Assembly: GCA_017520425.1 (NCBI GenBank)
Contig: JAFXFO010000002.1
Coordinates: 1 to 64,000 of the forward strand
DNA from: Lachnospiraceae bacterium
Lineage (GTDB): Bacteria > Bacillota > Clostridia > Lachnospirales > Lachnospiraceae
Direction of reading: 5' to 3'
Length of the DNA: 64,000 nt
A model generated the notes under the pieces. It was not told where the DNA came from and searched no databases. It saw only the letters and a list, made by a program, of their open reading frames with translations. This document shows positions 1 to 64,000 of the stretch, one piece after another. Within the stretch, counting starts at the first letter, position 1. Every line of letters starts with the position of its first letter. A program made the translations under genes and the position numbers.

Positions 1-31
1 ATTTTCAGAATAACCATATTTGCTAAGATTT

Positions 32-73
32 GGCACCATCAGACAATTCGATTTGTTTGATGGTGTCTTTGTT
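32..73 (+). terminator. Rho-independent terminator of a gene to the left
   Basis: A 15-bp stem (32-46 with 53-67, two G-U pairs) with a TTCGAT loop is followed by TTTGTTT. It ends a transcript entering from the left of the window. It also makes a translation start upstream of position 93 unlikely. Confidence 0.8.
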
Positions 74-92
74 TATAAAGGAGGAACATATT

Positions 93-1079
93 ATGGATTT
101 TCAGTTAGCTAACAAAAACAATTTGGAGCAGGTTTATGAGCTGGTTCAGGAGACCATTCAGGTGGTCTACCCTAAGTATTATCTGCCGGAAATCGTGGAT
201 ATGTTCCGTGAATATCACAGCAGGGAACATGTATTGCAGGATATAACAGCCAGAAATACCTACATTCTTTGGGTGGGAGATACCATTGTTGGAACCGGCA
301 CCATACAGGAGAATCATATTACCAGAGTGTATGTATTGCCACGGTTGCAGGGGAAGGGATACGGCACCTATATCATGAAGCAGTTGGAAGAGCGGATTCG
401 GAAGAATTACGATACCATAGATATTGACGCGTCTCTGCCGGCCTGCAGATTATATCAGCGTCTGGGTTACGCAACCGTAGATCACGGTATCTGGGAATGT
501 AAGAATGGAGTGATACAGGTATACGAAATCATGAAAAAGGAGCTGAATACCATGAAGAATAATTTGAAATTACGACCTTACAAGCAGGCGGATGCGGAGA
601 CTATCGTAAGCTGGATCAAGGATGAAAGGGCCCTTCGCAAGTGGAGCTCCGACCGTTACGGCGCATACCCTATTACAGCAGCGGATATAAATTATAAGTA
701 TTTGGACTGTAACGGAGACTGTGAGGAGCCGGACAATTTTTACCCATTGACCCTGGTAGATGAGAGCGGTCCCGTAGGACATCTGATTCTCAGATATACA
801 GATGAAGCGAAGTCAATTATCCGCTTTGGATTTGTCATTGTAGATGACAGCAAACGGGGCAGGGGCTATGGCAAGAAGATGTTACAGATGGCTATAAGAT
901 ACGCCTTTGATATGCTGAAGGCAGAAAAGATTACCTTGGGCGTTTTCGAGAATAATCCGTCTGCATACTTTTGCTACAAGGCAGCAGGCTTTCGGGAGAT
1001 TCCCATGGAGAAGGAGTTTATCTTTGAAATCTTGGGTGAGCAGTGGAAATGCATAGAATTGGAGGTAAAGAGAGAATGA
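93..1079 (+). CDS. Tandem (double) GNAT-family N-acetyltransferase
   Basis: Two acetyl-CoA-dependent GNAT domains sit in one 328-residue chain. The first domain (about residues 1-150) has the acetyl-CoA loop around QGKGYGT, followed by an ACRLYQRLGY C-terminal motif. The second (about 155-328) has KRGRGYGKKM and then NPSAYFCYKAAGF. The domains join at an internal Met-Lys-Asn-Asn, as if two adjacent genes had fused. I chose ATG 93 because AAAGGAGG lies 7-14 bases upstream; an earlier in-frame ATG at 30 would lie within the terminator region. The substrate is unknown (small amine or protein N-terminus). The stop codon overlaps the next start (ATGA), so it is probably co-translated with the methyltransferase. 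Confidence 0.85.
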   Translation: MDFQLANKNNLEQVYELVQETIQVVYPKYYLPEIVDMFREYHSREHVLQDITARNTYILWVGDTIVGTGTIQENHITRVYVLPRLQGKGYGTYIMKQLEERIRKNYDTIDIDASLPACRLYQRLGYATVDHGIWECKNGVIQVYEIMKKELNTMKNNLKLRPYKQADAETIVSWIKDERALRKWSSDRYGAYPITAADINYKYLDCNGDCEEPDNFYPLTLVDESGPVGHLILRYTDEAKSIIRFGFVIVDDSKRGRGYGKKMLQMAIRYAFDMLKAEKITLGVFENNPSAYFCYKAAGFREIPMEKEFIFEILGEQWKCIELEVKRE

Positions 1080-1861
1080 ATTACTTAGAAGATTTCTATA
1101 CAAATTATGACGAAGAAGGAAGATTGTTAAGGCAGCATGGGCGGGTAGAGTATTTGACTACACAGAAGTACATCCATGAGTTGCTGGGCGATTCGAAAAA
1201 GAAAATCCTGGAGGTAGGAGCCGGAACCGGAAGATACAGCATTGCTCTTGCCAAGGAAGGCCATGAGGTGGATGCCTTAGAGTACACTAAGTACAATCTG
1301 GAGATTATGAATTCTAAAATCGAAGGCATTCCGAATATACGCACTCATCAGGGAACGGCGCTGGATTTGTCAAGATTTGCGGATGAGACCTTTGACCTTA
1401 CCATGGTGTTGGGCCCCATGTATCATCTGTACACCAAGGAGGATAAGCAACAGGCCATGGCTGAAGCCATCCGGGTGACGAAAAAGGGCGGACATATCCT
1501 GGTGGCATATTGCATGAATGACCAGACGGTCTTTACATATGTATTTAAGATGGGTAATCTGTGGGAGTGCGTGGAAAAGAATATGCTGACGGAGGATTTC
1601 CTCTGCATATCTGAAGAAAAGGATTTGTTCGAGTTGGTGCGACTGGAGCAGATTGACGAGTTGAATGCAGCATTTGCTGACGAGCTGGAAAGGATGAAGA
1701 TTGTGGCTACGGACGGGGCTACCACCTATATGAGAGAGACCATAGATGCCATGGATGAGAAAACCTTTGAAATGTGGATGAAGTACCATTTTACCGTATG
1801 TGAGAGAATGGACCTGATTGGTGCAACCTCTCACAGCCTGGATATTCTCAGGAAAAAGTGA
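1076..1861 (+). CDS. Class I SAM-dependent methyltransferase
   Basis: A 261-residue cytoplasmic methyltransferase. Motif I is ILEVGAGTGRYS (about residues 42-53), the acidic end of beta-2 is EVDALEYT, and the later motif is FDLTMVLGPMYHL. The fold is the Rossmann-like class I type, with a C-terminal helical extension of about 90 residues that probably selects the substrate. Start ATG 1076 has GGAGG 11 bases upstream and overlaps the stop of the GNAT gene. The acceptor cannot be deduced. Confidence 0.8.
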   Translation: MNYLEDFYTNYDEEGRLLRQHGRVEYLTTQKYIHELLGDSKKKILEVGAGTGRYSIALAKEGHEVDALEYTKYNLEIMNSKIEGIPNIRTHQGTALDLSRFADETFDLTMVLGPMYHLYTKEDKQQAMAEAIRVTKKGGHILVAYCMNDQTVFTYVFKMGNLWECVEKNMLTEDFLCISEEKDLFELVRLEQIDELNAAFADELERMKIVATDGATTYMRETIDAMDEKTFEMWMKYHFTVCERMDLIGATSHSLDILRKK

Positions 1862-1914
1862 TGCATCAGCAAAGAATGTAATTATACTGAAAAACGAGGA
1901 AGGAGCAAAAGAGT

Positions 1915-2418
1915 ATGCTGGAATTACGAAAGTTGAACATAAAAGATGCCAAGGCCCAGTGGGAATATGTGACCGCCATGCCGGCGGATGAGAACGGAGT
2001 CTCCAATTCCCATGAGGGAGTATCCTTTGAGGACTATATGGACAAGGTGCTGCCGGAGCATTTGATGTATGAAAATCCTGTCAATATGCCGGACTGGTTT
2101 GTGCCCGAGACATTCTACTATCTGTGGGACGACGAGGTGCTGGTGGGTGAGTTCCGAATCCGTCATCACCTGACAGATGCCCTGCGAACCGGCGCCGGCC
2201 ATATCTGCTACAGCATCAAAAAGGAGTACCGGGGCAAAGGCTACGGTACGAGGGGCATGGCCCTGATACTGGACCTGGCAAGAGAAATCGTACCGGAGGA
2301 GGAAATCTATCTGCGGGTGCTGAAAAGCAATATTCCTTCTTTTAAGGTCATCACCAAAAACGGTGCTTATGTGGCAGGGGAGGATGAAACCCACTATCTG
2401 CTGCGGGTGAGAAAATAA
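1915..2418 (+). CDS. GNAT-family acetyltransferase (COG3981-like)
   Basis: A 167-residue single-domain GNAT. The acetyl-CoA binding segment is YRGKGYGTRGMAL (about residues 103-115), followed by the usual IPSFKVITKNGA stretch near the C-terminus. The N-terminal half, with its long insertion and a VGEFRIRHHL strand, resembles the predicted acetyltransferases of COG3981. AGGAAGGAGC precedes the ATG. It is third in a same-strand group with 1076 and 2467. Substrate unknown. Confidence 0.8.
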   Translation: MLELRKLNIKDAKAQWEYVTAMPADENGVSNSHEGVSFEDYMDKVLPEHLMYENPVNMPDWFVPETFYYLWDDEVLVGEFRIRHHLTDALRTGAGHICYSIKKEYRGKGYGTRGMALILDLAREIVPEEEIYLRVLKSNIPSFKVITKNGAYVAGEDETHYLLRVRK

Positions 2419-2466
2419 TACATTCAATTGCTTTGGCAGCAAATAGCAGAAAGGAAGGTTTCGTTT

Positions 2467-3255
2467 ATGACAAATATATTTGTAGAAGGTATTCAGGGAG
2501 CCGGAAAAAGTACCCTGGTAAATGGTATATGTGAGGCTTTGCCCGGGATAAAGGTGTGCCGGGAAGGAGATTACTCTCCCGTGGAGCTGGCCTGGTGTGC
2601 CCGTATGACGGAAGCGGAGTACGAAGAAATCCTGAAGAAGTATCCGACACTTCGGGAAGATATTATCAGCCATACCGTTCGGGAGAAAGGGTGCTGTATC
2701 GTGATGTATACCAGGATCCGGACGGAGCAGGAGGAGTTTTACCGGGAGTTAGAAGGCTTTGAGATTTATAACGGTCGCAGAACTCTCTCCGAAATAAAGG
2801 AGATTGTCTTCAGCAGATACGAAGGCTTCCGGGAAACAGGGTATCTGTTTGAATGTGCCTTTTTTCAGAATCTGGTAGAGGATATGATTTTGTTTCATGT
2901 GTTGAGTGATGAAGAGATTATGGACTTCTATCGGGAGTTTTATGAGAAGGTGGATAAGGAACAATTTCTGTTGGTATATCTGTATTCGGAGAACATCCCG
3001 GAGAATATCCAAATCGTCAGAAAGGAGCGCTGCGACGAGGAAGGTCGGGAAGCCTGGTTTCAGATGATGATGGAGTATTTTGTAAACTCTCCTTATGGAC
3101 AAAAGCATGGTTGCAGTACAGAGGCTGAGTTGATAGCACATTTTGAACACAGACAGCAGCTGGAGTTAGCCATTATTCGGGAGATTCTGGGTGAGAAGGC
3201 TGTGATTCTGCCGTCGAAAGGATATGAGATAGGGGAAATAGTGAAGTTGATTTAG
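2467..3255 (+). CDS. P-loop NTPase, nucleoside/small-molecule kinase-like
   Basis: A 262-residue protein opening with a clear Walker A motif, GIQGAGKST (residues 8-16), directly after the first beta strand, as in thymidylate kinase-like and shikimate kinase-like P-loop proteins. No convincing Walker B or lid motif stands out; RKERCDEEGRE near residue 180 may be the arginine-rich lid. ATG 2467 is chosen because GAAAGGAAGG lies 7-17 bases upstream. It probably phosphorylates a small molecule, but this is inference from the fold. It ends the first gene group and is followed by a hairpin terminator. Confidence 0.6.
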   Translation: MTNIFVEGIQGAGKSTLVNGICEALPGIKVCREGDYSPVELAWCARMTEAEYEEILKKYPTLREDIISHTVREKGCCIVMYTRIRTEQEEFYRELEGFEIYNGRRTLSEIKEIVFSRYEGFRETGYLFECAFFQNLVEDMILFHVLSDEEIMDFYREFYEKVDKEQFLLVYLYSENIPENIQIVRKERCDEEGREAWFQMMMEYFVNSPYGQKHGCSTEAELIAHFEHRQQLELAIIREILGEKAVILPSKGYEIGEIVKLI

Positions 3256-3268
3256 GGGTATAGTACGA

Positions 3269-3313
3269 GGGTGCAGGTTTGGAGGAGTCCAAGACCTGCA
3301 CCTTGAGTATTTT
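3269..3313 (+). terminator. Rho-independent terminator after the P-loop gene
   Basis: GGTGCAGGTTT (3270-3280) pairs with AGACCTGCACC (3292-3302) around a small inner hairpin, and a T-rich stretch follows. It closes the transcript of the first four genes. Confidence 0.65.
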
Positions 3314-3659
3314 TATGCATAAAAAGAAAAGTGTAAAGCCTGATGAAGTTATCAAGGTGCGGGTCGTAGTACATATTTAATAGTACAATTGGAGAATAAG
3401 CCGGATTTCTTAAGAGTGGAGCAAGGGCTCCGTAAGACAGCAGATACTGTGAAAGGCATATCGCCAAGAATTATAGAAATCATTCGCTCATTTTGATAAT
3501 AACATGAGCGAATGCAGAAAGCAATAAAAAAGAAAATTCATCCCCGGTACAATAAATCACATTGCGCCATAGGTCGTAAAATGCCGGAGCTTGCTCAATG
3601 ATAGGTTTGCTTTTTTTATACCGTTATGTCATAATAAAATATATGAATTGGAGGTAAGT
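3314..3659. other. Intergenic stretch with palindromes, no convincing gene
   Basis: About 350 AT-rich bases without a coding signal. They hold a perfect 11-bp inverted repeat, CATTCGCTCAT (3481-3491) with ATGAGCGAATG (3504-3514), and a smaller GGAGC/GCTCC hairpin near 3418-3432. Either could be a terminator or leader structure for the AT-rich gene at 3660. No promoter is clear enough to call. Confidence 0.5.
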
Positions 3660-4541
3660 ATGGGGAATAAAAAGCGATTGTGTATTGGGATAATTATTTT
3701 TACTTTATTATTTTCTTTGGGGGTAGTTGTAATAGCTATAAAGAAATCGAATTATTCCTGGGCAAAGGATTGCAGGACGATTGCCCATGCTTTTGGGGGT
3801 ATTGATGGGTATACCTATACCAACAGTATGGAAGCTTTTTTATATAATTATGAGAAGGGGCATCGGGTTTTTGAGGTTGATTTTTCGATTACAGCTGATA
3901 ATGTATTAGTGGCGGCTCATGATTGGAAGATGTTTTATCAGTTAACCGGACGTAGTTTGGAGGAAGGAGAGACGGCACAGCCTTTAACGTTAGAGCAGTT
4001 TAAGGAAAGCAAAATATATAATAAGTACACGCCTCTTAGTTGGAAGGATATTATGATACTCATGCAACAGTATCCGGATATATATATTGTTACCGATACA
4101 AAGGATAAGGAAGATCCTATGATTACTAATGCTTTTACTCAAATTGTAAATGAAGCTATGGAATTAGGAGAAAATTCGGGGCGTAAAATATTAAAGCGAG
4201 TAATTCCACAGATATATAATCCGGAGATGTATGATATTATTTGTGAGATTTATCCATGGAAATCGAGTATTTATACTTTATATAATCTGCCAAAAAATAA
4301 GTTTTCTTATGAGGAAGTATATCAGTTTATTGTAGGAAACAATATAAAAATAGTGACTACTTATGATCAAAGGATAAATTTTAGTTTTGCTAGAGAGATA
4401 CAAGACATGGGTGGTTATTTATATATGCATACATATAATGATGCAAGTGTAGTTAAAAGACTGATTGAACTGTATGGAATACATGGAGTGTATACGGACT
4501 ATTTGGCTCCGGATGATGTAAAAGAAGTATTTGAGAAATAA
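3660..4541 (+). CDS. Membrane-anchored glycerophosphodiester phosphodiesterase-like protein
   Basis: 293 residues. An N-terminal membrane anchor (about 6-27) is followed by an extracellular GDPD/PI-PLC-type TIM barrel. The active-site pattern of the family is visible: a catalytic His in IAHAFGG (about residue 43), an Asn in TNSMEAF, the metal ligands in FEVDFS, and the second His in AAHDW. It would hydrolyse glycerophosphodiesters, perhaps from lipids or teichoic acid, outside the cell. ATG 3660 has TTGGAGGTAAG just upstream. Base composition is clearly more AT-rich than the neighbours, with many ATA and TTA codons, which suggests transfer. The phosphodiesterase call is fairly firm; the substrate is not known. 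Confidence 0.72.
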   Translation: MGNKKRLCIGIIIFTLLFSLGVVVIAIKKSNYSWAKDCRTIAHAFGGIDGYTYTNSMEAFLYNYEKGHRVFEVDFSITADNVLVAAHDWKMFYQLTGRSLEEGETAQPLTLEQFKESKIYNKYTPLSWKDIMILMQQYPDIYIVTDTKDKEDPMITNAFTQIVNEAMELGENSGRKILKRVIPQIYNPEMYDIICEIYPWKSSIYTLYNLPKNKFSYEEVYQFIVGNNIKIVTTYDQRINFSFAREIQDMGGYLYMHTYNDASVVKRLIELYGIHGVYTDYLAPDDVKEVFEK

Positions 4542-4584
4542 TATTAATCATAGTGTTTTAAAAATGTTGAATGGAGGATTACCT

Positions 4585-6918
4585 ATGAAATTCAGTAACG
4601 GATGTTGGCTGCAGAAGGAAGGCTGCCAGGCCTTTGGACCTGCAGAAGCTTATTTTATTAAGGTGAGCGAAAAGGAAGTGACTATTTGCGCACCCACCAA
4701 TCCTGTATATAACAGAGGCTGTACCTTGGGCGGTATCAATCTGACCATCAAGATTACGGCACCCCGCCGGGAAGTGCTTCGTGTGCAGACCTATCATCAT
4801 CTGGGGACGGTAAAGAAAAATCCGGAATTTGAACTGAATATAGACAATCAGCCTTTGGATGTAACAGAGGAAGACAATCTGCTTATCATCAAGACCGGGC
4901 TCTTAAGTCTGGAAATCACCAAGAATCCCTGGTCCATGACCTATAAGCGAGGGGGTAAGGTGATTACCAAGAGTAGCGGTAAGGATTTGGCCATTATGAA
5001 GACGGACTGGAAGGGGGATGCCTACGATAAGGGCGACCTGACGGATACCTATATGCGTCAGCAGTTGTCTATCGGTGTGGGTGAGCTGCTTTATGGTACC
5101 GGCGAGCGTTTTACTCCTTTTGTGAAGAACGGTCAGAGTATTGATATCTGGAATGAAGACGGCGGCACCAGTACGGAGCAGGCTTATAAAAATATCCCCT
5201 TCTACCTTTCTAATAAAGGCTATGGAGTCCTGGTAAATCATCCGGAAAAGGTATCCATGGAGCTGGGTACGGAGATGGTGACCAAGGCAGAGTTCAGTGT
5301 AGAAGGGGGCTATTTGGATTATTTCCTCTTTAGCGGGGAGACCATGAAGGATGTACTGGTGGCTTATACGGATGTGACCGGCAAGCCTACATTGCCGGCA
5401 CCCTGGACCTTTGGATTGTGGCTGTCCACTTCTTTTACTACCAATTATGATGAGGCTACGGTTATGAGCTTCATTGATGGTATGCTGGATAGAGGCATAC
5501 CTTTAAGAACCTTCCATTTCGACTGTTTCTGGATGAAGGAGTTCCATTGGTCGGATTTTGCCTGGGATGAGAGAGTGTTCCCGGACCCGGCAGGACTGTT
5601 AAAGCGTATTAAGGAAAAGGGATTGAATATCTGCGTGTGGATTAATTCCTACATCGGCCAGGAATCCGCCCTGTTTGCAGAGGGTATGGAAAAGGGTTAT
5701 TTCATCAAGCGCCCCACCGGCGAAGTATGGCAGTGGGATATGTGGCAGCCGGGTATGGCTATCGTGGATTTCACCAATCCGGAGGCCTACAAATGGTTCC
5801 AGGACAAGCTGGAGGTGCTCATGGATATGGGCGTGGATTGCTTCAAGACCGACTTTGGCGAGAGAATCCCTACGGATGTGGTATACTTCGATGGTTCCGA
5901 CCCTAAGAAGATGCACAATTACTATACCTACCTATATAATAAATGTGTTTATGAATTACTGGAGAGAAAGCGCGGCAAGGGAGAGGCAGTACTTTTTGCA
6001 CGTTCCGCTACCGTGGGTGGCCAAAAGTTCCCCGTGCATTGGGGTGGTGATTGCTGGTCCGATTACGAATCCATGGAGGAAAGCCTGCGTGGTGGCCTGA
6101 GTTTACTGATGAGTGGCTTTGGCTACTGGGCCCATGATATCGGTGGTTTCGAGCATACCTCTACAGCGGATGTGTATAAGAGATGGGTAGCTTTCGGTTT
6201 ACTGTCCTCTCACAGTCGTCTCCACGGCAGCCAGTCCTATCGTGTGCCTTGGCTTTATGATGAAGAAGCGGTGGATGTGGTGCGCCACTTTACTCGTTTG
6301 AAAGCCCGCATCATGCCTTATTTGTATGAGGCAGCAATCGTAGCAAACCGTCAGGGTATCCCTACCATGCGAAGTATGGTGCTGGAGTTTACGGGGGATA
6401 AGAACTGTAGCTATCTGGACAAGCAGTATATGCTGGGAGACAGCCTGCTGGTTGCACCTATTTTTAACGACGAAAGTATGGGCGAGTTCTATTTGCCGGA
6501 GGGCAGATGGACTGACTTCTTTAGCGGAGAGGTATATGAAGGCGGTAAGTGGTACAGCCAAGTTTACGATTACTTAAGTCTGCCTCTGATGGTGAAGGAG
6601 AATAGTATTTTACCACTGGGAGCTTGTGAAGAGAAGCCGGATTATGACTATGCAGACGGCGTGGAGCTTCGGATTTATGAGCTGCAGGAGGGTGCAAGAG
6701 CCGCTAAAACTGTATATGGCATGAGTGGCGAAGCAGAACTGACCATTAAGGCAGTCCGGGCAGCAGGTACCATTACAATTTCTGTGGATGCGGACAAGCC
6801 TTATACCGTGCGTTTGATGAATCTGCAGGCAGCGGAGGTGGACGGCGCAGAAGCCGTAGTCGACGGACAGGATACTATATTGAAGGATTGTAAGAGTCAG
6901 ATAGTTGTGAAGCTGTAA
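4585..6918 (+). CDS. yicI: Alpha-xylosidase, glycoside hydrolase family 31
   Basis: A 777-residue cytoplasmic GH31 enzyme, close to the 772 residues of E. coli YicI. The nucleophile Asp lies in CFKTDFGERIP (residue 423) and the acid/base Asp in HWGGDCWSDYES (residue 489). Their 66-residue spacing equals that of YicI (416/482). KTDFGERIP and the preceding FHFDCFWMKEFHW segment are typical of alpha-xylosidases rather than alpha-glucosidases. It would release xylose from the non-reducing end of imported xyloglucan or isoprimeverose fragments. Start ATG 4585 is set by ATGGAGGATTACCT. Together with the surface xylanase at 17.9 kb it indicates hemicellulose use, although the two are not in one operon. 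A strong terminator follows. Confidence 0.9.
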   Translation: MKFSNGCWLQKEGCQAFGPAEAYFIKVSEKEVTICAPTNPVYNRGCTLGGINLTIKITAPRREVLRVQTYHHLGTVKKNPEFELNIDNQPLDVTEEDNLLIIKTGLLSLEITKNPWSMTYKRGGKVITKSSGKDLAIMKTDWKGDAYDKGDLTDTYMRQQLSIGVGELLYGTGERFTPFVKNGQSIDIWNEDGGTSTEQAYKNIPFYLSNKGYGVLVNHPEKVSMELGTEMVTKAEFSVEGGYLDYFLFSGETMKDVLVAYTDVTGKPTLPAPWTFGLWLSTSFTTNYDEATVMSFIDGMLDRGIPLRTFHFDCFWMKEFHWSDFAWDERVFPDPAGLLKRIKEKGLNICVWINSYIGQESALFAEGMEKGYFIKRPTGEVWQWDMWQPGMAIVDFTNPEAYKWFQDKLEVLMDMGVDCFKTDFGERIPTDVVYFDGSDPKKMHNYYTYLYNKCVYELLERKRGKGEAVLFARSATVGGQKFPVHWGGDCWSDYESMEESLRGGLSLLMSGFGYWAHDIGGFEHTSTADVYKRWVAFGLLSSHSRLHGSQSYRVPWLYDEEAVDVVRHFTRLKARIMPYLYEAAIVANRQGIPTMRSMVLEFTGDKNCSYLDKQYMLGDSLLVAPIFNDESMGEFYLPEGRWTDFFSGEVYEGGKWYSQVYDYLSLPLMVKENSILPLGACEEKPDYDYADGVELRIYELQEGARAAKTVYGMSGEAELTIKAVRAAGTITISVDADKPYTVRLMNLQAAEVDGAEAVVDGQDTILKDCKSQIVVKL

Positions 6919-6946
6919 GAAAGTTTTGATAATTTATTGTGAGATA

Positions 6947-6999
6947 CCCCGACAAGTTCTTCCGGGTTTTGTGATGGGAGGATTTGTCGGGGATTTTTT
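6947..6999 (+). terminator. Terminator of the alpha-xylosidase gene
   Basis: CCCCGACAA (6947-6955) pairs with TTGTCGGGG (6984-6992), followed by ATTTTTTG. The loop is long (28 nt) but the stem and T-run are good. Confidence 0.7.
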
Positions 7000-7017
7000 G
7001 TTTGTGTGGCGGATACT

Positions 7018-7270
7018 CATCCAAAAATGCAGAAATAGGAAATATGGCTTAGTATTTGGATTGAGAGAAGGCATGAAAGGAGGAAAAACTAAGCCAGTAA
7101 TGCAGAAACAGGAAAAATGGCTTAGTATTTGGACTGAGAGAAGACATGAAAGAAGGAAAAATTAAGCCAAAAATGCAGAAACAGGAAAAGTGGCTTAACT
7201 TTCTCACCGAGAAAAGGAAAAAGGGCAATAAAAATCATCCCAACTTCATAAAATTCAGAAATTGGGATGA
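7018..7270. repeat. Hairpin array 1: tandem 73-bp units with 21-nt loops
   Basis: Three consecutive units start 73 bp apart (CCA anchors at 7021, 7094 and 7167). Each has an arm ending CCA, a 21-nt A-rich loop containing ATGCAGAAA, and a second arm starting TGG. The clear pairs are ACTAAGCCA (7088-7096) with TGGCTTAGT (7118-7126) and TTAAGCCA (7162-7169) with TGGCTTAA (7191-7198). A fourth hairpin with other arms, TCATCCCAA (7235-7243) with TTGGGATGA (7262-7270), closes the array. It lies between the convergent alpha-xylosidase and membrane-protein genes. The same family occurs at 41.4 kb. Open reading frames here are just the repeat read through. Confidence 0.85.
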
Positions 7271-7290
7271 AAGTAGCATCATATATAAAA

Positions 7291-8286
7291 TTAGAAGTCT
7301 GCATAAATCAAATCATCCTCTTGTCGGATGGGTTCCGGTGCGGTTTCCCGTTCAATTTTAGCCCGAAGAGTTTGAATGTTTTGGCGGCATTCCGCAATCT
7401 GCTTAGGAATGGTCTTGGTCCTTATAAACATAGTGCAAAAATGTCCTAATTTATTGTCCAAATGAATCACATACCACCAAATCAGAGGAATACCTACAAT
7501 CATAAGCATAAAGCCAAAATGCCACATGGCGATGGGGAAGCCGGCGATAAACAGCACAAGCCCTATCAGAAACAGCACCATACCGATAATCATATCCTTT
7601 TTTAGCTTTACTAATCGAAGCTGCAGCTGTTCTATTTTTTGTATTTCACTTTCCAATTCGAATTCCGGATTGCAGTAGGCGGCGGTGTATTTTTTCGTCG
7701 GCGGAACCCAGGATTTTTCGGCCTTTATGATAGGGGGCAGTACTCCCAAAATGCGTAAAAACATACAAATCACAAAAAGTTCCGCACCCAGATAAAGGGT
7801 GTTATTGATTTGGGCCTGAGTGGTTTGAAGGATAACCAGGTCGGGAATAATCCGTTCTCGGTCAAAGCCTTCCACCTGGTCATGGAAATTGGGATAGCCA
7901 GAATAAACACTGTATTTAATATCCTTTTTCAAAACACCGATGAAAGGAATGGAAAAGCTGTCCTGATAATGGGCATTATTCAATTGCTTTTGTGTACTTC
8001 TTTGACCGGCATAGATAAGAGCATATTTGCCGTCGCTTAGGGGTATGGTATATTCATGGAATTCATCATATGTACCGGAGCAGCCCCGATTATCGGTATC
8101 TTTAATAAAGGTGGTAATCTCTCCCTTCACATAATCGCCGTACTCCCAGCCCTCCGCATTCAGCTCAGAAATGTCTGAGGCTTCCCAAAAGCGGGCCTGA
8201 TTGCTTAAGCCCTTCCCCAGCAATACACAGGATATCAATAGTACACAGCACCACAGGATGCCGCTTTTTGAAATGGTAACGTCCAT
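7291..8286 (-). CDS. Membrane protein of unknown function
   Basis: 331 residues on the minus strand. There is an N-terminal hydrophobic segment (about 9-25), an extracellular domain of roughly 120 residues, a TM helix near 160-180, a soluble stretch, a TM hairpin near 230-275 (IGMVLFLIGLVLF, then FGFMLMIVGIPLIWWYV), and a C-terminal coiled-coil-like tail rich in K, E, Q and R. I recognise no family. GAGGGAAAATT precedes ATG 8286. It is divergent from the MerR-methyltransferase gene and convergent with the alpha-xylosidase. Confidence 0.65.
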   Translation of the reverse strand: MDVTISKSGILWCCVLLISCVLLGKGLSNQARFWEASDISELNAEGWEYGDYVKGEITTFIKDTDNRGCSGTYDEFHEYTIPLSDGKYALIYAGQRSTQKQLNNAHYQDSFSIPFIGVLKKDIKYSVYSGYPNFHDQVEGFDRERIIPDLVILQTTQAQINNTLYLGAELFVICMFLRILGVLPPIIKAEKSWVPPTKKYTAAYCNPEFELESEIQKIEQLQLRLVKLKKDMIIGMVLFLIGLVLFIAGFPIAMWHFGFMLMIVGIPLIWWYVIHLDNKLGHFCTMFIRTKTIPKQIAECRQNIQTLRAKIERETAPEPIRQEDDLIYADF

Positions 8287-8378
8287 AATTTTCCCTCACA
8301 AAATCCGTTTTAAAAACAATTAAATTATAACATTTGGGGGTCATTTTGGCAATAAAAGTAAAAAGCAGAAAAAACATC

Positions 8379-8409
8379 TTGACCTTGCCCAAGGGGCATG
8401 GTTTATGAT
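8379..8409 (+). promoter_or_regulatory. MerR-type promoter with 19-bp spacer
   Basis: TTGACC (8379-8384) and TATGAT (8404-8409) are separated by 19 bp, the overlong spacing typical of promoters activated by MerR regulators. The spacer carries a dyad around TTGCCC-AA-GGGGCA. It lies just upstream of the MerR-methyltransferase gene, so autoregulation is the simple reading. Confidence 0.75.
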
Positions 8410-8500
8410 GTATACAGAGCTCAATAGAAAAGTGGCCGGCGTCATGCCTCATATCCCGGGAATATGTAGTATATGGCGACCACAGAGAGAAGGCAAAAAT

Positions 8501-9703
8501 ATGAAGAAAAAAGACTTGTATACCACCGGAGAGCTGGCAAAGTTAACCGGGGTATCCTATAAAACCATACGACATTATTATGAAAGCGGGCTGCTGACAC
8601 CGGAGAAGGTGGAGGAAAATAAGTATAAGAAATTCGGTCAGGCAGCAGTGGAGCAACTTCAGAAGATATTGATGCTAAAATATCTGGACTTTTCATTGGA
8701 AGATATCAGTGAAATGCTAAAAAAGGAAGAGCCTGCGGAAGCCTTTGTCAGGCAGGCAGAGCTTTTAAGAAAGAGAAAGGAACATCTGGAGCATGTGCTT
8801 CAGGCCGTGGAAGAGATTCAAAGGCTGGAAGCGGATAACCAATGGGAAAAGATGCTGGATATTATACATTTGGTCACTTGGAAGGAGGAGCTGGTAAAAC
8901 AGTATGAGGTAAGTGACAACCTGCAGAAGCGTATCAATCTCCATGCATACAGTACAGCTAAGGAACCTTGGTTTGCCTGGGTGTTGGAGGGCCTGGAGCT
9001 GAAGCCGGGCATGAAAATCCTAGAGCTGGGTTGTGGTACTGGTGCTTTGTGGACCAGTCAGAAGGAGCTTTTGCCAGAGGATTTAGAGATAGTACTGACT
9101 GATTTGTCAGAGGGAATGCTGGAAGCCGCAAAATCAGAAATTGCTCAGTTTCACGAATATTTTGATGCAAAGAGAATCCGCTTTGTGTTTTTACAACTAC
9201 AGGCAGAGGATTTTGTAAGCCAAGATCGTCAGTACGACCGAATTCTGGCGAATCATTTGCTTTTTTATATACCGGATGAGAAGCGCCCACAGGTACTGGA
9301 AAACTGCGCCAAGGCATTAAAGGAAGATGGCATGTTTTACGCATCTACAGTAGGATGCAACCACATGAAGGAGTTGCATGAATTGGTGCAGGAATTTGAT
9401 GCGAGAATAAAAATGCCCAAATGGTTAACAAAATCTTTTACATTAGAGAATGGGGGAGAGCAGCTTCAAAAGATATTTGCAAAGGTGGATGTGGAGGAGC
9501 ATAAGGATGATTTACTGGTGCCGGATGTGAATGCCATATATCATTATGTAGAATCCTGCCCGGGCGGAACAAAGGATATTTTGGCAGAATGTGGAGAGGA
9601 ATTTTTAAGCTTCCTAAAAGAACGGATTAGTCCGGAAAATCCCTTCTTTTGCCACAAGAGTACCGGTTCATTTCGGGCGTTTTTGAATAGAAAGGGGAAA
9701 TAG
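8501..9703 (+). CDS. MerR-family regulator fused to a SAM methyltransferase
   Basis: 400 residues. A MerR winged helix comes first (about 6-75; YTTGELAKLTGVS then IRHYYESGLLTP), then a coiled-coil dimerisation helix (about 80-120), then a class I methyltransferase domain from about 160 (motif I ILELGCGTGALW, then VLTDLSEGML). In classical MerR proteins the C-terminus senses an effector. Here a methyltransferase fold takes that place, either sensing SAM or a substrate or acting as an enzyme. ATG 8501 follows GAGAGAAGGC. The next gene, 9706, resembles the methyltransferase part without the MerR part. A second MerR-methyltransferase lies at 54568. Confidence 0.82.
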   Translation: MKKKDLYTTGELAKLTGVSYKTIRHYYESGLLTPEKVEENKYKKFGQAAVEQLQKILMLKYLDFSLEDISEMLKKEEPAEAFVRQAELLRKRKEHLEHVLQAVEEIQRLEADNQWEKMLDIIHLVTWKEELVKQYEVSDNLQKRINLHAYSTAKEPWFAWVLEGLELKPGMKILELGCGTGALWTSQKELLPEDLEIVLTDLSEGMLEAAKSEIAQFHEYFDAKRIRFVFLQLQAEDFVSQDRQYDRILANHLLFYIPDEKRPQVLENCAKALKEDGMFYASTVGCNHMKELHELVQEFDARIKMPKWLTKSFTLENGGEQLQKIFAKVDVEEHKDDLLVPDVNAIYHYVESCPGGTKDILAECGEEFLSFLKERISPENPFFCHKSTGSFRAFLNRKGK

Positions 9704-9705
9704 AA

Positions 9706-10506
9706 TTGGTTGATACGAATAACATGTCCTGCGAAAGGATATTAAAGGAACAATATAAAAATGATGACAATCTTAAACTGCGAAGAAGTTTACATGACAA
9801 ATACAGTGTAAATAAGATAGGATTTCAAAAGTGGATGTTTGAACAATATCCTTTTTATCCAAAGATGAAAATCTTAGAATTAGGCAGTGGGAACGGTGAA
9901 TTGTGGAATCATTATTTTGAAAATGAGACTTTGTTAGGCTATGGTATGGACATTACATTATCCGATTTTTCAGAGGGGATGGTTGCCCATATGCAAAAGA
10001 AATATTGTGATGAAAGAATATCTGTGAAAAAAATTGATATTACAGATATTCCATTTGAAAATGAAACCTTTGATCTTATTATAGCAAATTCTATGTTATA
10101 TCATGTAAGGGATATCGATTTGGCTCTTTCAGAGGTAAGGCGCGTTTTGAAAAAAGGAGGTTCCTTTTATTGCTCTACATTAGGCATTCATGGTATGACA
10201 CAATATCTTTATTCGGCACTGGATGAATTAGGTATTTCACATACCCCGGAATCTAATATATCCTTTACGTTACAGAATGGAATACAGTTACTTAAAAAGC
10301 AATTTGGAAAAGTGGAACGATGTGATTATGAGGATGCATTAGAGATTGATAAAGTCGAGGATTATCTGGAGTATATTTATTCCATGGCGTCTATGCAGGG
10401 ACTGGCGCAGAAATATTATGATACTTTGTTAGATTACTTTAATTCCAAAAAGGAAAATGGATACCTGCATGTACCAAAAGAATACGGAATGTTTGTATGT
10501 GAATAG
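9706..10506 (+). CDS. Class I SAM methyltransferase, sister of the MerR-fused domain
   Basis: 266 residues. Motif I is ILELGSGNGELW, then DITLSDFSEGM, then FDLIIANSMLYHV and a KKGGSFYCST strand. The LW after motif I and the DFSEGM block match the methyltransferase half of the preceding MerR fusion, so this looks like a duplicated domain that never had or has lost the regulator part. It begins 3 bases after the previous stop with TTG 9706, supported by AAAGGGGAAA; ATG 9724 is a possible later start with a poorer site. It is more AT-rich than its neighbour. It is probably co-transcribed with 8501, and its substrate is unknown. Confidence 0.78.
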   Translation: MVDTNNMSCERILKEQYKNDDNLKLRRSLHDKYSVNKIGFQKWMFEQYPFYPKMKILELGSGNGELWNHYFENETLLGYGMDITLSDFSEGMVAHMQKKYCDERISVKKIDITDIPFENETFDLIIANSMLYHVRDIDLALSEVRRVLKKGGSFYCSTLGIHGMTQYLYSALDELGISHTPESNISFTLQNGIQLLKKQFGKVERCDYEDALEIDKVEDYLEYIYSMASMQGLAQKYYDTLLDYFNSKKENGYLHVPKEYGMFVCE

Positions 10507-10513
10507 TAAGGTG

Positions 10514-10542
10514 TTGACAAAATTTATTAACGGTGCTATATT
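10514..10542 (+). promoter_or_regulatory. Promoter of thrS
   Basis: TTGACA (10514-10519) and TATATT (10537-10542) with a 17-bp spacer, directly upstream of the T-box leader. Confidence 0.85.
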
Positions 10543-10549
10543 ACAACCA

Positions 10550-10812
10550 ATAACATAAGAAAAGCGTCGACGGAAAAGAGTAGTTGGTGGGAATCATCCA
10601 GAGAGAGCGGCAAATGGTGGAAGCCGCTTATGAGGAAACTTTACGAAAACCATTCCAGAGCTGTAGCACCCAAGGTTTTAGGACAGATAAGTGCTACCGT
10701 AGCCCGCGTTAAGGGATAGGATTTGATGGAATCCGAAGTGAAAAGTTAAGGTGGAACCGTGCTAAATGCACCCTTAGGATACACGAAGTGTATTCTTGGG
10801 GTGCTTTTCTTA
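10550..10812 (+). ncRNA. T-box riboswitch (threonine) with terminator
   Basis: A complete T-box leader. It has a stem I region with AGAGAGAGCGGC and GGTGGAAGCCGC, a probable specifier ACC (Thr) at 10649-10651 followed by the usual A, and the T-box sequence AAGGTGGAACCGTG (10748-10761). The terminator runs 10768-10812: GCACCC pairs with GGGTGC through a long GATACAC/GTGTATT stem, then TTTTCTT. The TGGA of the antiterminator bulge would pair with the UCCA end of an uncharged tRNA, fitting the U discriminator usual for tRNA-Thr. Uncharged tRNA-Thr should stabilise the antiterminator and turn on thrS. Confidence 0.95.
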
Positions 10813-10844
10813 TGTTAACAATTATCTGAAAGGAGACATAAGAA

Positions 10845-12596
10845 ATGAAGGTACTATTAAAAGACGGCAGTATTTACGAAGGTAACTTTGAGCAAAAGGA
10901 GGTACAGGAGGCGTTTTGGCATACCAGTGCGCATATTTTGGCACAGGCGGTGAAGCGTTTGTATCCTAACGTGAAGTGCGGCATCGGTCCTGCCATCGAG
11001 AACGGTTTTTACTATGATTTTGACTTCGACTTCCCCTTTGGTGAGGAGCATCTGGCAGCAGTGGAGGAGGAGATGCAGAAAATCGTGAAGGAATCCCTGT
11101 CCCTGCAGGTGAAGGAAATGAGCAGGGAGGATGCCCTAAGCTTTATGGAAAAGATGCAGGAGCCCTACAAAATGGAGATGATTCAGGGGCTGCCCGAGGG
11201 AGAGAAAATCAGCTTTTACCGCCAGGGAGATTATGTGGAATTTTGTGCAGGTCCCCATATTTCCAATACCTGTCAGGTCAAGGCCATCAAGCTTTTGAGT
11301 GTGGCCGGTGCATATTGGAGAGGGGATGAAAAGAACCCTGTGCTTACGAGAATCTACGGTATTTCCTTCCCCAAGGCATCGGAGCTTGCCCGGTATTTGA
11401 ATATGCTGGAGGAGGCGAAAAAGCGTGACCACAGAAAGCTGGGCAAGGAGCTGGGACTCTTCGCCCTCATGGAAGAGGGGCCGGGACTTCCCTTCTTTTT
11501 ACCCAAGGGCTTGATTTTAAAGAATTTGCTCATTGATTATTGGAGAAAAATCCATGACAGAGAGGGTTATGTGGAGATTTCCACGCCCATTATGCTGAAT
11601 AAGCATTTGTGGGAGACCTCCGGACATTGGGACAATTATCGTGAAAATATGTATACACTTGAGGTGGACGAGGAGGAATTTGCCATTAAGCCTATGAGCT
11701 GTCCGGGAGGTATGTTGGTTTACAAGTCTCAGCCTCATTCCTACAGAGATCTGCCTATGAGAGTGGGCGAGTTAGGCATCGTGCATCGTAACGAAAAGTC
11801 CGGTACCCTGCATGGTCTCATGCGTGCCAGATGCTTCCAACAGGATGATGCCCATATCTTTATGACACAGGAACAGGTGATTCCGGAAATCGTAAATGTG
11901 GCAAGACTGATTGATGAAGTGTACAAAAAGTTTGGTTTTGAATATGCGGTAGAGCTTTCTACCAGACCGGAAAACAGTATCGGTAGCGACGAGGATTGGG
12001 AGCTGGCTACGGAGGCTCTTGCCAAGGCCATGGAATCCATTAACGTGCCCTATGTGGTGAACGAAGGGGACGGTGCCTTCTACGGTCCCAAGCTGGACTT
12101 CCACTTAAAGGACTCCATCGGCAGAACTTGGCAGTGCGGAACGATTCAGTTGGATTTCCAGCTGCCCCAGCGATTTGGTGCGGAATATATCGGTGCGGAC
12201 GGTGAAAAGCATCGCCCCATTATGATTCACCGCGTACTGTTCGGCTCCATCGAGCGTTTCATCGGAATCTTAATTGAGCACTTTGCGGGCAAATTCCCGG
12301 CTTGGCTGGCACCCGTGCAGGTAAAATTGCTGCCCGTATCGGATAAGTATCTGGACTATGCACAGAAGGTGATGGAAGATATGAAAGCGAAGGGTATCCG
12401 AGTGGAAATCGACAAGCGCAGCGAGAAGCTGGGCTACAAAATCCGTGAAGCCCGCATGGATAAGGTGCCCTTCATGGCCATCCTGGGCGAAAAGGAGCAG
12501 GCAAACGGTACGATTTCCGTGCGTATGCGAGATGCTGAAGAGGATAAACAGGATTTAGGAGAAATGAAGATTGAAGAACTGCTGAAGCTGTTTTAG
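10845..12596 (+). CDS. thrS: Threonyl-tRNA synthetase lacking the TGS domain
   Basis: 583 residues against about 640 for full-length ThrRS. The N-terminal TGS domain is absent, and the protein starts almost at the editing domain, whose HTSAHILAQAV holds the HxxxH motif. The class II catalytic core shows MSCPGGM, the motif 2 region HRNEKSGTLHGLMRARCFQQDD, and motif 3 HRVLFGSIERFIG. The anticodon-binding domain begins near LAPVQVKLLPVS. It charges tRNA-Thr with threonine in the cytoplasm. AAAGGAGACATAAGAA precedes the ATG. The T-box leader upstream controls it. Confidence 0.96.
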   Translation: MKVLLKDGSIYEGNFEQKEVQEAFWHTSAHILAQAVKRLYPNVKCGIGPAIENGFYYDFDFDFPFGEEHLAAVEEEMQKIVKESLSLQVKEMSREDALSFMEKMQEPYKMEMIQGLPEGEKISFYRQGDYVEFCAGPHISNTCQVKAIKLLSVAGAYWRGDEKNPVLTRIYGISFPKASELARYLNMLEEAKKRDHRKLGKELGLFALMEEGPGLPFFLPKGLILKNLLIDYWRKIHDREGYVEISTPIMLNKHLWETSGHWDNYRENMYTLEVDEEEFAIKPMSCPGGMLVYKSQPHSYRDLPMRVGELGIVHRNEKSGTLHGLMRARCFQQDDAHIFMTQEQVIPEIVNVARLIDEVYKKFGFEYAVELSTRPENSIGSDEDWELATEALAKAMESINVPYVVNEGDGAFYGPKLDFHLKDSIGRTWQCGTIQLDFQLPQRFGAEYIGADGEKHRPIMIHRVLFGSIERFIGILIEHFAGKFPAWLAPVQVKLLPVSDKYLDYAQKVMEDMKAKGIRVEIDKRSEKLGYKIREARMDKVPFMAILGEKEQANGTISVRMRDAEEDKQDLGEMKIEELLKLF

Positions 12597-12637
12597 TGTC
12601 TCAATTCACTGATTGGAACCATTCAATTACTTACAAT

Positions 12638-12799
12638 AAAAACAATATGGGACATAATTTCCTGCAAGCAAGGTCTTGCAAAACGTCGCCCCTTAGCGAG
12701 GTCCTAAGCCGAACTTGTTCGGCACGAGCTTAGTGGCGCTACGTTTTGGACGAAGCGAGAGCGCCCTTGCGGTAGGATGTTATGTCCCTAATTGTTTTT
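12638..12799 (+). ncRNA. Structured element copy 1 (conserved core, variable outer stem)
   Basis: The outer stem pairs AAAAACAAT and GGGACATAA (12638-12657) with TTATGTCCC and ATTGTTTTT (12780-12799). Inside are GCAAGG/CCTTGC, AAAACGT/ACGTTTT, a GCC/GGC step, CTAAGC/GCTTAG, a CCGAAC-TT-GTTCGG hairpin and GC-GAGA-GC. The core words CCTTAGCGAGGT, CGAGCTTAGTG, GCTACGTTTT and ACGAAGCG recur in copies 2 (17.5 kb) and 3 (39.2 kb), while the outer stems share no sequence. It lies between convergent thrS and the J-protein gene. I do not recognise the family. Strand is given by analogy with the other two copies, which follow plus-strand genes. Confidence 0.8.
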
Positions 12800-12808
12800 G
12801 AATATGTA

Positions 12809-12842
12809 AAAAGGGTCCCAATCAGCAAATCGGGACCCTTTT
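12809..12842. terminator. Bidirectional terminator between thrS and the J-protein gene
   Basis: AAAAGGGTCCC (12809-12819) pairs with GGGACCCTTTT (12832-12842), giving A and T runs on both sides. It overlaps the stop codon of the minus-strand gene. Confidence 0.85.
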
Positions 12843-14091
12843 ATTTCCTCTTCTCCCGGTTTTCCTCGATCATCATCATCAGGATCTCCCGTTCGTTTCG
12901 GTAATGATTTTGCTTTTCGTACTCAGCCATGACCTCTTCCATCACATCCTCCAGGATTGGGGAGTTGGGATGGTTACTTTCTAAAAGATAGCCCAGTAAC
13001 TCGAAGGTATAAGGCGAATTGATAATACGAACTTGATAGCGGAAAGTATTGTTGATGCGTTTGCCATAGCCATCCCGTGCCGGATCACAGTGGAGTAGCT
13101 CCAGGACATGGGATGTATTGGTCAAGTCAAAGGCATCCATAAGCCAGCGCCTCAGCTTCTCCCGATCGGGCTCTTCCGGTTCCAATATTTCCAGAAGATT
13201 GCGATAAATGTAAAAAGCATACCGTTCGCTTATGAGATAATCATGCTTCTCCATATCATAACAGTCAAAATACTTATGAGCAGAACGTTCAAAAGCAGAT
13301 TGAAGCGGTGCAATCACCTCTTTTTTGTAGATATGCTCAGAAAACTCATCCTGTGCATAACAGCTACCTCCATTTTGGTCAAAGGTACCATATACAATAT
13401 TTAAGTAATTATATAGCCAAATCGGCAGCTTACGATAGGGATGTTTCGGGTCCTTTATGGATTCCTCCAGTTTCTGTTCAATCACTGCAGTAAAAACCTT
13501 CAGAAAGCCCGGGTCGTACTGACGTTTCAAAAAATCCCGGCTAAAGAAATACTTCTTCCAGGCAGTGGGGTAGAGGACCATGGCCTTTTTATCCAGCATT
13601 TTTTTCAGCTGCAGGATCAGCGGGTCACTCTCCCAAGGGTCAACCGCATGCTGTTCTACAAGGCTTAGGAAGTCCGCATCCGCCTGGACGGTTTTGCGCT
13701 CAGTAACAGGAGTTTGGCTCGCCCCATTAGGTGCCTGAGCTGGCTTTGAGGGAGTTTTGTTTTCCGCAACAGGTGCCTGGGCAGGTTCCGGTGCTTCGGG
13801 TTGTTCTTTCGGCTTCTTAGTAGACCCGGAAAATCCCCAGCTTATTTGCTCCGGCGGAATATCCAAGGTCTCAAGGTCAGGTTGCTTGGTCTTTTCTTCT
13901 GCTTGGACCTTTTCTTCGTAAGCCTTCTTGCGTTTACACTGAGCTACCAGAAATTTATAAGCATGATGCAGCTCCTGAAACTGTTCCGGATGGGTTTCCG
14001 GGTGATAGAGCTTGCTCTTCTCGGCATAAGCCTTCTTTATTAAGTTAATGTCATCTGTGGGGGGAATACCCATTAGCTCCCAATAACTCAC
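12841..14091 (-). CDS. J-domain protein with HPE in place of HPD
   Basis: 416 residues. An N-terminal J-domain (about 2-60: YWELMGIPPT, then IKKAYAEKSK, YHPETHPEQF, ELHHAYKFLV) is followed by a Pro/Ala/Lys-rich linker (about 65-135) and a long helical region of unknown fold. The canonical HPD tripeptide that drives Hsp70 ATPase is HPE here. The start is GTG 14091, directly after the TAA of the upstream Hsp70 gene, so the two are translationally coupled. It is probably the dedicated co-chaperone of that HscC-like Hsp70. Family knowledge suggests HPE variants accompany HscC-type Hsp70s, but I cannot verify that here. Confidence 0.8.
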   Translation of the reverse strand: MSYWELMGIPPTDDINLIKKAYAEKSKLYHPETHPEQFQELHHAYKFLVAQCKRKKAYEEKVQAEEKTKQPDLETLDIPPEQISWGFSGSTKKPKEQPEAPEPAQAPVAENKTPSKPAQAPNGASQTPVTERKTVQADADFLSLVEQHAVDPWESDPLILQLKKMLDKKAMVLYPTAWKKYFFSRDFLKRQYDPGFLKVFTAVIEQKLEESIKDPKHPYRKLPIWLYNYLNIVYGTFDQNGGSCYAQDEFSEHIYKKEVIAPLQSAFERSAHKYFDCYDMEKHDYLISERYAFYIYRNLLEILEPEEPDREKLRRWLMDAFDLTNTSHVLELLHCDPARDGYGKRINNTFRYQVRIINSPYTFELLGYLLESNHPNSPILEDVMEEVMAEYEKQNHYRNEREILMMMIEENREKRK

Positions 14092-15846
14092 TTAGTCCTC
14101 CGTGGTATCGTCCATTAACTTTGAAATGATATCATCATCTCCGAAAAAGTCCGTATTGATGGTCATCTCCAGTTGTAACAACCGGGCAATGGTGTCCTTT
14201 CGCATTTTTTGGACAGCAATCAGGCTATCCTCTGGCAAAGCCTTGCTGTAGGTTTCGATGATATTTGCTAAGGCAAATTTATTGGCACCGTCCGCCTGGG
14301 TATAAAGTCTTTGGGCCCAGGCCAGAATCCGTCGGTTCTCTTCCTCAAACTTCTGCAGAATATTCTGTTCCTTCAGTGCCAGGCGTTTTTGCTCGATTTC
14401 CTCAGGAGTCAGCAGTGTAGCCTTTTGCGTAACCACCGCTTCCAGGGAATGGTCACCGATCAGGTCCTTGGCAGTTACCACCAGGAGACCATCGATATCA
14501 TAGGAAAAGGTGACCAGGGCGCGGGTATCTCCCTTTTCGTTAGGGGTAATATCCAGTAGAAAGGCCCCAAGGTCCAGATTGTCCATGCACCAATATTCTT
14601 CTCCCTGATATACATGAATGCTCAGATGCTCCTGAAAAGGAACCAGACCACTGAAGACCTGGGACTTGGAAGTGGGAAGCATACTGTTTTTGGGGATAAT
14701 CACGGAAAGAGAAGGATACTTGTCCGACTTATCGTTCTTGCTGGCGATTCCTAAGGAGAAGGGGCACACATCGGTCATAACGATGTCGCTGATTTCGCTT
14801 TCTCTGTTAATAATACCGGTCAGCACGCCGGCACCGTACCCTACCAGATAGTCTCCTTCCGGGTCTATGGTAAGGGGCCGCTGAAACAGGGCAGAAAGGT
14901 ACTTCTGTACCACAGGCATCTTGCAACTTCCGCCTACCAGGATGATTTCCTCCACATCTTCCAGTTCTATTTTTGCACCCCGCAGGGCATCGTTTAATAC
15001 TTCTTTCATCTGTACCAGTACCTGGGAGGTGACCTGTAGCAGCTCCTTGGTACTGTACACTGTTTCGTATTTTTGGTCATCTATGTTTACACGCATGGTG
15101 ACAGAGTCGTTTTCCGTTAAAGCTTTTTTCACATTCTCTGCGGTCCATAGGATATTTTCACGGGTGGATTTGCGAAGGTTGTTAAAGCTCAGTCCGGTCT
15201 TGGTACAAAAATCCTTGGCGATACATAAGTCGAAATCCTTGCCACCCAGCTGATTGTTGCCGGATACAGCCATGATCTCGATGATGTTTTCAAAGCAATC
15301 CACCACAGAGATATCCAGGGTACCGCCACCGAAATCCACCACCAGATGGATACCGTCCACTCTGTCTTCCCTCTTTTTCCACTGCTTGTAGAGAACCGCG
15401 GAAGAGGGCTCGTTCACCAGACGTTTCACCTCTATGCCGGCAATCTGTGCTGCACGCTTGGTGGCTTCTCGCTGGTTGTTATCAAAATAAGCAGGTACGG
15501 AAATCACAGCTTCTGTAATGGGTTCCGCAACTTTTGTCTGTGCATCTGCAATCAGCTTCTTCAGCAAAATGGCAGACAATTCCTCCGGCAGATAGGTTTT
15601 ATCCCCCAGAGTATATTTATAATCCGTGCCCATGTGTCTCTTAAATTCTGCTGCCGTATAATCGGGATGGGAAATCCGGCGCTCCTTGGCGATTTCACCC
15701 ACTAACAGGGTGCCGTCATCATCCACACCCACCACGCTGGGGGTCATATTATGTCCCAGACTGTTGGGTAGCAACTCTACTTTATGGTCCTTCCAAATGG
15801 CGATGAGGCTGTTGGTGGTGCCCAAATCAATTCCTACCAGTGCCAT
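14092..15846 (-). CDS. hscC: Hsp70-family chaperone, HscC-like
   Basis: 584 residues. The actin-like ATPase domain has VGIDLGTTNSLIAIW at the N-terminus, VISVPAYFDNNQREATKRA, VVDFGGGTLDISVV, and EIILVGGSCKMPVVQ. The substrate-binding domain is shorter than in DnaK (about 638 residues), and the typical DnaK C-terminus EEVD/EDK is absent, which fits HscC. Start ATG 15846 is preceded by AAAGGAGG; a longer reading from 15873 has no such site. It acts as an ATP-driven chaperone in the cytoplasm with the J-protein encoded directly after it. Confidence 0.88.
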   Translation of the reverse strand: MALVGIDLGTTNSLIAIWKDHKVELLPNSLGHNMTPSVVGVDDDGTLLVGEIAKERRISHPDYTAAEFKRHMGTDYKYTLGDKTYLPEELSAILLKKLIADAQTKVAEPITEAVISVPAYFDNNQREATKRAAQIAGIEVKRLVNEPSSAVLYKQWKKREDRVDGIHLVVDFGGGTLDISVVDCFENIIEIMAVSGNNQLGGKDFDLCIAKDFCTKTGLSFNNLRKSTRENILWTAENVKKALTENDSVTMRVNIDDQKYETVYSTKELLQVTSQVLVQMKEVLNDALRGAKIELEDVEEIILVGGSCKMPVVQKYLSALFQRPLTIDPEGDYLVGYGAGVLTGIINRESEISDIVMTDVCPFSLGIASKNDKSDKYPSLSVIIPKNSMLPTSKSQVFSGLVPFQEHLSIHVYQGEEYWCMDNLDLGAFLLDITPNEKGDTRALVTFSYDIDGLLVVTAKDLIGDHSLEAVVTQKATLLTPEEIEQKRLALKEQNILQKFEEENRRILAWAQRLYTQADGANKFALANIIETYSKALPEDSLIAVQKMRKDTIARLLQLEMTINTDFFGDDDIISKLMDDTTED

Positions 15847-15883
15847 AAGAGTCCTCCTTTGATTCGTATCCATTCATATTAAT

Positions 15884-15913
15884 ATTATAAAACTTACCAA
15901 TCTATTTTACCAA
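15884..15913 (-). promoter_or_regulatory. Promoter of the hscC/J-protein operon
   Basis: On the minus strand, TTGGTA (15908-15913) and TATAAT (15884-15889) with an 18-bp spacer. Confidence 0.6.
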
Positions 15914-16059
15914 TAAACCATATAAAATGCAAATGACCGGTGGTATAAAAGAAAGGAAGCGTCGGGTCTTGCAAAATCCACCGATTTCGCATAAAATGTT
16001 CCTAGTAGGGAAGCCTTGAGGCACGCCCCAACTCGGAGAAATCAAAAGGAGTACCCGCC

Positions 16060-16419
16060 ATGCTGAAGAACAAAAAACAGATTATGAAATATATTGGCTA
16101 TTTTATTCTCATTGTGATTTTAATCGTCTATGGCATAGTGATGCTGCAGCGTCAGGATGAGGTGGGCGGTATCGTAGGCTTCGGGTTCGGAATCTTCTTG
16201 CTGGTAGCCTGGATGTATAATATCCGGGATGATATGATAGAAGCCAAGAAGCGTAAGGAGCTGCAGGGTAAGGCGCCCAAGGCCACCGAAGAGCTGGCAG
16301 AACAGGTACGCGTCATGAAGAAGAACAATCAGGAGATTCAGGCCATTAAGCTGGTGCGCGAGCAAACCGGCATGTCCCTGTATGATGCCACAAACTACGT
16401 GGAAAGCATAGATAGCTAA
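16060..16419 (+). CDS. Small membrane protein with L7/L12-like C-terminal helix motif
   Basis: 119 residues. Two TM segments (about 9-28 and 34-51) are followed by a charged cytoplasmic tail. The tail ends in IQAIKLVREQTGMSLYDAT, which matches the pattern of the ribosomal protein L7/L12 C-terminal domain (KxxvIKxvREltgLgLkEAkxlVe). Such short membrane proteins with an L7/L12-like tail are seen in Firmicutes without a known role. AAAAGGAGTACCCGCC precedes the ATG. A terminator follows at 16476. Confidence 0.7.
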   Translation: MLKNKKQIMKYIGYFILIVILIVYGIVMLQRQDEVGGIVGFGFGIFLLVAWMYNIRDDMIEAKKRKELQGKAPKATEELAEQVRVMKKNNQEIQAIKLVREQTGMSLYDATNYVESIDS

Positions 16420-16475
16420 GACTCAGTAAAGACCTTTCCAAAGCCATTGAATTAACAGTAAAATTATAGTATCAT

Positions 16476-16511
16476 GCCCGGTAAGCAACCATTGTTTACC
16501 GGGCTTTTCTT
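16476..16511 (+). terminator. Rho-independent terminator
   Basis: GCCCGGTAA (16476-16484) pairs with TTACCGGGC (about 16496-16504), followed by TTTTCTT. It separates the small membrane protein from the exchanger gene. Confidence 0.85.
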
Positions 16512-16547
16512 ATAAGAAAAGCGGCATGGCAGGGAAGGAGTCTGCAT

Positions 16548-17492
16548 ATGTTCAATGATATTTTTGTAGGAGTCATGATGGTAGTTGCTCTGGTAGTGGG
16601 CTTTGCCATGCTGGTGAAGGGTGCCGACTGGTTTGTAGAGGGTGCAGCAGGCATTGCATCTAAGTTCGGTATTCCTCAGCTGGTGGTCGGTCTGACCATC
16701 GTGGCTATGGGTACCAGTGCTCCGGAAGCGGCAGTTAGTATTACGGCAGCGTTGAAGGGTACAGCTGATATTGCAGTGGGCAATGTGGTCGGCAGCAACA
16801 TTTTGAATGTATTGGTGATCTTGGGCTTAACCGGTCTGATTACCTCCGTGGCAGTACAGAAGTCTACTTTGTTTATTGAGATTCCTTATATGCTGGTAGT
16901 AACCGGAGTGTTATTGGGGATGGGTATGCTGGGCAACAGTATCAATCTGACAGAAGGCATTATTCTTTGGGCCATGTTTATCCTGTATCTGGCGTATCTG
17001 TTTGTATTGGCTAAAAAGGGCAAAGCCGAGGAAGAAGAAAAAGAAGAGCGTCCCTTGTGGAAGCTGCTTTTGTTTGCATTGATTGGTGGTGTAGTGGTTG
17101 TTTGGGGTAGTAATATTGCCGTTGACAGTGCGACTGCCATTGCACAGATTATCGGTTTGTCTGAGAAGTTTATCGGTCTCACCATCGTGGCACTGGGAAC
17201 CTCCCTGCCGGAGCTGGTGACCTCCGTGACTGCTGCCAGAAAGGGCAATGCAGATATCGCCATCGGTAATATCGTGGGAAGTAACATCTTCAACATCCTG
17301 TTTGTACTGGGTACCAGTGCGTTGATTATCCCCATTACCTTCGAGGCAAGCTTTGCCATCGATACCATTATCGCTATCGCAGCAGGCGTACTGCTTTGGA
17401 TTGCCACCATCGGCAAGAAGAAGCTGACCAGACCCTGGGGCATCATCATGCTCCTCTGTTATGCGGCGTATTTCGTGTATTTACTGGTGTAG
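16548..17492 (+). CDS. yrbG: CaCA-family Na+/Ca2+ exchanger
   Basis: 314 residues, about 10 TM helices in two homologous halves. Each half carries the alpha repeat: GTSAPEAAVSITAALKG with GNVVGSNILN in the first, and GTSLPELVTSVTAARKG with GNIVGSNIFN in the second. The acidic residues in GTSxPE bind the cation. It probably expels Ca2+ in exchange for Na+ or H+ across the cell membrane. ATG 16548 is preceded by GGGAAGGAGTCTGCAT. Structured element copy 2 begins right after its stop codon. Confidence 0.9.
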   Translation: MFNDIFVGVMMVVALVVGFAMLVKGADWFVEGAAGIASKFGIPQLVVGLTIVAMGTSAPEAAVSITAALKGTADIAVGNVVGSNILNVLVILGLTGLITSVAVQKSTLFIEIPYMLVVTGVLLGMGMLGNSINLTEGIILWAMFILYLAYLFVLAKKGKAEEEEKEERPLWKLLLFALIGGVVVVWGSNIAVDSATAIAQIIGLSEKFIGLTIVALGTSLPELVTSVTAARKGNADIAIGNIVGSNIFNILFVLGTSALIIPITFEASFAIDTIIAIAAGVLLWIATIGKKKLTRPWGIIMLLCYAAYFVYLLV

Positions 17493-17504
17493 GGGCGAAA
17501 TATA

Positions 17505-17708
17505 AATTTCTTATTTGTGCCTTGGGTAATAAGGTAAGGGAAAGCAGGCATATAATTTCCTGCAAGCAGGTCTTGCAAAACGTCGGCCCTTAGCGAGGTT
17601 TTTTCGAGCTTAGTGCCGCTACGTTTTGCACGAAGCGAGAGCGCCCTGCGGGAGGATGTTATATGCCTGCTTTCCACTTGTGAACATTGGGGGCACAAAT
17701 AAGAAATT
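17505..17708 (+). ncRNA. Structured element copy 2 (longest palindrome)
   Basis: Two perfect 17-bp outer helices stack around the conserved core. One pairs 17505-17521 with 17692-17708 (AATTTCTTATTTGTGCC and its complement). The other pairs 17539-17555 with 17659-17675 (GGAAAGCAGGCATATAA and its complement). Inside are GCAGG/CCTGC, AAAACGT/ACGTTTT and a GGC/GCC step swapped relative to copy 1. The small internal hairpin of copies 1 and 3 is reduced to a TTTTTT stretch. It starts 13 bases after the exchanger stop. Confidence 0.82.
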
Positions 17709-17746
17709 CTAGCAATATTTGATAAGCCAAAGAAAAAAAGTTCCGA

Positions 17747-17775
17747 TATAATTAGGATACATGAAAGCGATTACA
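17747..17775 (+). promoter_or_regulatory. -10 element and CcpA cre site of the xylanase gene
   Basis: TATAAT (17747-17752) is followed 9 bases later by TGAAAGCGATTACA (17762-17775), a full match to the cre consensus TGWAANCGNTNWCA. CcpA bound just downstream of the -10 would block transcription when preferred sugars are present. The -35 is weak: TTGATA at 17719 is 22 bp away. Confidence 0.8.
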
Positions 17776-17858
17776 TTCATGTACCCTTTGTTTTGCATAA
17801 AAGTGTATTCCGATTCGAGCATCGGTATACACCTGTAAGAATACCAGGAGGTAGTAAA

Positions 17859-20024
17859 ATGATGAAGAATTTAATGAAGAGAGGTGCAGCCCTTTGTATG
17901 GCAGCTTTGCTGGCACTGGGGACTTTCAGCGGCATGTCTTTGAAGACGCAGGCGGAAAGCAAGAACCTGATTGCCAATCCGGACTTTGCGGAGGCAGATG
18001 TTTCAAGCTGGTTGGCCGGAGCGGTAGAAGCTACCATTAGCTGCGAAACTGCCGAGGAGCCTATCTACGGAGATGTGGTTACTTATGGTAAGATTTCCGG
18101 CAGAACAGCTTCTTATGACTGCTTTGCCCAGGATGTGACTGCTGTGGTGAAGGACGGCAAGAAATATGAGTTTTCCTTCTATGCGATGTTGAGCGAGGAC
18201 TATGCGGGAGCGCCTGCAGACCAGAGAGTGCTGGATTTTGCACCCTTTGTGACGGTGGACGGACAGACTGCGTATCTGGGTTCCTATTCTGCAGAGATTC
18301 AGGGAAACAGTAGCCAGACCTTAGAGCCCGGCAAGTGGACCAAGTATGAAGGAACCTTCCAGCTGAATAACGGAAAGAGACCGGAGCAGGTAGTGATTCG
18401 TCTTTTGGAGCAGGGTACCAATTATGGTCAGGGCGACTGTGTGAAGGGTGAGTACTATGTGACCGGAGTGACCTTAAAGGAAGTGGAGAAGAAGCCGGTA
18501 GAGGTGGAGGATGTACCTTCCCTTCGTGATGTGATTACCGCGGAAATGGGTGAGGACTTTATCGTAGGTACCGCTATTGATACCGGAGATATTAACGATG
18601 ATTTCTGCATGGCATTGGTGACCAAGCATTTTAATGCAGTGACTTTGGGCAATGCTTTAAAGCCGGATGCGTTGTTCGGATACAGTAACAATAAAGTACC
18701 GGGTACCGAGGAAGTAGTATTTAACGGGGAGAAGATGGTGGTTCCCAAGCTGAATTATTCCCGTGCGGAGAGACTTCTGAATGTGATACTGGAGTGGAAT
18801 GAGGAGAATCCCGACAAGCAGATAAAGGTTCGCGGTCATGTGCTGGTATGGCATGCACAGACCCCCGAGTGGTTTTTCCATGAGGATTATGATGCGTCAA
18901 AGGATTATGTAGGCACTGAGGAAATGAACAAGCGTCTGGAGTGGTATATTGCTACGGTGCTTCAGCATTTTACCGGTGAGGACAGCCCTTATTACGGTAT
19001 GTTCTACGGATGGGATGTAGTAAATGAAGCAGTCAGTGATCAGGGTAAGAAGTATCGTACAGATGCAGAAAACGCAAGTGAACCCTTAAGCCAGTCCACT
19101 CACGGCAGCAACTCCAGCTGGTGGCATGTGTACCAGAGCAACGAGTACATCATCAATGCCTTCCGTTATGCCAATAAGTATGCACCGGCGGATGTGGAGC
19201 TCTACTACAATGATTACAATGAATTTAATATGTTGAAGAAGAACGGTATTGTCATGCTGATCAATGATGTAAAGGCAGCAGAGGGCACCCGTTTGGATGC
19301 TTTCGGTATGCAGGGGCATTACGGACTGAACTCTCCGGATGCCAGCGTACTGGGCGGATATTTCATGGAGTATGCCAATGCGGCAGGTAAGGTACAGATT
19401 ACGGAGTGGGATGTGTCAGCATCTACTGCTTACGATGGTACCGATAAGACCAAATTGGAGGAATATCGTAAGCAGGCCCTTTACTACAAGAGAATGTATG
19501 ATGCAGTAAAATTAGCCATAGAAAAGGGCAACAATGTGACCGGTCTTACCTGGTGGGGCGTGGTAGATAAGTACTCCTGGCTGCAGACCTCTTCCAATGT
19601 GGGCGGCGGCTCCAATGGTAAGAGAAAGCAATGCCCCTTATTGTTTGATAATGATTACAAGGCGAAGCCTTCTTACTGGGCATTTGTGGATGCTTCCCAA
19701 ATCGTGCCTCTGACAACACCGGAAGAACCGGAACCTACTGCCACACCGGAGCCCACGGCCACACCGGCACCGGAGAAGGAGCCGGAAGCAACGGTAGCAC
19801 CTGAGGCAACGCCCACTCCCGAGGTACAGGAGACGGATGCGGAGCCCATACTTGCTTCCAAGAGTGCAATGATCGGTATGGCAGTTACGGCAGGAGTAGC
19901 GGTACTGGCATTGGTAGGCGGAATCCTATTCACTAAAAAGAAAAAGGGTCAGAAAGCGGAAGAAGTAAAAGCAGAAGAACCGAAAGAAGAAACTGCTGCA
20001 GAAGAGCAGAAAACAGAAGAATAA
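17859..20024 (+). CDS. Surface-anchored endo-1,4-beta-xylanase (GH10 with N-terminal CBM)
   Basis: 721 residues. A signal peptide with Lys/Arg n-region is cut near TQAES. A beta-sandwich module of the CBM_4_9 (CBM22-like) type follows (about 35-205), then a GH10 catalytic domain (about 220-610). The acid/base Glu is in WDVVNEAV (residue 390) and the nucleophile Glu in QITEWDVS (residue 516); substrate-binding RGHVLVWHAQTP is also present. A Pro/Thr/Glu linker leads to a C-terminal TM helix (about 665-685) and a KKKKGQK plus Glu/Lys tail, so the enzyme is held at the cell surface. It cleaves xylan backbones outside the cell. ATG 17859 or 17862 follows CAGGAGGTAGTAAA. Catabolite repression is likely through the cre box. 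Confidence 0.95.
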   Translation: MMKNLMKRGAALCMAALLALGTFSGMSLKTQAESKNLIANPDFAEADVSSWLAGAVEATISCETAEEPIYGDVVTYGKISGRTASYDCFAQDVTAVVKDGKKYEFSFYAMLSEDYAGAPADQRVLDFAPFVTVDGQTAYLGSYSAEIQGNSSQTLEPGKWTKYEGTFQLNNGKRPEQVVIRLLEQGTNYGQGDCVKGEYYVTGVTLKEVEKKPVEVEDVPSLRDVITAEMGEDFIVGTAIDTGDINDDFCMALVTKHFNAVTLGNALKPDALFGYSNNKVPGTEEVVFNGEKMVVPKLNYSRAERLLNVILEWNEENPDKQIKVRGHVLVWHAQTPEWFFHEDYDASKDYVGTEEMNKRLEWYIATVLQHFTGEDSPYYGMFYGWDVVNEAVSDQGKKYRTDAENASEPLSQSTHGSNSSWWHVYQSNEYIINAFRYANKYAPADVELYYNDYNEFNMLKKNGIVMLINDVKAAEGTRLDAFGMQGHYGLNSPDASVLGGYFMEYANAAGKVQITEWDVSASTAYDGTDKTKLEEYRKQALYYKRMYDAVKLAIEKGNNVTGLTWWGVVDKYSWLQTSSNVGGGSNGKRKQCPLLFDNDYKAKPSYWAFVDASQIVPLTTPEEPEPTATPEPTATPAPEKEPEATVAPEATPTPEVQETDAEPILASKSAMIGMAVTAGVAVLALVGGILFTKKKKGQKAEEVKAEEPKEETAAEEQKTEE

Positions 20025-20038
20025 GCGATAAATAATCA

Positions 20039-20078
20039 GAGGCGTGTCCCGGGGAGGGAGGCGCCTCGATTCTTTTGT
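20039..20078 (+). terminator. Terminator of the xylanase gene
   Basis: GAGGCG (20039-20044) pairs with CGCCTC after a G-rich loop, followed by GATTCTTTTG. Confidence 0.65.
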
Positions 20079-20239
20079 GAAAATCTCTAAACCAAGTGCA
20101 GCAAAAGGATTTCTTTACCGTAAATTAGCCGAAAAGATACTTTATCACTTGACTTTTGTAAAGAAGAGGAGTAAGTTAAGGGGCAGGTTGTTTTTAGAAA
20201 ATTTTAATAAATTGAAACATTGGAAAAGAGGAAATTAAG

Positions 20240-21589
20240 ATGGCAACAATAGCAGCAGTAACGATTTTCGTGTTGATGTTTGTGTTAATCGTAATGGACA
20301 AAATCAAGAGACATTATGTGACTTTAGGTTGTGGCTTGCTTACTTTGGTAGTGGTGTTTGGCTTCTGTATGCACAGTATACCTGCCATTATGGAGACCTT
20401 GAGCTTACATAGTTTTATAGAACCAAGCTTTTGGTATGCAGCAGGTGAGCATGAAGAAGCAGCAGCCGGTATTAACTGGGCAACCATCGTATTTATTGCA
20501 GGTATGATGGTAATGGTAGAAGGTATGGGAAAGGCCGGTTTCTTCCGTTGGCTGTGCTTAAGCATCGCAAAGGCAGTTAAGTATCGTGCTGTGCCGATTT
20601 TGATTACCTTTATGATTATGTCAGCATTGCTAGCCATGTTTATTGACAGTATTACGGTTATTTTGTTCCTGGCAGCAGTAACCGTGGAGCTGGCACAGCT
20701 GCTTAAATTTAACCCGGTACCCATGATACTGGCGGAAATCTTCTGTGCGAATCTGGGTGGTTCCGCAACCATGTGTGGTGACCCGCCGAACATTATCATC
20801 GGTACATCTCTCCATTACAGCTTTGCGGATTTTGTGACCAATACCGGTTTAATTGCACTGATTTCCATGGTATTTATTGTATTTTATTTCTATTTCTGCT
20901 TCCGAAAGGAGCTGTCAAAGAATAATAACACAGGAGCGGCAGGCAGCTATCCTCAGCCCTCTGAGGCCATTGAGAACAAAAGGGCATTTGCTGTCAGCTG
21001 TGTGATTTTCGGGGCAGCAGTTATTTTGCTGGTAACACATGCGCAGACCGGACTTACGGTTGCTACCATCGGTTTATTTATTGCGGTTGTTACATTGCTT
21101 ACTTCCGGAAAAGATGCTATAATCATACTAAAGAAGCTGGATTATGAAACCCTGTTTTTCTTCATTGGTTTGTTCGTGGTAGTAGGCGGTTTGGAGCAGA
21201 CCGGCGCCTTAACTGCTGTGGCAGAGTTTATCGGCAAGATTAGTGAAGGCAACGCCATGCTGATGATTGCCATTGTGCTTTGGGTTTCCGCTATTGCCAG
21301 TGCTTTTGTAGATAATATTCCTTTTGCAGCGACTATGATTCCCGTTATCAAGACCTTATCTGCTACCCAGGGTGTGGATTTGGATACCTTGGCATGGACC
21401 CTTTCCATGGGTACGGATATCGGTGGCAGTGCTACACCCATCGGTGCTTCAGCCAATGTAGTAGGTATTTCCATGGCAGCCAAGGAAGGACATATTATCG
21501 GCTGGGGTAAGTACTGTAAGTATGCGGTACCTGCCACCATTATCGTCATGGTGATTTCTATGGTATGTATCTATGCAAGATACTTATAA
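20240..21589 (+). CDS. ArsB/NhaD-type (ion transporter superfamily) permease
   Basis: 449 residues with about 11-12 TM helices in two inverted halves. The hallmark loops are NLGGSATMCGDPPNIIIG (about 170-187) and DIGGSATPIGASANVVG (about 393-409), typical of the ArsB/NhaD/citrate-type ion transporter superfamily. The substrate may be Na+/H+, arsenite or an organic anion; no arsenic genes are nearby, so Na+/H+ or an anion is more likely. The ATG is preceded by AAGAGGAAATTAAG. The next gene starts 16 bases after the stop. Confidence 0.82.
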   Translation: MATIAAVTIFVLMFVLIVMDKIKRHYVTLGCGLLTLVVVFGFCMHSIPAIMETLSLHSFIEPSFWYAAGEHEEAAAGINWATIVFIAGMMVMVEGMGKAGFFRWLCLSIAKAVKYRAVPILITFMIMSALLAMFIDSITVILFLAAVTVELAQLLKFNPVPMILAEIFCANLGGSATMCGDPPNIIIGTSLHYSFADFVTNTGLIALISMVFIVFYFYFCFRKELSKNNNTGAAGSYPQPSEAIENKRAFAVSCVIFGAAVILLVTHAQTGLTVATIGLFIAVVTLLTSGKDAIIILKKLDYETLFFFIGLFVVVGGLEQTGALTAVAEFIGKISEGNAMLMIAIVLWVSAIASAFVDNIPFAATMIPVIKTLSATQGVDLDTLAWTLSMGTDIGGSATPIGASANVVGISMAAKEGHIIGWGKYCKYAVPATIIVMVISMVCIYARYL

Positions 21590-21605
21590 TGCAAGGAGGG
21601 CGTTT

Positions 21606-22208
21606 ATGGAAAAGCAGTTAATCATTTCAATCGGACGTGAATTTGGCAGCGGCGGACATGTGATTGCGGAAGCTTTGGCGAAAAGGTTTAATATTCCCTT
21701 GTATGATCATAATCTTTTGGATCACATTGCGGAAGAGAAGAATTTGAACGCAGAAGAGCTTAAGAAATTTGACGAGAAGCCCAGAAATGTACTTCTGTCC
21801 AGAACCTTTAAGGGACATTCTTCTTCACCCAGCGACCATATTGCCATGATGCAGTTTGATTATCTTAAGAAAAAAGCAGAGAAGGGTGAGTCCTTTGTAG
21901 TCGTAGGTCGTTGTGCAGAGATGGTGCTGAAGGAATATGAGGCTATGATATCCTTATTTGTGTTGGGCGACAAGGAGTGCAAGACTAAGCGTGTTATGGA
22001 GGTATATGATATTTCCAAGGAAGAAGCACGTAAGAAGATGGAGCGCCACGATGTATACAGAAAGCAGTATCACAACTCTTACTGTGACAGCAAATGGGGC
22101 GATTCCAGAAGCTATGATTTGTGCATAAACAGCAGCCGCTTGGGTATCGACGGTACCGTGGCTATGCTGGCGGATTACATCCGTGCCCGCAGAGGAGAAA
22201 ATAAATAA
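21606..22208 (+). CDS. Cytidylate kinase-like family protein
   Basis: 200 residues. The N-terminus IISIGREFGSGGHVIAEAL is the P-loop of the cytidylate-kinase-like family (GREFGSGG instead of the usual GKS), followed by IPLYDHNLLD and the VVVGRCAEMVL strand. This family phosphorylates an unknown small molecule and is common in gut Clostridia, where it often sits beside membrane transporters. ATG 21606 has GGAGGGCGTTT upstream. Probably co-transcribed with the transporter before it. Confidence 0.8.
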   Translation: MEKQLIISIGREFGSGGHVIAEALAKRFNIPLYDHNLLDHIAEEKNLNAEELKKFDEKPRNVLLSRTFKGHSSSPSDHIAMMQFDYLKKKAEKGESFVVVGRCAEMVLKEYEAMISLFVLGDKECKTKRVMEVYDISKEEARKKMERHDVYRKQYHNSYCDSKWGDSRSYDLCINSSRLGIDGTVAMLADYIRARRGENK

Positions 22209-22221
22209 GATTTGTATGCTG

Positions 22222-22266
22222 AGGCAGACACTTGAGCTTGAGGAGCTAAGGTGGCTGCCTTTTTTG
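22222..22266 (+). terminator. Rho-independent terminator
   Basis: AGGCAG pairs with CTGCCT through an inner CAC/GGTG and AGCT hairpin, followed by TTTTTT. It isolates the six-paralog operon from the genes before it. Confidence 0.75.
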
Positions 22267-22295
22267 AATGGGTAGACTCTTAAGACTGTATTTTA

Positions 22296-22324
22296 TTGTC
22301 AAAAATAGTGTCTTTTGATATACT
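22296..22324 (+). promoter_or_regulatory. Promoter of the six-paralog/HerA operon
   Basis: TTGTCA (22296-22301) and TATACT (22319-22324) with a 17-bp spacer, 32 bases before the first start codon. Confidence 0.8.
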
Positions 22325-22356
22325 AAAAGGTGTATGGTCATTAAGAGGGGATAAGA

Positions 22357-23499
22357 ATGTCGGAAAATACGAATTCGAAAGTTATGAATATTGAGACAGT
22401 CAGGGATATTGAGAAAAGAGAATTAAATAGCACAATTAACTCCTATGTAGGAAATAAGCACGAACTACTTGAACGCGTGCCGGAATTAATCGATTGGAAT
22501 ATGTTTCGAAGAAGATGTACTCCGGAGCTGGTGGAAGTATTGCAGATGCAGCACAAGCGTCTGAAGAAGCGGGGCGTGCAGCTTAAGACAGAGGAGAAGA
22601 CTCTGTCAAGAGGATGGGAAAGTGGTAAGGAATGTTATTTACAGACAGAAAGCCGCTATCAGGATGGTCCTTATACCATAGCTGTTTTGAAGAAAAAGGT
22701 AAAGCGTATACGGAAATATTACCGTGAGAAGAAGTTACTCTCCAAGTTTAAGGATAAAGCCTGGTTTACCTATTTTGTAAGGCAGGAGCCAGAGGAGGGG
22801 AAAAAGCTTTCTTCGGAAGACATGGCATTTAAAGCACTGGGGAATTACACCAGGGAGACAGAATATCAACCGGAAGCGTATTTTAAGGAACATATGCTAA
22901 GTTCGACATTAACTATACCTTGTGCAATTATGATTTCCTCTGCAGGTGGACTTAGGTATATGCTGGGCGGGGCGATGTCAAAATGGTTTCCTTTTTTACA
23001 GGGGGATATAGCGGCAATTGCGCCTACCTTGATAGTTGCCGGAATGGAGTGTGCATTGGCAGTTTCGATCCTAAAGCTTTGGCGGAATTGGAAACGGAGA
23101 TGTAAGTCCCACAAGGTACTGCAAAGCATTCGAAAACAGTGGCAGGATTTTTCAGTAGAGCAATTTGTGTCCATGGCCGACAGCAGGTTGAAGCGTATCT
23201 TTTATGCAGACAGCATGGCGGATGTCGGTGATTTTATTAGCTGTGATTTGAGTGAGTTTTTGAAGAAGTATGCAAATGTGGTGGACTGTGAGACCATGGA
23301 TTTTTGGTTTATGGGGATATCTCAGGATGAGAATTACGAGTACATAGATGTGCGCCAAAAGGTACTTTTGACCGGAGATTTGGGGAATCGGATGAAGCGC
23401 AAAAAGCTTACTGTGAAGATTCGATATATGCGTTCCAAGGATAGTATCATGTATACCGATTTCTACCGGGACTGGTACATCGGTGAGGTAGAAGTGTAG
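22357..23499 (+). CDS. Two-TM paralog 1 of six (unknown family)
   Basis: 380 residues. An N-terminal cytosolic part has the family helix QHKRLKKRGVQL (about 64-75) and the block DGPYTIAVLKKK (about 103-114). Two TM helices lie at about 184-200 and 212-236. A C-terminal domain of about 140 residues includes FVSMADSRLKRIFYADS, DVGDFISCDLSEFL, NVVDCETMDFW and a final DFYRDWYIGEVE. The C-terminal pattern vaguely recalls Tim44/NTF2-like domains, but I cannot assign it. Arg/Lys after TM2 suggest that both ends are inside the cell. It is first in an operon of six related genes plus a HerA-type ATPase. Confidence 0.75.
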   Translation: MSENTNSKVMNIETVRDIEKRELNSTINSYVGNKHELLERVPELIDWNMFRRRCTPELVEVLQMQHKRLKKRGVQLKTEEKTLSRGWESGKECYLQTESRYQDGPYTIAVLKKKVKRIRKYYREKKLLSKFKDKAWFTYFVRQEPEEGKKLSSEDMAFKALGNYTRETEYQPEAYFKEHMLSSTLTIPCAIMISSAGGLRYMLGGAMSKWFPFLQGDIAAIAPTLIVAGMECALAVSILKLWRNWKRRCKSHKVLQSIRKQWQDFSVEQFVSMADSRLKRIFYADSMADVGDFISCDLSEFLKKYANVVDCETMDFWFMGISQDENYEYIDVRQKVLLTGDLGNRMKRKKLTVKIRYMRSKDSIMYTDFYRDWYIGEVEV

Positions 23500-23566
23500 T
23501 AAGGATTTGTAAATAGGCAGTGCAATGAGGGGCACTGTTAATAATATAATGAGGGGTTAGGAACAA

Positions 23567-24742
23567 ATGGACGAGAAACAAAAGTATGAGCTTCTGGATA
23601 TCAGCAGCCGCAAAATAGTGGTGGCGTCTGACAAGGAAGCAGATTTAATGAATAAGGTCAGTAAATATCGGAAGCAGACAGCGGATTTCCGGAAGGATTC
23701 CCATGATTCTGCGGTACTGACTGCTGCTACGGAGGAGTTGCGGCAGGGCCTTATCCGGCAACAGAAGCGACTTCGTAAGAGAGAATTGCAGATAGAGATA
23801 CAGGAAGAGGATGTGAAGTTGTTTCCTCGCCTGAATACCTGTGGTCCGGCGCAGTTTTGTGACATTGCTGCAGATGGCGAGTATACCATGGGATGCTTCC
23901 GTAAGAGGATGAGGCGAACTACCAAATATCGCAGAGACCATGATGAAACGGCCACCTTTGTGGACCTGCCCTGGGTGCATTATTATGTTCGGCAGAAGGA
24001 AGGAGAAGTGGGTCAGATTTCTTCGGTAGACATGCTGTATGAGACAGACCTATGTGGTCGAAGGACAGAGTATCTGCCCTTTGATGTGATGAAGAAAAAG
24101 AAAATACCCATTACCATATTGTGTATTTTGATGGTATTACTTTGGCTGGTTTGTGGTGCAGGAGCTATATTGTTTTACGCGTTCTCCATGGCAGGAAAGT
24201 CGACTTTTCTGATGACATTTGGACTTTTCTTAGCCTTTGGCGCAGGCTATGTGGCCATGAAGGTGACAAAGCTGCATGGCAGATGTGAGGGTTCCTATAA
24301 CTATCGGTTGCGTTCCCGCAAAATGATGGAAGCCATTCGACAGGAAAAGCCGGACTTTTGTTTGGACAGATTAGTATCCTTGATTGATGATAAGCTGAAT
24401 CATATTATATACGCAGAGGATAAGGAAGAATTGGTAGCCTTTACCGAGGACGGGCTGGGGAATTTCCGCAGAGACCACGAAAATGTAATTAATGTGGAGC
24501 GTATGAATTTCTGGATTGATAAATGTAGGAAGGAAGACGGCTGTCTGTATCTGCAGATTACGGAGAGGCTGTGGATTACCAGGGATGACAGAAATGCTAT
24601 CACCAGAGAGCGTGAGGACGTGCGCCTTCAGGTGATGAAGCCCGTAGATGGTATCATGGCGGAGGATTTCTATGAGGATTGGTGTATCACAAGTGCAGAA
24701 ATCACGAAAGACCTGGTATACGAATACGAATATGAGGAATAG
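23567..24742 (+). CDS. Two-TM paralog 2 of six (unknown family)
   Basis: 391 residues with the shared plan: RQQKRLRKRELQIEI helix, DGEYTMGCFRKRMRR block, a SSVDM segment before the membrane part, two TM helices (about 182-205 and 210-230), and the C-terminal domain with LDRLVSLIDDKLNHIIYAED, NVINVERMNFW, RPVDG-like KPVDGIMAEDFYEDW. The C-terminus ends in an acidic EYEYEE tail. The TAG stop is followed after 2 bases by the next start. The 67-base gap before it holds a CAGTGC/GCACTG hairpin. Confidence 0.75.
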   Translation: MDEKQKYELLDISSRKIVVASDKEADLMNKVSKYRKQTADFRKDSHDSAVLTAATEELRQGLIRQQKRLRKRELQIEIQEEDVKLFPRLNTCGPAQFCDIAADGEYTMGCFRKRMRRTTKYRRDHDETATFVDLPWVHYYVRQKEGEVGQISSVDMLYETDLCGRRTEYLPFDVMKKKKIPITILCILMVLLWLVCGAGAILFYAFSMAGKSTFLMTFGLFLAFGAGYVAMKVTKLHGRCEGSYNYRLRSRKMMEAIRQEKPDFCLDRLVSLIDDKLNHIIYAEDKEELVAFTEDGLGNFRRDHENVINVERMNFWIDKCRKEDGCLYLQITERLWITRDDRNAITREREDVRLQVMKPVDGIMAEDFYEDWCITSAEITKDLVYEYEYEE

Positions 24743-24744
24743 GG

Positions 24745-25773
24745 ATGAAGCAGATTGTTGAGAGTTATAAAAGAGAAGTACAGGCATATTTAAATGATGA
24801 GAATGAGCCGTCTGTAGAAATCGCCCTGCCGTCTGTGGGAGCGGACTTGCAGGAAGCCATTGCCATGCAGAGGAGACGGTTAAAGTGGTGCGGTCTTAAG
24901 CTGATTATGAGGGAGGATTCTCTGAAAGAAGCTAAGCAAAAGGGCGAATACCTTATGGAATATATTAAGGATACCAGGAAGTATTTTTTTGAAAACAGAG
25001 AGAGCGATAGTATATCCACAACGGTACAAAAGGCCTATTGTGTAAGAGAGGATATGGATGCTAAGAAGAAAGTGATGCTTGTGGAGGTTAAGGATACACC
25101 TTTCAAGCCCTACATAAAAAAGATACAGGAATTTTTGCAATATTATTTTGGGGATACTGAGTATATTAGATGGGCATTAACAGAAACTTGCTTTTTCTTA
25201 TTCGGGATTGCCTTAACATTCGTGGCGATTTTATTGATGGTAGGAATAAATTATGTATTTTATGATAATCGTCCCTGGAAAAGTGTTGGTTCCTTACTAT
25301 GGCCCGTTCCTTTTGTGTGGGTGATTCTAGCCATATTCTATATCGTAAAGAATAAACCGCGAATAAAGAAAAAGTCGCCTCGTACAGCCTTGCTTTCCAT
25401 ACAATCCAGAAAGCCTGATTTTTTGCCCCGGCAGTTTATGGCCATGGCAAGCAGTCGGTTGAAATGCATTTATTATGCAGAGTCAATGGAAGATATCGGT
25501 TCTTTCACCGACGGGGATTTAAGCGGTTTTATCAATAACCATAAAAGTGTAGTAAATTGTGAATTGGCAGGCTTTATTTTTGATGATTTTGTAGTGACCA
25601 AGGACTATATGCATATGTGTGTGAAGATGGATGTATTTTTGGATTGTAATATACAAGGGCATATAGAACAACAGGAGGAAACGGTTATGGTAAGGTTTAC
25701 GAAAGTCAGGGACAGTATTATGTCTGAGGACTTCTACCATGACTGGTATGTGACAGATGTCTGGAATGAATGA
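24745..25773 (+). CDS. Two-TM paralog 3 of six (divergent, shortest)
   Basis: 342 residues. It keeps the MQRRRLKWCGLKLIM helix and the C-terminal domain (RQFMAMASSRLKCIYYAES, IGSFTDGDLSGFI, SVVNCELAGF, then DFYHDWYVTDVW). The middle N-terminal block is shortened and lacks the DGxYxI motif. The two TM helices (about 139-170 and 183-203) are spaced further apart. It is separated by 2 bases from paralog 2 and overlaps paralog 4 by 17 bases, so translation is coupled. Confidence 0.72.
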   Translation: MKQIVESYKREVQAYLNDENEPSVEIALPSVGADLQEAIAMQRRRLKWCGLKLIMREDSLKEAKQKGEYLMEYIKDTRKYFFENRESDSISTTVQKAYCVREDMDAKKKVMLVEVKDTPFKPYIKKIQEFLQYYFGDTEYIRWALTETCFFLFGIALTFVAILLMVGINYVFYDNRPWKSVGSLLWPVPFVWVILAIFYIVKNKPRIKKKSPRTALLSIQSRKPDFLPRQFMAMASSRLKCIYYAESMEDIGSFTDGDLSGFINNHKSVVNCELAGFIFDDFVVTKDYMHMCVKMDVFLDCNIQGHIEQQEETVMVRFTKVRDSIMSEDFYHDWYVTDVWNE

Positions 25774-26914
25774 GGATAAGGATATAACCCCAAAAACAGA
25801 AAATAGCTTAATACCCATAGCCGCGGACAAGAGGATACAGCTTGCTTTGGGGATTTATACGGATGGGAAAAGAAAGATTTTGGATTTACCTACGGAGGAC
25901 AGTCTGCCCGACGAGTTTCCGGGATTTACGGAAGAAGCCCGCAAAAGTCTTGTGCTTCAGGGCGAGAGACTGAGGAAACTGGGACTTCGCATGGAGTGTA
26001 AGGAGGAGTGGCTGGCTTTAACCGATCAAGAAGAGCGCGTCCAACGAAAACCCAAAAGAATCAGTGATGGTCCCTGTGGGTATGAAGTATGGGGTAATTG
26101 GCTGAATATCCTGACCATCTTTGAAAAGGAGAATCAGGAGATAGTGGGTTCCTTTCGGGACCGTTACTTTACGGAGTTTGAGCTGATAGAGACATCCCGG
26201 GAGAGCCTCCGGGTGGTTTCGGAAATGAAGCAGGCAAAGGAAGAGATATTTGGTTGCAAAAGCGAATACTGGAATGAGACAAAATGGACACTGGAAAAGC
26301 TGGGTGTAGGCCTTTATGTGGGTGGCTTTGCGGCATTGGCACTGACAAATACAGGCAGTCTTTTAGTGTGGATATTGAGTCTGATTTTAAAAGACGTATT
26401 TAGTGCTAATGTTTTTGGTACAGCCTTTTACATTTGGCTTATTAGTATGGTGGGGGTATTGCCGTTGTGGTCTTACTGCAAGGGTTTAGTTCCTTCCTTT
26501 AAGCGACGTCGGGCTTCTGCCAAGGTAGTACAGCGAATTCGGCAAGCCATCCCAGGTTTTTGTCGGGCGGATTTTGCCTCCATGGCAGAAAGCCGTATCA
26601 AGGCGCTGCTTTTTGCGGATACCTTTTCCCGGGTGGGAGAGTTCGTAAGCGGTGATGTGAGCGAGTTTTTAAGGATCTTTTCCCACGCTATCAATTATGA
26701 ATCCCAGAATTTCTGGTTTCTGGGCTTTTGGCAGGATGTGGACTGTCAGCACATAGAGGTACTGACAGAGGCCCTGGTGACAGAAGAGTTAGGTACCTGT
26801 ATAGGGCGGAGCAAGAAATACATAAGGGTACATTTTATCAAGCCATTACAGGGTATTATGGACAGTGAATGGCATGTAGAAAAGATAGAGGCGGTAAATC
26901 GAAATGGAAAATGA
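25757..26914 (+). CDS. Two-TM paralog 4 of six (divergent)
   Basis: 385 residues. It has the shared helix LQGERLRKLGLRM, a modified middle block (DGPCGYEVWGNW), TM helices at about 185-205 and 220-245, and the C-terminal domain ADFASMAESRIKALLFADT, VGEFVSGDVSEFL, NYESQNFWFLGF. It ends KPLQGIMDSEWHVEKIEA, where the usual D-x-Y-x-D-W is altered to DSEWHV. The start is ATG 25757 or 25766; both overlap the end of paralog 3. It overlaps paralog 5 by 11 bases. Confidence 0.72.
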   Translation: MSGMNEDKDITPKTENSLIPIAADKRIQLALGIYTDGKRKILDLPTEDSLPDEFPGFTEEARKSLVLQGERLRKLGLRMECKEEWLALTDQEERVQRKPKRISDGPCGYEVWGNWLNILTIFEKENQEIVGSFRDRYFTEFELIETSRESLRVVSEMKQAKEEIFGCKSEYWNETKWTLEKLGVGLYVGGFAALALTNTGSLLVWILSLILKDVFSANVFGTAFYIWLISMVGVLPLWSYCKGLVPSFKRRRASAKVVQRIRQAIPGFCRADFASMAESRIKALLFADTFSRVGEFVSGDVSEFLRIFSHAINYESQNFWFLGFWQDVDCQHIEVLTEALVTEELGTCIGRSKKYIRVHFIKPLQGIMDSEWHVEKIEAVNRNGK

Positions 26915-28013
26915 AATGTTATTTAGGCCCGGTCAGATGACCGTATCGGAGCAGGATATCAATAATATTAATCACATATTACAGAATACGGGAGTATCCC
27001 TGCCGGTAGGATATTCCGGCAAGAGAGAATCCTGGCAGTTGCCGGCATCCGATGAACTTTTGGAGGGGTTAAATGCCCAAAGGAAGCGATTGCAGAAAAG
27101 GAACTTGCAATTGCACAGGCAAAGTCTGGATTTGGCAAGGGGGCAATCCCAAGGGACTTCTGTTATTGAGGCACGGAATGTGTATTCGGACGGGGATTAT
27201 CAGATCGGCCGTCTGAGGAAGAAGTGGCAGCGTATCACTACTTATCTGCGGAATAAAACGCAGATTTCCAGCTTCAAAAGCACCACATGGATTGATTACT
27301 ATATCAAAAAAGAGTCCGGAGAAGAATGTAAGGTTTCTTCCCTGTATATCCCGGGCAAATGGGGCTTTTTCGGAAGAGATGAGGAGTACGTAACCGGCGG
27401 TGGTAATGCGATGTCATTCTTAACTGCCGTGCTGGCGGTGTTATTATGGATATTGTTCGGCCTTTTTTTCTTCCTCTGGATGGTGATTGCAATGGCGGGC
27501 GGAGACTTTCACGGTGTGATGCTGCAGTTTGCATTAATCTTCGGAGCTGGTGCGTGGGTAACTACCCGGATTGAGAAGAGATGTAAGCTTATGAGTCAGT
27601 GGCGTAAGGATTCCCGCAAGGTGGTTGAGACCTTCCGCAACAAAGAACCTCATTTTTGCATGGAGAAGTTTATCGGTATTCTGAACAGCAAAATGTTGCG
27701 TATGATATATGCAGACGATACCGAGGAAATCGGAGATATCATCGGTTGTGATATGTCCATGTTCTTGCGAAACCATGCAAGTGTGGTGAATTGCGAGATT
27801 ATGAATTTCTGGTTTACAAACTTCCGCGAGGACGGGGATTATATGTATCTGGACGTGACCTACAGAGTGGCACTGGAAAGAGACTTGAGCACCGAAATCG
27901 GACGCAATAAGGAGACCGTTATGCTGCAGCTGGCCAGACCCGTTCAGGGTATCATGCAGGCGGACCTTTACGGCGACTGGAGCGTGGTAAAGGTGGAGAC
28001 TCACGAGAAATAA
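26904..28013 (+). CDS. Two-TM paralog 5 of six
   Basis: 369 residues, close to paralogs 2 and 6. It has NAQRKRLQKRNLQLH, DGDYQIGRLRKKWQR, WIDYYIKKESGEE with VSSLYI, TM helices about 173-200 and 206-222, and a C-terminal domain MEKFIGILNSKMLRMIYADD, IGDIIGCDMSMFLRNHASVV, NFWFTNFREDGDYMYLDV, GRNKETVMLQLARPVQGIM, GDWSVVKVE. This copy best shows the family consensus. GAGGCGG lies before ATG 26904, inside the end of paralog 4. Confidence 0.75.
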   Translation: MENEMLFRPGQMTVSEQDINNINHILQNTGVSLPVGYSGKRESWQLPASDELLEGLNAQRKRLQKRNLQLHRQSLDLARGQSQGTSVIEARNVYSDGDYQIGRLRKKWQRITTYLRNKTQISSFKSTTWIDYYIKKESGEECKVSSLYIPGKWGFFGRDEEYVTGGGNAMSFLTAVLAVLLWILFGLFFFLWMVIAMAGGDFHGVMLQFALIFGAGAWVTTRIEKRCKLMSQWRKDSRKVVETFRNKEPHFCMEKFIGILNSKMLRMIYADDTEEIGDIIGCDMSMFLRNHASVVNCEIMNFWFTNFREDGDYMYLDVTYRVALERDLSTEIGRNKETVMLQLARPVQGIMQADLYGDWSVVKVETHEK

Positions 28014-28030
28014 GCGGAGACGTAAAACTT

Positions 28031-29143
28031 ATGGCGAATGAGCTGATTTCCTTAAATGTAACGAAAAAGGATATTGATAGAGTAAATAGGATTTTGGACC
28101 ATACGAAGGAACCCTTCCCAATAGAGAAAGCCGAAAAGGAGAGTCCCCGGTTGAGGGTAACCAGGGAGTTTCTGGAAGGGTTGGAAGCCCGGAAGAAACG
28201 CTGGGAATCCCGTGATGTACGCATTGAGATTAAGTATGAAGATATAACGAAAAAGCAGGATGAAACAGATCCTTATCCGGATCAGTTATGTTTGAAGGAA
28301 GGAATCTATGAAATCGGTCGTTTGCGAAAAGAATGGAAACAAACAATCACTTACAAACGGCAGAATAAGAAGTACATAAACTCTCAAAATAAAAGAAGAA
28401 TTAACTATTATCTTTTAAAGGAAGCCGGGGAAGAAGATAAGATATCTTCTGTGTTTATGGAAGATAATGACGGGCACCAATTACAGTATTTCGGAAGAGA
28501 AGAGGAATTGGAGGACGGCGAGGGAAAAGAAAGCAGAAGAGCTGGCTTTTTGGCTATTTTCTGGGGGTGTATCCTCTGGATACTATTTGCAATCGTTTTC
28601 TTGACATGTAGATGGGGTGGAATTTGCGCATTCTTAATGGTAATGTTATATTTGAAATTTCCTATTCTTTTGATGATAAGTTTTTTTTACAGTCCCTGGT
28701 TCATCGCCCAAACCACACCCCTTCGTAAGCAGCGTCTGCGCTCCCGCAAAATCACCCGACGGATTCTGGAGAGGTCCCCGGATTTTTGTTTGGAGAAACT
28801 AATCGGTATTTTTAACAGCAGGCTTCTGCGACTGATATATGCAGATCGTACAGAGGACATAAGGGATTTTGTCAGCTGTGATGCGACTGCCTTCTTAAAG
28901 GACCATGCAGATGTAATCACTTGCGAATTCATCAACTTTGCATTTACCGGACTGCGGGAAGAGGACGGATGTATGTATCTGGATGTGAAATACACCATAT
29001 TTCTGGAGCGGGATTTGGAAGAATCGGTTGGTCGCAGTGAGGAAACCATTCTGCTGCAGCTGGTACGTCCGGTTGACGGTATTATGGAGTCAGATTTATA
29101 TAATGATTGGAGTATCATAAACATAGAGACAAATAAGAAATAA
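28031..29143 (+). CDS. Two-TM paralog 6 of six
   Basis: 370 residues, closest to paralog 5. The N-terminus LISLNVTKKDIDRVNRIL parallels MTVSEQDINNINHIL of paralog 5. It also has EARKKRWESRDVRIEI, EGIYEIGRLRKEW, ISSVFMED, TM helices about 175-195 and 198-220, and a C-terminal domain LEKLIGIFNSRLLRLIYADR, IRDFVSCDATAFLKDHADVI, GCMYLDVKY, GRSEETILLQLVRPVDGIM, NDWSIINIE. It is followed after 14 bases by the HerA-type ATPase, which has a strong ribosome-binding site. Confidence 0.75.
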   Translation: MANELISLNVTKKDIDRVNRILDHTKEPFPIEKAEKESPRLRVTREFLEGLEARKKRWESRDVRIEIKYEDITKKQDETDPYPDQLCLKEGIYEIGRLRKEWKQTITYKRQNKKYINSQNKRRINYYLLKEAGEEDKISSVFMEDNDGHQLQYFGREEELEDGEGKESRRAGFLAIFWGCILWILFAIVFLTCRWGGICAFLMVMLYLKFPILLMISFFYSPWFIAQTTPLRKQRLRSRKITRRILERSPDFCLEKLIGIFNSRLLRLIYADRTEDIRDFVSCDATAFLKDHADVITCEFINFAFTGLREEDGCMYLDVKYTIFLERDLEESVGRSEETILLQLVRPVDGIMESDLYNDWSIINIETNKK

Positions 29144-29157
29144 ACAGGAGGTATCTT

Positions 29158-30669
29158 ATGTATCAGGATTCAAAAATATTAATTGGTATGTCAGGAGAGG
29201 AAAAGGTATACATTTATCCCAAGATGGCTAACCGTCACGGTTTGATAGCGGGAGCTACGGGTACCGGTAAGACGGTGACTTTGAAGGTGATGGCAGAGTC
29301 CTTCAGTTCCTGCGGAGTGCCGGTTTTCCTGGCGGATGTTAAGGGTGACCTGGCAGGTATGTGCAATATGGGCACCATGAATAAGAATGTGCAGGAACGT
29401 GTGGAGGCCATGAGTCTGGACAAGCTGGGCTTTCAGCTGGATCAGTACCCCAGCACTTATTGGGATGTGTATGGGGAGAAGGGCTTGCCTCTGCGTACCA
29501 CCATTACGGAGATGGGCCCTTTGCTGTTAAGCCGTATCTTAGGCTTAAACAATACCCAGACGGATATCATGAGTATCCTCTTTAAGGTGGCGGATGACAA
29601 TGATTTATTATTGATAGATACCAAGGATTTACGGGCGTTACTTACATTTGCGGGAGAGAATGCCAAGGACCTTTCCCTACAGTACGGCAACATGTCCAAG
29701 CAGAGTCTGGCAGCTATTATCCGTGCGGTAGTGGCGCTGGAGGGCCAGGGTGGTGATCAGTTCTTCGGAGAGCCGGCATTGAATATTGCGGATTGGTTCG
29801 GCACAGACTATACGGGAAAAGGCAAAATCCAGATTCTGGATTGTCAGAAGCTGATTAATAATCCGACTATGTATTCCACCTTCTTACTGTGGATGATGAG
29901 TGAGTTGTTTGAGAACCTGCCGGAAGCCGGAGATATGGACAAGCCGAAAATGGTATTTTTCTTTGACGAGGCACATATGCTCTTTGACAATGCTTCCAAA
30001 GCATTGCTTGAGCGTATCGCCCAGGTGGTGAAGCTGATTCGTTCCAAGGGTGTGGGCATTTACTTTATCACCCAGAATCCCAGGGACATCCCGGATGAAG
30101 TATTGGCGCAGCTGGGTAATAAGGTGGAGCATGCCTTACATGCCTATACTCCGGCAGAGCAGAAGGCGGCTAAGGCGGTATCCATGTCTTTTAGAGAGAA
30201 TCCGGAATTTGATACCTATGATACGTTATTGAACTTGGGAATCGGTGAGGCTCTGGTTTCCGTGCTGGATGAAAAGGGTGTGCCCACCATTGTGAAGAAG
30301 ACCACCATTCTGCCCCCTCAGAGCCAGATGGGAGCTATTACGGATGCAGACAGGGACAGCCAAATCAAGGGCAATCTCCTTTATACCAGATACCATGACT
30401 TCTATGACAGGGATTCCGCTTATGAGTTCCTGCAGAGAAGAACGGCAGATGTAGCCAAAACTGCGCAGGCACAGAAGGAAGCGGCGGCTAAAAAGAAACA
30501 GACCAACAAGCTGGCAAAGAGTGTGGCCAATTCTGCAGGCGGTACCATCGGTCGTGAAATCGGCAACAATATCGGCAAATCCATTGGTGGTAAGTTCGGC
30601 AAGAAGCTGGGCGGTAATATCGGTGCCACCCTGGGAAGAGGCATTTTGAGTACCTTGTTTAAATTTTAA
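29158..30669 (+). CDS. HerA-like ATPase, DUF853/YjgR family
   Basis: 503 residues. The P-loop is GATGTGKT (32-39) after a GLIA strand, and Walker B is MVFFFDEAHML; the ITQNPRDIP sensor region is typical of HerA/FtsK-type ATPases of the DUF853 (YjgR) family. The C-terminus is a glycine zipper (repeated GxxIGxxxG after SAGGT), a feature of this family that may contact membrane or oligomerise. Members form ring hexamers; the substrate is unknown. AACAGGAGGTATCTT precedes ATG 29158. Its position as the seventh gene after six membrane paralogs suggests that the ATPase powers or organises that membrane assembly. Confidence 0.9.
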   Translation: MYQDSKILIGMSGEEKVYIYPKMANRHGLIAGATGTGKTVTLKVMAESFSSCGVPVFLADVKGDLAGMCNMGTMNKNVQERVEAMSLDKLGFQLDQYPSTYWDVYGEKGLPLRTTITEMGPLLLSRILGLNNTQTDIMSILFKVADDNDLLLIDTKDLRALLTFAGENAKDLSLQYGNMSKQSLAAIIRAVVALEGQGGDQFFGEPALNIADWFGTDYTGKGKIQILDCQKLINNPTMYSTFLLWMMSELFENLPEAGDMDKPKMVFFFDEAHMLFDNASKALLERIAQVVKLIRSKGVGIYFITQNPRDIPDEVLAQLGNKVEHALHAYTPAEQKAAKAVSMSFRENPEFDTYDTLLNLGIGEALVSVLDEKGVPTIVKKTTILPPQSQMGAITDADRDSQIKGNLLYTRYHDFYDRDSAYEFLQRRTADVAKTAQAQKEAAAKKKQTNKLAKSVANSAGGTIGREIGNNIGKSIGGKFGKKLGGNIGATLGRGILSTLFKF

Positions 30670-30687
30670 GAATAAGTGAGGAAGATT

Positions 30688-31980
30688 ATGAAGAAACCCT
30701 TTTTGGAAAGGATAGCAGGCAGGGAAATACAGGCTTTCGTAGTGTTCACCATTGCGCTGTTCTGGCTGGCTGCGTTTCTGACAGATACTCCCATAAGGAT
30801 TCTGGAGGGCATGGTGAAAATCGTGTCCTCCAGAGATGCGTTAATTACGGACTATTTCGAGCTGGGAGGCTATGGTGCAGCCTTCTTTAACGGTGGTCTG
30901 GTACTGATGATGGGCTATCTGCTTTTGAAGGCAGAGAAGGCCATGTTTACGGGTTTGACCATGGCGGCCTTGTTTATGAATGCGGGCTTTGCCCTTTTTG
31001 GCAAGAATCCCTTAAATGTGTGGCCCATTTTGTTTGGTACCTTTTTGTATTCCCGATTTCATCATACCCGGTTCAGCCGATATATTTATACGGCTTTGTT
31101 TGGTACCTGTCTGGCCCCCTTTATTACGGAGATTATCTATATCCTACCGTACAGTAAGTGGGTGAATATGGCAGTGTCCATTGTAGTAGGAATCCTGATA
31201 GGCTTTATCTTGCCGCCTTTGTCCATGCACACGGCCTCCATGCATATGGGTTACAATCTGTTCAATGTAGGCTTTTCTGCAGGTATTGTGGCCTTCGTAA
31301 TGGTGTGTATCCTGCGTTCCTTCGGGCTGGAATCGGAAGCGACTCTGATTTGGAAGGAGGGCGTGCCAATGCCATTGATAATAGTACTGTATGGGTATTT
31401 CCTGTTGGCATTTGTCTACGGCCTGGTGCTTAGCAAGGGACAATGGAAGGGCTGGATCCGTATCATGCGCCATCCGGGACGTGCGGTGGCGGATTTCGTA
31501 TATATGGACGGTGTGGGTGCTACCTTCCTGAATATGGGACTGGTAGGCGTTTTGGCCACCAGCTATATTCTGTTGATAGGCGGCGATTTGTCAGGCCCCG
31601 TGGTGGGAGCGATTCTCACAGTTTTCGGCTTTGGTGCCTTCGGTGTGCATTTGCGCAATTATGTGCCGGTGCTGCTGGGCGTATTGCTGGCCACCTTTAT
31701 TACCGTGTTTGAGGTTACTGCACCGGCCATACAGCTGGCGGCTGTTTTCTCCATGGGTGTAGCGCCCATTGCAGGACAGTTCGGTCCGGTGGCAGGTTTT
31801 TTGGCAGGCTTTTTGCATCTGGCTATTGTGAGTTGCACCAATGATATGTACGGGGGACTGAATCTATACAACAACGGCTTTAGCTGTGGCTGGGTGGCTA
31901 TCATTATGGTGCCCTTTGTAGAGAGTTTTATCAAACGCTTTGATACCCGCAAAAAGAACAAGGGAGGACATAAGGAATGA
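30688..31980 (+). CDS. DUF1576-family integral membrane protein
   Basis: 430 residues with about 10-11 TM helices in two similar halves (GGYGAAFFNGGLVLMMGY near the N-terminus and MDGVGATFLNMGLVGVL in the middle; HTASMHMGYNLFNVGFSAG and GGLNLYNNGFSCGWVA), as in DUF1576 proteins. A transporter-like fold is probable, but the substrate is unknown. ATG 30688 is preferred over GTG 30676 because GTGAGGAAG serves as the ribosome-binding site. It lies 18 bases after the HerA-type gene, so it probably belongs to the same transcript. Confidence 0.8.
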   Translation: MKKPFLERIAGREIQAFVVFTIALFWLAAFLTDTPIRILEGMVKIVSSRDALITDYFELGGYGAAFFNGGLVLMMGYLLLKAEKAMFTGLTMAALFMNAGFALFGKNPLNVWPILFGTFLYSRFHHTRFSRYIYTALFGTCLAPFITEIIYILPYSKWVNMAVSIVVGILIGFILPPLSMHTASMHMGYNLFNVGFSAGIVAFVMVCILRSFGLESEATLIWKEGVPMPLIIVLYGYFLLAFVYGLVLSKGQWKGWIRIMRHPGRAVADFVYMDGVGATFLNMGLVGVLATSYILLIGGDLSGPVVGAILTVFGFGAFGVHLRNYVPVLLGVLLATFITVFEVTAPAIQLAAVFSMGVAPIAGQFGPVAGFLAGFLHLAIVSCTNDMYGGLNLYNNGFSCGWVAIIMVPFVESFIKRFDTRKKNKGGHKE

Positions 31981-32330
31981 TACATGAAGAGAAAAAAGTA
32001 GGCAATATCATCGAGGAGTTGACCATGTTCTTTTTCAGCGTGGGAGCGGAACATATTCAAACAGGGATTGACCGGCAGGGCAATCAGGTGGTCATCACCA
32101 TGGAAAGTGACTATGCACCGGACCGGGAATATGGCCTGCATCGATTAAAGGAATACCTAAACGAGCCCAAGAATGACAGTGTGGAAGACATCTACTGGGA
32201 GCTGGCAGGCAGCGGTGACCCGGGCGAAAGCAGCCAGCTTTTACTGGTAGGCATGATGTTAGACCGGGCGGATGTGGTTATGGAGCCCGGCAAGGTAAAG
32301 CTTAAATTGTATAAAGAATTAATGATGTAA
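31977..32330 (+). CDS. Small protein paired with DUF1576
   Basis: 117 residues, soluble, acidic. It starts inside the stop of the DUF1576 gene (ATGA), so the two are coupled. I recognise no family. Visible blocks are IIEELTMFFFSVGAEHI, VVITMESDYAPDREYGL and SSQLLLVGMMLDRADVV. A coupled start after a transporter-like gene suggests a regulatory or accessory subunit, but that is inference only. Confidence 0.65.
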   Translation: MIHEEKKVGNIIEELTMFFFSVGAEHIQTGIDRQGNQVVITMESDYAPDREYGLHRLKEYLNEPKNDSVEDIYWELAGSGDPGESSQLLLVGMMLDRADVVMEPGKVKLKLYKELMM

Positions 32331-32396
32331 GCAATATAAGGCGCAGGGGCCCTGTGCCCTGTAATTAAGGAAGTAATTTAGCTGAATCTTAGGTGA

Positions 32397-32450
32397 CCTC
32401 TCTGCTATACTTATACTTGGTAAAAGCCAAATATCATTTTAGCAGAGAGG
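32397..32450 (+). promoter_or_regulatory. Leader hairpin covering the ribosome-binding site of the Na/Pi symporter gene
   Basis: CCTCTCTGCTA (32397-32407) is perfectly complementary to TAGCAGAGAGG (32440-32450). The right arm contains the Shine-Dalgarno sequence of the gene starting at 32458, so the hairpin would block ribosome access. An inner TTGG/CCAA hairpin fills the loop. Confidence 0.65.
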
Positions 32451-32457
32451 ATTTTTT

Positions 32458-34104
32458 ATGACATTTACAGACATTATGAGCCTTTTAGGCGGACTGGCCC
32501 TGTTTCTGTATGGTATGCAAATGATGAGTACCGGCTTGGAATCCGTAGCCGGCAATAAAATGAAACAAATCTTAGAGAAGCTGACATCCAACCGTTTCTT
32601 GGGTGTGCTGGTGGGTGCGGGAATCACTGCGGTGATTCAGTCATCCTCCGCTACCACGGTTATGGTGGTAGGTTTCGTAAATTCCGGCATGATGACCCTG
32701 CGTCAGGCGGTTTGGATTATTATGGGTGCTAATATCGGTACCACCATTACCGGTCAGCTGATTGCCTTGGATGTGGGAGCCTTCGCCCCCATTATTGCCT
32801 TTGTGGGTGTGGCTATGATTGTATTCCTAAAGAGTGAAAAGCTGCACCATATCGGTAGTATCCTGGCAGGTCTTGGTGTGCTTTTTATCGGTATGGATAT
32901 GATGAGCGGTGCCATGAAACCGTTGGCCAATTCTGAGGAATTTGTAAGCCTTCTGACCAAGTTTGAGAATCCCGTACTGGGCATTCTGGCAGGTACCGTA
33001 TTTACAGCATTGATTCAGTCATCTTCCGCGTCAGTCGGTATTTTGCAGGCGTTGGCAAACAGTGGAGTGATTGGTTTGGGAAGTGCGGCATTTGTGCTTT
33101 TCGGTCAGAATATCGGTACTTGTGTGACTGCGCTTCTGGCTTCCATCGGTACCAATCGCAATGCCCGCCGTACTACGGTAATACATATTTCTTTTAACGT
33201 GATCGGTACGGTTATTTTTACCACGCTGTGCCTGGTGGCACCGTTGACCGCCTTTATGGAGGGACTGACACCTACCAATCCTTCCGCGCAAATAGCAAAT
33301 TTACATACCACCTTTAATGTGGTGACCTCTTTACTCTTGATTCCTTTCGGTGGTTTACTGACCCTGTTGGCGGAAAAGCTGCTGCCGGATAAGGGTGACA
33401 AAAAGGAAGAAGGCCCCACCCTTCATTATTTATTGGATTTGTCCCACATTAATGCAGACAAGCTGGGCGTAGCAGCCATCAGTACCGAGGGTATTCGTAA
33501 GGAGCTGGAGCGTATGCTGGATATGGCCAGGGAGAATGTTATCGAAGCCTTCTGGGTATTTGCCAAGAAGGATAGGGAACAGTTTAAGGAAATCGAGAAG
33601 AGGGAAGAGTATGTGGACTTCCTGAATAAAGAGATCTCCAAGTATATTACGAAGGTGGGGGCCCATGATAATACCCGGAGCGGTAGTCAGCAGTTAAACG
33701 CCTATTTTACCATTACCAGCAATATCGAGCGTGTCAGCGACCATGCCATCAATATTGCCGGCTACTCCCGAATCCTGGAGGAAAAGCAGATACAGTTTTC
33801 AGAGGCGGCAGAAAAGGAAATCTGGCAGATGCAGGGAATCTGTAAGGAGTTGTTCGAGCTGATGCAGGAAGACTATGATGATATTATTGACTGGCATTCC
33901 AGAGTGGCAGGTATGGAGCAGCGCATTGATGACATGACCAAGGACTTTAGAGGTAATATGTACGAGCGCATCCACAAGGGCATCTGCTCCGATGAGGGCA
34001 GTATCCTGTTCTCCGAAATGCTGACGGATTTTGAGCGAATCGGTGACCACGCCCTGAATATTTCCGATGAGACCGTGAAGATATCCATGGCAGAGGGGTA
34101 TTAG
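32458..34104 (+). CDS. Na+/phosphate symporter with C-terminal PhoU domain
   Basis: 548 residues. Two Na/Pi cotransporter repeats carry QSSSATTVMVVGFV and QSSSASVGILQAL, with GANIGTTITGQL and GQNIGTCVTALL as the matching second motifs. They make about 8-9 TM helices (about 1-310) and are followed by a PhoU-like helical domain (about 340-548) with the typical ERVSDHAINIAGY and ERIGDHALNISD. This is the NptA/YjbB type of phosphate transporter. Control by a leader hairpin over the ribosome-binding site is possible. No pst or pho genes are nearby. Confidence 0.92.
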   Translation: MTFTDIMSLLGGLALFLYGMQMMSTGLESVAGNKMKQILEKLTSNRFLGVLVGAGITAVIQSSSATTVMVVGFVNSGMMTLRQAVWIIMGANIGTTITGQLIALDVGAFAPIIAFVGVAMIVFLKSEKLHHIGSILAGLGVLFIGMDMMSGAMKPLANSEEFVSLLTKFENPVLGILAGTVFTALIQSSSASVGILQALANSGVIGLGSAAFVLFGQNIGTCVTALLASIGTNRNARRTTVIHISFNVIGTVIFTTLCLVAPLTAFMEGLTPTNPSAQIANLHTTFNVVTSLLLIPFGGLLTLLAEKLLPDKGDKKEEGPTLHYLLDLSHINADKLGVAAISTEGIRKELERMLDMARENVIEAFWVFAKKDREQFKEIEKREEYVDFLNKEISKYITKVGAHDNTRSGSQQLNAYFTITSNIERVSDHAINIAGYSRILEEKQIQFSEAAEKEIWQMQGICKELFELMQEDYDDIIDWHSRVAGMEQRIDDMTKDFRGNMYERIHKGICSDEGSILFSEMLTDFERIGDHALNISDETVKISMAEGY

Positions 34105-34208
34105 AATTTACAACTTCATAACATTTTCATAAAAACAACGTGATAATCCTCCTGTATGATAGCTACTGTAAGATGAAGTAAGCTACACAATTACGGGAGG
34201 ATAAATTT

Positions 34209-35321
34209 ATGGCAGCAAGAGCAAAATATGCCGGAGCAAAATCCAAAGCAAAGGTGATTATCTTTGTGGTAGAGATATTGATTATAGCAGTGATGCTGGC
34301 GTTGGTTTGGAAGGTGTTTCAGACCACGGAGGCAGCAGAAGGCCCTCATTTGGTAGAGCTGGAGGAGGAAGATATTATTATCAATCCTGAGATTCAGGAG
34401 AGTCTGAATCAGGCCGGCGCCGGAGGGGAAGGAGATAAGAGCAAAGGATATTGGAATATAGCACTTTTTGGTGTGGATGCGGTGAAGTCGGAGCAGCTGT
34501 ATAAGGGTAGCCGTAGTGACACCATTATGATTGCTTCCATCAACATGGACAATGGAGATATCAAGCTGGTATCCGTGTATCGTGACACTTATCTGAATCG
34601 CGGTAATGATACCTACGGAAAGTGTAATGCGGCATATGCGGCTAACGGTGCAGCCCAGGCCATGAGTATGCTGAATATGAATATGGATTTGGCTATTACA
34701 GATTTTGTGACTGTGGGATATCATGCGATTAAGGAAACCGTGGATGGTTTAGGCGGTATCTGGATTGAGGTGGACAGCGAAGAACTGAAGCATATCAATA
34801 ATTATCAGACCAGTATTATCAGGGATACGGATATTCCCCAAAGTGCGTATGTGGCGGTGACCGAAACCGGTTATCAGAAGTTAAACGGTCTCCAGGCAGC
34901 AGCGTATTGCCGTATCCGTTATACAGCCGGCAACGACTTCATGCGTGCAACCCGTCAAAGAGAAGTGGTAAAGGCCATAGAAGCACAGGCCAAGACCAAG
35001 AGCATTGGCGAGCTGACAGAGCTGTTGCCAAAGGTTTTGAAGTACGTTTATACAGATATTGATGAAACGGATATGGTGGAATTGTTAAAGAATATCACCA
35101 AGTACAGCATCGTGGAGGAAGGCGGTTTCCCCCTGGAAGATCACCGCGTAGTGGAAACTTTGGGACAGTCCAAGGGAAGCTGTATTGTACCTTTGAATCT
35201 GGAGGAAAACGTAGTATGGCTGCATGAATTCCTGTTTGAAGAAAAGGATTATCAGGTATCTGACAGTATAAAGGATATCGATAAGAAGATTAAGGCAGAT
35301 ACCGCACCTTATTTGAAATAA
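34209..35321 (+). CDS. LytR-CpsA-Psr (LCP) family cell-wall glycopolymer ligase
   Basis: 370 residues. One N-terminal TM helix (about 17-37) is followed by an extracellular LCP domain from about residue 80. Visible motifs are IALFGVDAV, GSRSDTIMIASIN, VSVYRDTYL (the Arg/Asp that bind the lipid pyrophosphate), NAAYAANGA, DGLGGIWIEV, and RYTAGNDFMRATRQREVV. LCP enzymes attach teichoic acids or capsule polymers to peptidoglycan. ACGGGAGGATAAATTT precedes ATG 34209, and a possible -10 TATGAT lies at 34155. Confidence 0.9.
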   Translation: MAARAKYAGAKSKAKVIIFVVEILIIAVMLALVWKVFQTTEAAEGPHLVELEEEDIIINPEIQESLNQAGAGGEGDKSKGYWNIALFGVDAVKSEQLYKGSRSDTIMIASINMDNGDIKLVSVYRDTYLNRGNDTYGKCNAAYAANGAAQAMSMLNMNMDLAITDFVTVGYHAIKETVDGLGGIWIEVDSEELKHINNYQTSIIRDTDIPQSAYVAVTETGYQKLNGLQAAAYCRIRYTAGNDFMRATRQREVVKAIEAQAKTKSIGELTELLPKVLKYVYTDIDETDMVELLKNITKYSIVEEGGFPLEDHRVVETLGQSKGSCIVPLNLEENVVWLHEFLFEEKDYQVSDSIKDIDKKIKADTAPYLK

Positions 35322-35363
35322 TGGGCGGATGTGGCCGGATTTCTAAATTTTCTGTGAAAACAA

Positions 35364-35392
35364 TTTACATTTGATGCAAAAGAAGTTATGAT
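35364..35392 (+). promoter_or_regulatory. Promoter of the foldase gene
   Basis: TTTACA (35364-35369) and TATGAT (35387-35392) with a 17-bp spacer. Confidence 0.75.
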
Positions 35393-35436
35393 AAAGTGGT
35401 TGATGACTAACTATGGATTAGGAAGGAGACAGTATT

Positions 35437-36879
35437 ATGTCGAGTCAAAATACAACCACAAACAGTGGCGTAACCGGATTGGATAGAAGAAAAATGGAAG
35501 CACAGATGGAGGCGAAAAAGGCCAGAAGAAGCAAAATTTTCTGGTGGCTGGTATTGATTATCTTTTTGGCAGCAGTAGTGGCGGGAGTGGCTTTCCTGAA
35601 GATTAAGAAGGACAATGCACCGTTTATTAAGATTAACGGAGAGAATATCAGCAAGGCAGAGTTTGATTATCATCGTGCCATTGAGAAGGCCAGCTTCTTA
35701 AATGAGAACAGCTATTATTTCTCCATGTTTGGCCTGGATATGTCCACTATCGAATCCCAGACCTATGACGGAGAGATGACCTTTGCGGATTATTTCGACC
35801 AATTGGCTACACAGAAGCTGGTAAGAACCAAAGCTTTGAAAGATGCGGCTAAGGCAGAAGGGTATGAATATGATACCACTGCAGAATATGCAGAAACCAT
35901 CAACAATATCAAGGAGATGGCGGCAGAGCAGGAGAAGAAATACGAGGATTATCTGAAGATGATTTATGGCAATAATGCCACAGAAAAGGCTTTGGAACCG
36001 GTCATCAAAGAGAATATTTACGCTTTGAGCTATGAAGCCAAGCTGGAAAAGGATATGAGACCTACGGATGAGGCAGTTAAGGCTTATTACGAGGAAAACA
36101 AGGACCAGTATGATTCCGTAGATTATCACTTGATTAACATTTCTGCGGATATACCTACTACTACCACTGATGAAGCAGGCAATGAGGTAGCTTATAATGC
36201 TACCGAAGAAGAGATTAAGGCCGCTATGGAAGAGGCTAAGAAGCAGGCAGAGGAAAAGAGAGCTACTGTGGCAACGGAAGGTGAAGAGTATATTAACGCT
36301 TCCATGCAGAACAGCTATTTCCACGAAAGTCTTCACGCCTTCCTGTATGAGGACGGCAGAAAAGCCGGTGATACCTCTGTGATGGAGAATACCCCTTACA
36401 ACGGCTATTTGGTAGCATCCTTTGAAAAGCGTTATCTGGATGAGACCCCTACGGAAAGTGCCCGCGTAATTATTACTTCTTCTACCGATGCACAGACCAT
36501 TTTGGATGAGTGGAAGGCAGGTGCAGCGACGGAGGAAAGCTTTATCGAGATATTGGAGAAGTATGACGAAGCAGGAAGTATTATCAATGACGGTCTCTAC
36601 GGCGGAATCTCTGCAGGTTCCGTAAATGATGAAATCTATGCATGGTTATCTGCACCCGAGCGTAAGGCCGGCGATACCATGGCCAAGAACGTGGAAGGGG
36701 AAGCCAATTACGTACTGTACTATGTAGGAAAGACAGACCCTAAGTGGATGAGTATGATTCGTAGTACTTTGTTATCTGAGGCTATGAATGAGCATATGAA
36801 TGCCCTGATGAAGGATTACCTGATTGAGGATTTGAACGGCCAGTTAAAGTTTATGGCATTGATACAGCAGGGACAATAA
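35437..36879 (+). CDS. Membrane-anchored SurA/PrsA-like foldase
   Basis: 480 residues. A basic cytoplasmic N-terminus (about 1-28), one TM helix (about 29-49), and an extracellular SurA-N-type chaperone region (INGENISKAEFDYHRAIEKA and the following helices), then a PPIase-like section with KAYYEENKDQYDSVDYHLI and a long Glu/Lys-rich helix. It is anchored by a TM helix rather than a lipid, unlike B. subtilis PrsA. It probably helps secreted proteins fold outside the membrane. AAGGAGACAGTATT precedes the ATG. The rotamase core is degenerate, so catalytic activity is uncertain. Confidence 0.75.
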   Translation: MSSQNTTTNSGVTGLDRRKMEAQMEAKKARRSKIFWWLVLIIFLAAVVAGVAFLKIKKDNAPFIKINGENISKAEFDYHRAIEKASFLNENSYYFSMFGLDMSTIESQTYDGEMTFADYFDQLATQKLVRTKALKDAAKAEGYEYDTTAEYAETINNIKEMAAEQEKKYEDYLKMIYGNNATEKALEPVIKENIYALSYEAKLEKDMRPTDEAVKAYYEENKDQYDSVDYHLINISADIPTTTTDEAGNEVAYNATEEEIKAAMEEAKKQAEEKRATVATEGEEYINASMQNSYFHESLHAFLYEDGRKAGDTSVMENTPYNGYLVASFEKRYLDETPTESARVIITSSTDAQTILDEWKAGAATEESFIEILEKYDEAGSIINDGLYGGISAGSVNDEIYAWLSAPERKAGDTMAKNVEGEANYVLYYVGKTDPKWMSMIRSTLLSEAMNEHMNALMKDYLIEDLNGQLKFMALIQQGQ

Positions 36880-36891
36880 AAGGAATAAAAT

Positions 36892-36921
36892 GGCGGCAGT
36901 GTATAGGAAATGCACTGCCGT
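36892..36921 (+). terminator. Hairpin after the foldase gene (weak terminator)
   Basis: CGGCAGTG pairs with CACTGCCG around an 11-nt loop. No T-run follows, so it may only protect the 3' end. Confidence 0.45.
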
Positions 36922-36949
36922 CACTTGACGTGATAGGAGCTTGAGAGAA

Positions 36950-37753
36950 ATGATGAAAAAGGTATTGGTCTTAGATATAGATGGCACATTGACCAATTCA
37001 AAGAAGCAGATTACAGAGGCGACGAAGCAGGCTATTTGGAAGCTGATGGAGGCAGGGCACTTGGTGGCACTGGCATCGGGGCGTCCCACCCCCGGTATGC
37101 GTCGTTATGAAAGAGAGCTGGAGCTGGATAAAAGGGGAGGCTATCTGTTATCCTATAATGGAGCGAAGATTGTAGAATGTATCAGCGGTGAAGTGGTGCA
37201 TCAGAACTTTTTACCCTTACATGTGGTGCCGGAGCTTTATGAATTTGCCAAGGAAAGAGGAGCCGGCCTGATTACCTACGATGGGGATATCGTAATATCC
37301 GCATTTGAGCCGGATGAATATATCAAGCTGGAGGCAGGGATAAACTGGCTTCCTGTTCGGGAGCAACCGGATTTTGTGGAATATGTAAACTATGACATCA
37401 ATAAATGCCTGATGACCGCACCGGGTGAGCTGGCTGCCGCTTATGAAAAAGAGCTGCAGGAACGATTTGGAGACATTATCAGCATCTATCGTTCGGAGCC
37501 TTTCTTTATCGAGATTATGCCCAAGGATATTAATAAGGCAGTGGGTTTGGACCTGGTGTTGAAGGGACTGGGTATGGACCGGTCTCAGGCAGTTTGTTGT
37601 GGGGATGGCTATAATGACATTTCTATGATAGAATATGCTAAAGTGGGTGTGGCCATGGGCAATGCCCAGCCCGCCGTAAAGGAAGCGGCGGATTATATTG
37701 CACCTACCAATGACGAGGACGGATTGGTGGATGTGATAAGTAAGTTCTTTTAG
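36950..37753 (+). CDS. Cof-type HAD-IIB phosphatase
   Basis: 267 residues. Motif 1 is VLVLDIDGTLTNSKK with the nucleophile Asp; motif 2 is ALASGRPTPG; the late motif is VCCGDGYNDISMIEYA followed by GVAMGNAQPAVKEAAD. The large C2B cap marks the Cof/YidA sub-family, which dephosphorylates sugar phosphates and flavin precursors in the cytoplasm. ATG 36950 is chosen with AGGAG ten bases upstream; TTG 36941 would be too close to it. The next gene follows after 18 bases. Confidence 0.9.
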   Translation: MMKKVLVLDIDGTLTNSKKQITEATKQAIWKLMEAGHLVALASGRPTPGMRRYERELELDKRGGYLLSYNGAKIVECISGEVVHQNFLPLHVVPELYEFAKERGAGLITYDGDIVISAFEPDEYIKLEAGINWLPVREQPDFVEYVNYDINKCLMTAPGELAAAYEKELQERFGDIISIYRSEPFFIEIMPKDINKAVGLDLVLKGLGMDRSQAVCCGDGYNDISMIEYAKVGVAMGNAQPAVKEAADYIAPTNDEDGLVDVISKFF

Positions 37754-37771
37754 GAATAATTGGAGGTTTGC

Positions 37772-39100
37772 GTGAAGATTCAGTTACCGGAGAAAGTAAA
37801 GTTCATAATCGATACCATTACGGCAGCAGGCTTTGAAGCCTTTGCGGTAGGGGGCTGTATCCGTGACTCCATCCTGGGCAGGGAGCCCAACGACTGGGAC
37901 ATCACCACCTCAGCCAAGCCGGAACAGGTGAAGGCACTGTTTCGCCGCACCATAGATACGGGCATTGCCCACGGTACGGTGACCATTATGCTGGAAAAGG
38001 AAGGCTTCGAGGTGACCACTTATCGTATCGACGGGGAATATGAAGACAGTCGTCATCCCAAGGAGGTGACCTTTACCTCCAACCTGATCGAGGATTTGAA
38101 GCGCAGGGATTTCACCATTAATGCTTTTGCCTACAATGAAACCACGGGTTTGGTGGATGCCTTTGAGGGGCTGAAGGATATTGAAAACGGCGTAATCCGA
38201 TGTGTTGGGGATGCCAAGGAGCGATTTACGGAGGATGCCTTACGTATTTTACGTGCCATCCGTTTTTCTGCCCAGCTGGGCTATGAGATAGAAGAATCCA
38301 CCAGGGAGGGAATCCGCCTTTTGGCGGGGAATCTGCGCCATATCAGTGCGGAGCGTATCCAGGTGGAGCTGACCAAGCTGCTGACCTCGCCCCATCCTGA
38401 CTATATTCGGGTAGCTTATGAGACGGGCGTAACGGCAGTGATTTTGCCGGAACTGGATGAGTGTATGAGGACGGAGCAAAACCATCGCCATCATTGTTAC
38501 TCGGTAGGTGAGCATATCCTGCAGTCCTTGGATAAGGTACCGCCTGTGAAGGAGCTGCGTCTGGCCATGCTGCTTCATGATATAGCAAAGCCCCGGACTC
38601 TGACCAGGGATGAGGATGGGACCACCCATTTCCACGGTCATCCCAAGGTAAGTGCCAAGATGGCAGAGGAGATCTTGAAAAGACTTCGTTATGACAACGA
38701 CACCATATACAAAGTCACCCGTCTGGTAGAGTTCCATGACTATGGAAAGGGCGTGAAGCCGGATTTGCGTCTGGCAAGGCGGGCAGTGAATCGAATCGGT
38801 GAGGACATTTTCCCTATGCTGATGCCGGTTTACAGAGCGGATGTACTGGCCCAGAGCAAGTACAAGCGGGAGGAAAAGCCGGAGGCCATCGCCATGTGGG
38901 AGCAGCTTTTTGCAGAGATTCAGGCGAAAAAACAGTGTGTTTCCCTGAAAACCCTAGCCGTAAACGGTTCCGACCTGATTGCCTTAGGCATGAAGCCGGG
39001 CAAGGAAATCGGCGAAACCCTCCATGCACTTTTAGACCATGTGCTGGACCATCCGGAGGATAACAATAAAGAAACATTGATTAGAAAAGTACAGTTATAA
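37772..39100 (+). CDS. cca: CCA tRNA nucleotidyltransferase
   Basis: 442 residues. The nucleotidyltransferase head shows FAVGGCIRDSILGREPNDWDITTSA (GG-RD and DxD metal site), then RRDFTINAFAYN and EDALRILRAIRFSAQLGYEI, all typical of class II CCA-adding enzymes. An HD domain follows (LRLAMLLHDIAKPRT, then HFHGHPKVSA). It completes or repairs the CCA end of tRNAs. The start is GTG 37772, seven bases after TTGGAGG. Structured element copy 3 follows it. Confidence 0.94.
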   Translation: MKIQLPEKVKFIIDTITAAGFEAFAVGGCIRDSILGREPNDWDITTSAKPEQVKALFRRTIDTGIAHGTVTIMLEKEGFEVTTYRIDGEYEDSRHPKEVTFTSNLIEDLKRRDFTINAFAYNETTGLVDAFEGLKDIENGVIRCVGDAKERFTEDALRILRAIRFSAQLGYEIEESTREGIRLLAGNLRHISAERIQVELTKLLTSPHPDYIRVAYETGVTAVILPELDECMRTEQNHRHHCYSVGEHILQSLDKVPPVKELRLAMLLHDIAKPRTLTRDEDGTTHFHGHPKVSAKMAEEILKRLRYDNDTIYKVTRLVEFHDYGKGVKPDLRLARRAVNRIGEDIFPMLMPVYRADVLAQSKYKREEKPEAIAMWEQLFAEIQAKKQCVSLKTLAVNGSDLIALGMKPGKEIGETLHALLDHVLDHPEDNNKETLIRKVQL

Positions 39101-39134
39101 TTTCCGTTCTCCCTTCATAAGATAGGGTAGAAAG

Positions 39135-39324
39135 CGGAGAAGATTACATTGGACCCGGGGGATCATAATGTTCCAACGCAAGGCTCTTGAAAAACGTCGG
39201 CCCTTAGCGAGGTTTTAGGACGAAACTTGTTTCGTCACGAGCTTAGTGCCGCTACGTTTTTCACGAAGCGCAAGTGTGCCTAAGTGGAATATTATGGTTC
39301 TCCGGGTCCAGTTCATCCTCTCCC
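39135..39324 (+). ncRNA. Structured element copy 3
   Basis: A continuous 24-bp outer stem pairs 39151-39174 with 39286-39309. Four of its pairs are G-U, which argues for pairing as RNA. Further out, GGAGA (39136-39140) can pair with TCTCC (39319-39323). Inside, AAAACGT/ACGTTTT, GGC/GCC and CTTAGCGAGG...CGAGCTTAG are shared with the other copies. The inner hairpin is GACGAAAC-TT-GTTTCGTC where copy 1 has CCGAAC-TT-GTTCGG. It lies between cca and the cotS-like gene. Confidence 0.82.
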
Positions 39325-39344
39325 AAATCCATATCATCGGGAGG
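39320..39344 (+). promoter_or_regulatory. Possible Shine-Dalgarno-blocking hairpin before the CotS gene
   Basis: CTCCC (39320-39324) can pair with GGGAG (39339-39343), which is the ribosome-binding site of the gene at 39352. The left strand is the same segment that can pair with the far end of structured element copy 3, so the two structures exclude each other. Confidence 0.4.
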
Positions 39345-39351
39345 ACGGAAC

Positions 39352-40344
39352 ATGAATGACAGAGCGGTGACTCTTTTGGAGCAATATGATATAGAGATTA
39401 TCAAAACCGGAAAGGGCAGGGGCGCGATTCTATGTGACACCCCTCAGGGGACCTTGATTTTTAAGGAGTATGCGGGGACAGAGGCCAGACTGGCGGCGGA
39501 AAATCAATTATTGGAGACCATTGCGGTGAAAGGGCAGGTATTTACGGACGCCCTGATTCCTACCCGGGAAGGAACCTTTAGCGTGAAGGACAGGGATGGC
39601 ATCACTTATATCCTGAAAAACTATGTGGACGGCAGAGAATGCGATATTCACGAAAAGACCGAGTGTTTGACTGCCATGGAGTTGCTGGCCGGTTTACATA
39701 ATGCCATGGATGACCGGGATACGGAAGGAAAAGAGGATCCCGATTCCCCTTTGAAGGAATACGAGAAACGAAACCGGGAGCTGACCCATATCCGTAGCTT
39801 TTTGGGAAAAAAGGGACAGAAACAGCCTTTTGAAAGAGAGCTGAAGTGCTGCATCGACTTCTATCTGGAACAGGCGAAACAGGTGACGGAGGATTGGCGG
39901 TTGTATGAAGAAGGCAATATAGGGAAGGTATCACACGGCTTTTGCCATGGGGATTATCAATACCACAACATCCTTTTCGCAGAGGGAAAATGGTATGTGG
40001 TGAATTTTGAGAAATGTCATAGGGGAAGCCAGGTGACGGATATTTACCTGATGATGCGTAAGCTACTGGAGAAAAGTGATTGGTCCCGGGAATTGGGCAG
40101 GGATTTATTGGAGGCATATCAAAAGGTGCGCCCCATTGCGGCTTACGATTATGTGGATTTGTACTATCGGTTGGCTTATCCGGAGAAGTTTTGGAAAATT
40201 GCCAATTTTTATATGAACTCTCGCAAGTCATGGATCCCCGAGAAGAACATGGAGAAGCTGGGTAAGGTTCTGGCCCAGGAGGAAGCAAAGCAGGCCTTTT
40301 TAGAAGATGTTTTCGGGAACACGCTTTTTTCTAAAAATATTTAA
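39352..40344 (+). CDS. CotS-family spore coat protein (kinase-like fold)
   Basis: 330 residues. A phosphotransferase (APH/CotS-type) fold is visible: an N-terminal lobe with GTLIFKEYAG, ILKNYVDGRECD, and the catalytic-loop-like HGFCHGDYQYHNILF, then VVNFEKCHRGSQVTDIY, where the usual Asp of the DxD/DFG-type motif is Asn-Phe-Glu. CotS/YutH proteins are spore coat components of Firmicutes. This fits the sporulation genes at the right end. GGGAGGACGGAAC precedes ATG 39352; the longer reading from 39274 would run through the structured element. Confidence 0.82.
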   Translation: MNDRAVTLLEQYDIEIIKTGKGRGAILCDTPQGTLIFKEYAGTEARLAAENQLLETIAVKGQVFTDALIPTREGTFSVKDRDGITYILKNYVDGRECDIHEKTECLTAMELLAGLHNAMDDRDTEGKEDPDSPLKEYEKRNRELTHIRSFLGKKGQKQPFERELKCCIDFYLEQAKQVTEDWRLYEEGNIGKVSHGFCHGDYQYHNILFAEGKWYVVNFEKCHRGSQVTDIYLMMRKLLEKSDWSRELGRDLLEAYQKVRPIAAYDYVDLYYRLAYPEKFWKIANFYMNSRKSWIPEKNMEKLGKVLAQEEAKQAFLEDVFGNTLFSKNI

Positions 40345-40349
40345 GGTGG

Positions 40350-40368
40350 CGGGAGCCGCCGAAGCATG
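40350..40368 (+). terminator. Short GC hairpin after the CotS gene
   Basis: GGCGG and CCGCC pair around GAG just after the stop codon. No T-run follows. Confidence 0.4.
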
Positions 40369-40442
40369 TTAGAATAGTGATGGATTTCTATAAATTCGTT
40401 TACAGGATTGTAGAAACAGATTGTACTCTGGGAGGAAATTGT

Positions 40443-40469
40443 ATGAGAAAATTAGTAATGTTTGCATAG
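40443..40469 (+). CDS. Possible 8-residue leader peptide MRKLVMFA
   Basis: ATG 40443 is preceded by a very good ribosome-binding site (TGGGAGGAAATTGT). The frame ends after eight codons at TAG 40467-40469. A hairpin follows directly: GCACAGG (40469-40475) with CCTGTGC (40502-40508). It lies 76 bases upstream of the HTH-DUF2441 gene. This is the layout of a leader peptide that controls a downstream gene, but chance cannot be excluded. Confidence 0.4.
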   Translation: MRKLVMFA

Positions 40470-40545
40470 CACAGGTTATTGCATGAAACAATTGTATCAG
40501 GCCTGTGCCATCCTTAAGACTTTAAGCATAAAATAGGAGGCAAAC

Positions 40546-41376
40546 ATGGGCTATATAAAAGCAGAGGAGATTCTGCCAAAAGAATTAATTGAAGAAATAC
40601 AAAATCACGTAGAAGGCAAAAGCGTCTACATCCCCAAAAAAGAGGGAAGCAGACAGGGATGGGGTACGGGTACTCTGACCCGTCGTGAGCTGGAAGAAAG
40701 AAACCGGGCTATTTTCGAGGAGTTTTCTGCCGGTAGTAAGGTTTGTGAGCTGGCAGCAAAATATTGCCTGTCAGAGAAAAGCATACAGAGAATACTACGG
40801 GAGAGGAAAGAAGATATGAAGGAAGAACAAGTGATATACGCATATCATGTGGTAACGGATAAACCCATGCAGCTTGGGCAGCACATTTATTTCGATGAAG
40901 AGCACCACAGCGGCGTTTATGAGCGCGTTATGTCGAAAAAGGAGCTGGTGAAGGATTTTTATGAGAATCCGGAAAAGTATGATATCGATACATTGGATTA
41001 TCCCTTGTCCGTAGCCATACGGGAATTTGCCCTGGAGGAAGTAAGAGCGAAGAAGTATCCGGACTATCCGTCCAGAATGAATTGCCTGTATACTTCCCGA
41101 ACACAGGAAGAGTCCCAGCAATGGTTTGATTACTTTACAAGCTTGGGCAGACCTACTTACCAGATAATCAAGGTAAAGGTGAAGGGCAGATGCTTTGTAG
41201 GAGATGCTACTAAATGCTTTGATGCGGCTTTGGAGAAGGAAGAGAATCTGAAGCAGGCAGAATGGTACTGGGAAAATAAGGAGAATCCGCCCGGCGAGCG
41301 CGGCATCGTGGAGATGCTGGTGGACGGCGATATTGAGGTAGTAGAGATTATCAAAGAAGTGGTTTTGGATCAATAA
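40546..41376 (+). CDS. HTH (CD3324/Mor-like) protein fused to DUF2441
   Basis: 276 residues. The N-terminal part (about 1-88) carries PKKEGSRQGWGTGT, RRELEERNRAIFEEF and a helix-turn-helix AAKYCLSEKSIQRILRERK, as in CD3324/Mor-like putative DNA-binding proteins. The C-terminal part (about 95-276) is a DUF2441-like domain: YHVVTDKPMQLGQHIYFDE, HHSGVYERVM, PSRMNCLYTS and FTSLGRPTYQI. The link is MKEEQ at about residue 92, itself preceded by a ribosome-binding-site-like GAGAGGAAAGAAG, so the two parts may once have been separate genes. Function unknown. AGGAGGCAAAC precedes ATG 40546. Confidence 0.72.
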   Translation: MGYIKAEEILPKELIEEIQNHVEGKSVYIPKKEGSRQGWGTGTLTRRELEERNRAIFEEFSAGSKVCELAAKYCLSEKSIQRILRERKEDMKEEQVIYAYHVVTDKPMQLGQHIYFDEEHHSGVYERVMSKKELVKDFYENPEKYDIDTLDYPLSVAIREFALEEVRAKKYPDYPSRMNCLYTSRTQEESQQWFDYFTSLGRPTYQIIKVKVKGRCFVGDATKCFDAALEKEENLKQAEWYWENKENPPGERGIVEMLVDGDIEVVEIIKEVVLDQ

Positions 41377-41425
41377 AGAAGTGAAAAGGATGCCGGAAGG
41401 CACCAAAATAGAAAGATTATGATAC

Positions 41426-41600
41426 AAACTAAGCCAGAATTGCAGATTTGCAGTTTATGGCTTAGTTTTTTTGGTATGAGAGGGAAGAAAAGCAAGGAAA
41501 ATTAAGCCAAAAATTGTAAAATTGGAGAAGTGGCTTAATTTCCCGAGTTATTTATACAAGAATGAAAGAAAAAACTAAGCCAGATTTTGTAGTTTTGAGG
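41426..41600. repeat. Hairpin array 2, same family as the 7.0-kb array
   Basis: Three units with arms ending CCA and starting TGG around a 21-nt loop. AAACTAAGCCA (41426-41436) pairs with TGGCTTAGTTT (41458-41468). AAATTAAGCCA (41499-41509) pairs with TGGCTTAATTT (41531-41541). AAACTAAGCCA (41572-41582) faces TGGGATGAA instead of its own complement. The unit spacing is 73 bp (41426, 41499, 41572), the same as in array 1. It lies between the DUF2441 gene and the sdpR promoter. Confidence 0.88.
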
Positions 41601-41667
41601 ATTTGGGATGAATTTAGTTGAAAATCAAATTGCCAGGAAGTAGTGATACCCAATAGAAATAAAGATA

Positions 41668-41718
41668 TTGACATTAGTAAGGCTTCATGCTATCATACAT
41701 TTAACAATTAGGTTAAAT
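41668..41718 (+). promoter_or_regulatory. Promoter and ArsR-type operator of sdpR-sdpI
   Basis: TTGACA (41668-41673) and TATCAT (41691-41696) with a 17-bp spacer. An inverted repeat ATTTAAC (41699-41705) and GTTAAAT (41712-41718) covers the expected start site, as expected for autorepression by the encoded ArsR protein. Confidence 0.88.
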
Positions 41719-41739
41719 GTTAAATGAGGAGGTGCTTTT

Positions 41740-42021
41740 GTGGCTTTGCAAAATACCTTAAAAGCTTTGGCGGACCCCATACGGCGCGAAATCTTGAATA
41801 TGTTGAAGGGTGGCAAGATGTCTGCGGGGGAAATCGTGGATAAGTTTCCGGTGACAGGTGCCAGTATTTCCAGGCATTTGTCGGTGCTGAAGGATGCGGA
41901 TTTGATTCGGGATACCCGAGAGGGAAAGTTTATTTATTATGAGCTGAATGCCTCCGTGCTGGAGGAGATTATGCTTTGGATTAGCGATTTGAAAGGAGTG
42001 GGTGGAGATGAAGAAGTATAA
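41740..42021 (+). CDS. sdpR: ArsR-family repressor, SdpR-like
   Basis: 93 residues. A winged helix with ALADPIRREILNMLK, then the recognition helix TGASISRHLSVLKDADL and the wing REGKFIYYEL. It lacks the metal-binding cysteines of ArsR/SmtB, as in the SdpR group. The start is GTG 41740 after GAGGAGGTGCTTTT. The last codons overlap the next gene, an SdpI homolog. It probably represses its own operon through the inverted repeat at 41699-41718. Confidence 0.88.
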   Translation: MALQNTLKALADPIRREILNMLKGGKMSAGEIVDKFPVTGASISRHLSVLKDADLIRDTREGKFIYYELNASVLEEIMLWISDLKGVGGDEEV

Positions 42022-43099
42022 AGGACTGATTATTGCGTCGTCGATTGTAGTGTTATTACCTATGTTGTTAGGAATGATTCTGTGGAATCGTCTGCCGGAC
42101 ACCATGATTACCCATTGGGGAGCAGAGGGTACGGCGGATGGTGCCATGGGGAAGGTCTTTGCGGTGTTTTTGATACCGTTGCTTTGTCTGGCGTTACATC
42201 TGATATGCGTGTTCTTTACCTTAAGGGATAAGGGTAATGAGGAGCAAAACAAAAAAGTAGTAAGAGTTTGTTTCTGGATTACTCCTATCATAAGCTTGTT
42301 ATCCAACGGATATATTTATGCCTTTGCTATGGATGGTCAATTTAACAGGGTTATGTTAGGAACCATGAGCTTTTTGGGTGTGGTATTTATCCTGGTAGGC
42401 AACTATTTGCCCAAGTGTAAACCGAACCGCACCATAGGCATTAAGGTGGTATGGGCACTTAAGAGTGAGGATAACTGGCTGAAAACCCATCGTTATGCAG
42501 GCAAGGCATGGATGCTTGCCGGTGTACTTTTCCTTTTGTCACTGGCTATACCGGGAATCGTGGGAATGGTAATCAAAGTCATAGCAATGCTTTTGCTTCT
42601 TTCGCCTGTACTGTATTCCTATCTGTACTATTGCAAGCAACTAAAGGAAGGGAAAATTACGAAGGAGGATATGAAGCAAACCAAAGAGGATAAGGTTACG
42701 AAGATTACTCATACGGTAGTGGGTATCATTTTGGCGGTAACAGTTATTATGCTTCTGGTTTACGGAAACTTCGACGTATTAATGGGCGAGGAAAGTATGC
42801 AGATAGAGGCTTCCGGTTGGAGTGATGCGGAAGTGCTTTTTGCAGAAATCGACCGGGTAGAATATGTAGAAATTGCCACTGATTTTACCAAGACAAGAGA
42901 TAATGGCTTTGGCACACCGCGCATCACCATGGGTGACTGTTCCAATAAGGAACTGGGGAAATTCACTGCTTATGTCTATAGTAAGTGCGACGCACATATG
43001 CTTATTTATGTGGGCGATAAGATAATGGTGGTGAACCGTGAGACCGAGGAAGAGACCAAGGCACTGTACGAGGAATTGAAGGCGAAGGTAGAAAAGTAG
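42008..43099 (+). CDS. sdpI: SdpI/DUF1648-family membrane protein with C-terminal soluble domain
   Basis: 363 residues. The N-terminal DUF1648 block has LPDTMITHWGAEGTADG; further TM helices include the SdpI signature region (NYLPKCKPNRTIGIKVVWAL, then KTHRYAGKAWMLAG). There are about 7 TM helices up to residue 260 and a soluble C-terminal domain with PH-like strands (about 265-363). In B. subtilis SdpI protects against the SdpC toxin and sequesters SdpR. No sdpABC toxin genes are in this window, so the pair may defend against other producers or have a different job. ATG 42008 has AAAGGAG nine bases upstream. Confidence 0.87.
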   Translation: MKKYKGLIIASSIVVLLPMLLGMILWNRLPDTMITHWGAEGTADGAMGKVFAVFLIPLLCLALHLICVFFTLRDKGNEEQNKKVVRVCFWITPIISLLSNGYIYAFAMDGQFNRVMLGTMSFLGVVFILVGNYLPKCKPNRTIGIKVVWALKSEDNWLKTHRYAGKAWMLAGVLFLLSLAIPGIVGMVIKVIAMLLLLSPVLYSYLYYCKQLKEGKITKEDMKQTKEDKVTKITHTVVGIILAVTVIMLLVYGNFDVLMGEESMQIEASGWSDAEVLFAEIDRVEYVEIATDFTKTRDNGFGTPRITMGDCSNKELGKFTAYVYSKCDAHMLIYVGDKIMVVNRETEEETKALYEELKAKVEK

Positions 43100-43105
43100 A
43101 AAAGG

Positions 43106-43466
43106 TTGACCATTTTCGTGAGGTTACAAAGATGGTATCACAGGCGAAAAACGGTGCAATCATACGGAAACCGTTAGAGGGGTGCATCTGGTTTTGGCCC
43201 TTCAGGGGTCTATGCAAAATAAGTCAACCGTCAGAACTCCTCTCCGGGGTCTATGTTAAAAAAGTCAACCGCAAGATTCCCTTTTGGGAGGTTTGGGCGG
43301 TCTATAGAGTAAAAAGTCTGTTGTAGGATACCTTTTTTAGAGAAAAAGGGAATCTGGTGACAGGCTTTTTTTGTATAGATACTTTTAGTTGGCTGCGTAG
43401 TCTGTTTTTTGCCGAAAACTAGGGAAAAGTGGTACCAAAACATAGAATTATTCTCTATAGACCGCG
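43106..43466. repeat. Non-coding repeat region with GGTCTAT words and a 13-bp inverted repeat
   Basis: GGGGTCTATG (43205 and 43246, 41 bp apart) starts two similar units that end in AGTCAACCG. A third GGTCTAT at 43299 is followed by AAAAAGTC. GGTTGAC near 43106 is complementary to the GTCAACC words. GCGGTCTATAGAG (43297-43309) is perfectly complementary to CTCTATAGACCGC (43453-43465), enclosing about 140 AT-rich bases. I see no gene in the 539 bases between sdpI and the GGDEF gene. Confidence 0.7.
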
Positions 43467-43543
43467 GAGGCAGAAAATGCATTACCATGATAGCTTGATA
43501 TGAGCACATTATTACAAATAACATATTATTCCCTAAATATTAC

Positions 43544-43572
43544 TTGACAAATAATACTGCACAAAATATATT
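43544..43572 (+). promoter_or_regulatory. Promoter of the GGDEF gene
   Basis: TTGACA (43544-43549) and TATATT (43567-43572) with a 17-bp spacer. Confidence 0.85.
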
Positions 43573-43638
43573 TATCTTATGATATGATTTCGGAAATAAT
43601 ATTGGCAAAAACATATTTTGAAAATGTGGAGGTATAGT

Positions 43639-44286
43639 ATGAGTGAAGTAAAGGTAGAAAATTTAGTGAACAAGGAATTGGGCTTTCCGAAGATGGAGGA
43701 GTTTGAGGCAGAGTTGATTCGTTTGATGAATGGAGTAGAGGGGGAAGGAAACGGACCAATCATCCTTGCGCTGGTGGACAGTGACAATTTCCTACGTGTG
43801 AATACGGATTTTGGCAGGGAGTGCGGAGACAAGGTGTTGATTGATACGGGACGATATCTGGAGTCGAAGCTTCCTGCGGGAACTACCATCTATCGCGTAT
43901 CCGGTGATGAGTTCGGCATCATCTTCAATAATGATATGGAGAAGGAGGATGTGTTCCTGTTTTTGGAAGACGTGCGAAAGGGCTATGATGTGAAGCTGCC
44001 CGATGGAGACCCTATGACTATATCCATCGGTATTGCGGCGGCTTTTGAAGACGCTACCCGCGTACAGGAGCTGATTCGTAAGGCGGAAAGTGCACTGTTT
44101 CGTGCCAAGGCCAACGGCCACAACAAGATTGCGCTGGCCAAGGAAGAAAAGATGGTACCTAAGACTTCTCACTACACCAACGACCAGTTAAAGTGCTTAA
44201 CCAAGCTTTCCAAGAGAGAGGGCGTGGGCGAGGCGATTCTGCTGAGAGAGGCATTGGATATGTTGCTGAAAAAGTATGATATTTAG
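43639..44286 (+). CDS. GGDEF-domain protein fused to a ribbon-helix-helix domain
   Basis: 215 residues, no membrane segment. A short GGDEF domain (about 15-165) has ALVDSDNFLRVNTDFG with the first metal Asp and SGDEF at 88-92 in place of GGDEF, followed by ISIGIA and AESALFRAKANGHNKIA, which are well kept. The last 40 residues (about 176-215) read TNDQLKCLTKLSKREGVGEA then ILLREALDMLLKK, the pattern of a CopG/Arc ribbon-helix-helix DNA-binding domain. Some SGDEF proteins are active diguanylate cyclases, so activity is possible. This fusion may link c-di-GMP or a related nucleotide to DNA binding. GTGGAGGTATAGT precedes ATG 43639. Confidence 0.8.
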   Translation: MSEVKVENLVNKELGFPKMEEFEAELIRLMNGVEGEGNGPIILALVDSDNFLRVNTDFGRECGDKVLIDTGRYLESKLPAGTTIYRVSGDEFGIIFNNDMEKEDVFLFLEDVRKGYDVKLPDGDPMTISIGIAAAFEDATRVQELIRKAESALFRAKANGHNKIALAKEEKMVPKTSHYTNDQLKCLTKLSKREGVGEAILLREALDMLLKKYDI

Positions 44287-44304
44287 CGAGGGGAGCAAAT
44301 AAAC

Positions 44305-44727
44305 ATGAAAATAACTTACACTCAGAATATAACTGCCGAAGAATACAATGAAATGCGGGGCAGTGTGAATTGGAGATTACTGACGCCTGGTCAGGCAGAG
44401 AGAGGACTTGCCCATACGGCCTTTGTTGTGGCAGCCAGAGATGGCGGAAAGATAATAGGCATGGGAAGAATGCTGTTTGATTACGGATATACGGCTTATT
44501 TGGGAGATGTGATCATCCGCCCTGAGTATCAGGGAATGGGCATTGGCACGGAGATTGTGACGCGTTTAAAAGATATGGTAATGGAGGCTGCCGAGCAGGG
44601 GGATAAGATTATGTTTATTCTGGGCGCGGCTGCCGGTAAGGAAGGCTTTTACGAAAAACTCGGTTTTAAGGTGCGTCCCAATGAAATTAACGGAAGCGGT
44701 ATGTCTATGTGGAAAGAGAAAGAGTAA
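44305..44727 (+). CDS. GNAT-family acetyltransferase
   Basis: 140 residues. The acetyl-CoA loop is EYQGMGIGTEIV (about 73-84) after the strand YLGDVIIRP. GFYEKLGFKVRP near the C-terminus is the usual substrate-side motif. It belongs to the compact GNATs that acetylate small amines. GCGAGGGGAGC precedes the ATG. It begins the run of small enzymes that continues to 60.2 kb; the next gene starts 17 bases after its stop. Confidence 0.85.
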   Translation: MKITYTQNITAEEYNEMRGSVNWRLLTPGQAERGLAHTAFVVAARDGGKIIGMGRMLFDYGYTAYLGDVIIRPEYQGMGIGTEIVTRLKDMVMEAAEQGDKIMFILGAAAGKEGFYEKLGFKVRPNEINGSGMSMWKEKE

Positions 44728-44744
44728 TTAGGAGGGGGATAAGC

Positions 44745-45272
44745 ATGCGAGAATTATTTGTCATGGACTTAAAAAACTATGACCCTAACGGAACCGTGGG
44801 CAGGCGCCCATCGGTGCGGGGTATCATCATTCGAGACGGTCGTATCGCCATGATGCACAGCTGCAGATACGATTATTATAAGCTTCCCGGTGGGGGTATC
44901 GAGCCGGGAGAAAGTCTGGAAGAGACTTTGGTGCGTGAGGTGCAGGAGGAAAGCGGTCTGGTGGTGAAGAAGGACACCATCCGGGAATTCGGCTATGTGA
45001 AAAGATTGGAAAAAGGTAAAGTGGATGCGATTTTTCTTCAGGAGAATTTCTACTTTGTATGTGAGGCAGAAGAGGAGCTTGGCCAGCGCAACTTAGATGA
45101 TTACGAAGCATTTGAGGAGTTTACCTTGGAGTTTGTGACACCCGAACATGCTATAACCACCAATAAGCAAGGAGATCATGGAGAGAAGGTGGCTTCCCAG
45201 ACCTTTGCGGGCATGTTACTGCGGGAAAATATGGTGCTGGAGCGCTTGGTGCAGGAAGGGTATTTAAACTAG
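44745..45272 (+). CDS. NUDIX hydrolase
   Basis: 175 residues. The Nudix box is complete: GGGIEPGESLEETLV followed by REVQEESGL (about 46-69). The N-terminus ELFVMDLKNYDPNGTVGRRPS is shared with the NUDIX at 53070 (RLFVIDLKDYDEDWQRSKRPS), so these two are paralogs of one sub-family. It hydrolyses a nucleoside diphosphate linked to an unknown group. AGGAGGGGGATAAGC precedes ATG 44745. Confidence 0.88.
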   Translation: MRELFVMDLKNYDPNGTVGRRPSVRGIIIRDGRIAMMHSCRYDYYKLPGGGIEPGESLEETLVREVQEESGLVVKKDTIREFGYVKRLEKGKVDAIFLQENFYFVCEAEEELGQRNLDDYEAFEEFTLEFVTPEHAITTNKQGDHGEKVASQTFAGMLLRENMVLERLVQEGYLN

Positions 45273-45317
45273 GCTGTGCTACCGACACATTTTTTTGAAA
45301 TACAGGAGGGGATAACA

Positions 45318-46325
45318 ATGGCACAATCAAAAGAATGGGACTGGAGCAGTGTGGAGCAGGATAAATGGATCCGTCCGTCTGAGGATAGCATATATCTGGC
45401 GAAAAAGTGGCAGGAGGAAGGGGTTCACTCTATCCTGGATCTGGGCTGCGGACGAGGCAGGCATGCTTTGTATTTTACGCAGAAGGGCTTTAAGGTGACT
45501 GCCGTGGACTTGTCTGCAGAGGCAATTGAATACAATAAAAAGCTACAAAAAGAGCAGGGCGTGGATTACCTTTGCAAGAGGGCGGATATGATGAACCTGC
45601 CTTTTGCAAATGACGCCTTTGACAGGGTCTTTTCCTATCATGTGATTTCCCATCAGGATACGGCGGGAGTGCAGCATGTGCTTCAGGAAATCGCCCGTGT
45701 GCTGAAGCCTGGTGGCAAGGTGTTCTTAACCCTTTGCGCCAAGGAGCATTATGCATTCCATGAGGAGAATTTCCCTCGTTTGGATGAGAATACGGTGTTA
45801 AAAACGGAAGGCGCTGAGGTGAATATGCCCCATTTCTTCGCAGATAAGAAAATTCTAAAGAAGTTGTTCGAGGGCTATACATTTGAATCCGTACGACACA
45901 TTAGGGAATGCATTATGGAAGAAGATGACAGCCGGGAAAGAAGTCATTTCTTTATAGAGGCGGTGGTACAGAAAAAAGACACACCCCTTGATTATTCGGA
46001 CATCTTAGGCAGCACCGTGGAATGTATTATGGACAGACCCTTGGGCACCACCCATCCCAGACATCCGGACCTTTACTACCCTGTTAATTATGGTTACGTA
46101 AAGGATGTCATGGCCGGGGACGGTGCAGAGCAGGATGTGTATGCATTGGGTGTGGATGCCCCCCTGGAAACCTTTACAGGCAAGGTAATCGGAGTATTTC
46201 ACCGACTCAACGATGTGGAAGACAAATGGATTGTGGCGCCGGAAGGCATGGATTTTAGTGATGAGGAAATCCTGAAACAGATTGATTTTCAGGAGAAGTT
46301 TTTCGACGGAGAACTATATAGATAA
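45318..46325 (+). CDS. SAM methyltransferase fused to an inorganic-pyrophosphatase-like domain
   Basis: 335 residues. A class I methyltransferase domain comes first (about 1-215): ILDLGCGRGRHALYF, VTAVDLSAEAIEY, FDRVFSYHVISHQ, KPGGKVFLTL. The C-terminal section (about 225-335) contains DLYYPVNYGYVKD, DVYALGVDAPLETF, FHRLNDVEDKWIVAPEG, which read like the family I-type inorganic pyrophosphatases of Clostridia (YPVNYG; DVEDKWVVAPEG). Next door at 46341 is a separate pyrophosphatase-like gene. The link between a methyltransferase and pyrophosphate cleavage is unknown. AGGAGGGGATAACA precedes ATG 45318. Confidence 0.82.
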   Translation: MAQSKEWDWSSVEQDKWIRPSEDSIYLAKKWQEEGVHSILDLGCGRGRHALYFTQKGFKVTAVDLSAEAIEYNKKLQKEQGVDYLCKRADMMNLPFANDAFDRVFSYHVISHQDTAGVQHVLQEIARVLKPGGKVFLTLCAKEHYAFHEENFPRLDENTVLKTEGAEVNMPHFFADKKILKKLFEGYTFESVRHIRECIMEEDDSRERSHFFIEAVVQKKDTPLDYSDILGSTVECIMDRPLGTTHPRHPDLYYPVNYGYVKDVMAGDGAEQDVYALGVDAPLETFTGKVIGVFHRLNDVEDKWIVAPEGMDFSDEEILKQIDFQEKFFDGELYR

Positions 46326-46340
46326 TGGGAGGATGAACCA

Positions 46341-46778
46341 ATGATTTATACCGTAAAAATCGAGCAGACCAATGATTATCAGAGACGAATGAAATATATT
46401 CCGGAGACAGATTCTTTCGTGGAGAAGGATTGCGACAGTCTCCATTATGTGAGAAATGTTTACCAGTATCCTTACGGCTGGATGACCGAGTCCGGCACAC
46501 CACCTCAGGACCACCTGGATGTGATGATTCTGACCAGGGAGCATTTTGAGCTGGGAGATGAGGCCAAGGTGCGTATTATCGGTGTCTTTATCCGCAATGA
46601 CGGTGACCACAAGCTGATGAGTGTGCTGACCAAGCGAAACATCACCGAGTTTGATGAGCTTACGGACGAAGAAAAGGACAATTTGTACCGCCTTTACCCC
46701 TATGTGTTTGAGGGAGAAGGCTGGTTTGGTGCAGAGAGAGCCAAGCAGGTGATTGACGAGTATTTTCAAGCACATTAA
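46341..46778 (+). CDS. Inorganic pyrophosphatase-like protein
   Basis: 145 residues. YTVKIEQTNDYQRRMKYIP is followed by YPYGWMTESGTPPQDHLDVMILT, the substrate-binding and metal-binding region of family I-like pyrophosphatases (Y-P-x-x-Y/G-W and D-x-x-D). It is shorter than E. coli Ppa (175 residues). It follows the methyltransferase-pyrophosphatase fusion after 15 bases, with TGGGAGGATGAACC upstream, so both are probably made together. Confidence 0.75.
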   Translation: MIYTVKIEQTNDYQRRMKYIPETDSFVEKDCDSLHYVRNVYQYPYGWMTESGTPPQDHLDVMILTREHFELGDEAKVRIIGVFIRNDGDHKLMSVLTKRNITEFDELTDEEKDNLYRLYPYVFEGEGWFGAERAKQVIDEYFQAH

Positions 46779-46807
46779 TGTGGGCACTGACATGAGGAGG
46801 AGCAAAA

Positions 46808-47797
46808 ATGCAAGAGGAAGAATACAAATTCGTATACAAACGCAGTCGTAGCGTGGCTATCGTGGTACGGGACGGAAAGATACTCATGGAACGGGTGGTT
46901 TACTTCGGACGGGAGTTTTACACCGTGCCCGGTGGCGGCATCGAAGAAGGGGAGACCCCGGAGCAGGCAGCCCTTCGGGAGCTGCAAGAGGAATGCGGCC
47001 TGGAGGGCAAGATCATCCGCCCATTGGCTGTACAGTATAAATACGACGGAAGCGCAGAATATTCCTTTGAGATAGAGGTATCTCAGGATCAGGAAGCCAT
47101 CACCGGCTATGACCCGGAGGAGGCATCTTCAGAGAATCCGCCCTTGAAGGAAGTGCTTTGGATGAGCCTCAATGAAATCAGCGAAAAGGACAGAGCCTTT
47201 TTATGGTTCTACGGATTACTTACCGTGGATAGGTATTTTGAAGAAATAAAGTCCTGGGGTGAGGAAATCAGCTATCCCGGGAAGGAATGTGAGGAATCAA
47301 GTATGAACATTTGGATACGTGCAACAAAAGAAGAGGAAGCATTGGAATTAAGCAATATACAAAAGGAAGCTTTTCAGCCCCTTTACGAGAAATATCATGA
47401 TGAGGGAAATCCCTATCTTCGAGGAGTGGAGGATGTTGCCAACCGACTGGGTTCGGAGTATTTCCGTTATTTTACCATCTTCTTGGATGAAGAAATAGTG
47501 GGTGGTGTTCTCTATAAATGTAAAGGAAAGACCCCTTTCGGTGAAAATCTGGGAGATGGTCAGTACTATCTGCAAAGGATTTATATTAAGCCCACGCTTC
47601 AGAGCAAGGGCATTGCACAAACCGCAATCCTTCTTTGCGAAAAGGAGTTTGTGGATGCCAAGGGCTTTTGGGTGGATTTTCCTGAGGATTTAAGCAAGAA
47701 CAGACGCTGCTATGAAAAGGCAGGTTATGTGGATACCGGAAAGAGAATGGAAGTACAACCCGGATTAGTACTGTCGTGTTCGAGAAAGGAGTGCTAA
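46808..47797 (+). CDS. NUDIX hydrolase fused to a GNAT acetyltransferase
   Basis: 329 residues. The NUDIX domain (about 1-150) has GGGIEEGETPEQAAL and RELQEECGL, plus ERVVYFGREFYTVP. A GNAT domain (about 162-329) begins MNIWIRATKEEEALEL and contains YLQRIYIKPTLQSKGIAQTA and RRCYEKAGYVDTGKRM. The join at about residue 161 keeps a Met, and GGAATGTGAGGAATCAAGT lies before it, so an internal start at 47305 could also make the GNAT alone. TGAGGAGGAGCAAAA precedes ATG 46808. Confidence 0.85.
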   Translation: MQEEEYKFVYKRSRSVAIVVRDGKILMERVVYFGREFYTVPGGGIEEGETPEQAALRELQEECGLEGKIIRPLAVQYKYDGSAEYSFEIEVSQDQEAITGYDPEEASSENPPLKEVLWMSLNEISEKDRAFLWFYGLLTVDRYFEEIKSWGEEISYPGKECEESSMNIWIRATKEEEALELSNIQKEAFQPLYEKYHDEGNPYLRGVEDVANRLGSEYFRYFTIFLDEEIVGGVLYKCKGKTPFGENLGDGQYYLQRIYIKPTLQSKGIAQTAILLCEKEFVDAKGFWVDFPEDLSKNRRCYEKAGYVDTGKRMEVQPGLVLSCSRKEC

Positions 47798-47801
47798 ATT
47801 T

Positions 47802-48416
47802 ATGAACAAAACAATTATTATGGTACAGCATACAGAATCGGAGCATCATTTAAACGGTATGATAGGGGCTTGCTATGACTGGGAGCTTACGGAGAACGGT
47901 AAAAAGCAGGCCAACAAAATCGGTCAGTGGCTCAGCAGTGTATGGAACATTGAGGAGTTTCACATGTATGTGTCCGACAGAAAGCGTGCTTTGCAGACGG
48001 CTGAGGAAATCAATACATATTTGCACCTTACCCCGGTGGTGACTGGTGCCATCCGTGAGGTAAATGCAGGCGAAGGTAACGGCAAGCCGGTGGCTTGGTT
48101 TAGAGAAAATGAATTGCCTCATCCGCCCACCTACGACCCGGACTATCGTCCCTTCCCGGATGCAGAATCCGACAGAGATTTGTGGAACCGTATTTATGCA
48201 TTTTATGAGCAAATCAAGAGCAATGATGAAGACAAAATTCTGATCGTGTCCCATGGTACGGCACTGAGCTATCTGCAGACTATGTTATTTGGAGACTGTC
48301 TGGAGGATATCCCTAAGAGACGTTTCATCGGCAGCTCCGGTTCCATTTCACGATTTGAGCTGGAAGAAAGCGGCCGCGTGGTAGTGCGGTATATTAACAG
48401 GCAATGTACGGATTAA
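47802..48416 (+). CDS. Histidine phosphatase superfamily protein with altered RHG motif
   Basis: 204 residues. The catalytic RHG of phosphoglycerate mutase-like phosphatases is QHT here (residues 9-11 in IIMVQHTESEHH). The other parts are kept: VSDRKRALQTAEEI, and a late VSHGTALSYLQT with the second His. The Arg normally preceding the first His contacts phosphate; a Gln may lower activity or shift the substrate. AAAGGAGTGCTAAATTT precedes the ATG, inside the end of the NUDIX-GNAT gene. Confidence 0.82.
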   Translation: MNKTIIMVQHTESEHHLNGMIGACYDWELTENGKKQANKIGQWLSSVWNIEEFHMYVSDRKRALQTAEEINTYLHLTPVVTGAIREVNAGEGNGKPVAWFRENELPHPPTYDPDYRPFPDAESDRDLWNRIYAFYEQIKSNDEDKILIVSHGTALSYLQTMLFGDCLEDIPKRRFIGSSGSISRFELEESGRVVVRYINRQCTD

Positions 48417-48525
48417 GGATGCGAAGAAATTGGATATATACGTGAAAAAAAAGTAATTATGTCCAAAGAGTATGGTTAGGAAAATACAAGTTTGTAGAAA
48501 GTTTGCGATATGCAGGAGGTGTACG

Positions 48526-49212
48526 ATGATAAAAGCAGTCATTTTTGATATGTTTGAAACGTTGGTGACCCTCTTTGCCGGGCCTGTATACATGGGAAAG
48601 GAGATAGCGGAGGAGATAGGTATTTCAGAGGCAAAGTTTAGGGAGATATGGAATCCTACGGATGAGGACAGGACTCTGGGAAAAAGAACCTTGGAAGACG
48701 TTATCGAAGAATCCTTACGGGTAAACAACCGTTATTCCCGGGAATTGTTAGAAAGCATTATCACCAAGAGAAAGAGGATGTATCAAACCAGCTTTGATCC
48801 CGCCAATATTCATTCGGAAATTATTCCTATGTTTCAGGCACTGAAGGAGCAGAAGATTAAGGTTGGATTGATTACCAACTGCTATTTTGAGGAACGGGAT
48901 ATTATCAAAAACAGTGTACTTTTCGAGTACTTTGATGTAATGTGTATGTCCTGTGAGCTGGGCATGAAAAAGCCGGACACAGTGATTTTTGAAAGATGCC
49001 TGAAGGATTTAGGGCTTGAAGCACAGGAATGTCTTTATGTGGGAGACGGTGGCAGCCTGGAGCTGGAGACCGCGCAGGCTGTGGGGATGCATCCTTTGCA
49101 GGCGGCCTGGTATTTAAAGGACGGAACCAGACAACCGGCAAAGAGGAAGGCTGAGTTTGCACAGGCGGAGTCGCCCATGGATGTGCCGGAAGAGATAAAG
49201 AAGATTTCTTAG
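48526..49212 (+). CDS. HAD-family hydrolase
   Basis: 228 residues. Motif 1 VIFDMFETLVT with the nucleophile Asp, motif 2 VGLITNCYFEER, motif 3 Lys in GMKKPDTVIFERCL, motif 4 ECLYVGDGGSLELETA. The second motif 1 Asp position reads Glu (DMFET), as in some haloacid dehalogenase sub-groups, so the substrate may not be a phosphate. A helical C1 cap (about 15-85) is present. GCAGGAGGTGTACG precedes ATG 48526. Confidence 0.85.
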   Translation: MIKAVIFDMFETLVTLFAGPVYMGKEIAEEIGISEAKFREIWNPTDEDRTLGKRTLEDVIEESLRVNNRYSRELLESIITKRKRMYQTSFDPANIHSEIIPMFQALKEQKIKVGLITNCYFEERDIIKNSVLFEYFDVMCMSCELGMKKPDTVIFERCLKDLGLEAQECLYVGDGGSLELETAQAVGMHPLQAAWYLKDGTRQPAKRKAEFAQAESPMDVPEEIKKIS

Positions 49213-49224
49213 GAGGAAACGGGA

Positions 49225-49626
49225 ATGGAATGTATATTTTGCAAAATGGTGAATGGAGAAAAGCCATACTTTAGCGTGTATGAGGATGAGCATACCATCG
49301 TTTTCATGGATGTAATGAAGGATGTGGATGGCCATATGGTGGCCATGCCCAAGAAGCATGTAGAAAATATTCTGGACTGTGACGAGGAGACCCTTTTTCA
49401 TCTGATGCGTACGGTCAAGAAGGTTTCCAACCATTGCGTGGATGATTGCGGCTATGAAGGCATCAACCTGATTGGTACCAACGGAAGAAGTGCAGAACAG
49501 TGCGTGCCCCATTTTCACATGCATATTATCCCCAGACGTAAGAATGATAATATCGAAGCCTGGCCGGAGTTTGGCGGAGCCAAGTGCGATATGCAAGAAA
49601 TCTTTGAGAAGGTACGGTTTAAATAA
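49225..49626 (+). CDS. HIT-family nucleotide hydrolase/transferase
   Basis: 133 residues. The HIT triad is HFHMHIIPR near residue 93-101, and CIFCKMVNGE at the N-terminus is the usual Cys-rich start. HIT proteins cleave nucleoside phosphoramidates or AMP conjugates. AGGAGGAAACGG precedes ATG 49225. The next gene starts 1 base after its stop. Confidence 0.92.
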   Translation: MECIFCKMVNGEKPYFSVYEDEHTIVFMDVMKDVDGHMVAMPKKHVENILDCDEETLFHLMRTVKKVSNHCVDDCGYEGINLIGTNGRSAEQCVPHFHMHIIPRRKNDNIEAWPEFGGAKCDMQEIFEKVRFK

Positions 49627-49627
49627 C

Positions 49628-50113
49628 ATGGAAAATATAGTAGTAAGATACGCAAAAAGAGAAGAGCTGGAGTCGGTAAATAAGATTCGTAAGCAGGTCA
49701 ATGAGGTGCATGTAAAGGGACGCCCCGATGTATTTCGTGAGGATGGCTGGCGGGTCATAGAACCCTTTGTATATACAAGATTTGAAGAGGAAAACAGCGG
49801 AGTGGTTGTGGCCCTGGCTGGTGAGGAAGTCGTGGGCTTTGCCGTGGTTCAGTATATCGTGAGACCCGAATCGCCCTTTAAGAGGGAGCAGAAGTTTTAT
49901 CACATAGAGGAGTTCGGGGTGGATGAAAACCATAGACGCAAAGGTATTGCCACCGCCTTAATCGATTTCGCCAAGAAAGATGCCAAAGAACGCGGCTTTG
50001 CCAGAGTAGAACTGGATATGTGGGAGTTTAATGAAGGCGCCCTGGCTTTTTATGAAAGTGTAGGTTTTAAAACCATGAGAAGGTACATGGAGATATGTGG
50101 TGAGGAGTTGTAG
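49628..50113 (+). CDS. GNAT-family acetyltransferase
   Basis: 161 residues. The acetyl-CoA loop is HRRKGIATALID (about 101-112) after HIEEFGVDEN, and the C-terminal motif is ALAFYESVGFKTMRRYM. ATG 49628 begins 1 base after the HIT stop, with GAGAAGGT as the likely ribosome-binding site. A longer reading through the HIT gene is a shadow frame. Substrate unknown. Confidence 0.85.
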   Translation: MENIVVRYAKREELESVNKIRKQVNEVHVKGRPDVFREDGWRVIEPFVYTRFEEENSGVVVALAGEEVVGFAVVQYIVRPESPFKREQKFYHIEEFGVDENHRRKGIATALIDFAKKDAKERGFARVELDMWEFNEGALAFYESVGFKTMRRYMEICGEEL

Positions 50114-50151
50114 GGGATTGTAAGATAAGCGGAAGGATAAGGAGGATGGCT

Positions 50152-50637
50152 ATGATTCAGTATACAACTTTGGAAAATGTATCTGATGAGGTACTGTATG
50201 AAACCAACTGGAAGACCATGAGTGAGCGGCTGAAAAAGGAAGTGAACCTGGAGCGGTTTTCGGAAATGCTTAAGGAACAGAATTATGACCCTACCATTTC
50301 CGTAGGTGCTTTTGATACGGAGACCGGAGAATGTGTGGCTCTTGTTTTGAACAGCATCTTAAAGGATAAGGAGAAAACCGCCTACGATATTATTACTTGT
50401 ACGATTCCGGAATATCGAAGAAGGGGAATTGCAAGGGGGATTTTTGAGAAAGTATTTGCTTTGTTGAGAGAAAGAGGAATTGAAACATATACCACGGAAA
50501 CAAAGAGGGATAACCTGATTGCCCAGAGTATGTATCGGTCTTTGGGGTTTGAAATAAGAAATGAAATCGTAACAACCTTAAAAACCCTGAACGGAAGCAG
50601 GCAGGTGGAACAATATGAGGTTGTGATGAAGTTGTAG
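50152..50637 (+). CDS. GNAT-family acetyltransferase
   Basis: 161 residues. The acetyl-CoA loop is YRRRGIARGIFEKV (about 83-96) and the C-terminal motif is NLIAQSMYRSLGFEI. The ATG at 50152 is preferred over 50146, which touches the AAGGAGG ribosome-binding site. Substrate unknown. Confidence 0.85.
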   Translation: MIQYTTLENVSDEVLYETNWKTMSERLKKEVNLERFSEMLKEQNYDPTISVGAFDTETGECVALVLNSILKDKEKTAYDIITCTIPEYRRRGIARGIFEKVFALLRERGIETYTTETKRDNLIAQSMYRSLGFEIRNEIVTTLKTLNGSRQVEQYEVVMKL

Positions 50638-50672
50638 AGGTTTTGGAGTTACAGGAGAAAGAGGAGTGCAAG

Positions 50673-51463
50673 ATGGACCATTTTGTAGATGAAAGAGATT
50701 ATAAATTATTGGAGAGTGACAAATATACATTTTTTGTTTTAAGGCGTATTATGGACGGACCTTGCAAACTACTGTTATCCGACCATGAGCGATTAATCAT
50801 TTGCTTTTCAACGGAGCCCTTTCCACTTGGATTTGGACGGCGGATGACGCAACGGAAGAAGAGATGGAAAAGGCTTATCAGCTTGTAGTGGAAAATAACC
50901 TGATGGACAAACAACATACCTTTAATATTAAGTATGAGCTTGCGGATTACTTTATCAAAAGGGCTTTGAAAGATGGAATTCACTTATCTGTTACCACCAA
51001 TCTTTTTGCTTACGATTGTCCCAATCCCATAAAACCGGACAAGATGGCAGAGGGTGAAGTCTGTAAATGTGAGATGAAAGATATGGAAGAACTTGCTGAT
51101 TTTATAGAGATGTTCCATGACGAAACAAAAGTGGATCAAATGGACCGAAAAGGTTGTTTGGAGCATGCAGAGTTTAAAATAAAGGAAGGAAAAACTTATT
51201 TTTGGACGGATTCCGAGGGAAACCATGTGGCCACATGCGCCTACACCTTGAAAGGCGAGCTGGCAAGCATTGGAATGGTCTTTACACGGCCGGAATATCG
51301 AAGAAAGCATTTTGCAGAGAATCTGGTATATCAGGTTACCGAGATGGCGAAAGCCGAAGGATGTCTTCCCATGCTTTACACAGATGCGGACTATGCGGCA
51401 TCAAATGCCTGCTATGAGAAGATTGGCTATATTCTTCAGGGAAAACTCTGTATGATTGGATAA
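50673..51463 (+). pseudogene. GNAT-family acetyltransferase broken by a frameshift
   Basis: The N-terminal part reads from ATG 50673 (RBS GAGGAGTGCAAG) through LLSDHERLIICFSTEPFPL. The rest of the same protein continues in the next frame from WIWTADDATEEEMEKAY to the stop at 51463, with the acetyl-CoA loop YRRKHFAENLVYQV and NACYEKIGYILQGKL. Joining the two frames at about 50825-50830 (CTTGG) restores PFPLWIWT, as expected in this family, so one base appears to be missing. The downstream part alone lacks the N-terminal domain. It is either a recent mutation or a sequencing error. Confidence 0.8.
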
Positions 51464-51513
51464 ACCGGAAGGATGTACGATACAATTGATTGAAATGACT
51501 GGAGACAAAGACT

Positions 51514-52143
51514 ATGGCCAATCCATGGGAAAAGATAGAATTATGTGATTACGAAAACCATATGAGTTTGGAAAGTGTTTACCAGCTGCAGATTTTAAAC
51601 CAAATGATGGGGGAGCAGTTTGAAGCCTATGATATGGATACCATCATGATTCTGGGTATCGCAGGCGGGAACGGTCTGGAGCACATTGATAAGAATAAAA
51701 TCAAGAAAGTCTACGGAGTGGATGTGAATCAGGATTTCCTTGCAGAATGTAAGAAGCGTTATGAGGCATTGGGAGATGTGCTGGAGACAGTCCGGGCAGA
51801 TTTATTGGATGAGAATCTGCAGTTACCTTGCGCTGGGCTACTGGTGGCCAATCTTCTGGTGGAATATATCGGTTATGAGAGCTTTCAAAGGATTGTGGGC
51901 TTGGTGAAGCCTTTATATGTATCCTGTATTATCCAAATCAATACGGGCGAATCCTTTGTGTCAGATTCCCCTTATGTGCATGCCTTTGATTGCCTGGAGG
52001 AAGTCCACCATCAAATGGACGAGCAGAGTTTGACAGCATGCATGAGTCAGATTGGATATGGGTTGAAGTATACCGCGGAGCAGATGTTACCAAATGGGAA
52101 GAAGTTTGTCAGGCTGGACTATATCGCGCGTAAGGAAAAGTAA
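51514..52143 (+). CDS. Class I methyltransferase-like protein
   Basis: 209 residues. The SAM-site region reads IMILGIAGGNGLEHI (about 46-60), then YGVDVNQDFLAEC with an acidic residue ending beta-2 and TVRADLLDENL. It is a short methyltransferase-fold protein; the canonical E/DxGxGxG is altered to GIAGGNG. CTGGAGACAAAGACT precedes the ATG. Acceptor unknown. Confidence 0.75.
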   Translation: MANPWEKIELCDYENHMSLESVYQLQILNQMMGEQFEAYDMDTIMILGIAGGNGLEHIDKNKIKKVYGVDVNQDFLAECKKRYEALGDVLETVRADLLDENLQLPCAGLLVANLLVEYIGYESFQRIVGLVKPLYVSCIIQINTGESFVSDSPYVHAFDCLEEVHHQMDEQSLTACMSQIGYGLKYTAEQMLPNGKKFVRLDYIARKEK

Positions 52144-52269
52144 GCGACTGCGAAGCAGGCATTTACTTTTTCCGGCGCGATACCGACAAAATCAGAAGTG
52201 CGGAGCACGACAGACACGAAGTGGCTGGATTTTGGAGGTGAAAAGAACAACAAATAGGAGGAACCGTAC
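52144..52269. other. Short intergenic spacer
   Basis: 126 bases of GC-rich spacer without a gene, ending in the ribosome-binding site ATAGGAGGAACC of the Tam-like gene. Confidence 0.5.
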
Positions 52270-53043
52270 ATGGAGAATAAATGGGACTCAGAAAAGTATT
52301 TGAAATTTGAGAAAGAGAGAACCCAGCCGGCCATTGATTTGGCCAGACGAGTGGAAGGGCGAAATGTGGCGTCCGCTTTGGATGTGGGATGCGGCCCGGG
52401 GAACAGTTCTGCTGTGGTAAAGAGCGTATTTCCGGATGCGGACATATTGGGAATCGATTTTTCTGCTGACATGATAGAAAGAGCAAAGAAGGATTATCCG
52501 GATATGGCATTTGAGCAGTGGGATGCGGATGTATTTACGGAAGAGACTAGTCAAAAATTTGATCTAATCTTTTCAAATGCCTGTCTTCAGTGGCTTCCGG
52601 ATCAGTTTAAGACCATTACCAATCTTTATAAACTTTTGAATGACAACGGAATTATGGCAATTCAGATTCCCTGTAATTTTGATGAGCCCATCCACCATTT
52701 GATCAATAAGGTAGTTACCAGCGATAAGTGGAAAGCGGTTATAAAACAGCAAAGAGATTATGAGATGGGAACGATTGAGGATTACTTTGATGTGATTTCC
52801 GGCTTGTCTGAGAAATTTGATATCTGGACCACGACTTACCATCATGTATTACCATCGCATGAAGCCATTTGGACTTGGTACGAGGGAACCGGATTAAGAC
52901 CCTATCTTTCTCAAATTGATGATTCCATGAAGGATGAATTTAAGAAAGATATTATGGAAGAGATTAGGGTAAATTATCCTTTACAGAAGAACAACAAAGT
53001 AATTTTTGATTTCCCACGATTGTTTTTTGTAGTTGAGAAATAA
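52270..53043 (+). CDS. tam: Trans-aconitate 2-methyltransferase-like SAM methyltransferase
   Basis: 257 residues, close to E. coli Tam (252). Motif I ALDVGCGPGNSSAVV, ILGIDFSADMIERA, FDLIFSNACLQWLPD and, near the end, HHVLPSHEAIWTWYEGTGLRPYL, which is the Tam signature. Tam methylates trans-aconitate, a toxic by-product of aconitase. The family match is good; the exact substrate in this organism is inferred. AGGAGGAACCGTAC precedes ATG 52270. Confidence 0.82.
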   Translation: MENKWDSEKYLKFEKERTQPAIDLARRVEGRNVASALDVGCGPGNSSAVVKSVFPDADILGIDFSADMIERAKKDYPDMAFEQWDADVFTEETSQKFDLIFSNACLQWLPDQFKTITNLYKLLNDNGIMAIQIPCNFDEPIHHLINKVVTSDKWKAVIKQQRDYEMGTIEDYFDVISGLSEKFDIWTTTYHHVLPSHEAIWTWYEGTGLRPYLSQIDDSMKDEFKKDIMEEIRVNYPLQKNNKVIFDFPRLFFVVEK

Positions 53044-53069
53044 TACTTATCTTTGCGGAGGAGAATTAG

Positions 53070-53588
53070 GTGGAAAGACTTTTTGTGATAGATTTAAAAG
53101 ATTATGATGAGGACTGGCAGCGTTCCAAGCGCCCGTCAGTTCGTGCAATTATCCAATGTGGCGATAAACTGGCCATGGTGTACGACCAAAAGTACGACTA
53201 CTACGGATTTCCCGGAGGAGGCATTGAAGCGGGTGAAACCTTTCATCAGGCGCTTATTAGAGAGGTAAAAGAAGAGGTTGGATTGATGGTTATTCCTGAA
53301 ACTATTGAAGAATTTGGTTCGGCTTTAAGACGGGGTAGAAGCCATAGATTTGAGCGAACCATCTTCGAGCAGGAAAATTTTTATTATACATGCAAGGCAT
53401 ATGATACCATAGGCGAACAGATGCTGGATGAGGAAGAGGCCGAGGAAGGATATACCTTAGTATTCGTTTCACCGGGGGAGGCCTTGAGAAAAAACAGATA
53501 TGACGACCACAAGGAAGAAAACGGCGGAGTTTGGATAGAGAGAGAATCGAGGATACTGGAGATTCTGATTAGGAAAGCGGAATGCTGA
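53070..53588 (+). CDS. NUDIX hydrolase (paralog of the 44.7-kb NUDIX)
   Basis: 172 residues. Nudix box GGGIEAGETFHQALI then REVKEEVGL. The N-terminus RLFVIDLKDYDEDW and the later ERTIFEQENFYYTCKA match the NUDIX at 44745, so the two arose by duplication about 8 kb apart. The start is GTG 53070 after GCGGAGGAGAATTAG. Nucleotide-linked substrate unknown. Confidence 0.87.
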   Translation: MERLFVIDLKDYDEDWQRSKRPSVRAIIQCGDKLAMVYDQKYDYYGFPGGGIEAGETFHQALIREVKEEVGLMVIPETIEEFGSALRRGRSHRFERTIFEQENFYYTCKAYDTIGEQMLDEEEAEEGYTLVFVSPGEALRKNRYDDHKEENGGVWIERESRILEILIRKAEC

Positions 53589-53608
53589 TATCTAGTGTAT
53601 TTAATATC

Positions 53609-53870
53609 CTTGGGCATACATACGCCGTTTGTGAGTTTTATGCCCAATATTATGGCGATTTTATAAGGAAAAAGCATTATAAATTGATGGTTTGGGCATA
53701 GAGAGATATGGATATTATTCCTATAGCCAAATACCATGTGTATTGGTGGGCATGGTGTAAGATATTTGCGTAGCTATGCCCAAAATGCCAGATTATATAT
53801 AGATTATACTGGTTACATAAGTAATTTATTGGGCATCAATGTGAATTTTCTAAATACAATGCCCGATTTG
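53609..53870. repeat. Hairpin array 3 with TTGGGCAT/ATGCCCAA arms
   Basis: Four hairpins with about 20-23-nt loops. TTGGGCAT (53610-53617) pairs with ATGCCCAA (53640-53647). TTTGGGCATA (53691-53700) faces TATAGCCAAA (53722-53731) with two mismatches. TGGGCATG (53747-53754) pairs with TATGCCCA (53775-53782). TTGGGCAT (53829-53836) pairs with ATGCCCGA (53859-53866). Loops differ in sequence between units. It fills the 342 bases between the NUDIX and 2H genes. The architecture resembles arrays 1 and 2 but the arms are unrelated. Confidence 0.82.
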
Positions 53871-53930
53871 ATAGTTAGCTTTAAAGAATTCAAAATTATT
53901 AACAAGGAAAAACGGAAAGGAGAGCCCAAT

Positions 53931-54464
53931 ATGACCTACTACGCAGTAACATTAGAGTTTGACAAGATAAGTGAAAAGAAGATGCAGGAGATGATTGAGG
54001 AGGTGGCAAGAGTAACCGGCTGTGACCAAATGGTACAACAGAAGGTTCCGCCCCATGTGACCGTTTGCTGCCTGGAGGGGGACAATGATGAAGCACTGCT
54101 TGCCGAGATGGAGAAGATTGCAACTTCTATGAGTAAGCAGACCCTTCGGTTTGCCAATATTGGTGTATTTAATCCCCTGGTTATTTATCTGGGGCCCATA
54201 GTGAATGAATTTTTATTGGATACCAATCGGATTGTAAACGAAAGGCTATTACAGTATGCGGAGGTAGGTAATAAGGGTAATTATTTGCCTAATCGTTGGG
54301 TACCACATGTGGGAATTGCTTTAAAGCTGACACCGGATGCTTTAGATGAGGCCTTTGACATTGTACGTGAGAAGTTTACGCCCTTTGAAGCAGTGGTAGA
54401 GCGAATCCTATTGGTAAAAGCGGAGCCTTATGAAGAGATGCAGGCTTGGGAGCTGAGAGATTAG
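53931..54464 (+). CDS. 2H phosphoesterase (2'-5' RNA ligase superfamily)
   Basis: 177 residues. The two His motifs are PHVTVC (about residues 44-49) and PHVGIA (about 126-131); the second carries Gly where Thr/Ser is usual. Members act on 2',3'-cyclic or ADP-ribose-type phosphates in RNA or nucleotide metabolism. GGAAAGGAGAGCCCAAT precedes ATG 53931; a longer reading from 53736 would run through the hairpin array. Confidence 0.78.
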   Translation: MTYYAVTLEFDKISEKKMQEMIEEVARVTGCDQMVQQKVPPHVTVCCLEGDNDEALLAEMEKIATSMSKQTLRFANIGVFNPLVIYLGPIVNEFLLDTNRIVNERLLQYAEVGNKGNYLPNRWVPHVGIALKLTPDALDEAFDIVREKFTPFEAVVERILLVKAEPYEEMQAWELRD

Positions 54465-54486
54465 GTGTAAAATATGAAAAATACCC

Positions 54487-54522
54487 TTGACTCTCCCCCT
54501 AGGGCACCCTTTAGGGTATACA
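54487..54522 (+). promoter_or_regulatory. Probable MerR-regulated promoter of the second MerR fusion
   Basis: TTGACT (54487-54492) is followed after 19 bp by TAGGGT (54512-54517) or after 24 bp by TATACA (54517-54522). The spacer holds the dyads CCCTAGGG and ACCCTTTAGGGT. The overlong spacing and dyads are as expected for MerR control. Confidence 0.65.
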
Positions 54523-54567
54523 TAATAAAAGGTGCAAAATACTCACTTAACCTAAAGGAGAAGTACC

Positions 54568-55746
54568 ATGGACAAAAAGATGACATCGGGAGAAATCGCT
54601 AAGAAAACAGGGGTTTCTCAGAAAGCTATCCGTTTATATGATGAGAAGGGGCTGCTGAAGCCCACGGATTATACAGAAGGCAATTACAGATTGTATGACA
54701 AGGAAGCCCTGTCGGTACTGGAGAAAATCATTGCCTTGAAGCAGATTGGCTTTTCTTTGGAGGAGATTCATCAGAATCTGTCGGAGGACAGTGATGTGGA
54801 TATTACTGAGACTCTGAATCGTCAGCTGAATATTCTTATCGGCAAAAAGTATGAAATAGAGAAAGCTATCGCCAGCATTAACAGTGTCCTGGTACGTGAA
54901 AGTGAGCCGGATTGGGACAGTGTGGCTGATATCGTGAAGATGATGCAGATGAATCATGAAGCGGATCAGTATCATTACAATGCTTTGAAACATCACGCCT
55001 CTCCGGAAGACTGGTATGTGATGATCTACAAGAATCTGGGCCTACGGGCAAATGCAAGAGTGCTGGATTTGGGATGCGGATACGCCAAGCTATGGCGAAA
55101 TAACTGGAACACCATACCGGAGAATATGACCATCGACTGCTATGACTTGCGCGGCAGTTGGGCGGATGATTTCGAGACATATTTGGCAGAACATAAGGAT
55201 ACCCTGGCAGCAGGCACAACTATCAACCTGTATTTTGAGGATGTGGAAGCGCAGGAGACCTGGGAGTCTATCGCAAAGCGGGAGCCTTACGACTTTATCG
55301 TGGCTCACTATTTAACCGGTTATATAAAGGATTTGGAGCTGTTTTTGGAACGAGTGGCTGGTGCACTGGCACTCGGTGGTATGTTCTCCGTCAACGTGTC
55401 CGGGGCAAGCAGGGAGCATGCTTTTTGGCAGGATATTTTTACGAAACTACAGTTAAAGACGGATTTTATGAAGGAAAGTGAAGCAAAATCCCGAAAGCGA
55501 CTGGAAGGTTTTTTGACTATATTGGAGAAGTACTTTACCAAGGTGGAAAATACGGTTATAGACAATTGGATGCGCTATGAGGATGCGGACGAATTGTTTG
55601 CCCGCCTGTTGGATAGATATCCGGAGAATAAGAAGTATCTGACCGACAAGGAAAGAGTGGTTAAAGAATATTTTGTGCAGGAGATGGAAGCTCGGGGAGC
55701 CATCGTAGTGCCCACCAGCAGTGACTTCCAGCATTGTTTCAAATAG
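54568..55746 (+). CDS. MerR-family regulator fused to a SAM methyltransferase (second copy)
   Basis: 392 residues. MerR winged helix (about 4-75; TSGEIAKKTGVS, then IRLYDEKGLLKP), a dimerisation coiled coil (about 78-118), and a methyltransferase domain from about 160 (RVLDLGCGYAKLWRNNW, then TIDCYDLRGSW, DFIVAHYLTGYI, ALGGMFSVNVSG). The LW after motif I is shared with 8501 and 9706. The architecture equals that of 8501, but the domains have diverged. AAAGGAGAAGTACC precedes ATG 54568. The nucleoside phosphorylase gene begins 10 bases later. Confidence 0.82.
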   Translation: MDKKMTSGEIAKKTGVSQKAIRLYDEKGLLKPTDYTEGNYRLYDKEALSVLEKIIALKQIGFSLEEIHQNLSEDSDVDITETLNRQLNILIGKKYEIEKAIASINSVLVRESEPDWDSVADIVKMMQMNHEADQYHYNALKHHASPEDWYVMIYKNLGLRANARVLDLGCGYAKLWRNNWNTIPENMTIDCYDLRGSWADDFETYLAEHKDTLAAGTTINLYFEDVEAQETWESIAKREPYDFIVAHYLTGYIKDLELFLERVAGALALGGMFSVNVSGASREHAFWQDIFTKLQLKTDFMKESEAKSRKRLEGFLTILEKYFTKVENTVIDNWMRYEDADELFARLLDRYPENKKYLTDKERVVKEYFVQEMEARGAIVVPTSSDFQHCFK

Positions 55747-55756
55747 GAGGAGACTC

Positions 55757-56506
55757 ATGATTACAGATTGTTTTGACAGAGAGACAGAGCCCATTATCAG
55801 TTTGAAGGATTTTTACGGAGAGCCCAATCATTTGATTGATACCTGCCTCATTATTTATTCCAGAGAAATATACGCACATTTGCTGGAGACTTTTGCGTGC
55901 GAGGTGATCGGCGAAATGTCCCTGTGTAACGGTAAGATACCCATTTACAAGATGAATTATAAGGGGAAGGATGTGGCTTTCTATTTGACAGGGCTGGGTT
56001 CAGCGATTGCGGCTACGCTGTGTTATGAAGCAAGCTGGCTGATTGGCGCCACCAAGTTTATTATGTTTGGCTCTTGCGGAAGTCTCGATAGAGAGCAGAC
56101 CCACGGCAAGTATATTGTTCCCACAGAAAGCTATCGTGGGGAGGGATTCTCTTACTACTATGCAGAACCCACTGACTATATAGAGATTAAGAATGCACAT
56201 AAATTGGCTGCTATTTTTGAAGAAATGGGTGTTCCACATGTGCTGGGAAGGAACTGGACTACAGATGCTTTGTATCGGGAAACCAAGGGTCTTGTAGGCA
56301 AGCGAAAAGAAGAGGGCTGCCTTAGTGTAGAGATGGAGCTAGCCGGCGTGCAGGCGCTGTGTGACTTTCATGGTTTAGAGCTGTATGATTTCCTGGAAGC
56401 CGGAGATGTGCTGGAAGCCAGCGGCTATGAAGTAGAAGGACTTCACAATGCCAACCATGATTTTGGTAAGCTGTATATCGGCTTAGAGGTGGCACTGAGG
56501 GTGTAG
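55757..56506 (+). CDS. Nucleoside phosphorylase (uridine/purine phosphorylase-like)
   Basis: 249 residues. The phosphorylase fold shows YLTGLGSAIAATLCYEASWL, FIMFGSCGSLDREQTHGKYIVP and the ribose-binding SVEMELAGVQALCDFHG. It cleaves a nucleoside with phosphate to a base and ribose 1-phosphate. AGGAGGAGACTC precedes ATG 55757, which is coupled to the MerR fusion before it. The exact base is not clear. Confidence 0.85.
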   Translation: MITDCFDRETEPIISLKDFYGEPNHLIDTCLIIYSREIYAHLLETFACEVIGEMSLCNGKIPIYKMNYKGKDVAFYLTGLGSAIAATLCYEASWLIGATKFIMFGSCGSLDREQTHGKYIVPTESYRGEGFSYYYAEPTDYIEIKNAHKLAAIFEEMGVPHVLGRNWTTDALYRETKGLVGKRKEEGCLSVEMELAGVQALCDFHGLELYDFLEAGDVLEASGYEVEGLHNANHDFGKLYIGLEVALRV

Positions 56507-56514
56507 AGTATGGA

Positions 56515-56865
56515 TTGGCAGATAAATTAGGAGATTTGGGAACATCTATCGATTGATTGGAGAAGGGAATTCGTGTAGCGACAGATAGAAATGCTTTATT
56601 AGAACCATATATATGCTGAAAAATGTTGTGAATTCGAGGAGTCGGCAGATAGAATTAAGGATTTCCGGCTATATATATGCCGAATGAAGGCATTTTAGCA
56701 GAGAAACAGGCTGACAAGTCGATAATGCACACGCGCATTAACGGATAATAGTGAACATGGGCATATAGATTTTTGATTAAATAGGAATCTATATGTCTAG
56801 TGTGCGTTTTCCGCAATGTTTTCGACGGATAGAATAGAGTAAATAGTAATATCTATATGTCGATA
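56515..56865. repeat. Hairpin array 4 with GATAGA/TCTATAT arms
   Basis: At least three good hairpins and two weaker ones. CATATAGAT (56762-56770) pairs perfectly with ATCTATATG (56787-56795). TCGACGGATAGA (56822-56833) pairs with TCTATATGTCGA (56852-56863) except at one or two positions. TCGGCA (56642-56647) pairs with TGCCGA (56688-56693) next to GATAG/CTAT. Related words CGACAGATAG (56579) and ATCTATCGA (56544) belong to the same family. It fills the 434 bases between the phosphorylase and NUDIX genes; no gene is seen. Confidence 0.75.
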
Positions 56866-56940
56866 CCGTAAAATATGTACCTCGAGACGGAAAAAAGTGA
56901 CGATTTATTACAAAAAGTACAGTGCATGGAGGATATATAG

Positions 56941-57426
56941 TTGATTTTTAAAGCAAAAAGTGGTGCGGAAATAGTAGAAAAAATAGATGTAGATGAAAAC
57001 GAGGCTATTGAAAAGAACGCAAATTTAAATCATACGCTGGTGATTGTAAAAATAGAAGATGATTATTTGTTGGGATACCATAAGTGGAGAAATGATTGGG
57101 AAACATTCGGAGGACTGATTGAAGAAGGGGAAGGTCTAAGAGAATGCATTACCCGGGAATGTGAAGAAGAGCTTGGTATTACCGGTGTAGAGTTTGAGTA
57201 CTTAGGAATAGTGCATTACTATATGCCCCCTGATTATTGGGTCGATGAATGGCATGAGGAATATGGGGGCCTGTATGGAATTACTTTGTCGAGAGAATAT
57301 CTGCAAATCATCGAAGAGAAGAGACAGGACAAGGATGAGATTCCGGCAATAGGATTGTACTCAGAACTAAAGGCACGAGCAGAAAATATAGATGAAATAA
57401 ACGAAAAATTATTGGAGTTTTACTAA
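56941..57426 (+). CDS. NUDIX hydrolase
   Basis: 161 residues. Nudix box GGLIEEGEGLRECIT then RECEEELGI (about 58-81). Unlike the NUDIX at 44745 and 53070 it lacks the LFVxDLKxYD start, so it belongs to another sub-family. The start is TTG 56941 with TGGAGGATATATAG before it. More AT-rich than the neighbours. GNAT 57430 follows after 3 bases. Confidence 0.85.
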   Translation: MIFKAKSGAEIVEKIDVDENEAIEKNANLNHTLVIVKIEDDYLLGYHKWRNDWETFGGLIEEGEGLRECITRECEEELGITGVEFEYLGIVHYYMPPDYWVDEWHEEYGGLYGITLSREYLQIIEEKRQDKDEIPAIGLYSELKARAENIDEINEKLLEFY

Positions 57427-57429
57427 AGT

Positions 57430-57882
57430 ATGAGTAACACAAAATATAACTTACGAACCATCACAGAGCAGGATTACGACTTTATCTATCAGGTAAAGAA
57501 GGATGCTTATCAAAAGTATGTGGAGATAAATTTCGGCGAATGGAAGGACGAGCTGCAGAAGGAGTTTTTCAAGGCATTTATGGAAAAATTCAAAGAAGGC
57601 GCGCGTATTATTACTTTCCAAGGAAAAGACATTGGTTTTTATAATGATTGCCAAACAGAATATACATACGAAATCGGCAACATCTGTATTCTTCCCGAAT
57701 ATCAGAATCAGGGAATCGGCACAGCCATTTTGCAGGATGTATTAGATGCACATATAGACAAGGAAATACACCTGCAATATTTCAAGCAAAATCCGGTGGG
57801 AAGACTGTATGAGCGGTTAGGATTTGAAAGAGTTGGCGAGACACCTTATCATTATCAGATGAGGAAGAAATTCGTAGTATAA
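57430..57882 (+). CDS. GNAT-family acetyltransferase
   Basis: 150 residues. Acetyl-CoA loop YQNQGIGTAILQDV (about 95-108) after IGNICILPE, and the C-terminal motif NPVGRLYERLGFERVG. The ribosome-binding site is weak (TTGGAGTTTTAC), so translation may be coupled to the NUDIX gene. Substrate unknown. Confidence 0.85.
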   Translation: MSNTKYNLRTITEQDYDFIYQVKKDAYQKYVEINFGEWKDELQKEFFKAFMEKFKEGARIITFQGKDIGFYNDCQTEYTYEIGNICILPEYQNQGIGTAILQDVLDAHIDKEIHLQYFKQNPVGRLYERLGFERVGETPYHYQMRKKFVV

Positions 57883-57890
57883 GGAGAAAA

Positions 57891-58931
57891 ATGATGATAA
57901 AACCGCACAGATTACAAAAAGGTGATAAAGTAGCCATTGTTTCTCTGTCCAGGGGAATGCTGGGAGAGGATATGTTTATCCACAAATTTCATATTGCGAA
58001 GAAGCGTCTTGAGGAGGATTACGGTTTAGAAGTGGTTACCATGCCTAATGCTTTAAAGGGTGTGGATTATTTGTATGAGCATCCGGAAGCAAGAGCACAG
58101 GACTTAATGAATGCTTTTAGGGACCCTGAGATAAAAGCAGTATTTAATGCTATTGGTGGGGATGATACCATCCGGCTATTACCTTATATAGATTTTAATG
58201 TATTGCGGGAGAATTCCAAGATTTTCGCAGGTTTTTCGGATACTACCAGTAATCACTTTATGATGTACAAGGCGGGATTGGTGTCCTATTATGGCCTGTC
58301 TGTTATGAATAATATTGCAGAGTATGTTGCCATCAACGAATACACCAAGGAAGCCATGGAAAAGACCTTGTTTTATCCTCAGGATAAGCTGGAAATTAAG
58401 TGCAGTGACTTCTGTAGCTATGAGAATGAAAAGGTATGGTGGATGGAGGAGAATATGGATCAGCCCACACCCCGTCATCCAAATACCGGCTATGAAATCC
58501 TGCAGGGTACCGGCAAAGTAACCGGAGAACTCTTAGGCGGATGCATTGATGTATTTACGGAGCTGTTAGGGACGCCCCTGTGGCCTTCAGCAGAGGAGTG
58601 GAAGGGTAAGCTTCTGCTAATTGAAACCAGCGAAGTAGATATGCCGGAAATGGTACTGGCATGGTTTTTGCGTAATTTTCATGCCCAGGGAATGTTGCAT
58701 GTTTTGAAGGGTATAGTGGTAGGGAAGCCGGCTACGGAAGATAAAATGGAGAAGTACAAAGAAATATTCAAACAAGTAGTAGGCTTTGAAGCCGGATTGC
58801 CGGATTTGCCTATTCTTTACAATGTGAATGTGGGTCATGCATATCCTATTGGTGTATTCCCGCTGGGATTAACCTATGAAATAGATTGTGATAAGAAGAC
58901 CTTTACTTTACTGGAGAAAGCTACGGAGTAA
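57891..58931 (+). CDS. S66-family peptidase, MccF-like
   Basis: 346 residues. The LD-carboxypeptidase/MccF fold shows the nucleophile Ser in AGFSDTTSNHF (residue 116), the Glu in LLLIETSEVD, and the His in NVGHAYPIG, the triad of family S66. The sub-group with the long C-terminal half resembles MccF, which cleaves microcin C-type aminoacyl-nucleotides; others trim peptidoglycan tetrapeptides. Which applies here is not shown. ATG 57891 follows AAGGAG. No signal peptide, so it is cytoplasmic, as is MccF. Confidence 0.85.
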   Translation: MMIKPHRLQKGDKVAIVSLSRGMLGEDMFIHKFHIAKKRLEEDYGLEVVTMPNALKGVDYLYEHPEARAQDLMNAFRDPEIKAVFNAIGGDDTIRLLPYIDFNVLRENSKIFAGFSDTTSNHFMMYKAGLVSYYGLSVMNNIAEYVAINEYTKEAMEKTLFYPQDKLEIKCSDFCSYENEKVWWMEENMDQPTPRHPNTGYEILQGTGKVTGELLGGCIDVFTELLGTPLWPSAEEWKGKLLLIETSEVDMPEMVLAWFLRNFHAQGMLHVLKGIVVGKPATEDKMEKYKEIFKQVVGFEAGLPDLPILYNVNVGHAYPIGVFPLGLTYEIDCDKKTFTLLEKATE

Positions 58932-58958
58932 CCGATATATTTTCGGAGGAAAAAATTC

Positions 58959-59651
58959 ATGAAAGTAGGAATCATTTGTGCAGGGGATACAGAGGTGGCC
59001 CCCTTTTTGCCCATCATAGAGGATTGTAAAATATCCGAAAAAGCCATGCTGAAATTTTACGAGGGGAAAATAGAGGGTGTGGATATTGTAACTTTATTTT
59101 CCGGGGTGTGTAAGGTAAATGCAGCCATTGCCACCCAGATACTCATCGATACCTATCATGTGGATATGGTCATCAATGCGGGTGTGGCAGGGGGAATGGA
59201 CCCCAAGCTGGACATTTTTGATACGGTGATTTCCACAGAAGTGGCTTATCATGATGTAAATTCGGAGATATTAACAGAGTTCCACCCTTGGATGGAGACA
59301 GTATTCTTTAAGGCGGATGAAGAGCTGTTAAAGCTGTCCGAGAAGGCGGTTGCGAAGCTGAACTCGGATTATAATATCGTCTGGGGACGAATGGTAACCG
59401 GCGAAGCCTTCATCACGGATGAGGGGCGTGAGGAGATTAATGAAAGGTTTGTGCCTTTAACGGTGGATATGGAGACGGGTAGCATTGCCCATGTTTGTTA
59501 TGTAAACCAAATTCCCTTTATCGCCATCCGCAGCATAACGGATACCCCAACCCACAGTGGAACGGAACATTTCGAGGCGAACTGCGAAAAGGCATCCGGT
59601 ATCGCCAAGGATATTACGGTGGCATTGCTTTCCGAGTTGAGGAACAGATAA
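58959..59651 (+). CDS. mtnN: 5'-methylthioadenosine/S-adenosylhomocysteine nucleosidase
   Basis: 230 residues, the length of E. coli MTAN (232). The active-site Glu is at residue 12 (ICAGDTEV), then INAGVAGGMDPKLDIFD, VDMETGSIAHVCY and the catalytic Asp in IRSITDTPTHSG. It splits adenine from methylthioadenosine and from S-adenosylhomocysteine, the by-product of the many methyltransferases in this region. TCGGAGGAAAAAATTC precedes the ATG. The N-terminal GDTEV differs from the usual GAMEEE, so it may be a divergent paralog. Confidence 0.88.
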   Translation: MKVGIICAGDTEVAPFLPIIEDCKISEKAMLKFYEGKIEGVDIVTLFSGVCKVNAAIATQILIDTYHVDMVINAGVAGGMDPKLDIFDTVISTEVAYHDVNSEILTEFHPWMETVFFKADEELLKLSEKAVAKLNSDYNIVWGRMVTGEAFITDEGREEINERFVPLTVDMETGSIAHVCYVNQIPFIAIRSITDTPTHSGTEHFEANCEKASGIAKDITVALLSELRNR

Positions 59652-59663
59652 GGAGGACGGAAC

Positions 59664-60215
59664 ATGGTTATTGAGGATATATGGTTTGATTTAAAGGATG
59701 GTCGAAAGGCCTTGCTTCGCAGTCCCTTGGAGGGGGATGCGGAAGGTACCTTGGAATATCTCAGGATTTCTGCAAGTGAAACCGAGTTTATTTTGCGGTA
59801 TCCGGAGGAATGTGAGAAATATACATTAGAGGGAGAGAAGAAGCTGTTTCAGCAAAAGAACGAATCCCCTAACGAGGCTATGATTATGTGTATTGTGGAT
59901 GGTAGAGTGGTGGGAAATTGTGAGATTAAGTTTGCCACTAATATGAAGACGAAGCACAGAGCCAATGTGGCCATTGCCCTCATCAGTGAATTCTGGAATC
60001 AGGGCATTGGTACCAGGATGTTTCAAGAGCTGATTCGTCTGGCCGAAGCACGGGGAGATGTCTTACAGATGGAGCTGGAGTTTGTAGAGGGCAATTCCAG
60101 AGCCCGAGCACTGTATGAGAAGATGGGCTTTCGGATTACCGGTGTTAGACCGGATGCGTTGCGTTTGAAGGACGGAACCCTGTTGAATAAGTATTTGATG
60201 GTACGGAAGGTGTAA
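59664..60215 (+). CDS. GNAT-family acetyltransferase
   Basis: 183 residues. The acetyl-CoA loop is FWNQGIGTRMFQEL (about 113-126) and the C-terminal motif SRARALYEKMGFRITG. The N-terminal half (ETEFILRYPEECEKY) is of the RimJ/RimL-related type. AAGGAGGACGGAAC precedes ATG 59664. A strong terminator follows and ends the enzyme run. Confidence 0.85.
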   Translation: MVIEDIWFDLKDGRKALLRSPLEGDAEGTLEYLRISASETEFILRYPEECEKYTLEGEKKLFQQKNESPNEAMIMCIVDGRVVGNCEIKFATNMKTKHRANVAIALISEFWNQGIGTRMFQELIRLAEARGDVLQMELEFVEGNSRARALYEKMGFRITGVRPDALRLKDGTLLNKYLMVRKV

Positions 60216-60224
60216 GAATAATTG

Positions 60225-60249
60225 GAGGGCGCTTAAGGCGCCCTCTTTG
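60225..60249 (+). terminator. Strong Rho-independent terminator
   Basis: GAGGGCGC (60225-60232) pairs with GCGCCCTC (60238-60245), followed by TTTG. Confidence 0.88.
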
Positions 60250-60341
60250 TTCGTTTCCAGGGAAATCCTGCTTGCATATAAAGGGGACATTTGATATGCT
60301 AGGTACAATAATGATGGTCAGTCAAAAGAGGTAGTGATTGT

Positions 60342-61667
60342 ATGAAAAACACGAAAATATCATTCTTACTAATTTGCATATTATCGCTTTGCCTGTGCTG
60401 CGGATGCGGACAGAAAGTGCAGCCGGAAAGTACACAGGCGCCGGCTTCACAGGAGCAGTCCGGCACTCAAGAAGGAACGGCACCCCAGCCGGAGGCTACC
60501 CCGGTGGTTTATGCACCGGATAGTTTTGACGCAGAGGGAACCGCTGTCCTGGTGGCGAGCGATACCACTCAGAACAAGGTGACCCTTTATGACCCGAAGG
60601 CGGCGGAAAGCTACACACTGGAGGTAGTGGGGACCAGCACCTTTGCGGACAAATACGGACAGCCTATGGCACTGAATCAGCTGAAGCCCGGAGATGTGGT
60701 GGAGGTGACGTATATTCAGGAGATTATGCGTCTGAACAGTATGCAGCAGGCTTCTCAGGCATTTATCATTCAGGAAGCAGAGAAGTATTCTACGGATTGG
60801 GAGCGTCATGAGGTGACTGTGGGAAAGAGTCAATACAGATTGCCGGAGAATGTACAGATATTTTCGGAAGGAAAGGTCATCACTTCCATGGAATTAAACG
60901 AAGCGGATATTCTATCTTTCCGGGGAATGGGCAGCAGTATTTACAGCATCGTAGTGGAAAAAGGCCACGGATACCTGCGCCTGGAAAATGATGCGGATTT
61001 TATCGGTGGTTTTATCGAGGTGGGTCAGTCTAAGATCACAAAGATTACAGAGGATATGCTTCTGACCGTGCCGGAGGGGGCATATCAGGTGACCATCAGT
61101 CATAATGGCGGTGGCGGTACCAAGCAGGTGACCATCGGCAGAAATCAGGAGGTGACCCTGGATATCGGAGATCTGGAAGTGGTACAGGCACAGTACGGCA
61201 GTGTGCTTTTTAGTACGGATTTAGAAGCGGTAAGCGTTTATGTGGACGGCAAGCTAATCAACCACGAACGGCCCATTTCCCTGCAGTACGGCATCCATCA
61301 GGTGATTGCCAAGGCAGAGGGCTATGAAACCCTGACCGGCTATTTTAAGGTCAGCAAGTCCACCCAGAATGTGGATTTGGCCTTAAACAAGAAAGAAGAG
61401 GAGAAGAAAGAAGAAACCAAGGAATATAAGGTATACATCGACAAGCCGGAGGGCGTGGAGGTGTATTTGGACGGTAATTACATCGGTATCGCCCCGGTCA
61501 GCTTCAAGAAAGAGGCCGGCAGCCATACTATCACCCTGCGCAAATCAGGTTATGAGACCCGTAGCTACACCATCAACGTGGACAAGGAGGAAAAGGATTC
61601 TACCTTTACCTTTGGGGAGTTGGCGGTCAGCAGTCTGGGAGATTTGACGGATATTGTGATGGAATAA
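60342..61667 (+). CDS. Lipoprotein with PEGA domains
   Basis: 441 residues. A Cys-rich signal segment (LSLCLCCGC, lipid Cys probably residue 22) is followed by a Gln/Pro/Thr linker. A beta-rich section (about 60-215) leads to two clear PEGA domains near 285-350 (SVYVDGKLINHERPISL) and 365-430 (VEVYLDGNYIGIAPVSF, KSGYETRSY), the domain of surface proteins thought to bind cell-wall material. A third degenerate one may lie at about 220-275. It is exported and anchored outside the membrane. AAAGAGGTAGTGATTGT precedes the ATG. Confidence 0.82.
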   Translation: MKNTKISFLLICILSLCLCCGCGQKVQPESTQAPASQEQSGTQEGTAPQPEATPVVYAPDSFDAEGTAVLVASDTTQNKVTLYDPKAAESYTLEVVGTSTFADKYGQPMALNQLKPGDVVEVTYIQEIMRLNSMQQASQAFIIQEAEKYSTDWERHEVTVGKSQYRLPENVQIFSEGKVITSMELNEADILSFRGMGSSIYSIVVEKGHGYLRLENDADFIGGFIEVGQSKITKITEDMLLTVPEGAYQVTISHNGGGGTKQVTIGRNQEVTLDIGDLEVVQAQYGSVLFSTDLEAVSVYVDGKLINHERPISLQYGIHQVIAKAEGYETLTGYFKVSKSTQNVDLALNKKEEEKKEETKEYKVYIDKPEGVEVYLDGNYIGIAPVSFKKEAGSHTITLRKSGYETRSYTINVDKEEKDSTFTFGELAVSSLGDLTDIVME

Positions 61668-61725
61668 GCAGCAAAGAGCTTTTTTAAACTATAGGAAATT
61701 GCGCGAGTACAGTAGTGGAGATTAA

Positions 61726-61778
61726 GGAGAATTGCGAAGCAATTCTCCCAAGCGGATACGCGGGTATCCGCTTTTTTA
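61726..61778 (+). terminator. Double hairpin terminator after the PEGA gene
   Basis: GGAGAATTGC pairs with GCAATTCTCC (61726-61748). Then AGCGGATAC (61751-61759) pairs with GTATCCGCT (61764-61772), followed by TTTTTTA. Confidence 0.88.
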
Positions 61779-61811
61779 TACTTTCTTCACAGGATATTCA
61801 TACTTCCTTTG

Positions 61812-61840
61812 TTGTAATTTCGTGGAAAATCAGTTAAAAT
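61812..61840 (+). promoter_or_regulatory. Promoter of the alarmone synthetase gene
   Basis: TTGTAA (61812-61817) and TAAAAT (61835-61840) with a 17-bp spacer. Confidence 0.75.
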
Positions 61841-61880
61841 ATAGGTATAAGATTTCCCATACAAAGGAGACCAAACGCAA

Positions 61881-62582
61881 ATGAGCGATATACAGGAAAT
61901 AGAGGATAACCGGCCGGAGCTTTCGGTGGAGATGAAGAAGTTGCAGCTTCGTAATTCCAAGGAGACGAAGCAGCTGATGACCTATTATAATTGTGCCATG
62001 TTGGAGATCGAGACCAAGTTTCGAGTGCTGAGCCAGGAGTTTTCACTGGAGCAGGATTACAATCCTATCGAAACCATTAAGTCACGTCTGAAATCCATGG
62101 ACAGTATCGTGGAAAAGCTACAAAGAAAAGGATTGCCTCTGGAGCTGAAGTCCATAGAGAATAATCTGAAGGATGTGGCAGGTATCCGAGTGATTTGCCC
62201 CTTCCTTAGTGATATTTACCGGATGGCATCCTGTTTAGTGGAGCAGGATGATATTGTAGTGATAGAAAAAAAGGATTACATCAAGAATCCCAAGAAAAAT
62301 GGTTACCGTAGTCTGCATCTGATTGTGGAAACGCCTATTTTCTTGCAGAAGGAAAAGCGGTTGATGAAGGTGGAGGTACAGTTCCGTACCATTGCCATGG
62401 ATTTTTGGGCCAGTCTGGAGCATCGAATGCATTACAAGAAAAATCTGGACGTAAAGATGCAGGAGATGCTGGTAGCAGAATTACGGGATTGCGCAGAAGA
62501 AAGTGCGAATTTAGATATCAGAATGGAAACTGTAAAAGATTATATCGAAGAGAATACGGAAAAGAGCCAGAAATACAGTTAA
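61881..62582 (+). CDS. relQ: Small alarmone synthetase, RelQ-like
   Basis: 233 residues, near the 210-215 of RelQ/YjbM. The (p)ppGpp synthetase fold shows KDVAGIRVICPFLSDIYRM, the G-loop KKDYIKNPKKNGYRSLH and EVQFRTIAMDFWASLEHRM. There is no HD hydrolase, TGS or ACT domain, so this is a synthesis-only enzyme that makes (p)ppGpp or pppGpp from ATP and GTP/GDP. CAAAGGAGACCAAACGCAA precedes ATG 61881. Confidence 0.93.
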   Translation: MSDIQEIEDNRPELSVEMKKLQLRNSKETKQLMTYYNCAMLEIETKFRVLSQEFSLEQDYNPIETIKSRLKSMDSIVEKLQRKGLPLELKSIENNLKDVAGIRVICPFLSDIYRMASCLVEQDDIVVIEKKDYIKNPKKNGYRSLHLIVETPIFLQKEKRLMKVEVQFRTIAMDFWASLEHRMHYKKNLDVKMQEMLVAELRDCAEESANLDIRMETVKDYIEENTEKSQKYS

Positions 62583-62597
62583 ATAGGGCAAAATCCC

Positions 62598-62626
62598 TTG
62601 ACAAATACCATGAAAAAAGATATATA
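62598..62626 (+). promoter_or_regulatory. Promoter of hup
   Basis: TTGACA (62598-62603) and TATATA (62621-62626) with a 17-bp spacer; TATAAT at 62625 is an alternative -10. Confidence 0.82.
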
Positions 62627-62696
62627 TAATTATAGACGTTTCGATTTATTGAATCTGTCAATAAACAAGAGAATAATTGAGTAGGAGGAGTTCACA

Positions 62697-62972
62697 ATGA
62701 ACAAAACAGAATTAGTTGCAGCTATGGCTGAACAGGCTGGAATTTCTAAGAAGGACGCAGAAAAGGCATTAAAGGCATTTACTGATGCAGTTGCAGGCGA
62801 ATTAAAGGCTGGCGGTAAGGTACAGTTAGTTGGTTTCGGTACTTTTGAAGTTGCTGAGAAGAAGGCTAGAGAAGGTATCAATCCTTTGACCAAGAAGCCT
62901 ATGAGCATTCCTGCTTCTAAGGCTCCTAAGTTCAAAGCTGGTAAGGCTTTAAAGGATTTAGTTAACGCATAA
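62697..62972 (+). CDS. hup: DNA-binding protein HU
   Basis: 91 residues. MNKTELVAAMAEQAGISKKDAE, then VQLVGFGTFEV and the DNA-binding arm with REGINPLTKKPM, then AFKAGKALKDLV; all typical of bacterial HU. It binds and bends DNA in the nucleoid. GTAGGAGGAGTTCACA precedes the ATG. Codon use is that of a highly expressed gene (AAG, GCT, GGT). It begins the conserved block hup-rqcP-yabP-yabQ. Confidence 0.97.
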   Translation: MNKTELVAAMAEQAGISKKDAEKALKAFTDAVAGELKAGGKVQLVGFGTFEVAEKKAREGINPLTKKPMSIPASKAPKFKAGKALKDLVNA

Positions 62973-62989
62973 TTGATAAACGTTAAGTG

Positions 62990-63017
62990 AGGGCTGCCGC
63001 TATGCGGTGGCCCTTTT
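62990..63017 (+). terminator. Terminator between hup and rqcP
   Basis: GGGC...CCGC pairs with GCGG...GCCC around TAT, followed by TTTTG. Partial read-through into rqcP is likely. Confidence 0.7.
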
Positions 63018-63040
63018 GTGTGAAGAAATGGAGAACAAAT

Positions 63041-63280
63041 ATGAGATTGGACAAATATTTGAAGGTTTCCCGACTGATTAAGCGTCGTACCGTGGCCAAT
63101 GAAGCCTGCGATGCCAGCAGAGTGATGATAAATGATAAGCCTGCCAAGGCGTCTACACAGGTGAAGGTGGGGGATATAATTACCATCGGCTTTGGCAACA
63201 AGGAAGTAAAGGTAGAGGTACTGGACGTACAGGAAACCGTAAAGAAGGATGAGGCAAAGGAGCTGTTCCGATACCTATAA
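63041..63280 (+). CDS. rqcP: S4-domain RNA-binding protein RqcP
   Basis: 79 residues, a single S4 domain: MRLDKYLKVSRLIKRRTVANEA, then VMINDKPAKASTQVKVGDII. This equals RqcP (YabO) in length and start. RqcP works with RqcH at stalled 50S subunits in ribosome quality control. ATG 63041 follows ATGGAGAACAAAT. It is followed by yabP, as in many Clostridia. Confidence 0.93.
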   Translation: MRLDKYLKVSRLIKRRTVANEACDASRVMINDKPAKASTQVKVGDIITIGFGNKEVKVEVLDVQETVKKDEAKELFRYL

Positions 63281-63363
63281 TACAGTCATAAACCTCCGCG
63301 ACTTCGAATATAATTCATTAAATGCGGATGATAAATCCGACAGGAATGTGAATGAGGAAGCCC

Positions 63364-63654
63364 ATGGAGAATTTCAATAATATGAATCAGAAAAACCATA
63401 AAGTCACCATGACCAACAGACAGATGTGTCTGCTCACCGGAGTGAAGGATGTACTGGCCTTTGACCTGCATGAAATCATGCTGGAGACGGAGCAGGGTAT
63501 GCTTTCCTTGAAGGGAGATGACCTGCATGTAAGGCGTTTATCCCTGGAACAGGGCGAGGTGGATATAGATGGCCGCATAGATAGCTTTGTTTACAGTGAT
63601 GTGCCCGGACACGGTCAGAAGGGCGAATCCTTTCTGTCCAAACTGTTTCGCTAA
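63364..63654 (+). CDS. yabP: Sporulation protein YabP
   Basis: 96 residues. NHKVTMTNRQMCLLTGVKDVLAF, then EIMLETEQGMLSLKGDDLHVRRL, the sequence of YabP. Required for spore formation in related species. ATG 63364 is chosen because AGGAAG lies just upstream. It is coupled to yabQ. Confidence 0.92.
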   Translation: MENFNNMNQKNHKVTMTNRQMCLLTGVKDVLAFDLHEIMLETEQGMLSLKGDDLHVRRLSLEQGEVDIDGRIDSFVYSDVPGHGQKGESFLSKLFR

Positions 63655-63666
63655 GAAGGTGTGTGG

Positions 63667-64000
63667 ATGTCAGAAGATACTTTGTTTTTGTGGCAGTCTG
63701 TGTTGGTAGGTATCGGTATTACCTTTGTGTATGATTTGTTGCGGATTGTCAGAAGAGTGATTTCACACAGACAGTGGGTGGTGTCGCTGGAGGATTTGTT
63801 TTTCTGGTTGTGTTGTACGGTTTTAGTGTTTTGGTGGATGTACCGTGTCACCAACGGCGGAATGCGCTGGTTTGCAGTGGCAGGGGCCCTGACCGGAATG
63901 TGTCTGTATAAGAGACTTTTGAGTGTCCCCTTGGTGACTTATGTATCCAAGCTGTTGCAAGGTATATTGCGTATCGTGGGTAAAGCAGTCCGATTTATTT
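63667..64000 (+). CDS. yabQ: Sporulation protein YabQ (truncated by the window end)
   Basis: The frame opens at ATG 63667 (GAAGGTGTGG upstream) and stays open to the last base, giving about 111 residues. The hydrophobic TM segments SVLVGIGITFVYDLLRI, LFFWLCCTVLVFWWMY and WFAVAGALTGMCLYKRLL match the membrane protein YabQ of the spore cortex pathway. The gene continues beyond the window. Confidence 0.9.
   Translation, partial: MSEDTLFLWQSVLVGIGITFVYDLLRIVRRVISHRQWVVSLEDLFFWLCCTVLVFWWMYRVTNGGMRWFAVAGALTGMCLYKRLLSVPLVTYVSKLLQGILRIVGKAVRFI

Follow-up and report, generated by a model that had tools for sequence, protein, structure and literature searches.

A probable family of miniature transposable elements with a conserved folded core in Lachnospiraceae

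Three intergenic copies and their relatives

The window, a 64,000-nucleotide stretch of a Lachnospiraceae genome (contig JAFXFO010000002.1, positions 1 to 64,000), contains three copies of a long imperfect palindrome, and all three are intergenic. Copy 1 is flanked by the gene for a threonyl-tRNA synthetase and a convergent gene for a DnaJ-domain protein, copy 2 by genes for a sodium/calcium exchanger and a family-10 glycosyl hydrolase. On the two sides of copy 3 are genes of the poly(A)-polymerase/tRNA nucleotidyltransferase type and of the phosphotransferase type, and the start called for the latter overlaps the copy. The overlap comes from the GTG start called for this downstream open reading frame (window 39274-39351); judging from the sequence, the ATG at 39352, which follows GGGAGGACGG, may be the real start. 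The first-pass annotation had noted core words common to copies at 12.7, 17.6 and 39.2 kb, and we located all of them in copies 1, 2 and 3, respectively: CCTTAGCGAGGT at 12691, 17588 and 39202; CGAGCTTAGTG at 12725, 17605 and 39238; GCTACGTTTT at 12738, 17618 and 39251; and ACGAAGCG at 12750, 17630 and 39263. The self-complementary arms described for copy 1 were also found. The features of the three copies are given below, with the scores of R1, a covariance model built from 32 copies in 11 genomes of the genus, 20 of the 32 being from the window's genome.

12638-12655, plus strand: left outer arm of copy 1, with AAAAACAAT at 12638 and GGGACATAA at 12649, the latter extending into the core; pairs with 12781-12799
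12656-12780, plus strand: conserved core of copy 1 (R1 match, 113.9 bits), with closing stem, three-way junction, central stem and apical hairpin; the central stem has tandem G·A and T·T positions (non-standard pairs taken from the alignment)
12709-12722, plus strand: apical hairpin of copy 1, CCGAACTTGTTCGG
12755-12762, plus strand: mini-hairpin GC-GAGA-GC of copy 1, with a GNRA loop
12781-12799, plus strand: right outer arm of copy 1, with TTATGTCCC from 12780 and ATTGTTTTT at 12791
17505-17553, plus strand: left outer arms of copy 2, AATTTCTTATTTGTGCC at 17505 and GGAAAGCAGGCATATAA at 17539
17554-17659, plus strand: conserved core of copy 2 (R1, 111.5 bits)
17660-17708, plus strand: right outer arms of copy 2, TTATATGCCTGCTTTCC from 17659 and GGCACAAATAAGAAATT at 17692
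39151-39167, plus strand: left outer arm of copy 3, where GGACCCGGGGGATCATAATGTTCC begins at 39151
39168-39292, plus strand: conserved core of copy 3 (R1, 119.5 bits, the highest of the three window copies)
39293-39309, plus strand: right outer arm of copy 3; GGAATATTATGGTTCTCCGGGTCC spans 39286-39309

When folded, copy 1 formed a single long hairpin of -73.6 kcal/mol (z -7.6), and none of 200 shuffled sequences equalled it. The swap of GCC/GGC in copy 1 for GGC/GCC in copies 2 and 3, reported earlier as a compensatory change, is real. Moreover, the covariation on which the first reading was built held in the R1 alignment, where 106 cells with two-sided changes were counted against 29.7 in shuffles and 94.7% of the cells were paired (32 copies); the signal exceeded both the shuffled and the slid controls. 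The outer stems had been described as self-complementary within each copy and completely different between copies; the first part stands, but many copies share, by eye, a diverged GCAATTGGGGACATAA-type arm. The window also contains a 73-nt repeat in three tandem copies at 7015-7233, with a fourth copy far off at 41428-41500; copies 2 and 4 of this repeat contain the inverted pair ACTAAGCC..GGCTTAGT.

The copy number of three proved far too low: the window's genome has at least 35 R1 matches, and blastn gave 29 matches in it, two of them pieces of one copy. A search of related genomes with the covariance model found the structured core across the bacterial family, with R1 matches in 72 of 101 genomes of the genus, 129 of 299 in the family sample (128 of 298 by genus) and 11 of 391 in a class-wide sample, all 11 belonging to the same family. 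In the genome samples searched, the element is confined to this one bacterial family. A scan with the core pattern returned, among the matches listed, mostly Lachnospiraceae, Agathobacter, Acetatifactor and Pseudobutyrivibrio records, and some labelled only Clostridiales, Clostridia, Eubacteriaceae or bacterium. The element had not been recognised as a known class, and the comparison with Rfam bore this out: no family reached its gathering score, the best match by E-value being RefA5 (18.2 bits against a gathering score of 91) and another a 14-nt CRISPR-repeat match outside the core. A known RNA class was rejected on these grounds. Copy 1 as a blastn query had no match in phage and plasmid records, the exact core pattern had none in viral contigs, and one diverged copy (41.8 bits) was detected in a viral contig, L394 (L and G numbers are our handles for loci and genomes). 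In one genome, the 109-nt cores were near-identical at nine sites, three of them identical, with a median pairwise identity of 0.98 and differing arms.

Core, arms and orthologous sites

The analysis of the wider family was based on 237 model hits from two alignments, which were merged into 214 distinct copies, each flanked by no less than 100 nt on either side; the 23 hits removed were duplicates or too close to an end. From the outside inward, the unit would begin with short terminal inverted repeats, followed by arms that are long and variable, and then by a conserved core some 105-125 nt in length. The predicted fold of this core has a closing stem, a GNRA mini-hairpin at a three-way junction, and a central stem with a variable hairpin as its cap. 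The loop of the mini-hairpin was GNRA in 185 of 195 assigned loops and GNYA in none. The 10 non-GNRA assigned words were taken as misplacements, and most of the 19 copies (of 214) whose loop was left unassigned by the pattern show a GNRA-like word by eye. The T·T and tandem G·A positions were maintained in the core alignment.

Next, G·U and A·C cells were compared in the core. Over all columns, A·C against G·U gave 81 vs 40 in one alignment and 41 vs 42 in the other (G·U 82 vs A·C 122 when both were summed), and one fixed C·A position held 68 and 19 of the A·C cells, respectively. Without this position, which was dropped after the counts had been seen, the G·U:A·C ratios became 40:13 and 42:22 in the two alignments, 59:34 in 166 representatives less than 85% alike, and 19:7 in the inner helix plus mini-hairpin of the cluster representatives. 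Our claim that the core has no strand bias was withdrawn, since the A·C count came largely from that single position. G·U cells are rare in the core, at about 1.5% of cells. As a control, tRNA acceptor stems in the fetched loci gave 13:1 (only 17 tRNAs, with 17 of 119 acceptor cells being other mismatches); T-stem counts were unused, being out of register for many tRNAs (31 of 85 cells other). The G·U excess of the core is modest and small beside that of tRNA acceptor stems, and a folded single DNA strand would give the same excess. With its near-strict GNRA loop, the core may form a structured module within the element, as RNA or as single-stranded DNA.

The arms behaved differently from the core in this respect. 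Self-complementary arms beyond the model ends were present in 202 of the 214 copies (above the 95th percentile of swapped partners), with a median length of 38 nt. Their cells comprised 6572 Watson-Crick pairs, 293 G·U, 303 A·C and 938 other mismatches. Selection on an RNA strand would favour G·U over A·C, and the arms show no such preference, which argues that no RNA strand is selected there; the explanation that RNA selection keeps the arms paired was rejected on this count. Only 6 of the 214 copies had arms better than the best swapped pair, because subfamily members share arms. In the window's genome (G000), 21 of 26 copies have a left arm whose best fit among all arms is its own right arm; the corresponding counts were 5 of 9 in G185, 1 of 8 in G150 and, in an Agathobacter genome with arms common to different copies, 0 of 14. 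We read this as arms that move with the unit and later diverge yet stay paired within each copy. Ten ortholog comparisons showed 33 one-sided arm changes, six two-sided paired and four two-sided unpaired. Given these counts, the two-sided changes support palindrome correction too weakly to serve as proof of it, and the predominance of one-sided changes suggests that any correction of the arms acts weakly or slowly. Some copies of the window's genome (L013 and L020) are joined near the core to the hairpin string AGAGAACGTCCGGCGACGTTCTCT, followed by a GAATTGC..GCAATTC hairpin, and the latter is also found near the core in L029; these joined strings are perhaps nested elements.

The gene contexts of the copies were taken from simple ORF calls, which left 24 copies unclassed. 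Between tandem genes, the core was sense in 57 copies and antisense in 53; a further 41 copies lay between convergent and 19 between divergent genes, and 20 fell in ORFs of at least 80 aa that may be spurious. The median distance from the model end to a gene 3' end was about 50 nt.

Fetched stretches of the sister species G185, G399 and G400 allowed seven orthologous loci to be compared, at each of which two or more of the species have the element. At three of the seven, the core was inverted relative to the flanking DNA in one species. The inverted core at one locus was identical at 109 of 109 positions to its G185 ortholog, the next best match, at 102, being the G399 ortholog. This identity favours inversion in place over a new insertion; the DNA just beyond the arms was also rearranged at this locus. 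Presence and absence were likewise observed. The G185 copy at L308:10293 is absent from G400, where the flanks are 97% identical and the difference amounts to 184 bp, with a TGT repeat of 3 bp. A second G185 copy, at L333:11616, has no counterpart in G399, with a 167-bp difference; the interval in the outgroup G404 is also shorter at the latter site, from coordinates. The direction of both differences, insertion or deletion, is not beyond doubt. By eye, no palindrome was left at the empty site in G400, and the one in G399 has only a weak 8-bp palindrome; neither of these two empty sites supported an insertion into pre-existing palindromes or terminators. In G185, a single narrow and exact pattern for arms lacking a core had no match. 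The comparison of L306:2360 with G400 was rejected as an empty site, being by eye a partial deletion at ACTGTAT repeats. Regarding the window itself, G076 is without the element at the site of copy 2, in intergenic DNA too diverged to place the junction, and the neighbourhood of copy 1 has different genes in that genome. A second long palindromic repeat family, of about 250 nt, was met at L306:8215-8470 and L308:14840-14964, with dozens of matches in G399 and G400; its L308 copy has the apical sequence CCCGGTTTCAA..TTGAAACCGGGCA, and its sub-threshold hit to the plant miRNA family MIR2630 probably reflects just a long hairpin.

The first-pass annotation had concluded that covariation means, most simply, an RNA. 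For the element as a whole this is not supported, given arms with no strand preference, a core found in both orientations to the genes and inverted between sister species, and copies with 8-bp target duplications and IS66-type ends (see below); for the core only, the idea keeps some ground in the strand-specific signs, namely, the GNRA loops and the G·U excess outside the fixed C·A position. In its full form, the RNA explanation is a new structured non-coding RNA class, with a core selected as a plus-strand RNA fold and genes that are multi-copy by chance. It accounts for the covariation, for the GNRA loops and complete lack of GNYA, for the retained T·T and tandem G·A positions, and for the G·U:A·C ratios of the core and of its inner helix and mini-hairpin, yet those ratios turn to A·C excess or parity once the fixed position is counted, G·U is rare, its excess is small against the tRNA stems and nil in the arms, and the absent gene-orientation bias, the core inversions, the presence/absence differences, the target duplications and the lack of an Rfam match all speak against it. 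We consider such a class improbable, and the element is probably not a stand-alone regulatory RNA.

Very improbable, in our view, is a host-owned DNA or RNA site (e.g., a bidirectional terminator or a 3'-end stabiliser) that spread long ago and is now immobile. The many copies between convergent or tandem genes, close to gene 3' ends, would suit such a site, as would the missing matches of copy 1 in phage and plasmid records and of the exact core pattern in viral contigs; it sits badly with sites that vary between sister species, near-identical cores within one genome, the existence of target duplications, and the diverged copy in the viral contig L394.

Terminal repeats, target duplications and transposases

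Direct repeats of 8 bp beside GTTAC were first spotted in copies of one recently expanded genome. A search for ends, in which GTWAC-type, GTTAT and GTWGC words were allowed, gave 24 candidate pairs. Six of them, in six different copies, adjoin 8-mers with at most two mismatches, where about 0.1 was expected by hand calculation: the 8-mers are exact in L044, which is from the genus of the window's genome, and in L132, have one mismatch in L150, L170 and L203, and two in L147. The 8-mers of the remaining 18 pairs have at least four mismatches. A strict scan of the 2.26 Mb of fetched loci detected six end-plus-duplication units, four of them with R1, and two shifted-register controls gave none. 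The R1 units with ends and duplications measure 196-258 bp, leaving no room for a transposase inside. At a threshold of three mismatches (of 24) to the consensus, a pair of ends was recognised in 11 of 214 copies, where swapping the partners gave 0.5; the other 203, including all 26 tested from the window's genome, failed at this threshold, and no GTWAC word was found near the three window copies. The end search superseded a generic direct-repeat scan (10 of 213 copies at 8 bp or more, 1.8 expected), in which genuine repeats were mixed with chance ones. Target duplications of 8 bp are a sign of a DDE enzyme. The two units of the strict scan without an R1 core, L185:4986-5046 (61 bp) and L192:280-434 (155 bp), are MITE-like, with the same GTWACWGTTCA ends and one-mismatch 8-mers.

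The word GTWACWGTTCACACCC was present in 19 viral contigs and led to two units with exact 8-bp duplications, in L386 and L394; two other pairs from a looser scan were taken as chance, L324 because its ends are 7205 bp apart and L396 because they are off consensus. The L386 unit spans 2272 bp, has GTTACTGTTCACACCC ends and an exact TAAATGGA duplication, and encodes a 556-aa IS66-family transposase, which scored 110 bits, below the NCBIfam IS66 cut-off of 180 and above the Pfam cut-off. The only relative of this transposase in viral contigs was itself, and the L401 piece had none there. The L394 unit (195-1441, 1247 bp) contains a decayed ORF with no Pfam match, and the diverged R1 hairpin lies near one of its ends.

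Annotated IS66 elements were then searched for their ends without the use of any end motif. ISGka4 has a GTAACTATTCAGCC end and an exact 8-bp duplication, AACTCGTC on both sides; an Anoxybacillus IS66 element has the same GTAACTATTCAGCC end with CTAACGAC twice; and ISAva2 has a GTAAGGATTCAGG end with CGATAAAG twice. At two of five plasmid IS66 loci (L403 and L406) no ends were found, and the L401 locus is incomplete. In copies with intact ends, the end GTAACAGTTCAGCC matches the ISGka4 left end GTAACTATTCAGCC at 12 of 14 positions. On sequence likeness, the IS66-type ends GTWACWGTTCAS would make IS66 the best candidate for the mobiliser of the element. As such ends are seen in a minority of copies only, the link to IS66 reaches the other copies, including those of the window, by homology of the core.

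Neighbouring copies were frequently arranged as doublets. Thirty pairs less than 800 bp apart (29 distinct sequences) comprised 25 minus-then-plus, two plus-plus, three minus-minus and no plus-then-minus arrangements. At L042 and L062 (G084), one pair of ends encloses both outward-facing core copies, and no target duplication was found at these two doublets. The single Y1 gene found in the window's genome is IS200-type (156 aa), and its 3.4-kb locus has no R1 match. Y1 genes were found in 22 of 72 genomes with the element, against 14 of 29 without it, and only 3 of 14 genomes with at least 30 R1 matches have one. We give only the slimmest chance to a REP/REPIN-like element moved by a single-strand HUH (Y1, or RAYT) transposase, which would fit the minus-then-plus pairs through their likeness to REP dimers (accessible text of PMC3733652) and was rejected because Y1 is neither linked to R1 nor associated with the element, with the 8-bp duplications pointing to a DDE enzyme instead.

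Nature of the element and relation to known repeats

Collectively, we think it probable that each copy is a non-autonomous intergenic mobile DNA element, i.e., a MITE, and that a single long imperfect palindrome makes up its entire length. A minority of copies show terminal inverted repeats (11 of 214) or a target-site duplication (six copies), the units have no internal transposase, and insertion polymorphism against sister species was observed at two G185 loci. The copies in which the terminal repeats are recognisable may be the young ones, and those with no IS66-type ends would be decayed members. An IS66-type DDE transposase acting in trans would move, or would have moved, the element by its ends. 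Intrachromosomal recombination between the two arms, or template switching from one to the other, may correct, invert and delete the palindromes as DNA, and in this manner the arms could stay self-complementary while diverging. Palindrome correction at the DNA level would also explain the core inversions and the absent G·U preference in the arms.

The conservation of the core, with its GNRA loop and covariation, goes beyond what a passive MITE needs. Selection on the fold may account for it, serving either mobility or an influence of the transcript on mRNA 3' ends, and exchange between copies may also contribute. It is conceivable, though unlikely, that the core works as a folded module, of RNA or of single-stranded DNA, whose GNRA loop serves for docking and which is carried by IS66-type MITEs; the transposase would then spread a ready-made structured 3'-UTR element throughout the bacterial family, and the arms could flip its orientation in place.

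A MITE with these properties has parallels among known repeats, from which it was set apart by features. ERIC elements, or intergenic repeat units, of enterobacteria are intergenic imperfect palindromes of about 130 nt. The accessible sources give a unit of 127 bp and many copies (PMC10969869), and to that extent ERIC is like our element; the arms here are long and highly variable and 8-bp target duplications occur. The Correia element of Neisseria is, in the accessible parts of PMC10969869 and PMC2649163, a MITE, short and intergenic, that has a conserved core between inverted repeats and occurs in more than 120 copies; inversion and RNase III cleavage are reported for it. It differs in its host, whereas our element has IS66-type ends with 8-bp duplications and an apical core that covaries across many genera. 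REP, BIME and REPIN sequences are also palindromic, intergenic and frequent as inverted dimers, as far as the accessible text of PMC3733652 and PMC3116915 goes; REPs have 20-40 bp, GTAG or CGTC tags and, for GTAG, RAYT transposases, in contrast to units with intact ends of 196-258 bp and no Y1 association. Finally, IS66 elements of the ISGka4 and ISAva2 type have ends that begin with GTAACTATTCAGCC or GTAAGGATTCAGG and flank exact 8-bp duplications, as here, whereas our element carries the R1 hairpin instead of a transposase. No description of the element was found in the literature searched, in which an unannotated entry among the 250 palindromic candidates in the supplement of PMC8040213, a source accessible in part, is possible.

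The repeats are best interpreted as a new MITE family that combines IS66-type ends with a folded core of unusual conservation. Within the Lachnospiraceae it would be a large family, with a structured core retained from genus to genus. RNA discovery can be misled by long DNA palindromes such as these, which imitate RNA covariation; the count of G·U against A·C, together with the orientation test, helps to tell a palindrome from an RNA. With cores inverted between sister species, inversion driven by the palindromes can be tested directly. Should the core act in transcripts, many 3' ends would be tuned at once.
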